From contig JACDCC010000148.1 in the NCBI GenBank assembly GCA_013694595.1, forward strand, positions 1 through 33,040: DNA of 33,040 bases, given 5' to 3'. Under the pieces are notes generated by a model. It searched no databases. It had not been told where the DNA came from and was given only the letters and a program-made list of their open reading frames with translations. The DNA comes from Chthoniobacterales bacterium. Its GTDB lineage: Bacteria; Verrucomicrobiota; Verrucomicrobiia; Chthoniobacterales; UBA10450. Of the stretch, positions 1 to 33,040 are shown one piece after another (position 1 is the first letter of the stretch; the number at the start of each line of letters is the position of its first letter). Both the position numbers and the translations under genes were made by a program.

Positions 1-1919
1 GCGAAAGTCGCGGTGCTCTGCTCTGCAATCCGCCAATGGTAGAGCACGTGCGGAATGTGCCGGATCTGAGCCGGCGCGATCTGCTCGACGCAGCGCAGGG
101 TCAGATCGTAATCCTGCGAGCCTTCAAAGCCGCGCCGAAACCCGCCGACGTTTCGGACCAGCTCGGTCGCGAAAACGCTCAGGTGCGAGACGTAATTCTG
201 CGAGGTGAACAGATCAGGGTTCCAGTGGGGCTTGAAATACGGATCACAGCGGCGGCCCTGCTGATCGAGCTTGTCCTCGTCGCTGTAGAGCAACTGCGCA
301 TCGGGATGTTCGTTCAACTCCCGCGCGGCGAAATAGAGCGCGGTGGCGGCAAGCTCGTCATCGTGGTCGAGCAGGGCCACGAATTCGCCGGTGGCAAGCG
401 CGAGCGCGTCGTTCGAAGTGGCGGAGATGTGGCCGTTCTCCGCGCGACGCTTGATCTTGATCCGCGGGTCGCGCCGCGCGTAAGACTGCAACAGCTTCCA
501 GACGTGTGGCTCGGTGGAAGCGTCATCGACAATGCAGAGCTCCCACTCGCGATAAAGCTGCTTGCGCACTGACTCGATCGCGCGCCGCAGCCAGCGGAGC
601 TCCGTGTTATAAACCGGGAGCAGAACGGAGATCTTCGGCCGGCGGGTGAAAGCCGCGATCTGCTGTTGAATGCGCTTCGCGTCGTCACGCGTGAGCCGAT
701 CGTACTGGCGAATCCAATCGGCGTAATTGCCGACCTGCTCCTCCCCGTCACCGCCGCGCGACCAGAGCAGCGGTCCGCGTAGCGGCGTGGAGAAGAATTC
801 CTCCCAGGCGCCGCTCTTGCTGCGCGCCTCGAGGACAAGCGTCCCTGCGCCCCAGGGGACCACCACGTCGAGTGAGAATCCGCTGCGGAGCGCAGCCGGG
901 CCGGTATCGAACGTCGCGGCGACGTCCGGGCGCAAGATGCCGTAGTTCGCCATGAAGATTTTGCCGCGAATCCTGGCCCGCAGATGCGTGACCTCTTCTC
1001 CCCACGTGGTTAAGCACCACCCGGAAATATGCAGATGCCGGACAGGACCGGACCAGCTTTTCGGCCGATCGAACCAATACTGGAACCGCGGAGCCGCCGC
1101 GACTGGTGGCTGGAAGTACGGCAGTTCTTGAGGGGAAAGCGCATCGTCGTCATCCCCGGAGCCGCCCGTGACTTCCCTGCTGTACAATTGGTGCCAGGCA
1201 CCGTCGCCAGCCTTCAGCTGCAGTCGAAGCGTCTGCGGACCTGGAGGAACTTCAGCAGCCAGGGCGAAACCGCTTCGCGCGGCCGACTTCACTTCCGGAA
1301 ACAGCGCGGCGACGTCTGGCCGCTCGATCCCGAAGTTTCCGGCAAAGATGCGTCCCCCGACGATGGCGCGGATCTCCCTGATCCAGTCGCCCGCGCGATC
1401 GACGCACCAGCCGGCGATATAAAGCTTTCGGACCGGCTTCTCCCAATCGAGAGGCCGGCTGAAGAAGAGGACGTAGCGTCGTTGTGCCTCCGCTTCCTCG
1501 ATCTGCAACCAAAGCTTGCGCTCCGCATCGCTGATTCGCACCGGCCCTTCCACGTTCCGGGCGAATGCCTTGTGCCACTCGCCGTCCGCCGTCGCGACTT
1601 GAAGCTCGAGGCGCTTGCGCCCGGCGGGTACCTCCACGTCGACCGTGAATCCGCACCAGCGCGGCGCGTCCGGCATCCCGATAAACTCCGCCACCTCAGC
1701 GCGCTCGCGGTCGAACCGGCCATCGAAGGTCCTGCCCGCCACACGAGCGCGTATTCGCGCGAGCGGCGGTCCCTTTTTTGCCACGCACCAGCCGGAGAGC
1801 CGCAGCCGACGCACCTTCAGATTCCAATCCGCAGGCTCATCGAGCCAAAGGTGGAATTTCTCCGACTGCTGGACGCGTGCCGCGGAATGTAGGGGCGCCG
1901 GCGTTGGTGAGATCTCCAT
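1..1919 (-). CDS. Family 2 glycosyltransferase with three N-terminal repeat modules (3' end outside window)
   Basis: The minus frame is open from an ATG at 1919 to the left edge, so about 639 residues are visible and the C-terminus is missing. Residues from about 428 form a GT-A family 2 domain: a start like KISVLLPVYNTE, VDDAS at 464-468, the DHDDE nucleotide-sugar and metal site at 518-522, then SDEDKLD. This predicts transfer of a sugar from a nucleotide-sugar to a surface glycan. Before it lie three copies of a module of about 105 residues (about 25-130, 152-250 and 280-382). Each has a GWC motif (W44, W171, W301), an F..N.GI.RPDVAA-like core (clearest in copies 2 and 3) and a closing G-x-W stretch. 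The modules look like beta-sandwich binding domains, which is inference. No clear ribosome binding site precedes the start. The methyltransferase gene ends 61 bases upstream, so the two are probably co-transcribed. Confidence 0.85.
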   Translation of the reverse strand, partial: MEISPTPAPLHSAARVQQSEKFHLWLDEPADWNLKVRRLRLSGWCVAKKGPPLARIRARVAGRTFDGRFDRERAEVAEFIGMPDAPRWCGFTVDVEVPAGRKRLELQVATADGEWHKAFARNVEGPVRISDAERKLWLQIEEAEAQRRYVLFFSRPLDWEKPVRKLYIAGWCVDRAGDWIREIRAIVGGRIFAGNFGIERPDVAALFPEVKSAARSGFALAAEVPPGPQTLRLQLKAGDGAWHQLYSREVTGGSGDDDDALSPQELPYFQPPVAAAPRFQYWFDRPKSWSGPVRHLHISGWCLTTWGEEVTHLRARIRGKIFMANYGILRPDVAATFDTGPAALRSGFSLDVVVPWGAGTLVLEARSKSGAWEEFFSTPLRGPLLWSRGGDGEEQVGNYADWIRQYDRLTRDDAKRIQQQIAAFTRRPKISVLLPVYNTELRWLRRAIESVRKQLYREWELCIVDDASTEPHVWKLLQSYARRDPRIKIKRRAENGHISATSNDALALATGEFVALLDHDDELAATALYFAARELNEHPDAQLLYSDEDKLDQQGRRCDPYFKPHWNPDLFTSQNYVSHLSVFATELVRNVGGFRRGFEGSQDYDLTLRCVEQIAPAQIRHIPHVLYHWRIAEQSTATF

Positions 1920-1980
1920 CGACGTGATCGCGATCGCTGACGCACGAAAGTAAACGGCGCCTCCGCTGCGGCAACAGCCG

Positions 1981-2814
1981 CTACGCCGTCGCGGCCGGCT
2001 TGCGCGCAATCATCTCGAAGCCGGCGGCGATCCGTTTTTGGTCTTCAAGCGGCAGGCTCTGAAGAGTTTGGAAACCGGGCGGCTGCTCGCCGCGTCCCGC
2101 CCAGAACTCCGCCCACTCGCCGATCGTGGTGTCGCTGAGGCGCAACTGCTCGGGCCATGTGGCGCCGCCGGCTTGGGCGGCCGCGAGCACGTTCGACATC
2201 AGGAAGGCAAGCATCACACCCGGGCCGAAATTCCCGGTGACGTTGACGGCGTCGATCCGGAAGGACGAGAACCACTCGCGCACGCCGAATTCGGTGGCAT
2301 TGTAGTAGTGATGCGGCTCCTCATGGAGCGACTGGAGAAAGGCCGTGTGAATCGCGACCGAGCCACCGGGTTTCAACACCCGGAAGATTTCGTTCGCGGC
2401 CACTTTCGGATCCTTCAGATGTTCAAAGACATTGAGCGCGAAGACGCAATCGAACACGCCTTCGCGAAACGGCAACTGGTGCGCATCACCGACGACATCC
2501 GTGTGCCGAAAGATTTTGTGCTCGAACTCGACGCAATTCGGAAACCGCTGAGGCGAGCCGCCCGCACCGATGTGGAGGATGAAGTCTTTCCCTTCCTTCA
2601 GCATCTCCTCGAAATGCGGCCCGATGGCGTTGCTGCTGTGCTCCGTCGCGACTTCGGCGCCGCCCGTCAGGAAGACTGGCACGCCGTTCTGCATCTCGAA
2701 CGTCTGCTCGCACTGCGTGCACTGCAGACTTTCGCCGTCTTCTCGCACGTCGCCGCGACACGCAGGGCAGGCAATGATGCCGGCGAGGCGCGGAGCGAGA
2801 GGAGACGCTGACAT
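1981..2814 (-). CDS. SAM-dependent methyltransferase with N-terminal Trm112-like zinc ribbon
   Basis: This is a 277-residue protein. The N-terminus carries a zinc ribbon of the Trm112/YcaR type with four cysteines (C16, C19, C32, C35) followed by NGVPVFL. The rest is a class I methyltransferase fold: a motif I variant LHIGAGGSP at about 80-88, an acidic loop DVVGDAHQLPF, FDCVFALNVFEHL, and VLKPGG. It belongs to the broad Methyltransf_11 group often found in glycan clusters; the substrate cannot be told from sequence. It lies just upstream of the glycosyltransferase on the same strand, which suggests it modifies the same glycan. The 148 bases to the divergent membrane-protein gene must hold the promoters for both directions. 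No good ribosome binding site is visible. Confidence 0.85.
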   Translation of the reverse strand: MSASPLAPRLAGIIACPACRGDVREDGESLQCTQCEQTFEMQNGVPVFLTGGAEVATEHSSNAIGPHFEEMLKEGKDFILHIGAGGSPQRFPNCVEFEHKIFRHTDVVGDAHQLPFREGVFDCVFALNVFEHLKDPKVAANEIFRVLKPGGSVAIHTAFLQSLHEEPHHYYNATEFGVREWFSSFRIDAVNVTGNFGPGVMLAFLMSNVLAAAQAGGATWPEQLRLSDTTIGEWAEFWAGRGEQPPGFQTLQSLPLEDQKRIAAGFEMIARKPAATA

Positions 2815-2962
2815 TCGGCGGCGACTTTAAAGAAACAATCGGACGAGGCAAGCCTGCCTCCGAAGCAGAGGGAAGGGAGCCTCTAATGTTGTAACACAGC
2901 CGTGCGGCGACCGATCAAACGTTGCGTTCGACTGACGATTCCCGGACGCTGGTTGCTCGACT

Positions 2963-4444
2963 GTGGACACAACCCGCAATGCCGACCCACCAGTAACTGC
3001 TGACGAATCGATCGGTACGCGATCTACTACCTGGAACGCGCTTATCTCGGATCTTCGCTACCGGCCTTTTCTCGTCCTGCTGGCGCTCGGCGTCACGATT
3101 CGGGTCGTGGTGATGATGTCATACTTCCCCGCGGTGATGTTGGCGTTCGACTCCGCTCGTTACGCTCGTGTGGGTGGTCAGCCGCTCTTTGGTGATTACT
3201 GGATGCCGGCGGGTTACCCGATGCTGCTGCGGGTGCTGCGGCTGTGGAGCCGTGAGTTGTGGGTCACAATCTCTATCCAGCATCTGATTGGCCTCAGTGT
3301 CGGCGTGATCGTGTTTCTGGCCGTGAGGTATTTGGGTGTCTGGCGTCCGGTCGCGTGTCTGGCTGCTTCGGTGGCATTCCCGTCAGGTGATCACATCTAC
3401 TTCGAGCACATCGTGATGGCGGAGTTCCTTCTGACCTTCTTCGCCGCTGCCGGATTGGCTGCTGCAGTGTTCGCATTGGGGAAGGGCGTACGCCTGAGTT
3501 GGCTCGCAGCAGCGAGCTTGATGCTCGGGATGGCAGCGCTGGTCAAGAGTGTCGGTGTCGTGCTGCTGCCGGTGCTGGTGACTTGCACACTCGCCTTCGC
3601 CCCTGGACGAACCGCCGATCGAGTCAAAGCAGTCGCCGTCGCGCTCATTCCGGGTTTGGCTCTGCTCGGCGTTTACGTAGCGGCATTCAAACTCGCTGAT
3701 GGACGGTATCTCGGCCTCTCCGATATGCGGGGCTGGAATCTCTACTCACGTGTCGCACCATTCGCCGACTGCCGAGAATTCTCACCGCCAGAGGGGACAG
3801 CTATTCTGTGCGAGGAGACGCCCCCGGCGGAGCGCCCCGGACCATTTTATTACGTCTGGGATGCCGATTCGATCTCGCGGCGCAACGTCCCGCTGGGCCC
3901 GGAGACAGGTGGCCGGCTCGGTCAGTTCGCGGCGCAAGCGATCCTGCACCAGCCTCTGGACTACCTGCGCGCAGTTGTGGTTGATCTGTGGCGGTTTATC
4001 GAGCCGGCGACCGGGCGGAACTGGCCGTATGCAGGGCAGACGGACGCGACAGTGGCATTCGGCTGGCACGAGCCTTCCGCGGAGCGAATGGTGGTTGCCG
4101 CGATGAAAAAGAAATATCGCGGAGTTCGGCCCCGCATCGAGCACGCAGAGTTGCTAAACACTTACCAGCAATTGTTCCGCATCAACGGGCTGATTCTTGC
4201 CGCTCTGCTGCTGTCCACGGCTCTGGGGATGTGGCACGCGCGCGGGGCAGAGCGGTGCGGCATCACGCTCTTCGGCCTCGCCGGAGTCGCGCTTTTCGTT
4301 TTACCGGTGGCGACGGTATCCTACGACTTCAGGTATGGTGTGCCGCCGGTGCTTCTGATCGCGGTTTCAGGGGTGCTGGGTGCAGCCTCTTTCTGGCGCC
4401 AGCGCCGGGGTCCGGATGTCACACGGGGTAGCGAAACCCTGTAG
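2963..4444 (+). CDS. Polytopic membrane protein, probable GT-C type glycosyltransferase
   Basis: This 493-residue protein starts at a GTG; no nearby ATG gives a better start. A cytoplasmic N-terminus of about 34 residues is followed by many hydrophobic segments (for example about 35-60, 105-125, 150-175, 180-215 and 225-245) and a cluster of segments at the C-terminus. The first external loop contains FDSARY with D63, the place where ArnT/PMT-like (GT39/GT83) enzymes carry their catalytic acidic residue. A soluble loop of about 150 residues (about 250-400) precedes the last helices. These enzymes move a sugar from a polyprenyl-phosphate carrier to lipid or protein on the outer face of the membrane. 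The family call rests on topology and the first-loop motif, so it is moderate; an uncharacterised membrane protein is the alternative. Confidence 0.65.
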   Translation: MDTTRNADPPVTADESIGTRSTTWNALISDLRYRPFLVLLALGVTIRVVVMMSYFPAVMLAFDSARYARVGGQPLFGDYWMPAGYPMLLRVLRLWSRELWVTISIQHLIGLSVGVIVFLAVRYLGVWRPVACLAASVAFPSGDHIYFEHIVMAEFLLTFFAAAGLAAAVFALGKGVRLSWLAAASLMLGMAALVKSVGVVLLPVLVTCTLAFAPGRTADRVKAVAVALIPGLALLGVYVAAFKLADGRYLGLSDMRGWNLYSRVAPFADCREFSPPEGTAILCEETPPAERPGPFYYVWDADSISRRNVPLGPETGGRLGQFAAQAILHQPLDYLRAVVVDLWRFIEPATGRNWPYAGQTDATVAFGWHEPSAERMVVAAMKKKYRGVRPRIEHAELLNTYQQLFRINGLILAALLLSTALGMWHARGAERCGITLFGLAGVALFVLPVATVSYDFRYGVPPVLLIAVSGVLGAASFWRQRRGPDVTRGSETL

Positions 4445-4536
4445 ATCCTCGGCGCATCGTCGCCGGGCGCGGGGTGCGGTCGGAGGGAAGCGGCTCGGGC
4501 CGAGCGTCAGATCGGCTGCAGAACAGAGGTTTCTAG

Positions 4537-4560
4537 GTATTATAATCGCTATAATGACTA
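4537..4560 (+). promoter_or_regulatory. AT-rich double TATAAT, candidate -10 region of the beta-helix gene
   Basis: An AT-rich island in otherwise GC-rich DNA contains two perfect TATAAT hexamers, at 4541-4546 and 4550-4555. The second overlaps the likely ATG at 4554, so only the first could serve this start. No convincing -35 lies 16-18 bases upstream. It may be a real -10 element or simply an AT-rich start region. Confidence 0.3.
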
Positions 4561-4599
4561 TAACGCATAAAATCGTCTGCACTTTGGTGCGCCGCTGTC

Positions 4600-5730
4600 G
4601 TGGCCGGCCTGTTCGTAACCCCAGCTTTCACTCCGCTCGTCGCCGGCGCCACCACCAAAACCTTTGTGGTGACCTCCACTGGCAACTCGAAAGACGTCGC
4701 TGGCACCCTAACTTGGGCGGTTTACCAGGCGAACTATCAGGGCGGCGACATTAACTACATCAATTTCAACATACCCGGCGCCACCGGCGACACTGAGATC
4801 GTGTTGAGCGAGCCGCTCTACATCGCGCGTCCGACGGTGATCAACGCCGGCACCCAATCCGGTAATCCTGCGTACGCGGGATTGCCGCTCATCCGCATCA
4901 ACTGCAACCGCTTTGGAGCAGGGTTTACGGTTGTCGGGGCGGGCAGCGGGCTCCCGGGCGGCGGCGGCAGCACGATTCAGGGTTTTCGCTTCGTCAACTT
5001 CACCTCCACGGCGATCAGTGTCTTCAAGGGTGCCGATTCAAACACGATCGCAAACAATCACATCGGCTTCACACCCGCGATGCCCGCGGGAACGTTCTTC
5101 AGGAACATAACCGTGTCTCCTCAGAGCCGCGGGATTGGGATTCAATCAAGTTCCAACATCGTTCGGGCGAACATCATCTCCGGTGTCGATAACGCCATCG
5201 TGGTTGGTGATGATATAGCCAGTCCAACCGGCACCCTTTACAAGAGCAATGTGTTCGAGCGGAACTTCATCGGCACGGATGCCTTTGGCATGACGAAGGT
5301 CGGCAACAACTCCCACGGCATCTTTTTTGGAGCTGGCAGCCAGGAAAACCTGGTCGGTCCCGGCAACGTGATTTCCGGGATGGCGTCGACCGGTGTGCAG
5401 CTTCTACATCCGACCGTCACAGGTAATCGGATTTTTGGAAACATGATCGGGCTTAATGCCTCCGGGACCGAGGTAATTTCGAACGGGGATGTAGGCGTCG
5501 CGATCGCGAACGGCGCCACAAACAACTGGGTCGGCGGACCGTATGGCGGCGCCTATCCGGGGAACGTCATCTCCGGCAACGGCTTCGCTGCTGTCGGCAT
5601 CGGGAACGCGAGATTCCCGGGATCGAACGGCACCAATAACAATTTCGTTGAAGGCAACTTCATCGGGACGGATGGCACGCGAAGCAAGTCCAGAATGGCG
5701 CGAAAAACAACGTCATCCGCAAAAATGTGA
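4600..5730 (+). CDS. Beta-helix protein, fragment 1 (first half)
   Basis: This is an open frame of 376 residues from a GTG. It covers the tail of the signal sequence, then TKTFVVTSTGNSKDVAGTLT, an entry motif like that of 'SLREAI'-type parallel beta-helix proteins. Short coils rich in asparagine and glycine follow, such as NHIGF, GNFIGTD, GPGNVISG and NNWVGGP. The last dozen residues after GTDGT are out of frame and are not real protein: the homologous second half shows that the coil sequence resumes in another frame from about 5685. Confidence 0.6.
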   Translation: MAGLFVTPAFTPLVAGATTKTFVVTSTGNSKDVAGTLTWAVYQANYQGGDINYINFNIPGATGDTEIVLSEPLYIARPTVINAGTQSGNPAYAGLPLIRINCNRFGAGFTVVGAGSGLPGGGGSTIQGFRFVNFTSTAISVFKGADSNTIANNHIGFTPAMPAGTFFRNITVSPQSRGIGIQSSSNIVRANIISGVDNAIVVGDDIASPTGTLYKSNVFERNFIGTDAFGMTKVGNNSHGIFFGAGSQENLVGPGNVISGMASTGVQLLHPTVTGNRIFGNMIGLNASGTEVISNGDVGVAIANGATNNWVGGPYGGAYPGNVISGNGFAAVGIGNARFPGSNGTNNNFVEGNFIGTDGTRSKSRMARKTTSSAKM

Positions 5731-7411
5731 TCGTAGGTCAGGCAAACCACGGTGTCGTGTTGGCGAGCGGAGCCAGCAAGAATGCGCTGTATGGCAACTG
5801 GATCGGTTTGACTGACCGCGAAACTACGATCGGCAATGGCAGCTTCGGTGTTTACATCGTCGATTCGTCCGAAAATACAGTCCAGCTTTCGGCTGCGGCA
5901 GCAGGTGCGGGCAGGGAGCAAAACATCTTCGGCGCGAATGCCAACGGGCCAGTCGGCGTGTATGGCAGTTCCACCGCCAACGTCATCAACATCGCACCGC
6001 CACCGACGAAGACGTTTGTTGTGACCTCCGCCGCCGGATCGAAGGATGTTCCTGGCTCGCTGACCTGGGCGATCTATCAGGTCAATTACCAGGGGGCGGA
6101 CTTAAACTACATCAATTTCAACATTCCTCGCGGCACAGGCGAGGTCGAGATCACGCTCACCGAAACCCTTTACATTGCGCGTCCCACGATCATCAACGGG
6201 ACGACGCAGCCGGGTTACGCGGGCAACCACTCATTCGGATCAACTGCAGCAAACTGAATAGCGGTTTCCACATTGTCGGAGCGGTCGCCGGTATTCCTCC
6301 CCTTAGCAATGGCGCGGCCTCGACTGGCACCGGCAGCTCGATCCAAGGCTTGCGCATCATCAACTACTTCTCGAACGCGATCACCATCACCCGGGGAGCA
6401 AATTCGACCCTGATCGCAAACAATCATATCGGGTTCGCGCCGCTCGCGGCGCCGGGGACATACTTTCGGAATGTGAGCGTCTCCCCGCTGTGCGGAGGCA
6501 TCGGCATCCAATCCGACGGCAACGTGATTCGCGGCAATACGATCTCGGGAGCTTTTAACGCCATCATGGTCGGTGAAGATGTTGATACTCCGGGAGCCAT
6601 CACCGGTGCGATCTTCAAGGACAACTTGTTCGAGGGAAACATGATCGGCACGGATCCGACGGGCACGACGAAAATCGGTAATGACTCCGACGGGATCTTT
6701 TTCGGAGCTGGGTGCCAGAAGAACCTGATCGGGCCGGGCAACGTGCTCTCCGGCAACGATTCGGCAGGCGTCGAGCTGTTACATTCCTCGAATACTGGCA
6801 ACATTATCTTCGGCAACACCGTCGGCTTGAACGCCGCTGGGACCGACGCGATCCCGAATGGCGAGCTGGGCGTGTTGATCGCCAACGGTGCTTCGAACAA
6901 CTGGGTGGGTGGCCCGTCTGGCGGCGTCTATCCCGGTAATGTCATCTCTGCGAGCGGACTGGGTGGAGTTGCTATCGGAACGGCCCAGTTCCCGGGGGAA
7001 GATGGAAGCAACGACAATCTCATCGAAGGCAATTTGATCGGTACCGATCGCGCTGAGACCAAGACGCTTGGAACACAGCTCAGCGGCGTGACAATCCAAA
7101 ACAAATCGAAGCGAACGGTCATTCGCAAAAATGTGATCGTCGGCCACGTGAACCACGGCGTCGCATTAAGCGAAGCGGCGAGCAACGCGATGTATGGCAA
7201 CTGGATTGGCGTGACCAGCAAGGGCGCGACCATTCCGAACGGAAGCTTCGGCGTCTATCTTTTCGACGCGACGAATAACACCGTTCAGCTATCGCAGTCC
7301 GCTGCCAGTGTCGGGAAGGAGCGTAACGTTTTCGGCTCGAACAAGAATGGGCCGGTGGGCCTGTACGGCGCCTCTACCGATAATGTGATTGACCTGACTC
7401 CCGCGCCAGCG
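4654..7411 (+). repeat. Internal tandem duplication of the beta-helix domain
   Basis: Unit A runs from 4654 to about 6005 and unit B from 6006 to about 7411. They align along their whole length at protein level: TKTFVVTS..GSKDV.G.LTWA.YQ.NYQG, YIARPT.IN, NHIGF, GIGIQS, GNVIS, VIRKNVIVG, and TNNTVQLS against SENTVQLS. Unit A is shorter by the 31 nt missing at the first frame change and the base missing at the second. The period of about 1.35 kb is far longer than one helix coil, so this is duplication of a whole domain. Confidence 0.8.
5685..6257 (+). CDS. Beta-helix protein, fragment 2 (end of first half, start of second)
   Basis: From 5685 the third frame reads QVQNGAKNNVIRKNVIVG, which matches IQNKSKRTVIRKNVIVG of the second half, so coding resumes here although no start codon is present (the first possible start is the GTG at 5727). 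It completes the first helix domain, ending in VYGSSTANVINI. It then opens the second domain with TKTFVVTSAAGSKDVPGSLT and reaches a premature stop at 6255-6257 after YAGN. Expressed alone it would have no signal peptide. Confidence 0.5.
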   Translation, partial: QVQNGAKNNVIRKNVIVGQANHGVVLASGASKNALYGNWIGLTDRETTIGNGSFGVYIVDSSENTVQLSAAAAGAGREQNIFGANANGPVGVYGSSTANVINIAPPPTKTFVVTSAAGSKDVPGSLTWAIYQVNYQGADLNYINFNIPRGTGEVEITLTETLYIARPTIINGTTQPGYAGNHSFGSTAAN

Positions 7412-8179
7412 CCCTCCCGACTGCTGAACATCTCGACGCGGACGCGCGTCGAAGTCGGCGATAAGGCGCTCATCGCTGGTTTTATTATCACCGGGAACTT
7501 GCCGAAAAAGGTCGTCATTCGAGGGCTCTCAACGTCGCTCAACATCCCCGGCGCACTGGCCGATGCGACGCTTGAGCTGAACACGCCCGAAGGTCCGATC
7601 TTTAACGACGACTGGAAGTCGCAACAGGAGCAGGCGATTCGCGCTTCAGGAATACCGCCGGCGAGCGACTTGGAATCAGCGATTGTGGCAACGCTCCAGC
7701 CTGGCGCTTACACAGTGGCGATGCGCGGAAAAGATGGCAGCACAGGAGCGGGCTTGCTCGAAGTCTACGACCTCGATTCTGCTGCGCCTGCCGCTCTCGC
7801 CAATATCAGCACCCGCGGCATCGTTCAGACTGGCGACAACGTGATGATTGCCGGCTTTATCCTCGGTGGCGGCCAGGCTGAGAGTCGCGTCGTAGTGCGC
7901 GCGCTCGGCCCTTCGCTCGGTAAAGCGGGCGTTTCGAACGCGCTCGACGATCCCACTCTGCAGCTGGTCGACAGCAATGGCACGCTCGTGCGAGCAAACG
8001 ACAACTGGCAGGATGATGCAGCGCAAGTGACGCAGCTGAACAACATCGGGATCTCGCCCTCAGAGCCGCTTGAATCGGCGATCGTGGCCACCCTTCCACC
8101 GGGCGCCTACACTGCGATTGTGGCAGGCAAGAACGGCACCAGTGGAACAGGTCTGGTGGAAGTGTACAACGTTCCGTAG
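6233..8179 (+). CDS. Beta-helix protein, fragment 3 (second half and C-terminal modules)
   Basis: The frame is open from IRINCSKLNSGFHIVG at 6233 to the stop at 8177-8179; the first usable start is a TTG at 6350, giving 609 residues. It holds the rest of the second beta-helix domain, with coils such as NHIGFAP, GNMIGTDPTG, GPGNVLSGN and NNWVGGP, to about 7410. Two C-terminal modules of about 125 residues follow. It is the longest intact piece, but translated alone it lacks an export signal. The stop is followed four bases later by a short hairpin (8184-8197). Confidence 0.65.
   Translation: MRINCSKLNSGFHIVGAVAGIPPLSNGAASTGTGSSIQGLRIINYFSNAITITRGANSTLIANNHIGFAPLAAPGTYFRNVSVSPLCGGIGIQSDGNVIRGNTISGAFNAIMVGEDVDTPGAITGAIFKDNLFEGNMIGTDPTGTTKIGNDSDGIFFGAGCQKNLIGPGNVLSGNDSAGVELLHSSNTGNIIFGNTVGLNAAGTDAIPNGELGVLIANGASNNWVGGPSGGVYPGNVISASGLGGVAIGTAQFPGEDGSNDNLIEGNLIGTDRAETKTLGTQLSGVTIQNKSKRTVIRKNVIVGHVNHGVALSEAASNAMYGNWIGVTSKGATIPNGSFGVYLFDATNNTVQLSQSAASVGKERNVFGSNKNGPVGLYGASTDNVIDLTPAPAPSRLLNISTRTRVEVGDKALIAGFIITGNLPKKVVIRGLSTSLNIPGALADATLELNTPEGPIFNDDWKSQQEQAIRASGIPPASDLESAIVATLQPGAYTVAMRGKDGSTGAGLLEVYDLDSAAPAALANISTRGIVQTGDNVMIAGFILGGGQAESRVVVRALGPSLGKAGVSNALDDPTLQLVDSNGTLVRANDNWQDDAAQVTQLNNIGISPSEPLESAIVATLPPGAYTAIVAGKNGTSGTGLVEVYNVP
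7418..8179 (+). repeat. Two tandem C-terminal surface modules
   Basis: The module from 7418 to about 7785 (LLNISTRTRVEVGDKALIAG ... ESAIVATLQPGAYTV ... LLEVYDL) and the module from about 7791 to 8176 (LANISTRGIVQTGDNVMIAG ... ESAIVATLPPGAYTA ... LVEVYNV) are clear repeats of about 125 residues. Modules of this type recur at the C-terminus of many large secreted proteins in Verrucomicrobiota (from memory). The terminal position suggests a role in secretion or cell-surface attachment; this is inference. Confidence 0.75.
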
Positions 8180-8183
8180 GAGC

Positions 8184-8317
8184 GGCGGTTTACCGCCAAC
8201 GTCGTGCAGCGCCGTGAACGTAACGGCTCGGAGGGGCAGTCACCCTGCCAGCGTGAGAGCGACCGGCGAAGAAAGTTCCGCGATCTACGGGGCTGTCGTG
8301 TGCGCTCTGCGAGCGCA
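8184..8317. repeat. Cluster of short hairpins (REP-like)
   Basis: Three perfect small stem-loops lie between convergent genes: GGCGG-TTTA-CCGCC (8184-8197), GGCAG-TCACC-CTGCC (8235-8249) and TGCGCTC-TGC-GAGCGCA (8302-8317 plus its flank). The third, with its flank (8298-8317), recurs identically for 20 bases at 29880-29899. The first and last sit just after the stops of the beta-helix gene and the minus-strand methyltransferase, so they may also help end transcription, but there is no T-tract. Confidence 0.6.
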
Positions 8318-8326
8318 CTCACTAGT

Positions 8327-8956
8327 CTAAAGCGACCCCGTTATTGCGCGCCCGGTTTCAACTCGGTGTGCCGTTGATCTGAGCCACCTGGCGACGTTCG
8401 CGCGTGCCGCTCCTGTTCTGTGATGGGGTTTACGCGCCACAAGCATAGAGTCGTGCCATTTGTTGCTCTCGCTATCGTACTGCGGGAGGTCTTCCCATTG
8501 CGTGGTCGCTTCGATTGTTTCGAGTCCGGCGTATCGCGCGACCGCGCGCAGCCCATCCGGGTAAACTCGCCAGCAATCGACCGGGAAACGATGCTCTGGA
8601 CCGCTTGACGGTGCGAGAATGCAGCAAAGGCCGCCGGGTTTTAGCGCACGGGCGATCTGCTGCATCGTGAGCCAGAAAAACTCGGTGTGCTCGAATGTCT
8701 GACCTGAAATGAGCACATCGGCGCTCGACGGCTCGATTTCCTGCCAGTTGTAAGGATCGCGCAATACTACATCGACGTTTTTGCCCGCAGCCATGTCGAT
8801 GCCGAGGTAGCGCCACGCAGGCTCGGAAAACAGGGGGCGATAGGAGCCGTTGATGTCCTGGCTGCCGAGATCGAGGATGGTGAGGCGTTCGAGTCTCCGC
8901 GCTTCCAGATAGTCGCGCCGGAATCGCGCCATCTTATCATACGAGCTCGGATGCAT
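8327..8956 (-). CDS. SAM-dependent methyltransferase, class I
   Basis: This 209-residue protein has a compact Rossmann-type methyltransferase core: ILDLGSQDINGSYRP (motif I, about 27-41), YLGIDMAAGKNVDVVL (acidic loop D), ADVLISGQTFEHTEFFW and ALKPGG, then APSSGPEHRFPVDCWRVYPD. The HRFPVDCWRVYPDG stretch is typical of small methyltransferases found near polysaccharide genes; the substrate is not predictable. The C-terminal 35 residues are arginine-rich and probably disordered. It is a single gene, with hairpin repeats on both sides (8184-8317 and 8966-9007), and is convergent with the beta-helix gene. Confidence 0.8.
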   Translation of the reverse strand: MHPSSYDKMARFRRDYLEARRLERLTILDLGSQDINGSYRPLFSEPAWRYLGIDMAAGKNVDVVLRDPYNWQEIEPSSADVLISGQTFEHTEFFWLTMQQIARALKPGGLCCILAPSSGPEHRFPVDCWRVYPDGLRAVARYAGLETIEATTQWEDLPQYDSESNKWHDSMLVARKPHHRTGAARANVARWLRSTAHRVETGRAITGSL

Positions 8957-8965
8957 GCTGGGTAG

Positions 8966-9007
8966 AGCACGCGTCTCGCGTGCTGGCGCTGGCGTCCCCG
9001 CCAGCGC
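8966..9007. repeat. Two adjacent perfect hairpins
   Basis: AGCACGCG-TCT-CGCGTGCT (8966-8984, 8-bp stem) is followed at once by GCGCTGGCG-TCCC-CGCCAGCGC (8986-9007, 9-bp stem). Both have tiny loops, like the other hairpins in this window. They lie in the 222-base region between the divergent methyltransferase and pyruvate kinase genes, upstream of both, so terminator function is unlikely. The rest of that region shows no clear promoter or ribosome binding site for pyruvate kinase. Confidence 0.6.
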
Positions 9008-9178
9008 GAACTTTTACCGGCTCTAACGGGGGGATACAACTTGGATTTGCAGCGGGGCCGGCGATCAGGAAGTTCGTCGCGGCGGGACGCATGCGCTACC
9101 CGGGCGGAAGACTGCGCGGTCGGCCCGGATTGAATCGTGAATTGCATTTGGCGCGGGCAGCCGGAATCCTGAACGCTC

Positions 9179-10636
9179 ATGCGTAAAACGAAGATCATCT
9201 GCACGCTCGGGCCGGCGACGGAGAAGCCAGACGTGCTCCGGCAGCTGATGCAGCAAGGTGCCGACGTGGTCCGATTGAACATGAGCCATGCGAAGCACGA
9301 CTGGGTGCGGGCGATCGTGCCCGAGATCAGAAACATCGCGGCAGAGATCAACCGTCCGGTCGCGATCCTGATGGATACGCAAGGGCCGGCGATTCGCACC
9401 GGCGACCTCGCCACGAACCTCGATCTAAAGCCGGGCGACATCGTGGAGTTCACCGTCCGCGGTGCTCGCAGCGAGGAGGTTTATTCAGTCGACGTCAACT
9501 ACGACGGTCTGATTAGCGATATCTCGGCAGGCGATACCGTGCTCGTCGATAATGGCGTCATCCAGATGCTCGTGCTCGAGAAGAAACAGAACCGCGCGCG
9601 CTGCAAGGTTCTCACACCCGGCACGCTGGGCTCGCGGCGGCACATTAATCTTCCCGGCGTTCGTGTTAATCTCCCTCCGCTGACGCAAAAGGATTTGGAT
9701 GACGTGCGGGTGGGCGCGGAAATGAACGTCGATTTCGTCGCGCTGAGCTTCGCGCGTCAGCGCAGCGACATTGAGGAGCTGCGGCGCGTGTTGCAGACGT
9801 TGGAGAGCACTGCCCAGGTCATCGCGAAAATCGAAGATCAATCCGCGGTGCGTGACATTGAAGACATCATCGACGGGACGGACGTGATTATGGTCGCGCG
9901 CGGCGATCTTGGAATCGAGTGCCCGATGGAAGAGCTGCCGATCATCCAGCGGCGCATCGTGAAGCGCTGCATCCGGATGGGGAAGCCGGTGATCGTGGCG
10001 ACTCACATGCTCGAATCGATGATCGAGAACCCGGTGCCGACCCGCGCCGAGATCAGCGATGTGGCGAACGCCGTCTTCGAGCAGACGGACGCGATCATGC
10101 TGAGCGGCGAGACCACGGTGGGCCGTTATCCAGTGCGATGCGTGGAGGTGTTCAACCGCGTCGCGAAGCGCATCGAGCGCAGCGGTGGCGCTGGTTACGC
10201 GAAGGAGGCGCAGCTGACCGATGCGCGGCAGAAGACAGTCTCGTCAGCGGTGATGCTCGCGGAGTCTCTGCCAAACGCGAAGCTGATTGTCTTCACCCGC
10301 CACGGGACGATGGCGCGCTACGTCTCCAATCTGCGGCCGGAGAAGACGCCGATCTTTGCCTTCACGCCCTTCGACCACATTCAACGGCAGCTCGCGCTCT
10401 GCTGGGGCTGTTATCCGGTGCTGTTGCCGTTCACCGACGACCCGAACACCACGATCGACGCGGCGGAAGCGTACCTGCGCGAGAACGGTTTGACCGAAGC
10501 CAACGACAATCTTGTCATCATCAGCGACCTCCGCGCAGGCGATTGCCAGATCGATTCCATCCAGGTTCGACAGGCACGCGCGCACGCGTCAGACGCACCG
10601 CATTGCGCGAGTGGCGAAGATTCGATGATGGATTAG
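9179..10636 (+). CDS. pyk: Pyruvate kinase
   Basis: This 485-residue enzyme converts phosphoenolpyruvate and ADP to pyruvate and ATP in the last step of glycolysis. The full family architecture is present: RKTKIICTLGPAT at the start, R33 and N34 in the first substrate loop, MDTQGPAIRTGD at 65-76, and a B domain at about 77-170. IAKIED follows with catalytic K217 and metal ligand E219, then ARGDLGIECP with D243, ATHMLESMIENPVPTRAE, and the C-terminal regulatory domain with FTRHGTMARYVS. The length matches the family, with a short tail after the last strand. A strong hairpin follows 17 bases after the stop. The upstream region has no obvious Shine-Dalgarno sequence, but the start agrees with the family. 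Confidence 0.97.
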   Translation: MRKTKIICTLGPATEKPDVLRQLMQQGADVVRLNMSHAKHDWVRAIVPEIRNIAAEINRPVAILMDTQGPAIRTGDLATNLDLKPGDIVEFTVRGARSEEVYSVDVNYDGLISDISAGDTVLVDNGVIQMLVLEKKQNRARCKVLTPGTLGSRRHINLPGVRVNLPPLTQKDLDDVRVGAEMNVDFVALSFARQRSDIEELRRVLQTLESTAQVIAKIEDQSAVRDIEDIIDGTDVIMVARGDLGIECPMEELPIIQRRIVKRCIRMGKPVIVATHMLESMIENPVPTRAEISDVANAVFEQTDAIMLSGETTVGRYPVRCVEVFNRVAKRIERSGGAGYAKEAQLTDARQKTVSSAVMLAESLPNAKLIVFTRHGTMARYVSNLRPEKTPIFAFTPFDHIQRQLALCWGCYPVLLPFTDDPNTTIDAAEAYLRENGLTEANDNLVIISDLRAGDCQIDSIQVRQARAHASDAPHCASGEDSMMD

Positions 10637-10653
10637 GGCCGACGCTGACAGGT

Positions 10654-10704
10654 CGAGACTCTGTCGAGCCTGGTGCGCGCTCTCTTAGGCTCGACAGAGT
10701 CTCG
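10654..10704 (+). terminator. 17-bp perfect inverted repeat after pyruvate kinase
   Basis: The arms at 10654-10670 and 10688-10704 are perfectly complementary over 17 bp (CGAGACTCTGTCGAGCC and its reverse complement) around a 17-nt loop. The hairpin begins 17 nt after the pyk stop. There is no T-tract, so it may end transcription with Rho, protect the mRNA 3' end, or be a repeat element. Termination is inferred from position. Confidence 0.55.
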
Positions 10705-10732
10705 CCCCACCGGCAGATCGTCTGATCTCGCG

Positions 10733-10771
10733 CGAAACAAAAAGCGCGCGGACGTTTCCATCCGCGCGCTT
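10733..10771 (-). terminator. Intrinsic terminator of the sigma factor gene
   Basis: Read on the minus strand, an 11-bp perfect GC-rich stem (arms 10761-10771 and 10742-10752, loop GGAAACG-like) is followed directly by CTTTTTGTTTC, a classic T-tract. It lies about 60 nt after the sigma factor stop codon. Together with the inverted repeat at 10654-10704 it insulates the two convergent genes. Confidence 0.85.
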
Positions 10772-10831
10772 CTGAATTCCTTGATGTGGGAGTCGCCTTG
10801 GCGCGGCAATCAATCAAAGGCCCCTCCCGCA

Positions 10832-11698
10832 TTAGGCCTCGACCGGCAGCTCTACGTCCACTGGGCGTTCTTTTTTGCCCAATGCGCGGCGAAGCTTCGA
10901 GAGCGCTATATTTTGCAGCTGGCGAATACGCTCGCGCGTGACGCCGAATTTCTTGCCGACTTCTTCGAGCGTCTTCGGCTTGCCGCCGTCCAGCCCGAAG
11001 CGGGAGAAGATGATCTTCCGTTCGCGATCATCGAGCACGTCGAGCAACCCGCCGACTTCGTTGCGCAAGTTCTTGTCGCGGAGCAGCTCGAAGGGCGTCT
11101 GAGCTTCTTCGTCGCCGACGATCTCGCCAAACTCGGTGGAATCGTCGTCGCTGATCGGCGCGTCGAGTGAAGCGGGGCGAATCGAGACTGTCTTCAGCTG
11201 CGACACTTTGCCGCTCGCGATTCCGATTTCCTCGCCCAGTTCATCATCGGTCGGTTCGCGGCCGAGTTCCTCGCTCATCTGCAGCGAGACGCGGCGCATC
11301 TTCGAGATTTTGTCGACCAGATGAACCGGCAGACGGATCGTCTTCGATTGGTTCGCGAGTGCGCGCTTGATCGATTGTTTAATCCACCACGCTGCGTACG
11401 TGCTCAACTTGCCACCTTTGGCGGGGTCAAAACGCTCCACGGCCTTCATCAGGCCGATGTTGCCTTCAGAAATCAGGTCGAGCAGCGGGAGACCGAGGTT
11501 CGCGTAGTCGTGCGCGATTTTGACGACCAGGCGGAGGTTCGAGCGAATCATCAGCGCACGCGCTTCGCGGTCGCCCTTCTTGATCTTCGCGGCGAGCTCG
11601 ATCTCCTGATCGGGGGTCAAAAGCGGGATCTGTCCGATCTCGCGCAGGTAAATCTTTATTCCAGTATCGCTATCTTCAGCAGCCATAAAACTCTTCAT
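10832..11698 (-). CDS. Sigma-70 family RNA polymerase sigma factor (RpoD/SigA/RpoS group, short form)
   Basis: This 288-residue protein directs RNA polymerase to promoters. Region 1.2 spans about 12-43 (DTGIKIYLREIGQIPLLT). Region 2, at about 49-119, includes RSNLRLVVKIAHDYANLGL and the -10-reading YAAWWIKQSIKRAL. Region 3 is at about 128-205. Region 4, at about 216-275, has the -35-reading helix TLEEVGKKFGVTRERIRQ. There is no region 1.1 and no long non-conserved insertion, so it resembles group 2 sigma factors or compact primary sigmas; I cannot choose. A second start at M5 (ATGGCTGCT) has a weak AAGAG before it. Upstream lies a 368-base divergent region shared with the glycan operon; downstream is a good intrinsic terminator. 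Confidence 0.93.
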   Translation of the reverse strand: MKSFMAAEDSDTGIKIYLREIGQIPLLTPDQEIELAAKIKKGDREARALMIRSNLRLVVKIAHDYANLGLPLLDLISEGNIGLMKAVERFDPAKGGKLSTYAAWWIKQSIKRALANQSKTIRLPVHLVDKISKMRRVSLQMSEELGREPTDDELGEEIGIASGKVSQLKTVSIRPASLDAPISDDDSTEFGEIVGDEEAQTPFELLRDKNLRNEVGGLLDVLDDRERKIIFSRFGLDGGKPKTLEEVGKKFGVTRERIRQLQNIALSKLRRALGKKERPVDVELPVEA

Positions 11699-12066
11699 GT
11701 AAGGGGAAACGGCACCGCCCTTGCAAGTGTCCAGTTGTTTACGTTTTGGGGACCCCGGCAGGTTGCACGTTTGGTTAAGATAAGAACTATTTAACGGGGT
11801 TAACTATTCGGAATTCTGACAGGGGGCGGTTGCCTTTCGTTCAAAGTTTTTACAGCTGAGCGCAAGCAGCGGTTGCGTAGTGGTTTATGAGAGTCTCAGC
11901 ACCGTCCGAATTTGTCGGAAATTCCCCACCGCCGGGCTCTCAGGAAAGCATTTTGCAAAGTATCCCCCACACCTGCGACGATCGTCACCAGTGGCTGTTT
12001 TTCTGGATTGACAGCACCGTTCGAGGACTTACAGAACCGCCTGTCGCCAGGGAGGCGCTCTGATAT
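11699..12066. promoter_or_regulatory. Divergent regulatory region between sigma factor and glycan operon
   Basis: These 368 bases contain no gene. On the plus side a perfect TTGACA lies at 12008-12013, but the -10 at the right distance (TACAGA, 12030-12035) is poor. AGGGAGG at 12049-12055 is a ribosome binding site 11 nt before the first operon ATG. A possible RNA stem TGAGAG/CTCTCA (11888-11893 with 11937-11942) encloses a TCCGA-ATTTG-TCGGA hairpin (11905-11919). AT-rich DNA near 11770-11810 probably holds the sigma gene promoter. I recognise no known riboswitch. Confidence 0.45.
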
Positions 12067-13188
12067 ATGGGGTCAAAAACGGTTCTGATTACGGGTGGGG
12101 CAGGGTTCGTAGGGTCACATCTCGCGGATCAATTGCTGGAGCACGGCTACAAAGTCCGCGCCTTGGATAATCTCGCGCCGCAGGTTCACGGTCCGTCCGC
12201 CGGCCGGCCGGAGTATCTCGCCGACGACGTGGAGCTCCAGATTGGCGACGTTCGCGATCGCGATGCCGTCGCGCGCGCGCTGGATGGAGTCGACGCGGTT
12301 TACCATTTTGCCGCCACGGTCGGGGTGGGGCAGAGCATGTATCAGATCGCCGAGTACACGAGCGTGAACGGCGAGGGCACTGCGGTGCTGCTGGAGGCTT
12401 TGGCGCAGAATCCGGTCGAGCGGCTGGTCGTCGCCTCGAGCATGAGCATTTACGGTGAAGGACTCTACGCCACCCGTAACGGTGAACTCGTGGAGGGGCA
12501 GGAACGCTCTCTCGAGCAACTAAAGGCGCACGATTGGGAAGTCCGCGGGCCGGACGGCGAGCCGCTTCAGCCAGTGCCGACACCGGAGTCGAAATGCCCG
12601 GCAGTCCCATCTGTCTACGCCATCTCGAAGTACCAGCAGGAACGCCTCTGCATGACGGTCGGCCGCGCGTACGGAATGGAAACGGTCGGGTTGCGCTTCT
12701 TCAACATCTACGGCACCCGCCAGGCGCTCTCGAATCCATACACCGGCGTGCTCGCGATCTTTGCCTCCAGGTTTCTGAACAACAATGCGCCGTTGATTAA
12801 CGAGGACGGCAAGCAGCAGCGCGATTTCGTGAGCGTGCACGATATTGCACAAGCTTGCCGGCTTGCGCTCGAAGTGCCTGATGCCGCCGATCGAGTGTTC
12901 AACGTCGGCAGCGGTCAGCGTTTTTCGATCCGGCAAATTGCCGACCAGATGGCAGACGTGCTCGGGAAGCCGGAAATCGAGCCGGAAGTCGTGGGGCGCT
13001 GCCGGGTGGGCGACATCCGTAATTGCTTTGCCGACATCACCTTGGCTCGGGATATTCTTGGCTACGCGCCTGCTGTGACATTGGAGGAAGGTTTGGTTGA
13101 GCTGGCGGAATGGCTCGAAGGCCAAACCGCAGTGGATAATGTCGCTGACGCTTCCCGCGAACTAGCCGCGCGAGGGCTCGCGGTATGA
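12067..13188 (+). CDS. NAD-dependent sugar epimerase/dehydratase (extended SDR)
   Basis: This 373-residue enzyme is the first gene of the thirteen-gene operon. It has the NAD-binding GGAGFVGSH (G10-H18), D34 for cofactor ribose binding, YHFAA at about 79, VASSMSIYG at 122-130 and the catalytic YAISK pair Y184/K188. Later come RFFNIYGTRQALSNPYTGV and the C-terminal FNVGSGQ and DI motifs. It acts on a nucleotide sugar such as UDP- or CDP-hexose; the exact reaction (4-epimerisation or similar) is not determined. About 45 residues between the SSM motif and YxxxK (about 132-180) are longer than in GalE. The ATG is preceded by AGGGAGG. Its stop overlaps the next start (ATGA). Confidence 0.88.
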   Translation: MGSKTVLITGGAGFVGSHLADQLLEHGYKVRALDNLAPQVHGPSAGRPEYLADDVELQIGDVRDRDAVARALDGVDAVYHFAATVGVGQSMYQIAEYTSVNGEGTAVLLEALAQNPVERLVVASSMSIYGEGLYATRNGELVEGQERSLEQLKAHDWEVRGPDGEPLQPVPTPESKCPAVPSVYAISKYQQERLCMTVGRAYGMETVGLRFFNIYGTRQALSNPYTGVLAIFASRFLNNNAPLINEDGKQQRDFVSVHDIAQACRLALEVPDAADRVFNVGSGQRFSIRQIADQMADVLGKPEIEPEVVGRCRVGDIRNCFADITLARDILGYAPAVTLEEGLVELAEWLEGQTAVDNVADASRELAARGLAV

Positions 13189-15197
13189 GCGGCCCCGCCA
13201 ATCGCCCTGTTTTCGGTGTCCTGGAATGGCTGCGCCCGGGCGAGGAAGAGCGCGTGGAACAGCTGCTCGGCGACCTGAAGGCAATCGGCGCGACGGAGCT
13301 TCGCACCGGCATCTCCTGGGCCGACTGGCATACGGCCGGCGGGCAGGATTGGTATGCGTGGCTGCTGCCGCGGCTGGCCAGCGAAGTGAACGTGCTGCCG
13401 TGCTTCCACTACACGCCGCCGACGCTCGGGATCGCACCGAACATCTGCTCGCCCCCGCGCGACCCGAAGCAATACGCCGATTTTCTCGACGTGTTCATCA
13501 CCCGCTTCGGTGAACACTTCGAATGGGTGGAGCTCTGGAATAAGCCGAAGAACCCCCTCGAGTGGGACACGACGCTGGACCCGAACTGGCTGATCTTTTG
13601 CGAGATGGTGGGTGGCGCGGCGCATTGGGCGCAGAAGCGCGGCAAAAAGACGGTCCTCGGCGCGAGCGGTCCGATGGATGCGCAATGGGTGGGTCTGATG
13701 TGCGACCGCGGCGTCCTGCAATACATCGATGCCGTCGGGATTCACGGGTTCCCCGGCACGTTCGAGTTCTGGTGGGACGGTTGGAACGCGAAAATCGCAC
13801 GCGTGCGCAACGTTCTCCTGCAGCACGGCTCGAAGGCGGAGATCTGGATTACAGAGACTGGTTACTCGACCTGGCGGCATGACGAGCGGGCGCAGATTGC
13901 TGCCTTTACCAACGTCATGGCTGCGCCCGCGGAGCGCGTCTACTGGTACGCGGCGCACGACATTGAGCCGGCACAAGCGATGGACGCCGTTTGCGCGGAC
14001 GAACGCGAATTCCATTTCGGACTTCGGCGCGCTGACGGTTCCGAGAAACTCCTGATGCGGCTGCTGCGTCAGGGCGGAGTTGAAGCTGTCAATCATCCGC
14101 CGTGGCTCGGCGACAAGGCGAAGAGCAACCCCTCGACGATCAAAAAACCGCCCGTGATGATCACCGGCGGCTCGGGATTTCTTGGGTGCAATCTCGCGCA
14201 TCGGCTCTGTTCCGAAGGCCAGCCAGTGCTGCTGTTCGATAACCTCTCCCGCGCCGGCGTGGAGCAAAACGCCGCGTGGCTTCGCGAAACGTACGGCGAC
14301 CTCGTGCAGGTGCAGGTGGCTGACATTCGCGACGCGCAGGCGCTCGGCGAAGCGGCGCAACGCTCTTCCGCCGTGTTTCACCTGGCGGCGCAGGTCGCGG
14401 TGACGAGCAGCCTCACAGCCCCGATCAATGATTTCGAGATCAACGCGCGCGGCACATTAAACCTGCTGGAAGCCCTGCGAGGGATGAGCAGCCCCCCGCC
14501 AGTCGTGTTCAATTCCACGAACAAAGTTTACGGCAGCCTCGATGATGTCGCCCTAAGGCTGAACGGCGCGCGCTACGAGCCCGACGACGAGCAAATCCGC
14601 GACAACGGAATTGGCGAGAATCAGCCGCTCGATTTCTACAGTCCCTACGGCTGCTCGAAAGGCGCGGCCGATCAGTACATCCTCGACTACGCGCGGACGT
14701 TCGGGTTACCGGCGGTCGTGTTCCGCATGAGTTGCATTTACGGGCCGCATCAGTTCGGCACGGAAGACCAGGGCTGGGTCGCACACTTCCTCATCCAGGC
14801 GATGAACAAGCGCTCCATCACGCTCTACGGAGACGGCAAACAGGTGCGTGACGTGTTGTTCGTGGAGGATCTCGTCGACGCGTTGCTGCTCGCGCGAAAG
14901 AATATCCGCACGCTTTCCGGCCAGGTCTTCAACCTCGGCGGCGGCCCGCAGAACACCACGTGCCTGCTGGAGTTGCTCGACTGGATCGGCGAACTCGACG
15001 GTGAGAAACCGCGCGTCTCGTGGGGCAATTGGCGCCCGGGCGATCAGCGCTACTACGTGAGCAACTTCTCGAAATTTCAGACTGCCACCGGCTGGAAGCC
15101 GAAAGTCGGAATGCGCGAAGGCGTGGAACGACTGCACGCGTGGCTGCGCGAATTCCGTTCCGCAAATGCGGCGCGCGAAGCTCTCGCCACCGCGTGA
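13185..15197 (+). CDS. Fusion: glycosidase-like TIM barrel + CDP-paratose/tyvelose 2-epimerase-like SDR
   Basis: This 670-residue protein has two parts. Residues 8 to about 300 form a GH39/GH5-like barrel in normal order: ELRTGISWADW at 38-48, FHYTPPTLGIAP at 74-85, the beta-4 motif VELWNKPKN at 115-123, IHGFP at 186-190, the nucleophile motif WITETG with E224, and VYWYAAHD at 252-259. The usual acid/base glutamate of WNEP is K120 (codon AAG at 13542-13544), so hydrolysis is unlikely. Residues from about 323 form an extended SDR very like Salmonella CDP-tyvelose 2-epimerase: GGSGFLG at 328-334, FNSTNKVYG, DFYSPYGCSKGAADQYILDY with catalytic Y and K, DQGWV and GKQVRDVLFVEDL. The epimerase inverts C2 of a CDP-dideoxyhexose in known relatives; here the sugar is unknown. 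The barrel may bind a glycan or nucleotide sugar. Confidence 0.85.
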   Translation: MSGPANRPVFGVLEWLRPGEEERVEQLLGDLKAIGATELRTGISWADWHTAGGQDWYAWLLPRLASEVNVLPCFHYTPPTLGIAPNICSPPRDPKQYADFLDVFITRFGEHFEWVELWNKPKNPLEWDTTLDPNWLIFCEMVGGAAHWAQKRGKKTVLGASGPMDAQWVGLMCDRGVLQYIDAVGIHGFPGTFEFWWDGWNAKIARVRNVLLQHGSKAEIWITETGYSTWRHDERAQIAAFTNVMAAPAERVYWYAAHDIEPAQAMDAVCADEREFHFGLRRADGSEKLLMRLLRQGGVEAVNHPPWLGDKAKSNPSTIKKPPVMITGGSGFLGCNLAHRLCSEGQPVLLFDNLSRAGVEQNAAWLRETYGDLVQVQVADIRDAQALGEAAQRSSAVFHLAAQVAVTSSLTAPINDFEINARGTLNLLEALRGMSSPPPVVFNSTNKVYGSLDDVALRLNGARYEPDDEQIRDNGIGENQPLDFYSPYGCSKGAADQYILDYARTFGLPAVVFRMSCIYGPHQFGTEDQGWVAHFLIQAMNKRSITLYGDGKQVRDVLFVEDLVDALLLARKNIRTLSGQVFNLGGGPQNTTCLLELLDWIGELDGEKPRVSWGNWRPGDQRYYVSNFSKFQTATGWKPKVGMREGVERLHAWLREFRSANAAREALATA

Positions 15198-16210
15198 TGG
15201 CGACCGACGCGCAAGCGCCGGTTGCACAGCGGAGTCGACCTGCCGTTTCGACGATGCGCGCCGCCATCATCGCGGAGCCGCAGCGCGTTGAAACTACCGA
15301 CGTGCCTGTGCCGGCTCCCGCCGCCGACCAAGTTCTCGTTAGGCTGGAAGGCTGCGGCGTTTGCGCCTCGAACATCCCGCCCTGGCAAGGCAAGCCGTGG
15401 TTTAATTATCCGATGTCGCCGGGTGCGCTCGGCCATGAAAGCTGGGGCCGTGTGGAAGCCGTCGGCGAGCAAGTGACGGACTTCGCGCCACGCGATCGCG
15501 TCGCGATGATCTCTAATAATGCCTATGCCGAATACGATGTCGCGGATGTCAGTGCGGTGGTGAAGCTCCCGGAGACATTAGACGACGAAGCATTCCCGGC
15601 GGAGCCGCTCGGCTGCGCGATGAACATTTTCAAGCGCGCGGCGATCCAGAAAAACGACACGGTGGCGATTGTCGGCATCGGGTTTCTCGGCGCACTTCTA
15701 ACACAGCTTGCGACCGCCGCCGGCGCGCGAGTGATTGCGATTTCCCGTCGTTCGTTTGCTTTGAACTTCGCTCGTGACATGGGCGCGGCGCATGTGGGCA
15801 CGATGGATGATCACCAAAAGATCATCGATGAAGTGAAGCGGCTGACCGATGGCAGGTTTTGCGATGTGGTGATCGAGGCCGTCGGTAAACAATGGCCGCT
15901 CGATTTGTCGGGTGAGCTGACGCGCGAACGCGGGCGCCTCGTCGTCGCTGGTTATCATCAAGACGGCCCCCGGCAGATAAACATGCAGCTGTGGAACTGG
16001 CGCGGGCTCGACGTGATCAACGCACATGAACGTGATCCGGCAATCTATCTCGAAGGCATGCGCGCGGCGGTGCGCGCGGTCGAGACCGGGCTGTTAAATC
16101 CGCGCCCACTCTACACGCACCATTTTCCGCTGGAGCAGCTTGGCGCAGCATTGAACATGAGCTCAGAGCGTCCTGACGGCTTCATGAAAGCGCTGATCCG
16201 GATGTCATGA
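15197..16210 (+). CDS. Zinc-type medium-chain dehydrogenase
   Basis: This 337-residue NAD(P)-dependent oxidoreductase of the MDR superfamily starts at an ATG that overlaps the previous stop (TGATG). M20 (MRAAIIAEP) is an alternative start that fits the conserved domain exactly. The catalytic zinc site is suggested by C56 (GCGVCASN) and H80-E81 (LGHESWG). The usual four-cysteine structural zinc lobe is absent. The Rossmann motif is VGIGFLG at 159-165. Relatives act on polyols, sugars or alcohols; within this operon, oxidation or reduction of a sugar, nucleotide sugar or inositol is plausible but not shown. The gene ends in an ATGA overlap with the next one, indicating translational coupling. 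Confidence 0.85.
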   Translation: MATDAQAPVAQRSRPAVSTMRAAIIAEPQRVETTDVPVPAPAADQVLVRLEGCGVCASNIPPWQGKPWFNYPMSPGALGHESWGRVEAVGEQVTDFAPRDRVAMISNNAYAEYDVADVSAVVKLPETLDDEAFPAEPLGCAMNIFKRAAIQKNDTVAIVGIGFLGALLTQLATAAGARVIAISRRSFALNFARDMGAAHVGTMDDHQKIIDEVKRLTDGRFCDVVIEAVGKQWPLDLSGELTRERGRLVVAGYHQDGPRQINMQLWNWRGLDVINAHERDPAIYLEGMRAAVRAVETGLLNPRPLYTHHFPLEQLGAALNMSSERPDGFMKALIRMS

Positions 16211-17310
16211 GCGGAGCACGTGAACCGCAGCGCATCTTGATGACGGCCGACACCGTCGGAGGCGTCTGGACCTACTCGATCGAGCTGATCCGTGCGTTGC
16301 CGCACATTGAATTCGCGCTGGCGACGATGGGCGCTCCGATCACGGCCGAGCAACGCGCCGAAGCTTCGCAGCTACCAAATGTGCAGCTGTTTCCGAGCAG
16401 CTATGCGCTCGAATGGATGGATGATCCATGGCAGGACGTCGATCGCGCCGGCGATTGGCTGCTGGAGATCGCGCGCTCGTTCAATCCCCACGTCGTCCAC
16501 CTGAACGGCTACGCGCATGCAAGCCTCCGGTGGGCGGCGCCCGTGCTCGTTGTCGCGCACTCGGATGTGCTCTCGTGGTGGGCAGCGGTGAAGAAATGCG
16601 AGGCGCCTCGCGGCTACTCCGAATATCGGAAGCGCGTGGCGGAGGGGCTGAACGCTGCAGACGTCGTCGTCGCGCCAACCGCGGCGATGTTGCGCTCGTT
16701 AGGCGAAAATTTCAGCTGGCGCGGTGACGGACGAGTCATTTGGAACGGACGTGATCCACAGCTCTTCTCGTCTGGGATTAAGCGAGACGTCATCTTCTCA
16801 GCCGGTCGGGCCTGGGACGAGGCGAAGAACCTCGCCGCGTTGGAAGCGGCGGCTCCGCAGGTCCGTTGGCCGATCGAAATAGCCGGCGACACCTCGCATC
16901 CGAATGGAGCGGAGCTGCAATTTAAGTACGTGCGTGCCTTGGGAAAGTTGCCGGGCCATCAGCTAGTGGAGCGGCTCGCAACGAGCGCGATTTACGCCCT
17001 GCCGGCGCGTTACGAGCCGTTCGGGCTCTCCGCACTAGAGGCGGCACTCTCCGGTTGCGCGTTGGTCCTCGGTGATGTTCCCTCGCTCCGCGAAGTGTGG
17101 GGCGATGCGGCGCGGTTTGTGGACGCAGATGATCACCATGCGCTGGCGGCAGCGTTGAACGCGCTGATCGACGACGTTGCCGAACGCGACAAGCTCGCGG
17201 ACCGCGCGCAGCGACGGGCAGCCGAGTTTTCGCCGCAGCGAATGGCGGCTGGTTACAACGCTGCGTATTCGGATTGCCTGACGCCGCGCGCCGTGGAGAT
17301 GGTCCCGTGA
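16207..17310 (+). CDS. Family 4 glycosyltransferase
   Basis: This is a 367-residue GT-B enzyme. The N-terminal domain begins RILMTADTVGGVWTYSIELI, the glycine loop of GT4 enzymes. The C-terminal domain has the EX7E motif in ARYEPFGLSALEAALSG, followed by the conserved GDVPSLREVWGDAARFV that binds the donor nucleotide-sugar. It is a retaining transferase moving a hexose from UDP-, GDP- or similar donors in the cytoplasm; donor and acceptor are unknown. It overlaps both neighbours by 4 nt. It is not closely related to the four CgeB-type enzymes that accompany it. Confidence 0.9.
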   Translation: MSGAREPQRILMTADTVGGVWTYSIELIRALPHIEFALATMGAPITAEQRAEASQLPNVQLFPSSYALEWMDDPWQDVDRAGDWLLEIARSFNPHVVHLNGYAHASLRWAAPVLVVAHSDVLSWWAAVKKCEAPRGYSEYRKRVAEGLNAADVVVAPTAAMLRSLGENFSWRGDGRVIWNGRDPQLFSSGIKRDVIFSAGRAWDEAKNLAALEAAAPQVRWPIEIAGDTSHPNGAELQFKYVRALGKLPGHQLVERLATSAIYALPARYEPFGLSALEAALSGCALVLGDVPSLREVWGDAARFVDADDHHALAAALNALIDDVAERDKLADRAQRRAAEFSPQRMAAGYNAAYSDCLTPRAVEMVP

Positions 17311-18398
17311 AGGTCGTTCTCTTCTACCACTCGCTCGTCTCCGATTGGAACCACGGCAACGCGCATTTCCTGCGCGGAGTCGCGACGGAGCTGATCACGC
17401 GGGGCCACGAAGTCACGATCTACGAACCGACGGATTCGTGGAGCCGGGAGAATCTTGTGCAGGAGCATGGCGAATCGCCAATTGCCGAGTTCCATCAGCG
17501 TTACCCAAACCTACGGTCCACGCGTTACCGACTCGAGGAGCTTGACCTGTCCGAGGCGTTGGCCGGCGCAGATCTCGTCATCGTGCACGAGTGGAACGAG
17601 CACGAGCTTGTGCGACGTGTTGGCAAACACCGCAAGGAGCACGGTGGCTATCGCTTGTTCTTTCACGATACGCATCACCGCGCGATCACTTCGCCGGCGC
17701 AGATGCAGGGATACGATCTGTCGAACTACGACGGTGTGCTCGCGTATGGCGAGGGTCTCCGTAAGATCTACGTGCAGCGCGATTGGGCGCGACGCGCCTG
17801 GACGTGGCACGAAGCCGCCGACACGCGGGTGTTTCAGCCGCTCCCGCGCGGTGATTTCGACGGCGACCTCGTGTGGATCGGCAACTGGGGCGACGAGGAG
17901 CGTTCCGCGGAGCTGCAGGAGTTTCTGATCGAGCCAGTGGCAGCGCTGGGACTGAGCGCGAAGGTTTTTGGCGTTCGTTATCCTGACACTGCGCGCGAGC
18001 TGCTGCGCCGAGCCGGGATCGAGTACTCCGGCTGGCTGCCGAACTACCGCGCCCCGGAGCTTTTCGCGCGCTACCGGATGACGGTGCACGTGCCGCGGCG
18101 CCCGTATGTGGAAGCGCTGCCTGGCATTCCGACGATTCGTCCATTCGAGGCGCTCGGGTGTGGCATCCCGTTGATCTGCTCGCCGTGGGATGATGCCGAG
18201 GGTCTGTTCACGCCAGGAAAAGATTTCGTCATCGCGCGCAATGCTGACGAAATGAAGAAGCACATGCGCGCGTTGCTCGAGGACAAACAGATGGCGCGCG
18301 AGCTTTCGGAGCACGGACTCCGCACGATTCAGCAGCGACATACCTGTGCACATCGCGTGGACGAACTGCTCAGCATCTACGAAGAAGTAAACACGTGA
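17307..18398 (+). CDS. CgeB-type glycosyltransferase 1
   Basis: This 363-residue GT-B glycosyltransferase resembles the CgeB (spore-coat glycan) family. The start is the GTG overlapping the previous stop (GTGA), with GGAG about 10 nt before it. It begins KVVLFYHSLVSDWNHGNAHF, a GT-B N-terminal loop shared with three paralogues downstream. A C-terminal Glyco_trans_1_2-like domain has GWLPNYRAPELFARYRM, IPTIRPFEALGCGIPLICSP and LFTPGKDF. The middle LFFHDTHHRAITSP suggests several histidines near the active-site cleft. Donor and acceptor are unknown. Confidence 0.85.
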   Translation: MKVVLFYHSLVSDWNHGNAHFLRGVATELITRGHEVTIYEPTDSWSRENLVQEHGESPIAEFHQRYPNLRSTRYRLEELDLSEALAGADLVIVHEWNEHELVRRVGKHRKEHGGYRLFFHDTHHRAITSPAQMQGYDLSNYDGVLAYGEGLRKIYVQRDWARRAWTWHEAADTRVFQPLPRGDFDGDLVWIGNWGDEERSAELQEFLIEPVAALGLSAKVFGVRYPDTARELLRRAGIEYSGWLPNYRAPELFARYRMTVHVPRRPYVEALPGIPTIRPFEALGCGIPLICSPWDDAEGLFTPGKDFVIARNADEMKKHMRALLEDKQMARELSEHGLRTIQQRHTCAHRVDELLSIYEEVNT

Positions 18399-19468
18399 AC
18401 ATCGCCTTCTTCGCTTCGAGCCTGCTCTCCGCCTATTGGAACGGCGCGGCCACTTACTACCGCGGCATCGTCAAGGCGCTGCATGCGAACGGCCATCGCA
18501 TCACGTTCTACGAGCCAATCGCGTACGATCGCCCGCAGCATCGTGACATTGAGCCGCCGAGCTGGTGTGATGTGGTCGTCTACGAGGGCACGGAAGAAGC
18601 GGCCTGGCGCCAAATCGAAGCAGCCCGCGGTGCGGACATGATCGTAAAGGCGAGCGGCGTCGGCATCTTCGACGAGCTGCTCGAGTCGGCCGTGCTAACG
18701 CTGAAGACGCCGAACAATCTTGTCATCTTCTGGGACGTCGATGCGCCGGCGACCCTCGACCGCATCGAAAGTGATGCCGCGGATGCGTTCCACGCGTGTA
18801 TTCCGCAATACGATTTCATCCTTACCTACGGCGGCGGCTTCCCGGTCGTGCGTGCTTACGAGTCGCACGGTGCGAAGCTGTGTGTGCCGATCTACAACGC
18901 GCTAGATCCGGACACGCACCACCCAGTGCCGCCGAACCCTAAATTTGAGCGAGATCTCGGGCTGCTCGCGAATCGCCTGCCGGACCGTGAACAGCGCGTC
19001 GAACAATTCTTCCTCAGCACGGCCGCGAAACTCCCGAAGCACAAGTTCCTCTTTGGCGGCAACGGCTGGGAGGACAAACCGATGACGCCGAACGTGCGTT
19101 ATCTCGGGCACGTTTACACCGCTGATCACAACGCGTTCAACTGCACCTGCCGCTCGGTGTTGAACATCTGCCGCGAAAGCATGGCCCGATACGGCTTCTC
19201 GCCGCCCACACGCGTGTTTGAAGCAGCGGGCGCAGCTGCTTGCTTGATCACTGATGCCTGGGAAGGCGTGGAGCAATTTTTTAAGCCCGATACTGAGGTC
19301 CTTGTCGCGCACGACGGCGACGAAGTCGCCCATCACGTGCAGAGTTTAACCAGTGAACGCGCACGCGAGATCGGCGACGCAGCGTATCGGCGGGTCCTGG
19401 CAGAGCACACGTATTCGCATCGCGCCAAGCAGGTGGAAGAAGTGCTTCAGGGAGCGACAGCGCGATGA
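18395..19468 (+). CDS. CgeB-type glycosyltransferase 2
   Basis: This 357-residue protein starts at a GTG in a GTGA overlap. The N-terminal loop FFASSLLSAYWNGAATYYRG and FWDVDAPATL are the counterparts of SWGNGHAT and [10 protein letters not shown] in the later paralogues. The C-terminal domain carries RYLGHVYTADHNAFNC, LNICRESMARYGFSPPTRVF and EAAGAAACLITDAWEGVEQF. It keeps the conserved RVFEAAG donor-binding helix. It is probably a cytoplasmic transferase that adds one sugar to a growing glycoside, acting next to its paralogues; specificity cannot be read. It is the most divergent of the group in its middle section. Confidence 0.82.
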   Translation: MNIAFFASSLLSAYWNGAATYYRGIVKALHANGHRITFYEPIAYDRPQHRDIEPPSWCDVVVYEGTEEAAWRQIEAARGADMIVKASGVGIFDELLESAVLTLKTPNNLVIFWDVDAPATLDRIESDAADAFHACIPQYDFILTYGGGFPVVRAYESHGAKLCVPIYNALDPDTHHPVPPNPKFERDLGLLANRLPDREQRVEQFFLSTAAKLPKHKFLFGGNGWEDKPMTPNVRYLGHVYTADHNAFNCTCRSVLNICRESMARYGFSPPTRVFEAAGAAACLITDAWEGVEQFFKPDTEVLVAHDGDEVAHHVQSLTSERAREIGDAAYRRVLAEHTYSHRAKQVEEVLQGATAR

Positions 19469-20565
19469 GGATCGTCATCCTCGGCCTGTCGATCACCTCT
19501 TCGTGGGGTAACGGCCACGCGACCACTTACCGCGCGTTGGTGCGTGAGCTTACCGCGACAGGGCACGATGTTTTGTTCCTGGAACGCGATCAGCCGTGGT
19601 ATGCGGAGAACCGCGATCTGCCGCAGCCGCCTTTTGGTGAAACGCAGCTCTACAAGAGCCTCACGCAGTTAAAGCGCCACTTCGCCAACGAGGTGCGGGA
19701 TGCGGACTGCGTGATCGTCGGCTCGTATGTGCCGGACGGCATCGCCGTGGGGGAGTGGGTGACGGCTCACGCGCACGGTGTCACGGCGTTTTACGACATC
19801 GACACTCCGGTTACACTGAGCGCCCTCGAGTGCGGCGACTGCGAATATCTCTCTGCTGAGTTGATCGCGCGTTACTCGCTGTATCTCTCATTCACCGGTG
19901 GCCCGACGCTCCGCAAGCTGGAGCGAGAATACGGGTCGCCCAAGGCTCGTGCGCTCTATTGCTCGGTTGATCCGGAGCTCTACTTTGCAGAACTCGTTCC
20001 ACCAAAGTGGGTGCTCGGTTATCTCGGCACCTACAGCGATGACCGCCAACCGACCGTCGATCGGCTGCTCCTCCAGCCTGCGGCGAAACTGCCGACGCAA
20101 CGCTTCGTTGTCGCCGGCCCGCAGTATCCGGATTCTATTCCGTGGCCGAAGAATGTGGAGCACATCACGCACCTGGAGCCCAAGAAACACCGGGCCTTTT
20201 ACAACGCGCAACGCTTCACGTTGAATGTCACTCGCGCCGACATGATTCGAGCCGGATTTTCGCCGAGCGTGCGGCTGTTCGAAGCAGCCGCCTGCGGCAC
20301 GCCGATCGTCAGCGATGAGTGGCCCGGTTTGAGCGAATTCTTCACGCCGGGCGAGGAGATTCTCATTGCTAGATCAACCGAAGATATGCTGGAGATTCTG
20401 CGTGAGATGTCAGACAGTGACGCTCGCGCGGTCGGTGAGCGTGCGCGCGAGCGAGTGCTCGCCGCGCATACTGCCGCGCACCGCGCCGCCGAGCTGGAGG
20501 GCTTCATCGAGGAGTGCCGGCATCAGTACGCGGAAAACGGCAGCGTTTGTGTGACAAAGGAGTGA
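19465..20565 (+). CDS. CgeB-type glycosyltransferase 3
   Basis: This 366-residue protein has an ATG overlapping the previous stop (ATGA). It begins [20 protein letters not shown] and contains [35 protein letters not shown] and [18 protein letters not shown]. The C-terminal donor site is [20 protein letters not shown] with [16 protein letters not shown]. It is clearly a paralogue of the gene at 21751, with the same block order and near-identical motifs. Its last codons carry the AAGGAG ribosome binding site of the inositol-phosphate synthase gene. It is predicted to transfer a sugar in the cytoplasm. Confidence 0.87.
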
Positions 20566-20569
20566 CAAC

Positions 20570-21754
20570 ATGAAAGACAAAATCCGCGTTGGAATCATTG
20601 GAGTGGGCAACTGCGCTTCCTCGCTCGTGCAAGGCATCGAGTTCTACCGCAATGCGAACCCTGACGAGTTCGTGCCGGGCTTGATGCATGTCGAACTCGG
20701 CGGCTATCACATCCGCGACATCGAGTTCAGTGCGGCTTTCGACATCGCGGCCACAAAGGTGGGGCGCGATCTCGGCGAAGCGATTTTCGCGGAGCCGAAC
20801 AACACCATTAAGTTCGCCGACTTGCCGAAGCTGGATGTGAAGGTGCACCGCGGCATGACGCACGACGGCTTGGGGAAGTACCTTAAGAAGGTCGTAAAAA
20901 AGTCGCCGGCTTCTACCGACGACATTGTCGGTATTCTGAAAAAGACGAAGACGGATGTGGTTGTCTCGTACCTGCCGGTGGGCTCCGAGATGGCTACGAA
21001 GTGGTATGTCGAGCAGATCCTGGATGCCGGCTGCGGCTTCATTAACTGCGTGCCCGTGTTCATTGCTTCGCAGCCTTACTGGCAGCGGCGCTTCGAGGAG
21101 CGGAAGCTTCCGATCATCGGCGACGACATCAAGTCGCAGGTCGGTGCAACGATTTCGCATCGCGTGATGACGAATCTGTTCCGCGAGCGGGGCGTCCGTC
21201 TGGATCGTACTTATCAACTGAACTTCGGCGGCAACACCGACTTCTTGAACATGCTCGAGCGCGAGCGGCTTGAGTCGAAGAAGATTTCCAAAACCCAAGC
21301 CGTCACCAGCCAGCTCGGCCACGCGATGCCCGCGAAGGATGTGCATGTCGGACCGAGCGATTACGTGCCGTGGCTGACTGATCGGAAGTGGTGCTACATT
21401 CGGATGGAAGGCACGACATTCGGCAACGTGCCGCTAAACTGCGAGATGAAGCTCGAGGTGTGGGATTCGCCGAACTCCGCGGGCGTCGTGATCGACGCGA
21501 TCCGGTGCGCCAAACTCGCGCTCGACCGCGGCCTCTCCGGTTCGCTTGTCGCGCCATCGAGCTACTTCATGAAATCGCCGCCGGTGCAGTTCACCGACGA
21601 CGAAGCGCGCACGAAAACCGAGGAATTCATCAAAGGCGATGACTCAGTCGTGTTACCCGGCCCGCTGAAACGCACGAGCAACGGCAACGGCAGCGGCAAC
21701 GGCCAGCGCAAAGCAGCGAAGAAGACGAAGAACGGCACCAAGTCGAAACGATGA
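20570..21754 (+). CDS. ino1: myo-Inositol-1(3)-phosphate synthase
   Basis: This 394-residue enzyme converts glucose 6-phosphate to inositol phosphate with bound NAD, the only de novo route to inositol. Family motifs are [16 protein letters not shown] at 7-22 (NAD binding), [58 protein letters not shown] and [12 protein letters not shown] with the conserved lysines. The length fits the short actinobacterial/archaeal form rather than the eukaryotic form of about 510 residues. The last 25 residues are a low-complexity N/G/K tail (about 369-394) that looks disordered. AAGGAG at 20557-20562 is an excellent ribosome binding site 7 nt from the ATG. The gene sits between two paralogous glycosyltransferases, so inositol is probably a building block of the product. 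Confidence 0.93.
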
Positions 21755-22833
21755 AGCTCGTTGTCTTCGGCCTCACGATTAGTTCGTCGTGGGGCAATGG
21801 ACACGCGACTTTGTTGCGGGCGCTGTTTCGGCAGCTGATCGCCCGCGGCTACTACATCATTTTCTTCGAGCACGATGTTCCGTACTACGCGGCGCATCGC
21901 GATTTGCATGAGCTGCCCGGCGGCAAGCTTGTTTTCTACAGCTCGTGGGAAGAAGCGATCAGCACGGCGCGGCATGAGCTCTCCGATGCCGACGCCGCAA
22001 TGGTCACTTCTTATTGTCCCGACGGCATCGCGGCTTCGGAACTAATCGGCGCGTCTTCTGCGCTCCGCGTGTTCTACGACATGGACACTCCTGTCACGTT
22101 GTCGAAGCTACGCGCGGGCGAGCCGCTGACGTATATTGATTCACGCGGGCTCGGCGAATTCGATCTCGTCTTGAGTTTTACTGGCGGAGGCGCGCTCACG
22201 GCGCTGCAGGAAGAACTCGGAGCGCGCAAAGTGGCTCCGCTCTACGGCAGCGTGGATCTGGATCTTTATCATCCCGTCGCTGCGCAGGAGCAGTATCGGG
22301 CCGCGTTCTCTTACCTCGGCACGTACGCCGCCGATCGTCAGCCGGCGCTTGAGCGCCTGTTCATCGAACCAGCGCGTCGGTTGCCGGAACAACGCTTCGC
22401 GATTGGCGGCGCGCAGTACCCGGCCGAGTTCCCGTGGGCGCCGAACATCTTCTTCCAACGCCACCTCGCGCCGGCAGAGCACGCTGCGTTTTTCTGCTCC
22501 TCGCGCCTGACGCTGAATGTGACGCGCGACACGATGCGATCGATGGGGTGGTGCCCGTCCGGGCGGTTATTCGAGGCGTCAGCGTGTGGTGTGCCGATGG
22601 TGAGCGACACGTGGGACGGACTCGACGAGTTCTTTACGCCCGGGGACGAGATCCTGACCGCGCAAACCACCGACGACGCACTGAACGCCCTGCAACTAAG
22701 CAATGCGGAGCTTTCGAGGATCGCAGCTGCAGCGAGAGAACGAACACTGACCGAACACACCGCGCAGCGGCGTTCCGAACAGCTCGAGGAGTTCTTCGTC
22801 ACCGCTCGCCAATCGGAGGCTGTAGCCGCCTGA
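21751..22833 (+). CDS. CgeB-type glycosyltransferase 4
   Basis: This 360-residue paralogue of the gene at 19465 begins [19 protein letters not shown], with [84 protein letters not shown] and [18 protein letters not shown]. The two differ enough to have distinct substrates. The start overlaps the inositol synthase stop (ATGA). The duplication probably arose locally, with the synthase gene now between the copies. It is a likely retaining GT-B enzyme acting in the cytoplasm. Confidence 0.87.
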
Positions 22834-23579
22834 TGTTAGGAATTATCCCAGCCGCCGGCGCGGGCACACGGATTCAGCCGCTGGCCTTCTCAAAGGAATT
22901 GCTGCCGGTGGGTGGCAGGCTCGACGGCGATATCGAGCGTCCGCGCGCCGTGAGCGAGTATCTCGTTGAGCGCCTAGCGATTGCTGGCGCGACGAAGATC
23001 TGCTTCGTCATTTCCGCCGGTAAATCCGACATCCTCGAGTACTACGGCGGCGGCAAGGTGAACTCGACGAGCTTCATCTTCGTGGTGCAGCCCCAGCCCG
23101 CCGGCTTGTGCGACGCCATTTTCCACGCAGCTCCGGTTGTCGCCCCTGGCGAGACAGTTGCGATCGGATTGCCGGATACCATTTGGTTTCCGGAGAATGG
23201 ATTGTCTGCGCTGCCGGACCATGAGCTTTCGTTTCTGTTGTTTCCGGTCGAGCAGCCGCAATTCTTCGATGCTGTCGTGACGGATGAAAACGGACGCGTC
23301 GAAGAAATCCAGGTGAAACAGACCGACGCCCAGTCGCACTGGGTTTGGGGCGCATTCAAGATGCCGGGGTCGGTCTTTCATGACCTGCACCGCCTGTGGC
23401 TGGAGCGCCAGCAACGCGACGAGTACTTCGGCACGCTCGTGAATGCCTGGATCGCGAAAGGCGGCAGCGCGTCGGGAATTCGCGCTGGTGAGTCGTATGT
23501 CGATGTCGGAACGCTCGAAGGTTATCGCGCAGCGATCCGGCTGCTGAACGAGCGCCGCGAACACGAGGCGATCCCGTAA
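22833..23579 (+). CDS. Sugar-phosphate nucleotidyltransferase (RmlA/GalU-like)
   Basis: This 248-residue enzyme makes an NDP-sugar from a sugar 1-phosphate and an NTP. The signature GIIPAAGAGTRIQPLAFSKE spans 3-22, with the GAGTR phosphate loop and a conserved lysine at 21, followed by LLPVGG. Further motifs are EYLVERLAIAGATKICFVIS, QPQPAGLCDAIFHAAP, IGLPDTIWFPEN (the metal-binding GLPD replaces the usual GD), and ESYVDVGTLEGYRAA near the end. The start is the ATG of a TGATG overlap; GGAGG lies some 16 nt upstream. It probably supplies the activated sugar for the glycosyltransferases and epimerases of this operon. Uridylyl-, thymidylyl- or cytidylyltransfer are all possible; a CDP-sugar would suit the tyvelose-epimerase-like partner. 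Confidence 0.88.
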   Translation: MLGIIPAAGAGTRIQPLAFSKELLPVGGRLDGDIERPRAVSEYLVERLAIAGATKICFVISAGKSDILEYYGGGKVNSTSFIFVVQPQPAGLCDAIFHAAPVVAPGETVAIGLPDTIWFPENGLSALPDHELSFLLFPVEQPQFFDAVVTDENGRVEEIQVKQTDAQSHWVWGAFKMPGSVFHDLHRLWLERQQRDEYFGTLVNAWIAKGGSASGIRAGESYVDVGTLEGYRAAIRLLNERREHEAIP

Positions 23580-23581
23580 GC

Positions 23582-24367
23582 ATGGACACAGTAACCGCGA
23601 TGAGTCCCGCTGAGACGCAGGAGCGGATCGATGAGTTTGGTGCGTGGTTCCAGAACCTGGAGCTGAACGGCGTGCAAACGGCGCCGCAGCATTTTCTCGG
23701 TGATTATCCTGCGGTGAAGTTCGCCGGCTTCGCACATGCGTTGCCTGACGACCTGACGGGCAAGAGCGTGCTCGATATTGGCTGCAACGCGGGCTTTTAC
23801 TCGCTGGAGATGAAACGGCGGGGCGCCTCCCGTGTGCTGGGCGTGGACTTCGATGAACGCTATCTGGCGCAGGCTCGGTTCGCGGCTGAAGTGCACGGCG
23901 TCGACATCGAATTCCGGCAACTGTCGGTCTACGACGTCGGCACGCTCGGCGAGAAGTTCGACCTCGTGATCTTCATGGGCGTGCTCTACCACCTGCGCCA
24001 TCCGCTGCTCGCGCTCGATCTCATTCGCGAGCACGTCGCGAAGGATCTGATGCTGTTTCAATCGATGCAGCGCGGCAGCGAAGACGCGATGCAGGTCGAA
24101 GCGGACTATGACTTCTGGCAGACGGAGATGTTCGCGCGGCCCGACTTCCCGGTGATGTATTTCATCGAGCATAAATACGCCGGCGATCCGACAAACTGGT
24201 GGATCCCGAATCGCGCGTGCACGGAAGCAATGCTGCGGAGTTCCGGGTTCGATATCATCGCGCATCCTGAAAATGAGGTTTTCGTCTGCAAAGTTCGCGC
24301 GGCCGACAACGAGAGCGACCTCACGCGTGCGACCCGCCAGGCGAAGGAATCGCTCCGCGCTTCGTGA
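23582..24367 (+). CDS. SAM-dependent methyltransferase (TIGR04290/Rta_06860-like)
   Basis: This 261-residue methyltransferase has WFQNLELNGVQTAPQHFLGD at 22-41, motif I VLDIGCNAGFYSLEMKRRGA at 63-82, VLGVDFDERYL at 85-95, and FDLVIFMGVLYHLRHPLLAL. The C-terminal part contains MYFIEHKYAGDPTNWWIPNR. The general fold resembles CmoB-type enzymes. From memory this matches the family named TIGR04290, which tends to sit in glycan clusters such as this one; I could not verify that. It would methylate a sugar or inositol hydroxyl (inference). It starts 2 nt after the previous stop. It is followed by the only sizeable gap within the operon, which holds a palindromic repeat. Confidence 0.85.
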   Translation: MDTVTAMSPAETQERIDEFGAWFQNLELNGVQTAPQHFLGDYPAVKFAGFAHALPDDLTGKSVLDIGCNAGFYSLEMKRRGASRVLGVDFDERYLAQARFAAEVHGVDIEFRQLSVYDVGTLGEKFDLVIFMGVLYHLRHPLLALDLIREHVAKDLMLFQSMQRGSEDAMQVEADYDFWQTEMFARPDFPVMYFIEHKYAGDPTNWWIPNRACTEAMLRSSGFDIIAHPENEVFVCKVRAADNESDLTRATRQAKESLRAS

Positions 24368-24395
24368 TGCTTATGGCGCTCGGCCCACTGCACTC

Positions 24396-24490
24396 TGTCA
24401 TTCCGAGCGAAGCCGACGAATCCGGTGGACTCTCCTTGACGGTTCCGCCACGGGGTTCCTCCACTGCGCTTCGCTCCGGTCGAAATGACA
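24396..24490. repeat. Palindromic repeat inside the operon (GTCATTCCGAG family)
   Basis: This 95-bp element is bounded by TGTCATT (24396-24402) and AATGACA (24484-24490), with imperfect inverted arms containing CCGAGCGAAGC and GCGCTTCGCTCCGG. A related element lies at 30574-30665. It contains no coding capacity. It lies between the methyltransferase and barrel genes and could be a transcript-processing or attenuation point, or just a neutral insertion. Confidence 0.65.
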
Positions 24491-24523
24491 GCGGAGTTGC
24501 GCACGAGGAGAACGGGGGGCGAA

Positions 24524-25435
24524 ATGGTTGAAGCGGTCATGCTCTGGAACGAGCCGAACAACAAGTCGCACTGGGACAATGCGCTCGACCCGGAGTGGCG
24601 GCAGTTCGGCGAGATGGTGAATCTCGCCGCGCGAGCGATTGCGGCGGAGAACGATACTGTCCTGCGCGTGCTCGGTGGGATGTCGCCGATCGACGCCGGC
24701 TGGATCAAACGCATGGAGGAATTCGGCGTGTTGGAGACGCTTGATGCCGTGGCGGTGCACGGCTTCCCGCTCGACTGGAACAACTGGATGCTCGACGAAT
24801 GGCCGAACTGGCTCCGTGAGATCCAGGCCGTCACGGATTTGCCCGTCTGGGTTTCCGAAGTCGGGATCTCGACTTTCGGCGCGGAGGAAGTGCAGGAGTT
24901 CGGCTTACGTCGAACGGCCGAGCTGCTGATCGGGCGTGCGCCGCGCATTCATTGGTATTCGCTTTACGATTTACCAGCCGCCTGGCCCGCGACCACGCGT
25001 CACAAGGAGGCGGAGGGTTCCTCCTATTACCGCCACTTCCACATGGGCCTGCTGCGTGAGGATGGCACGCCGAAGAAAGCGCTGCAGCATTTCAGCGAGT
25101 TCACTCCGGAGCTCGGGATTTGTCAGTGGTTCCACTTTGAAGATCATCGGCTCGACGACGCGGTCAGATGGCTGCGCGAGCTCGGGGTGAAACATCTGCG
25201 CACCGGCTTGAGCTGGGCGGATAGCTTTCGACCGAACGCTGACGCCTGGTTCGACCGGCAGATGGCGGCGCTGGAGGAGTTTGATGTCACGATCACCTAC
25301 TGTTTCACGCCGGAGCACCGAGGGATTGCGCCGCACCACACGAGTCCGCCGTTGGTGAACGAGGAGTACGCGGAATTCTGTGCGCGGATGACGCGTCGTT
25401 ACGTTCCGCAGCGTTCTGTCGCTACTTCGACGTAG
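24524..25435 (+). CDS. Glycosidase-like TIM barrel with swapped halves (circular permutation)
   Basis: This 303-residue protein starts at the ATG at 24524, preceded by GGGGGG; an ATG at 24485 lies inside the palindromic repeat and is less likely. The first half carries the later strands of a GH39-like barrel: beta-4 MLWNEPNN with acid/base E10, VHGFPLDWNNW at 78-88, nucleophile motif VWVSEVG with E112, and IHWYSLYDL at 142-150. The second half carries the early strands: VKHLRTGLSWADS at 222-234 and FTPEHRGIAPHHTSPP at 261-276. In the fusion protein at 13185 the same motifs come in the opposite order. Both catalytic glutamates are present, so it may be an active glycosidase or transglycosidase. 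There is no signal peptide, so it acts in the cytoplasm. Confidence 0.8.
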   Translation: MVEAVMLWNEPNNKSHWDNALDPEWRQFGEMVNLAARAIAAENDTVLRVLGGMSPIDAGWIKRMEEFGVLETLDAVAVHGFPLDWNNWMLDEWPNWLREIQAVTDLPVWVSEVGISTFGAEEVQEFGLRRTAELLIGRAPRIHWYSLYDLPAAWPATTRHKEAEGSSYYRHFHMGLLREDGTPKKALQHFSEFTPELGICQWFHFEDHRLDDAVRWLRELGVKHLRTGLSWADSFRPNADAWFDRQMAALEEFDVTITYCFTPEHRGIAPHHTSPPLVNEEYAEFCARMTRRYVPQRSVATST

Positions 25436-25491
25436 CAGGCCAGGCGCAGACAGCCGCGCGGTGCAGAGTGGCGCAAGCGCGGCAGGAGTTC

Positions 25492-26118
25492 ATGACCACC
25501 AATTTCCTCTTCATCCGCCACGGAGCACACGATTACCTCGGCCGAGCGATTGCCGGACGGCTTGCTGGCGTGCACTTGAACGAGCTCGGCCGCCAGCAGG
25601 CGGAGCATCTGGCAGAGAAGCTTTCGCTGCTGCCGGTCGATGCGATTTTCAGCGGGCCGCTCGAGCGGGTGCGCGAAACTGCGGAGCCGATCTGCCGTCA
25701 GTTCGGCCTCTCGTCGCAAGTCGACGAAGGATTCACCGAAATCGGGCTGGGCGGCTGGGAAGATCGGCCGTTCACCGAACTGGCGGGAGAGCCGTTGTGG
25801 GATCGGTTTAACCGCTTCCGGAGCAGCACCGCGGCCGACGGCGGCGAGCTGATGCTCGAGGTGCAGGCGCGTGCGGTGCGGAAGTTAATTGAGCTTCGCG
25901 GCCAGTACCGCTTCGTGGTGATCGTCACCCATGGTGACGTGGTCCGCGCAGTGATGGCGCATTTCCTCGGCATTCATCTCGATCTTTTCTTCCGCCTGGA
26001 AATCGATCCCGCGTCGCTCAGCCTCGTTGAGTTAGGCGACGATTTTGCGCGTGTGCGACTGCTGAACGCGCCGGGCGAAGGATCCCCGCTGGTGCTGCCG
26101 GCCATTCGCCACCAGTGA
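25492..26118 (+). CDS. Histidine phosphatase (phosphoglycerate mutase-like)
   Basis: This 208-residue enzyme has the phospho-accepting FLFIRHG with H10, a second arginine and glutamate in SGPLERVRETAEP, GWEDRPF, and the second catalytic histidine in IVTHGDVVRAV. This branch includes small-molecule phosphatases such as those acting on ribazole phosphate or glucosyl-3-phosphoglycerate. In this operon it could remove phosphate from inositol phosphate or a glycosylated phosphate intermediate; that is inference. The ATG at 25492 follows AGGAG at a good distance and is preferred over the GTG at 25468. It is the last gene of the series. A separate remnant of a sister gene lies 0.8 kb downstream. Confidence 0.88.
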   Translation: MTTNFLFIRHGAHDYLGRAIAGRLAGVHLNELGRQQAEHLAEKLSLLPVDAIFSGPLERVRETAEPICRQFGLSSQVDEGFTEIGLGGWEDRPFTELAGEPLWDRFNRFRSSTAADGGELMLEVQARAVRKLIELRGQYRFVVIVTHGDVVRAVMAHFLGIHLDLFFRLEIDPASLSLVELGDDFARVRLLNAPGEGSPLVLPAIRHQ

Positions 26119-26177
26119 TGCATTGTCACTTATGCGGCAGCCGCTCCCGACGGTCGTTGCGAACCTAATGCGAGTTG

Positions 26178-26546
26178 ATGCAACAGTACCTGCCTGAGAT
26201 TTTATTAGTGGAGGACGATTTCGAAACGCTCCGGACACTGGCGTTCCTGCTCCGGCGGTCGGGCTATCAGGTGGAGACGGCGACGACGGTCGCGGAAGCT
26301 GAGCCGCTCCTCGAGCCGGGCAAAGTGTTGATCAGCGACATTGGCCTGCCGGACGGAAGCGGCTGGGATTTGATGGTGCGCTTCAAAGCAGCAGGCGGCC
26401 GTCGCGGTATTGCCATCAGCGGCTTCGGCGAAGAACACGATATCCAGAGAAGCGCGCAGTCCGGCTTCTCCGACCACTTGGTTAAGCCGATCGATTTCGA
26501 CGCACTCAGAACCGCGATCGAGGCGGGACAGGCTCCGAGGAGCTGA
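26178..26546 (+). CDS. Single-domain response regulator
   Basis: This protein of about 122 residues consists only of a receiver domain: ILLVEDDFETLRTL with the acidic pair, the phosphorylated aspartate in LISDIGLPDGSGWDLM, IAISGFG with the switch region, and HLVKPIDFDAL with the conserved lysine. There is no output domain, so it would act by protein contact or in a phosphorelay (CheY-like). No kinase gene is nearby. A TTG directly before the ATG is a less likely start. It lies between the phosphatase and the DUF1003 remnant and seems to have arrived or survived with the rearrangement next to it. Confidence 0.88.
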   Translation: MQQYLPEILLVEDDFETLRTLAFLLRRSGYQVETATTVAEAEPLLEPGKVLISDIGLPDGSGWDLMVRFKAAGGRRGIAISGFGEEHDIQRSAQSGFSDHLVKPIDFDALRTAIEAGQAPRS

Positions 26547-26587
26547 TGCTCTAACGATGAGAGGGAGCGCAGCGCTTCCGGCAAAGA

Positions 26588-26936
26588 TCACTTTGCGCCT
26601 GTGATCCTTCGCTCGTTCTCCTCCAGCGCGTCGAGCACCTTCTCCGGGCGCACATCTTTCTCGAGCTCCTCGAGTTCCGGATTGCGTGACGCCTCGATTT
26701 CGAGACGCTGCGCAATCTGTTTCACGAGCGTTACCAGCCGCATCACCTCATGTTCAGCGAGCAAACTGGCCTGCAGATCGAGATCCGCGCGCTTGTCGGC
26801 CTGCTCCGCCATGCGGTTTTGCGAAATCAGCACGAAAGTCGAGAGGAAGATTGCTTCGACAGATGCGAACATCGCCAGCACCACAAATTTCGGCAGGGGC
26901 ACGCCGGGCAGGTCCACGATGATCCACGTGGCGATC
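26588..26936 (-). pseudogene. 5'-truncated DUF1003 membrane protein
   Basis: The frame gives at most 109 residues from a GTG at 26917: FVVLAMFASVEAIFLSTFVL, then ISQNRMAEQADKRADLDLQ and LLAEHEVMRLV. These are the second membrane helix and conserved loop of DUF1003 proteins, which normally have a first helix and a longer N-terminus. Reading further upstream gives ATWII and a stop at 26942-26944, just past the place where phosphatase-derived sequence begins (26933). So the gene was cut through its first helix. It may still be expressed as a one-helix protein but is most likely a remnant. Confidence 0.7.
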
Positions 26937-27046
26937 CGGCGTCATTGAGTCTGCTTGAGCTGGGCGCTGACTTTGCCCGCGTGCGGCTCCTGAACGCGCC
27001 CTCGACCGGCTCGCCGCTTGAGCTGCCGACACTGCGGCATCAGTGA
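26933..27046 (+). pseudogene. 3' remnant of a second histidine phosphatase gene
   Basis: The frame reads DPASLSLLELGADFARVRLL ... LPTLRHQ and a stop. It aligns without gaps with the last 37 residues of the phosphatase at 25492-26118; by my count 30 of 37 residues are identical. The codons differ often at third positions, so this is an old paralogue rather than a fresh copy. Everything upstream of the aspartate is missing and is replaced by the antisense of the DUF1003 remnant. It cannot be functional. Confidence 0.85.
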
Positions 27047-27097
27047 CTGGCCTTTTGGCCGATTGCGCTGCGGGTCGGTTCAGGGTTGAGCGCGTGA

Positions 27098-27122
27098 GGG
27101 AGGGGGCTGCACACCCCCTCCC
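27098..27122. terminator. 9-bp GC-rich hairpin, possible terminator
   Basis: GGGAGGGGG (27098-27106) and CCCCCTCCC (27114-27122) form a perfect stem around a 7-nt loop, followed by GATGTTTTA, a weak T-stretch. It lies 66 bases beyond the end of the minus-strand secreted-protein gene and 52 beyond the phosphatase remnant, so it could end transcription in either direction. Between it and 27189 there is a small hairpin, CACAGC-CAAA-GCTGTG, and a 12-bp palindrome, CGCTAGCTAGCG. Confidence 0.5.
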
Positions 27123-27188
27123 GATGTTTTACCTCGGGCGCCACAGCCAAAGCTGTGTGAGCACCGCTAGCTAGCGCTGCGGATCGAT

Positions 27189-27887
27189 CTACCTGAACGC
27201 AATCTCCGTTTGTATGCCGCCGTTGCTGCCGGAGTGGTGGAGCTGAAACGTCTGACCGTCCTCCAGAATGCCGTGCGCGTTGATCATGAGTTTCGGGTTC
27301 TGCGCGCCGCCTGTCGGATGCAGAGTTTCACGGAAGAAGGTCGCTGTTCCTTTGCGCAGCGAGCTGAGGCTTTCCAGTTCCATGATCGTCAAATAATCGT
27401 CCGCGACCGCGACCTGCAGTTCGGCCCACGAGACGAACCAAACCGGCACAGCGCCGAGGCCATCCAGGCGCGCCTGCATCGGTGCCATGTCGATTGGTGG
27501 CGGGCCATTCTTCCAGATTTCGAATCCGTCGATCGTCAGGTCGCACGAGAACGCACGAGGAACATCGAACAGGTCCATGAGGTTGAACGTGGTTGGGACG
27601 CACGACGGCGACCGGTAAAAAACGACCGCTGCCCATTCGTTGGTGTGCGGAACGATCTCGGTGTGCACGCTCGACCTTTCGACGCGCGCGTAGAACGGAG
27701 GACCCGGATCTTCGTCAGGGATCCAGGTTCGCACCTGGGCGTGCGCGGGTTCACTCAAGGCTGTGGTGAGCAGAAGGAGTAGCGCGAGCGACAAGCGGCC
27801 GGCGAGACCTGGTGCTTTCGATGCAATGACTGCGGTGTTGTTGTTTGCGCGGGCAAACGCTTCGGAACTGATGTTGTATTTGTTCAT
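27189..27887 (-). CDS. Secreted protein of unknown function
   Basis: This 232-residue protein has a long N-terminal leader: about 30 polar and mixed residues, then a hydrophobic stretch LALLLLLTTAL and a likely signal peptidase site AHA-Q at about 50-51. The mature part has two cysteines in the region SPSCVPTTFNL...AFSC that might pair, an acidic WIPDEDPGPP start and many short beta-like segments. I recognise no family. AGGA lies 8 nt before the ATG. It is transcribed divergently from a winged-helix/TPR regulator that may control it. It is probably periplasmic or surface-located. Confidence 0.7.
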   Translation of the reverse strand: MNKYNISSEAFARANNNTAVIASKAPGLAGRLSLALLLLLTTALSEPAHAQVRTWIPDEDPGPPFYARVERSSVHTEIVPHTNEWAAVVFYRSPSCVPTTFNLMDLFDVPRAFSCDLTIDGFEIWKNGPPPIDMAPMQARLDGLGAVPVWFVSWAELQVAVADDYLTIMELESLSSLRKGTATFFRETLHPTGGAQNPKLMINAHGILEDGQTFQLHHSGSNGGIQTEIAFR

Positions 27888-28048
27888 GATTTTTCCTGAT
27901 GTTGTTAAGCACGCGTTTCGTTGGTGAGACGCGGCGGCTGTTTTGTTAACGTCGATTAACGACAGCCCGTTTATCTCGCGGTCGCGGTTGAAAGTCTTAA
28001 GCGGTCCCTCAAATCTTTATCAGCAAACCCTCAGCGGCGGACGTGAAC
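27888..28048. promoter_or_regulatory. Divergent promoter region with inverted repeat
   Basis: This intergenic stretch contains the inverted repeat GTTAA-CGTCGA-TTAAC (27945-27960) and two copies of TTGTTAA, the second overlapping the repeat. It is a candidate binding site for the adjacent winged-helix regulator. No consensus sigma-70 promoter is obvious. Confidence 0.35.
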
Positions 28049-29788
28049 ATGAAGAGCGGACAGGTCTATGAGTTTGGAGATTTCCGCGTGGACGCAGCGA
28101 ATCATCTGCTGCTTCGGGACGGGGGCGAAGTGCCGCTGAAGCCAAAGGTGTTCGATGCCTTGCTTCTACTGATCGAAAACCGTGGACGCGTGCTGGAGAA
28201 AGACGAACTGATGGATTCTCTCTGGACCGATCTCATTGTCGAGGAGTCCAACCTGACGCAGACGATCTATGAACTACGAAAGGCGCTGGGAGAGACGGCA
28301 CGCAAAACGCGTTACATCGAGAACCTGCCGAAACGCGGCTACCGGTTCGTCGGTGAGGTCAGGAAGATCGCGGCACGTAGCGTTGGCGTGGAGCCGGGGC
28401 GGGACGCTCCGATCGAATCGATTGCCGTCCTTCCCTTCAAGCCGCTGTTGCCGGATCAGCGCGATGAATTCCTCGAGCTCGGCATTGCCGATACCTTGAT
28501 CACGGCGCTGAGTGAGATCGGCAGCATCATCGTTCGTCCCACTGGCGCGGTGCGGAAGTACTTAGAGCCGTCACAAGAGCCGCTCGCGGCGGGCCGTGAG
28601 CTGAAGGTGGACGCGGTTGTCGAAGGCAGCGTCCAGAAGTTTGGAAACCGTCTTCGCGTAAACGCGCGACTGCTGAGCGTCAGTGACGGGACGACTCTCT
28701 GGGCCGGCAAGTTGGATGAGAAGCTCACGAACATTTTCGCACTGCAAGATTCCATCGCGGAAAAAGTAGCCGCGGCCCTGTCGTTAGAACTCACCGGCGA
28801 GCGCAGGCTGCGCCTGACCAAACGGCACACTGACAACCCCGACGTCCACCAGCTTTTTCTCAAGTGCCGTTACTACTGGCACCGTTGGACGCCGGAAAGC
28901 TGGCATAAATCAATCGAGCACGGCTCTGAGGCCATCGCGCTGGACCCGTTTCATGCGCCGTCTTATTCGTGGATGGGAGCGTCATACTGCACGCTCGGAA
29001 TTTTCGGGCTGCTTCCTCCGGCGGAGGCGTTCGCGAAGGCGAAGGCTCTTGTAGAAAAGGCTCTCTCGCTCGATCCGGAGCTTTCCGAAGGGTACGAGGT
29101 TCTCGGCGCGATCAAGCTGTTCTACGAATGGGACTGGCAGTGGGTCGGGCAGACGCTGCAGCGAGCCATCGAACTGAATCCCAGCAACGCGCACGCGCGT
29201 GACCTTTATGCGCTGTACCTAACCGCAATCGGGCACAACGACGCTGCCGTTTCTGAAGTGAAACTTGCGCTGAAAGTAGACCCGCTCTCCCTGCTCATTA
29301 ATACGGACGTGGGATTCATTCTCTACTACGCGCGACGATATCCCGAGGCTGCGGAACAACTGCAAAAGACATTGGAACTGGATCCCTATTTCGCGCATGC
29401 GCGGTTCGCGCTCGGGTATGTTCGGCTGCAGCAGGCACGCTTTGACGACGCCGTCGCGGAAATTACGAAGGCGGTGGAGTTCTCCCGACGCGAAGCCGCC
29501 ACTTCGCCGGAACTCGGCTACGCTTGCGCTGTTTCCGGGGGGAGGGCTCAAGCGAGGAAGATTCTCGCCGAGATCGGACACCGCGCGAACGCGACCTACG
29601 TTGATCCATATCACGTCGCACTCGTCTACATCGGCCTCAACGACAAAGACCGTGCATTTGAATGGCTGCGCCGCGCGCTAAAGAATCGGTCGCGTGAGCT
29701 GATCTATCTAAAGTCCAATCCCGTCAGCGATCCCATTCGATCTGATCCGCGATTCGTAGACCTGCTGCGGCGCATCGGTGTTGCGTGA
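28049..29788 (+). CDS. Winged-helix transcriptional regulator with TolB-like and TPR domains
   Basis: This 579-residue protein has an OmpR/CadC-type winged-helix domain at about 5-103 (YEFGDFRVDAANHLLLRDG, LWTDLIVEESNLTQTIYELR, RYIENLPKRGYRFVGEV). A region at about 122-250 resembles the TolB/FlgO-type domain of such regulators (IESIAVLPFKPL, VDAVVEGSVQKFGNRLRVNA, LWAGKLDEKLTNIFALQDSI). TPR-like helical repeats follow to the C-terminus (AIALDPFHAPSYSWMGASY, ALSLDPELSEGYEVLGAI, ELNPSNAHARDLYALYL, ELDPYFAHARFALGYVRL). No membrane segment is visible, unlike CadC itself. The ATG is favoured over the GTG six bases earlier because GGCGGA is then 7 nt away. It may control the divergent secreted-protein gene. 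Confidence 0.88.
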   Translation: MKSGQVYEFGDFRVDAANHLLLRDGGEVPLKPKVFDALLLLIENRGRVLEKDELMDSLWTDLIVEESNLTQTIYELRKALGETARKTRYIENLPKRGYRFVGEVRKIAARSVGVEPGRDAPIESIAVLPFKPLLPDQRDEFLELGIADTLITALSEIGSIIVRPTGAVRKYLEPSQEPLAAGRELKVDAVVEGSVQKFGNRLRVNARLLSVSDGTTLWAGKLDEKLTNIFALQDSIAEKVAAALSLELTGERRLRLTKRHTDNPDVHQLFLKCRYYWHRWTPESWHKSIEHGSEAIALDPFHAPSYSWMGASYCTLGIFGLLPPAEAFAKAKALVEKALSLDPELSEGYEVLGAIKLFYEWDWQWVGQTLQRAIELNPSNAHARDLYALYLTAIGHNDAAVSEVKLALKVDPLSLLINTDVGFILYYARRYPEAAEQLQKTLELDPYFAHARFALGYVRLQQARFDDAVAEITKAVEFSRREAATSPELGYACAVSGGRAQARKILAEIGHRANATYVDPYHVALVYIGLNDKDRAFEWLRRALKNRSRELIYLKSNPVSDPIRSDPRFVDLLRRIGVA

Positions 29789-29875
29789 TGCTTGATTTCC
29801 TCCGCCTCGAATGTGCGGCGGCGATCAGGTCTCTCGAGAGCAAGCGCCGAAAAAGTCCGCGCCTTCTTGCCGCGC

Positions 29876-29928
29876 TGTAGTGTGCGCTCTGCGAGCGCAT
29901 CCATCGGCTCACAGAGCCGTCCGCTACA
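29876..29928. repeat. Composite hairpin repeat, shares 20 nt with 8298-8317
   Basis: The element is bounded by TGTAG and CTACA and contains two hairpins, TGCGCTC-TGC-GAGCGCA and GGCTC-ACA-GAGCC (29906-29918). The sequence at 29880-29899 equals 8298-8317 exactly. It lies about 90 bases after the regulator gene. It is probably a dispersed REP or MITE-like element. The rest of the 238-base gap before the next gene shows nothing I can name. Confidence 0.65.
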
Positions 29929-30026
29929 CTGCGGTCCTGACACTGGTCGGCAGATGCTATGGAACCGCGATTGCGCGTCGAACCAGCCCCACTATGGTGC
30001 CGCGCATCCGCCGAATGCACCTCCCG

Positions 30027-30557
30027 ATGAAACTCTCCCGTCACTTCTGCATGCTTCTTGGACTCCTCGCCTTCAGCAGCTGCAGCACCGTCAGCGACAT
30101 GGTCGTGTCGCACGTTCCGCAGCGACATTCCGGACGTGCCTCGGTGGTGGTCGATCTCAGTGAGCAGAAGGCGTATCTCTACCGCGGCAGAGAGATTGCG
30201 GCATCGTCTCGCATTTCCAGCGGACGCGAGGGACATCGCACTCCGACCGGGCGGTTCCGCGTCATCCGAAAGCACGAGGATCACCGGTCCAGTCTCTATG
30301 GCGATTACGTCGACAGAGAGAGTGGCCGCGTGGTGCGGGCAAACGTCGACGTGCGGAAACACCGCAAGGCACGTGGCACTCGCTACGTCGGAGCGGCGAT
30401 GCCGTTCTACGTCGAGTTTTCGCCGAGCTACGGCTTACATGCCGGCTACTTGCCGGGCGTGCCGGCATCGCATGGATGCATCCGGATGCCATACTGGAAA
30501 GCGCGGCAATTCTATCGTGAGACGCGGATTGGCACCCCGGTCGTCGTGCGGCCGTAA
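30027..30557 (+). CDS. L,D-transpeptidase (YkuD) lipoprotein
   Basis: This 176-residue protein starts at an ATG that gives a lipoprotein signal, MKLSRHFCMLLGLLAFSSC, with C19 as the lipidation site; in-frame ATGs at 29994 and 30015 would add up to 11 residues. The YkuD domain begins at about 38 (ASVVVDLSEQKAYLYRG). It has HRTPTGRFRVIRK, LHAG with H138, and the catalytic SHGCIRMP with H149 and C151. Such enzymes make 3-3 crosslinks in peptidoglycan or attach proteins to it, here from a membrane anchor in the periplasm. No ribosome binding site is obvious. Upstream is a repeat element and downstream a palindrome, so it is probably transcribed alone. Confidence 0.9.
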   Translation: MKLSRHFCMLLGLLAFSSCSTVSDMVVSHVPQRHSGRASVVVDLSEQKAYLYRGREIAASSRISSGREGHRTPTGRFRVIRKHEDHRSSLYGDYVDRESGRVVRANVDVRKHRKARGTRYVGAAMPFYVEFSPSYGLHAGYLPGVPASHGCIRMPYWKARQFYRETRIGTPVVVRP

Positions 30558-30573
30558 GGATTCCCTTCGCGCC

Positions 30574-30665
30574 GTCATTCCGAGCGGAGCGGAGCGTAGC
30601 CGAGGAATCCCGTGGCGGCACGCACGGGTAGTATCACGGGATGTCTCGGCTAGGCTCGACATGAC
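30574..30665. repeat. Palindromic repeat (GTCATTCCGAG family), second copy
   Basis: This 92-bp imperfect palindrome runs from GTCATTCCGAGCGGAGCGG to GGCTCGACATGAC, with inner arms GTAGCCGAGGAATCCCGTG and CACGGGATGTCTCGGCTA. It is related to the element at 24396-24490. It lies between the L,D-transpeptidase and comM and could fold into a long hairpin in RNA. No gene is inside it. Confidence 0.7.
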
Positions 30666-30745
30666 AGAGATGGAGATGCCGCTACGAACGCCGCACGGTT
30701 TTGCATCTTTTCCTGCATGACGTTCTCTGCCAACGTGCCGGCGCG

Positions 30746-32281
30746 ATGCTCGCCAAGATCTACTCGGCCGCCGTTTTAGGCATCGATGCTTACGAGGTCG
30801 AGATCGAGGTAAACGCCGGCGGCGGTTCGCCGGTCATCGTGATCGTGGGGCTGCCGGACGCGGCGGTGAAAGAGAGCCGCGACCGCGTCACGACAGCGAT
30901 CAGCAACAGCGGCTACTTCTGGCCGCGCGGACGCACGACGATCAATCTCGCGCCAGCCGACATTAAGAAGGAAGGGCCGAGCTTCGACCTGCCGATCGCG
31001 TTAGGGATGATTGCGGTGAGCGAAGACCTCGACGGCTCCACGCTCGAGCAATTCAGCTTCGTCGGGGAGCTCGCGCTGAACGGAGCAGTGCGCCCCGTGA
31101 AAGGCGTTCTGCCGGTCGCGATCGAAGCGCGACGGCGCGGCAAGAAGGCGCTGCTCGTGCCGGAAGCGAATGCGCGAGAAGCCGCCATGGTAGAGGGCAT
31201 CGACGTCTATGGGGTGCGCGATTTGCGCCAGACGTTTGCGTTTGTCCGCGGTGAAACGCAGCTGCAGCCTACGCGCGGCGATCTGACGGATTTTTTCGCA
31301 AACCATCAGAACTACGATGTCGATTTCGCAGACGTAAAAGGGCAGGGACACGTGAAGCGCGCGATCGAGGTCGCGGTCTCTGGCGGCCATAATTTGCTGA
31401 TGATCGGGCCGCCCGGTTCGGGCAAGTCGATGTTGTCGAAGCGGATCGCCACGATTATCCCGCCGATGTCGCTCGAGGAAGCGATTGAAAGCACGAAAAT
31501 CCACAGCATCGCCGGGATGTTGAGTGGCGAGCAGGCATTCGTCGCCACGCGACCTTTCCGTTCGCCGCACCACACGATCTCGGACGTTGGCCTGCTCGGC
31601 GGCTCCGCTACGCCGACGCCTGGGGAGGTAAGCCTCGCGCATCACGGCGTGTTGTTTCTGGACGAGCTACCGGAGTTCAAACGCTCGACGCTCGAGGTCA
31701 TGCGACAGCCCTTGGAAGACGGAAAGGTCACGATCTCGCGAGCGGCGGGCAGTCTTACATTTCCATCGGAGTTCATGCTCGTCGCGGCAATGAATCCGTG
31801 CCCGTGCGGCTACTTCGGTGATCTCAAGCGCGAGTGTCGCTGCAGCCCGGTGCAGGTGCAGCGTTATCGGCAGCGCATCTCCGGTCCGTTGCTCGATCGC
31901 ATCGATCTGCACATCGAAGTGCCGGCAGTGGAATACCGCGACATCTCAAGCACGCGAACGGAAGAAAACTCCACCGCGATTCGCGAGCGTGTGATGCATG
32001 CGCGCGAACGCCAGCAGGCGCGATTTAAGGCAGACGCGAAGACAAATTGCAACGCGCGCATGATGCCGCGCCACATCAAGCAGCATTGTGCGCTCGCGCA
32101 AGAATCGCAGGAGCTGATCCGCATCGCAATGACCGAGCTGAACCTGAGCGCACGCGCCTACGATCGGATCCTCAAAGTCTCGCGCACGATCGCCGATCTC
32201 GCGTCAGCCGACGAGATCACGCCGGAGCACGTGAGCGAAGCGATCCAATACCGCACGTTCGATCGGACATTGTGGGTGTAG
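30746..32281 (+). CDS. comM: ComM/YifB-type Mg-chelatase-like AAA+ ATPase
   Basis: This 511-residue protein is a full-length member of the ComM family, a helicase that promotes branch migration during natural transformation. The N-terminal ChlI domain has [19 protein letters not shown] at 30-48 and [20 protein letters not shown]. The AAA+ core has Walker A GPPGSGKS at 221-228, [18 protein letters not shown], Walker [12 protein letters not shown] at 301-311 and the four-cysteine motif CPCGYFGD...CRC (C352, C354, C364, C366). The C-terminal domain has [11 protein letters not shown] and [17 protein letters not shown]. The ATG at 30746 matches family starts; a TTG at 30701 lies closer to the repeat. 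It implies, but does not prove, that the organism can take up DNA. Confidence 0.94.
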
Positions 32282-32293
32282 GTTGACTGGCGG

Positions 32294-32320
32294 CTCCGGC
32301 GTTCGCCGAGCGTGCCGGAG
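32294..32320. terminator. Weak hairpin after comM
   Basis: CTCCGGC (32294-32300) and GCCGGAG (32314-32320) form a 7-bp stem 12 bases after the comM stop, with an alternative inner hairpin CGGCG-TT-CGCCG. There is no T-tract. Terminator function is only suggested by position. Confidence 0.35.
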
Positions 32321-32360
32321 GCAAATCGTGTCATCGTGGCGAAGGTCATCCAGGGGTGAA

Positions 32361-32388
32361 TTGACATGATGAAGTTACATGATAAGCT
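32361..32388 (+). promoter_or_regulatory. Promoter and direct-repeat operator of the toxin-antitoxin pair
   Basis: A perfect -35 TTGACA at 32361-32366 is followed after 16 bases by TAAGCT, a poor -10. Two copies of ACATGAT (32364-32370 and 32377-32383) are spaced 13 bases apart and overlap the promoter. This is the layout expected for autorepression by the antitoxin. The start codon follows at 32395. Confidence 0.45.
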
Positions 32389-32394
32389 CGAGTC

Positions 32395-32652
32395 GTGAAT
32401 AAGCAGACGACGGTTGTTACCGAGCGCGGCCAGATCTCGATCCCGTCCGCGATTCGCAAAGAATTGGGATTGAAGACCGGGCAGCCGCTCATCTGGGAAA
32501 AGATCTCCGATCGCGAGTGCCTGGTCAGAATCCCGCAAAAAAAGAAAGCTGTGGGAGCAATGGCGATGCTGGGATTCGCTGCTCGATTTCGCGGGGAAAA
32601 CGGTCGTCGCACGGCGGAGGTGATGGCAGAACTGCGCGCGGGAGAAGAGTAG
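32395..32652 (+). CDS. AbrB/SpoVT-type antitoxin (VapB-like)
   Basis: This 85-residue protein starts at a GTG. The N-terminal swapped-hairpin domain is clear: TTVVTERGQISIPSAIRKEL and GLKTGQPLIWEKI, typical of AbrB-type DNA-binding antitoxins. The C-terminal part (about 50-85, including ENGRRTAEVMAELRAGEE) would wrap the toxin. Its stop TAG shares its last base with the GTG of the toxin gene, so the two are translationally coupled. It should neutralise the toxin and repress the shared promoter through the direct repeats just upstream. Confidence 0.85.
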   Translation: MNKQTTVVTERGQISIPSAIRKELGLKTGQPLIWEKISDRECLVRIPQKKKAVGAMAMLGFAARFRGENGRRTAEVMAELRAGEE

Positions 32653-33040
32653 TGGCGTGGGTCGTCGATACCTGCATGCTGATCGACGTGGCGGAGGGTG
32701 ATCCACAGTCTGGCCGCCGCTCCGCGCAGCTTCTCGACCGCCGGCGCTCCGCCGGCCTGCTCATTGCGCCCGTTTCTTACGTCGAATTATCGCCTTTGTT
32801 CAACGGCGAACAGACGGCGCAGAACGAATTTCTTGATGCAGTCGCCGTGCAGTGGACGCAGCCTTGGACATGGCCAGACACAGTGACAGCGCACCGGGTG
32901 TGGCACCGGTACTTCAGCAAGCGACGCAGTCAACAGCTGAAGAAACGGCCAGTCGCCGATGTCCTGATCGGCTCTTTTGCATCACGTTTCGACGGTTTGC
33001 TAACGAGGGACGCCAAAGATTTCCGCAGCCTCTTCCCTGA
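32652..33040 (+). CDS. PIN-domain toxin (VapC-like), cut by window end
   Basis: The GTG overlaps the antitoxin stop by one base. At least 129 codons are visible and the frame runs to the window edge, so the last residues are missing. The PIN ribonuclease fold shows its acidic metal-binding residues: D6 in VVDTCMLID, a glutamate in SYVELSPL, an aspartate in PVADVLIGSFA, and the last in LLTRDAKDF. Such toxins cleave RNA, often tRNA or rRNA, when the antitoxin is lost. The size and order fit a type II VapBC-like module. Confidence 0.87.
   Translation, partial: MAWVVDTCMLIDVAEGDPQSGRRSAQLLDRRRSAGLLIAPVSYVELSPLFNGEQTAQNEFLDAVAVQWTQPWTWPDTVTAHRVWHRYFSKRRSQQLKKRPVADVLIGSFASRFDGLLTRDAKDFRSLFP

Follow-up and report, generated by a model that had tools for sequence, protein, structure and literature searches.

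The DNA analyzed here, hereafter called the window, is a stretch of 33,040 nucleotides from a Chthoniobacterales (Verrucomicrobiota) MAG, which carries a gene cluster on the plus strand. The first SDR of the cluster, an NAD-dependent epimerase (12067..13188; PF01370, 2.6e-52), has a stop codon overlapping the start of an open reading frame of 670 amino acids (13185-15197) that encodes a fusion of a barrel with a second epimerase. This fusion is followed by a zinc-type alcohol dehydrogenase (15200..16210; PF00107, 8.7e-19; PF08240, 1.9e-10) and four glycosyltransferase genes (16207..20565), one GT4 and three CgeB-like, of which the first three match PF13692 and PF13524 and the fourth occupies the same place in other clusters. 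Further along lie inositol-3-phosphate synthase (20570..21754; TIGR03450, E 2.7e-164, 546 bits, below the cut-off of 638), another CgeB-like glycosyltransferase (21751..22833) whose position is conserved in related clusters, a methyltransferase of the TIGR04290 family (23582..24367; 390 bits vs. a cut-off of 300) that marks the neighborhood, a standalone barrel considered below, and a histidine-phosphatase family protein (25468..26118; TIGR03848, E 2.8e-50, below its cut-off). The methyltransferase, the SDR genes and the CgeB-like glycosyltransferases together identify the TIGR04290 neighborhood, the same gene set of which recurs in other phyla; our literature search found no paper naming this gene cluster.

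The C-terminal domain of the fusion (residues 322-658, 14148..15158) is an extended SDR (PF01370, 8.9e-48) and resembles CDP-tyvelose 2-epimerases, as the initial annotation had proposed. In the AlphaFold2 model of the fusion (pLDDT 86), this domain superposes on RfbE (PDB 1orr) with a Z score of 43.4 and an rmsd of 1.7 over 330 aligned residues at 43% identity, and it matches the Thermodesulfatator atlanticus enzyme TaTyvE (PDB 9rl0) with E 1e-82. Its Thr445, Tyr488 and Lys492 correspond to Thr124, Tyr164 and Lys168 of TaTyvE, the catalytic trio of that enzyme (PMC13098431), which is thus retained. The known CDP-tyvelose 2-epimerases, unlike the protein encoded in the window, have no N-terminal barrel. 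A fold search with the full-length fusion returned epimerases only among the matches listed, and hence was uninformative on the family of the barrel. Opposite the barrel there is also an antisense open frame of 439 amino acids (13062-14381, minus strand), which probably arises simply from the codon composition of this GC-rich DNA.

The N-terminal barrel (residues ~1-309, 13185..14113) gave no Pfam or NCBIfam hit and none above a curated glycosidase cut-off, and its eight strands were recognized in the AlphaFold2 model. A profile built from 23 fused barrels (alignment A7) matched PslG with E 8.9e-5 over fused-barrel residues 21-269, a similarity that is remote. PslG is an intracellular GH39 endoglycosidase encoded in the glycan-synthesis cluster for the Psl exopolysaccharide of Pseudomonas aeruginosa (PDB 4zn2 and 5bx9), and E165 and E276 form its catalytic pair (PMC6813494); these residues are chain positions 139 and 250, to which 26 is added. 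The window's barrel shares with PslG its general layout, the acid/base site (WNEP in PslG) after strand 4, the nucleophile glutamate after strand 7 and the location of the gene in a glycan-synthesis cluster. In the profile alignment, fusion position 224 falls on the nucleophile E276 and is a glutamate (GAG, 13854..13856, motif ITETGYSTW), whereas position 120 falls on the acid/base E165 and is a lysine (AAG, 13542..13544, motif ELWNKPKN). Hence, the barrel is GH39/PslG-like by its similarity to a characterized member and by its nucleophile, but differs from PslG in having lost the acid/base glutamate as well as in being fused to an epimerase.

Both the lysine and the retained nucleophile had been pointed out in the initial annotation, together with the proposal to inspect the same residue in homologous fusions. 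This comparison, which has now been carried out, shows that glutamate is not universal at the site: position 120 is lysine in all nine distinct fusions of the window's clade (hereafter the Lys clade) and glutamate in all 76 other fusions. The Lys clade comprises nine species-level genomes of soil bacteria drawn from several assemblies and sequencing projects, while the fusions in general range over Bacteroidota, Geobacteraceae, Cyanobacteria, Armatimonadota, Proteobacteria and other groups. The codons AAG and GAG differ by a single base, so that a sequencing error or a private mutation might be suspected; the lysine is nevertheless shared by all nine genomes of the clade, where the residue next to it takes three different identities, and neither explanation therefore holds, the likelihood that we still attach to them being negligible. 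Other changes accompany the lysine. Position 122, asparagine in 76/76 other fusions, is Lys, Arg or Asn within the Lys clade, and the Gly-Met-Ser that follows barrel strand 5 is replaced by the clade-specific A160-S161-G162 (13662..13670), with Gly at position 160 in 76/76 other fusions and Ala, like S161-G162, in 9/9 of the Lys clade. Among the fusions with glutamate, that of a Xanthomonas sacchari plasmid (L016, 12001-12884) has its barrel split over two frames by a frameshift, either real or due to sequencing error, with WNEP intact.

It is thus well supported by the sequence comparisons that the Lys barrel would no longer work as a classical two-glutamate glycosidase. The initial annotation had linked this change to the fusion with the epimerase, an explanation that we rejected because the 76 other fusions, from many phyla, keep Glu120. 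The lysine correlates better with the presence, within the cluster, of a paralogue that is circularly permuted and has both glutamates. This is the standalone GH39-like barrel mentioned above (24485..25435, plus strand), the first part of which is similar to residues 109-288 of the fusion and the last part to residues 8-108. The profile of its family likewise matches PslG in two swapped pieces (E 1.5e-5), with query residues 202-297 on chain positions 25-130 and query residues 4-186 on chain positions 131-319. Strands 4-8 therefore stand ahead of strands 1-3, in departure from the canonical order and unlike PslG, which is not permuted. Both catalytic glutamates are present, E23 (24551..24553) at the acid/base position of PslG E165 and E125 (24857..24859) at the nucleophile position of E276, and both are invariant in the alignment of the family (A3). 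The predicted structure (pLDDT 75, pTM 0.77) forms a complete barrel, and a Foldseek search with it retrieved an assortment of barrel enzymes that pointed to no clear family. Its relatives among other Verrucomicrobiota and Alphaproteobacteria are 68-86% identical and all have both glutamates; elsewhere such permuted barrels are labelled 'beta-xylosidase' or hypothetical, and often lie beside a TIGR04290 methyltransferase.

The two kinds of barrel are distributed in a distinctive way. Permuted-barrel clusters of Azospirillum, Sinorhizobium, Roseomonas and Bradyrhizobium contain an SDR that is 53-59% identical to that of the window and carries no barrel, and the cluster SDR of other Chthoniobacterales with the permuted barrel likewise has no fused barrel. 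Tistrella, Rhizobium, Xanthomonas and Agrobacterium, on the other hand, have the fused barrel with glutamate and no permuted barrel nearby. Among 289 Alphaproteobacteria, five have the permuted form only, seven the fused form only and none both. In a quick tree of the SDR, the sequences of the Lys clade group with the unfused ones of Chthoniobacterales (SH-aLRT 99), close to the fused SDRs of cyanobacteria and armatimonads, so that this tree is more simply explained if the fused barrel was lost. Leftovers of a lost barrel were looked for ahead of the unfused SDRs and none was seen. A third arrangement is found in Chthoniobacterales, namely a standalone, unpermuted WNEP barrel that shares about 39% identity with the fused one and is located in the same cluster type (L107, L108 and L109, corresponding to G143, G036 and G144).

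In the window and in 7/7 other genomes of the Lys clade that were reached through their loci, the permuted barrel is present with both glutamates. We searched and aligned 78 other fusion-bearing genomes, finding the permuted barrel in these seven and in nine others, and none in 62, several of the searched genomes being incomplete MAGs for which absence is weaker evidence. Three of the nine permuted-barrel genomes outside the clade, an Ignavibacteria (L080), a Bacteroidota (L088) and Hymenobacter cavernae (L052), have an E224A substitution in their fusion, which keeps the acid/base glutamate; they are the sole fusions outside the clade that lack a catalytic glutamate. None of the fusions in the 62 genomes without the permuted barrel has lost E120 or E224. 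The probability of obtaining 3/9 vs. 0/62 by chance is about 0.0015, by a hypergeometric calculation done by hand as simple counting that ignores kinship, and the independent losses of a glutamate are few, about three. The permuted gene and the fusion are in the same cluster in L080 and on different contigs, each among cluster genes, in L088.

The remaining six genomes have the permuted barrel together with a fused barrel that retains both glutamates. The permuted copy thus does not force the loss, and we rejected it as a sufficient cause. In the three of these six genomes for which the permuted locus was retrieved, that locus is outside the main cluster. At L204, L205 and L206 the permuted barrel is separate from the main cluster and has a histidine-phosphatase gene within a few kilobases. 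In the two Rufibacter genomes (L083 and L086), which have the permuted barrel too, the fused barrel keeps both glutamates and shows the changes Y76E, P79A/I, W148V and Y255S.

The constraint acting on the fused barrel was then evaluated from sites that are invariant in half of the 62 genomes lacking the permuted copy, scored on the remaining ones. Violations at these sites of the barrel amount to 1.1% in the held-out genomes without the permuted copy, 10.4% in the Lys clade and 5.0% in the other genomes with the permuted copy; the equivalent values for the SDR are 0.8%, 1.7% and 0.5%. Because violations are raised in the barrel but not in the SDR, the relaxation is confined to the barrel and does not involve the whole protein. 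This increase, together with the loss of the barrel in close relatives, would fit a relaxed and non-functional remnant whose sole reason for persisting would be its in-frame junction to the epimerase. However, Nei-Gojobori estimates of dN/dS in the Lys clade, which are rough given the high dS, range between 0.04 and 0.09 in the barrel and between 0.04 and 0.13 in the SDR, so that purifying selection on the Lys barrel is as strong as that on the epimerase, and the frame of the fusion is open in all members of the clade. Decay of the fused barrel is thus unsupported by its low dN/dS, and we regard the remnant as very improbable. Given such strong purifying selection, the Lys barrel may serve in binding or in substrate presentation, as the initial annotation had suggested.

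The same low dN/dS would also be expected of an enzyme with altered chemistry, in which E224 would act as nucleophile or base while K120 and Lys or Arg at position 122 would bind or activate an acidic leaving group such as phosphate or a nucleotide. E224 is indeed retained, as are most of the other conserved residues, and several changes in the active site are common to the whole clade, as if they had been co-selected. Within the clade, however, Y255, Y276, L260 and D128 drift in a way that is unlike a tuned active site, and the E224A fusions found elsewhere indicate that catalysis can be lost altogether from the fused barrel. We thus consider altered chemistry unlikely; the other mechanism that the initial annotation had offered as an alternative is conceivable but unsupported.

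Alternatively, the Lys barrel might be a dead partner subunit that binds the permuted barrel and activates or positions it, both proteins being required. The joint conservation of the fused and permuted barrels in the clade would agree with this possibility, for which other enzymes offer a precedent, an active enzyme being switched on by a catalytically dead paralogue (PMC5201418). Most clusters with the permuted barrel nevertheless have no fused barrel, which indicates that the permuted barrel does not generally depend on the fused one; we judge an obligatory partnership of this kind to be rather improbable.

The loss of one catalytic glutamate in the Lys barrel has a parallel in the pseudo-glycosidases of the Klotho type, glycosidase barrels that likewise lack one such residue and are kept for binding; these are, however, animal membrane proteins of the GH1 family, and their residues and context differ from those of the Lys barrel. 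In the GH70 glucansucrases, compared with GH13, a glycosidase barrel has been circularly permuted in nature, as in the permuted barrel of the window, although in another clan and with another cut point. The GH39-like permutant is opened before strand 4 and shares its cluster type with the unpermuted form. Literature searches for a fusion of this kind, for glycosidases with a permuted barrel and for Klotho yielded nothing directly useful.

The explanation that we favor, and hold to be fairly probable, is that the permuted barrel has taken over catalysis and the fused barrel has been kept as a non-hydrolytic pseudo-glycosidase. In this scheme, which we infer from sequence comparisons, the biosynthetic sugar cluster would normally have one GH39-like barrel bearing two catalytic glutamates, located in most lineages at the N-terminus of the CDP-tyvelose 2-epimerase-like SDR and in others present as the standalone permuted version. 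In the window's clade, the two-glutamate permuted barrel of the same cluster would most likely perform the glycoside chemistry. The fused barrel would have lost its acid/base residue by E120K, along with N122K/R and the change of G160-M161-S162 to Ala-Ser-Gly, and with it presumably hydrolysis, persisting as a folded pseudo-glycosidase under purifying selection. It would probably have been retained to support the epimerase structurally or to regulate it, to bind a ligand or to act as a partner of the permuted barrel.

A broader interpretation, which may apply but which we put forward only tentatively, is that in this widespread sugar cluster the naturally permuted GH39-like barrel has time and again replaced the unpermuted form fused to the epimerase; the window's clade would then be an intermediate, in which the lysine-bearing pseudo-glycosidase under purifying selection would have a new, non-hydrolytic role. 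Clusters of this type occur in many phyla, with permuted barrels that go under the names 'beta-xylosidase' or hypothetical, and the Lys clade helps in telling which barrel would carry the chemistry. It may thus be viewed as a natural experiment, in which the presence of a permuted relative would allow an enzyme domain to turn into a conserved pseudoenzyme, and it cautions against labelling every such fusion a glycosidase.

Follow-up and report, generated by a model that had tools for sequence, protein, structure and literature searches.

The gene at positions 24524-25435 of the 33,040-nucleotide stretch of Chthoniobacterales DNA analysed here (hereafter the window) very probably represents a circular permutation of a glycosidase-type barrel, carried in the same gene cluster as an unpermuted relative. 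The first-pass annotation had proposed a permutation and not a truncation, and its proposal was borne out: every secondary-structure element of the fold is present in rotated order, no segment is missing, and the order is fixed in homologues of many phyla, in which no N-terminal half has been lost. The features discussed below are collected in Table 1.

Table 1 Features of the window relevant to the permuted gene and its cluster.
Feature	Positions	Strand	Evidence and remarks
Circularly permuted (beta/alpha)8 glycosidase-like gene	24524..25435	+	303 aa; probable start ATG 24524; start conserved in homologous loci, AlphaFold2 model, alignments
First half of permuted gene: beta-4 to beta-8, residues 1-194	24524..25105	+	Matches 13185 residues 113-291 and PslG 131-301
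Second half of permuted gene: beta-1 to beta-3, residues 195-303	25106..25432	+	Matches 13185 residues 8-104 and PslG 21-130
Codon of E10 (WNEPN), predicted acid/base	24551..24553	+	Invariant in 51 aligned homologues; aligns with PslG WNEP Glu
Codon of E112 (VSEVG), predicted nucleophile	24857..24859	+	Invariant in 51 aligned homologues; aligns with PslG STE Glu
Unpermuted homologous barrel, N-terminal domain of 670-aa fusion protein	13185..14114	+	AlphaFold2 pTM 0.89, PslG Z 26.8
Codon of K120, in place of acid/base Glu (WNKPKN), unpermuted barrel	13542..13544	+	
SDR / NAD-dependent epimerase domain of fusion protein	14148..15197	+	PF01370 E 8.9e-48
Four glycosyltransferase genes, conserved cluster core	16207..20565	+	
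Inositol-3-phosphate synthase-like gene, conserved cluster member	20570..21754	+	PF01658; TIGR03450 below cut-off; synteny
TIGR04290 family methyltransferase, usual upstream neighbour of permuted gene	23582..24367	+	390 bits vs cut-off 300; synteny
Histidine phosphatase family gene, frequent neighbour of permuted gene	25492..26118	+	PF00300; synteny

The N-terminus of the permuted protein reads MVEAVMLWNEPNNKSHWD. Its motifs were found exactly where the first-pass annotation had placed them, WNEPN (E10) and VSEVG (E112) preceding LRTGLSWADS and FTPEHRGIAP, so that the half bearing E10 and E112 (beta-4 to beta-8) indeed comes first and beta-1 to beta-3 second. The fusion protein encoded from 13185 had been described as unpermuted, and it does hold the related blocks in the usual order, at residues 8-104 and then 113-291. 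Residues 3-187 of the permuted protein aligned with residues 113-291 of this protein (about 37% identity), and residues 195-289 aligned with residues 8-104 (33% identity). Across the whole genome, the permuted protein and the 13185 barrel matched each other only, as two swapped pieces. A permutation-tolerant comparison, suggested along with the original proposal, was performed by local alignment to a doubled copy of the 13185 barrel. Residues 3-285 ran unbroken across the junction, with 36% identity over 269 aligned residues and a score of 376, whereas the best linear alignment scored 264 and none of 300 shuffles exceeded 65. The junction-spanning alignment is therefore far beyond chance.

Structure prediction gave the same picture. 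AlphaFold2 folded the permuted protein into a single compact, closed eight-stranded barrel (pLDDT 86.5, pTM 0.87) with strands at residues 2-7, 47-50, 75-80, 108-113, 142-145, 197-200, 224-230, and 254-260. The model of the 13185 barrel (pLDDT 88.6, pTM 0.89) has strands at residues 9-13, 38-44, 69-75, 114-117, 155-158, 183-188, 219-225, and 251-255, and the two lists contain the same elements, rotated by three. As anticipated, beta-4 to beta-8 and beta-1 to beta-3 close one barrel and do not form two incomplete domains. E10 lies just after the strand at 2-7 (beta-4) and E112 at the end of the strand at 108-113 (beta-7); judged from these strand ends and from the alignment to PslG (see below), the two glutamates would face each other. 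The unpermuted 13185 model matched PslG from end to end, with a Z of 26.8 across 292 residues. Sequential alignment of the permuted model with Foldseek and VIA-align returned partial matches to clan GH-A and full-length matches only to unrelated TIM barrels, whose low score (Z 13.4) is expected for a permuted chain. These matches reflect the sequential alignment and do not speak for a different fold.

A genome scan turned up relatives of the permuted gene in at least 589 stretches. The best 80 of them were 70-90% identical to the permuted protein and came from Alpha-, Beta-, Gamma-, and Deltaproteobacteria, Myxococcota, Verrucomicrobia, Acidobacteria, and others. The permuted order was seen in 41 of 41 sampled whole genomes with the gene, which is also located on pSymB of Sinorhizobium meliloti 1021 and on other plasmids, and which has been annotated as beta-xylosidase, glycosyl hydrolase, or hypothetical protein. 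Approximately 80 fetched loci from many phyla, finished genomes included, have a common start (M[IV]EA..WNEPNN) and a common end (C..M..RY after alpha-3), and neither a conserved upstream in-frame extension nor a tandem two-barrel intermediate was seen in the open reading frames around them. The common start, order, and end ruled out a truncation of the 24524-25435 gene. They also made it exceedingly improbable that the gene is an assembly artefact, namely a fragment of a larger protein deprived of its N-terminal half and joined to a stray segment from another copy. A short repeat directly upstream (24398-24500) could mark such a rearrangement, but its sequence is absent upstream in most of the approximately 80 loci, across which start, order, and end are identical, and the predicted structure is one closed barrel. 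The repeat as the cause of a rearrangement was accordingly dropped, the gene structure being unchanged in relatives without it.

The repeat itself, TCATTCCGAGCGAAG ... TCGAAATGAC, is widespread in the genome: a 15-mer taken from it occurs 87 times on both strands with at most one mismatch, and 0 times in the reversed control.

Family models recognized the permuted protein only in part. The window protein scored 17.3 bits against PF11790 (Glyco_hydro_cc; gathering threshold 21) and 14.2 against PF07745 (Glyco_hydro_53; cut-off 24), below the threshold in both cases, and no NCBIfam model reached its cut-off. PF11790 matched 40 of 51 members of the permuted family at E-values up to 0.01. The weak matches to PF11790 and PF07745 were confined to the beta-4 to beta-7 half, a partial coverage of the fold that is expected when the chain is permuted.

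The best solved sequence match was PslG of Pseudomonas aeruginosa (GH39; PDB 4zn2, 5bx9, and 9g17), both for a profile of 51 permuted homologues and for a profile of 30 unpermuted barrels (E-values of 2.9e-6 and 4.2e-7). The unpermuted profile aligned linearly, positions 3-262 with PslG 21-307. The permuted profile aligned in two pieces, 197-295 with PslG 21-130 and 2-153 with PslG 131-301, and the break coincides exactly with the permuted termini, profile position 295 meeting PslG 130 and position 2 meeting PslG 131. PslG is a retaining endo-beta-glucosidase (PMC11912335) with E165 as acid/base and E276 as nucleophile (PMC7237758, PMC11912335). It has the WNEPN and STE blocks in common with the permuted protein, and E10 and E112 pair with E165 and E276, a pairing counted by hand in the printed alignment, in which chain index and residue number are offset by 26 residues. 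Both proteins are encoded in glycan-biosynthesis clusters. PslG is, however, unpermuted and predicted to be periplasmic, with a signal peptide and an additional carbohydrate-binding domain (PMC7237758), whereas the permuted protein is single-domain with no visible signal. Like clan GH-A enzymes of the GH39/PslG type, the permuted protein has a predicted (beta/alpha)8 barrel, an acid/base glutamate in an N-E-P motif at the end of beta-4, and a nucleophile glutamate at the end of beta-7; it lacks their linear order from beta-1 to beta-8. Because beta-4 to beta-8 precede beta-1 to beta-3, we regard it as homologous to the GH39/PslG type and do not file it as an ordinary GH39 member.

WNEPNN and [ST]E were present in 141 of 141 permuted-locus records matching the scan, a redundant set selected by flanking motifs. 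Homology to PslG predicts that E10 and E112 form the catalytic pair, and the permuted protein is probably an active, cytosolic retaining glycosidase or transglycosidase. No secretion signal was apparent in the protein, and since its chain opens with beta-4 and leaves no space for a signal peptide, it is inferred to act on a glycan intermediate in the cytosol. The chain of this GH39/PslG-related barrel begins just before beta-4 and ends after alpha-3, with the old C-terminus (after alpha-8) and the old N-terminus (before beta-1) bridged by a short linker. In the mechanism we propose, E10 would serve as acid/base and E112 as nucleophile in the cleavage or transfer of a beta-linked sugar, the target being an intermediate of the glycan that the neighbouring glycosyltransferases make.

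Two other roles were considered. The permuted gene is conserved at 70-78% across phyla, on par with the inositol-phosphate synthase, a level that resembles a core biosynthetic enzyme and is unusual for a hydrolase. Together with the fact that no glycosidase family model passes its cut-off, this might indicate that the protein has no catalytic activity and serves the cluster through binding or as a scaffold. Such a role appears improbable, as both catalytic glutamates and WNEPNN are invariant in the permuted family and exactly these residues have been lost by the unpermuted partner in the same genomes. Retaining clan GH-A enzymes are able to transglycosylate. A transglycosidase that builds a product linkage, in place of a hydrolase that trims or proofreads, would suit the high conservation, the cytosolic location inferred above, and the biosynthetic cluster found wherever the neighbourhood was readable, but PslG, the closest solved relative, is a retaining endo-beta-glucosidase (PMC11912335), and we consider this role doubtful.

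The glycan cluster of the window (positions 11500-26100) is found again in many soil bacteria, and rhizobial plasmids carry it as well. It includes two SDR epimerases, a zinc dehydrogenase, four glycosyltransferases, and the inositol-3-phosphate synthase-like gene, followed by another glycosyltransferase, a nucleotidyltransferase, the TIGR04290 methyltransferase, the permuted gene, and the histidine phosphatase. In Rhizobium, Tistrella, Paracoccus, and Xanthomonas, the core of the cluster is the same, but the barrel is unpermuted and fused to the epimerase; the inositol-phosphate synthase and the permuted gene were absent from the stretch seen in these clusters. Sinorhizobium and Roseomonas have the permuted gene and an unfused epimerase. 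The NAD-dependent epimerase/dehydratase proteins whose N-terminal domain is a barrel (Rhizobium, Tistrella, Xanthomonas, and 13185) resemble the permuted protein in having a homologous barrel and a similar TIGR04290 cluster, but their barrels are unpermuted and SDR-fused. The first-pass annotation had called the presence of both forms in one operon unusual, and our sampling agrees: of the 41 sampled genomes that carry the permuted gene, 7 also hold a fused unpermuted barrel somewhere, and fewer hold it in the same cluster. At two loci (L171 and L173), a TIGR04295 B12-binding radical SAM protein is encoded right behind the fused unpermuted barrel. Among the papers searched, none on the permuted family or on its glycan cluster was found.

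The two barrels of the window are not catalytically equivalent, because the fused one has lysine (K120) in place of the acid/base glutamate. This change from WNE to WNK in the 13185-15197 fusion protein is common to its close relatives. The first-pass annotation had noted neither this degeneration of the unpermuted barrel nor the stand-alone unpermuted form of a related genome (see below). More broadly, the epimerase-fused barrels have intact catalytic residues in most clusters without the permuted gene and altered ones in all sampled genomes with it: the catalytic N/E/E was altered in 15 of 15 sampled genomes with both forms and intact (WNEP plus nucleophile) in 13 of 16 with the fused barrel only. 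The alterations among genomes with both forms comprise WNK in Chthoniobacterales (six genomes), alanine as nucleophile (L176 and L177), WDEP with alanine as nucleophile (L178 and L179), loss of both catalytic glutamates (L181), WIDP and WLDP (L235 and L236), and WDGP (L253). In one such genome (G388), asparagine alone was lost and both glutamates were kept, the fused barrel (L180) reading WTEP. In G633, the fused barrel was recovered only as a fragment. Three of the 15 (L235, L236, and L253, all of which fitted) and several of the genomes with only the fused barrel were added to the sample once the pattern was already known. Three Myxococcota (L280, L281, and L282) did not fit, as their fused barrel is degenerate and the permuted gene was not found in them. 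Fisher's exact test for catalytic loss versus the permuted gene gave 3e-6 with genomes as units and 0.05 once these were merged into a few clades, and a phylogenetic sign test gave p = 0.5 on only 4-5 independent pairs, which are too few for significance. The link between the permuted gene and catalytic loss in the fused barrel is thus suggestive.

The loss could instead have been independent of the permuted gene, through lineage drift and inherited overlap. The small number of independent contrasts and the three Myxococcota would favour this, but none of the 15 genomes with both forms retains N, E, and E intact, and the losses are clade-specific (E to K; nucleophile E to A; N-E to I-D or L-D; E to G; or both glutamates). 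The loss of different residues in different clades argues for several separate inactivations, and we consider independent drift somewhat unlikely. A functional replacement of the fused barrel by the permuted one has, in our estimate, an even chance of being correct. The permuted enzyme appears to do the job of the epimerase-fused unpermuted barrel of related clusters, and where both forms occur, the fused barrel without its catalytic residues probably persists as a non-catalytic domain.

Phylogenetic analysis placed the permuted family in one clade with support of 100/100, apart from the fused family. The permuted form thus has a single origin and is fixed in a widely spread family. The nearest unpermuted relative of this clade (support 91/78, with a long-branch warning) is encoded in G036, a genome that belongs to the bacterial family of the window genome. 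It is a stand-alone unpermuted barrel (L333:5681-6748) with WNEPNN and VTETG, 355 amino acids long when counted from the only upstream methionine, and its gene overlaps the end of the methyltransferase gene. It lies directly behind the TIGR04290 methyltransferase, which is the slot of the permuted gene elsewhere, and the permuted gene was not found in this genome. These observations fit an origin in which a stand-alone barrel gene located behind the methyltransferase was permuted, for example by tandem duplication and trimming; no permutation intermediate was seen.

Natural circular permutation of whole TIM-barrel enzymes is rare, and the textbook case among glycosidases is GH70/GH13. Permuted glycosidases, as in GH70 glucansucrases relative to GH13 (PMC4919382) and in MalS of GH13_19 (PMC10223318), and GH39 enzymes are already known. 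Those permuted enzymes, although natural permutations like the present protein, are alpha-glucan-active, multidomain, and of clan GH-H, whereas the present protein is a compact single-domain, clan GH-A-like barrel. A permuted clan GH-A-like barrel was not found in the literature searched, and no Pfam or NCBIfam model covers the present protein, though a CAZy listing is possible.

No curated model claims the permuted gene, and its cluster makes a glycan in soil bacteria and Sinorhizobium, among others. Here, a permuted clan GH-A-like barrel has become fixed across several phyla, in hundreds of genomes, and unpermuted relatives from the same cluster type, once even from the same gene slot, are available for comparison with it. 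We see a roughly balanced case for a takeover: within an uncharacterised glycan pathway that is widespread and cytosolic, the permuted glycosidase would have assumed the catalysis of its unpermuted homologue, and the epimerase-fused barrel would then repeatedly have lost catalysis and persisted as a pseudo-enzyme domain beside its successor. The mutual pattern of catalytic loss makes this functional replacement testable.
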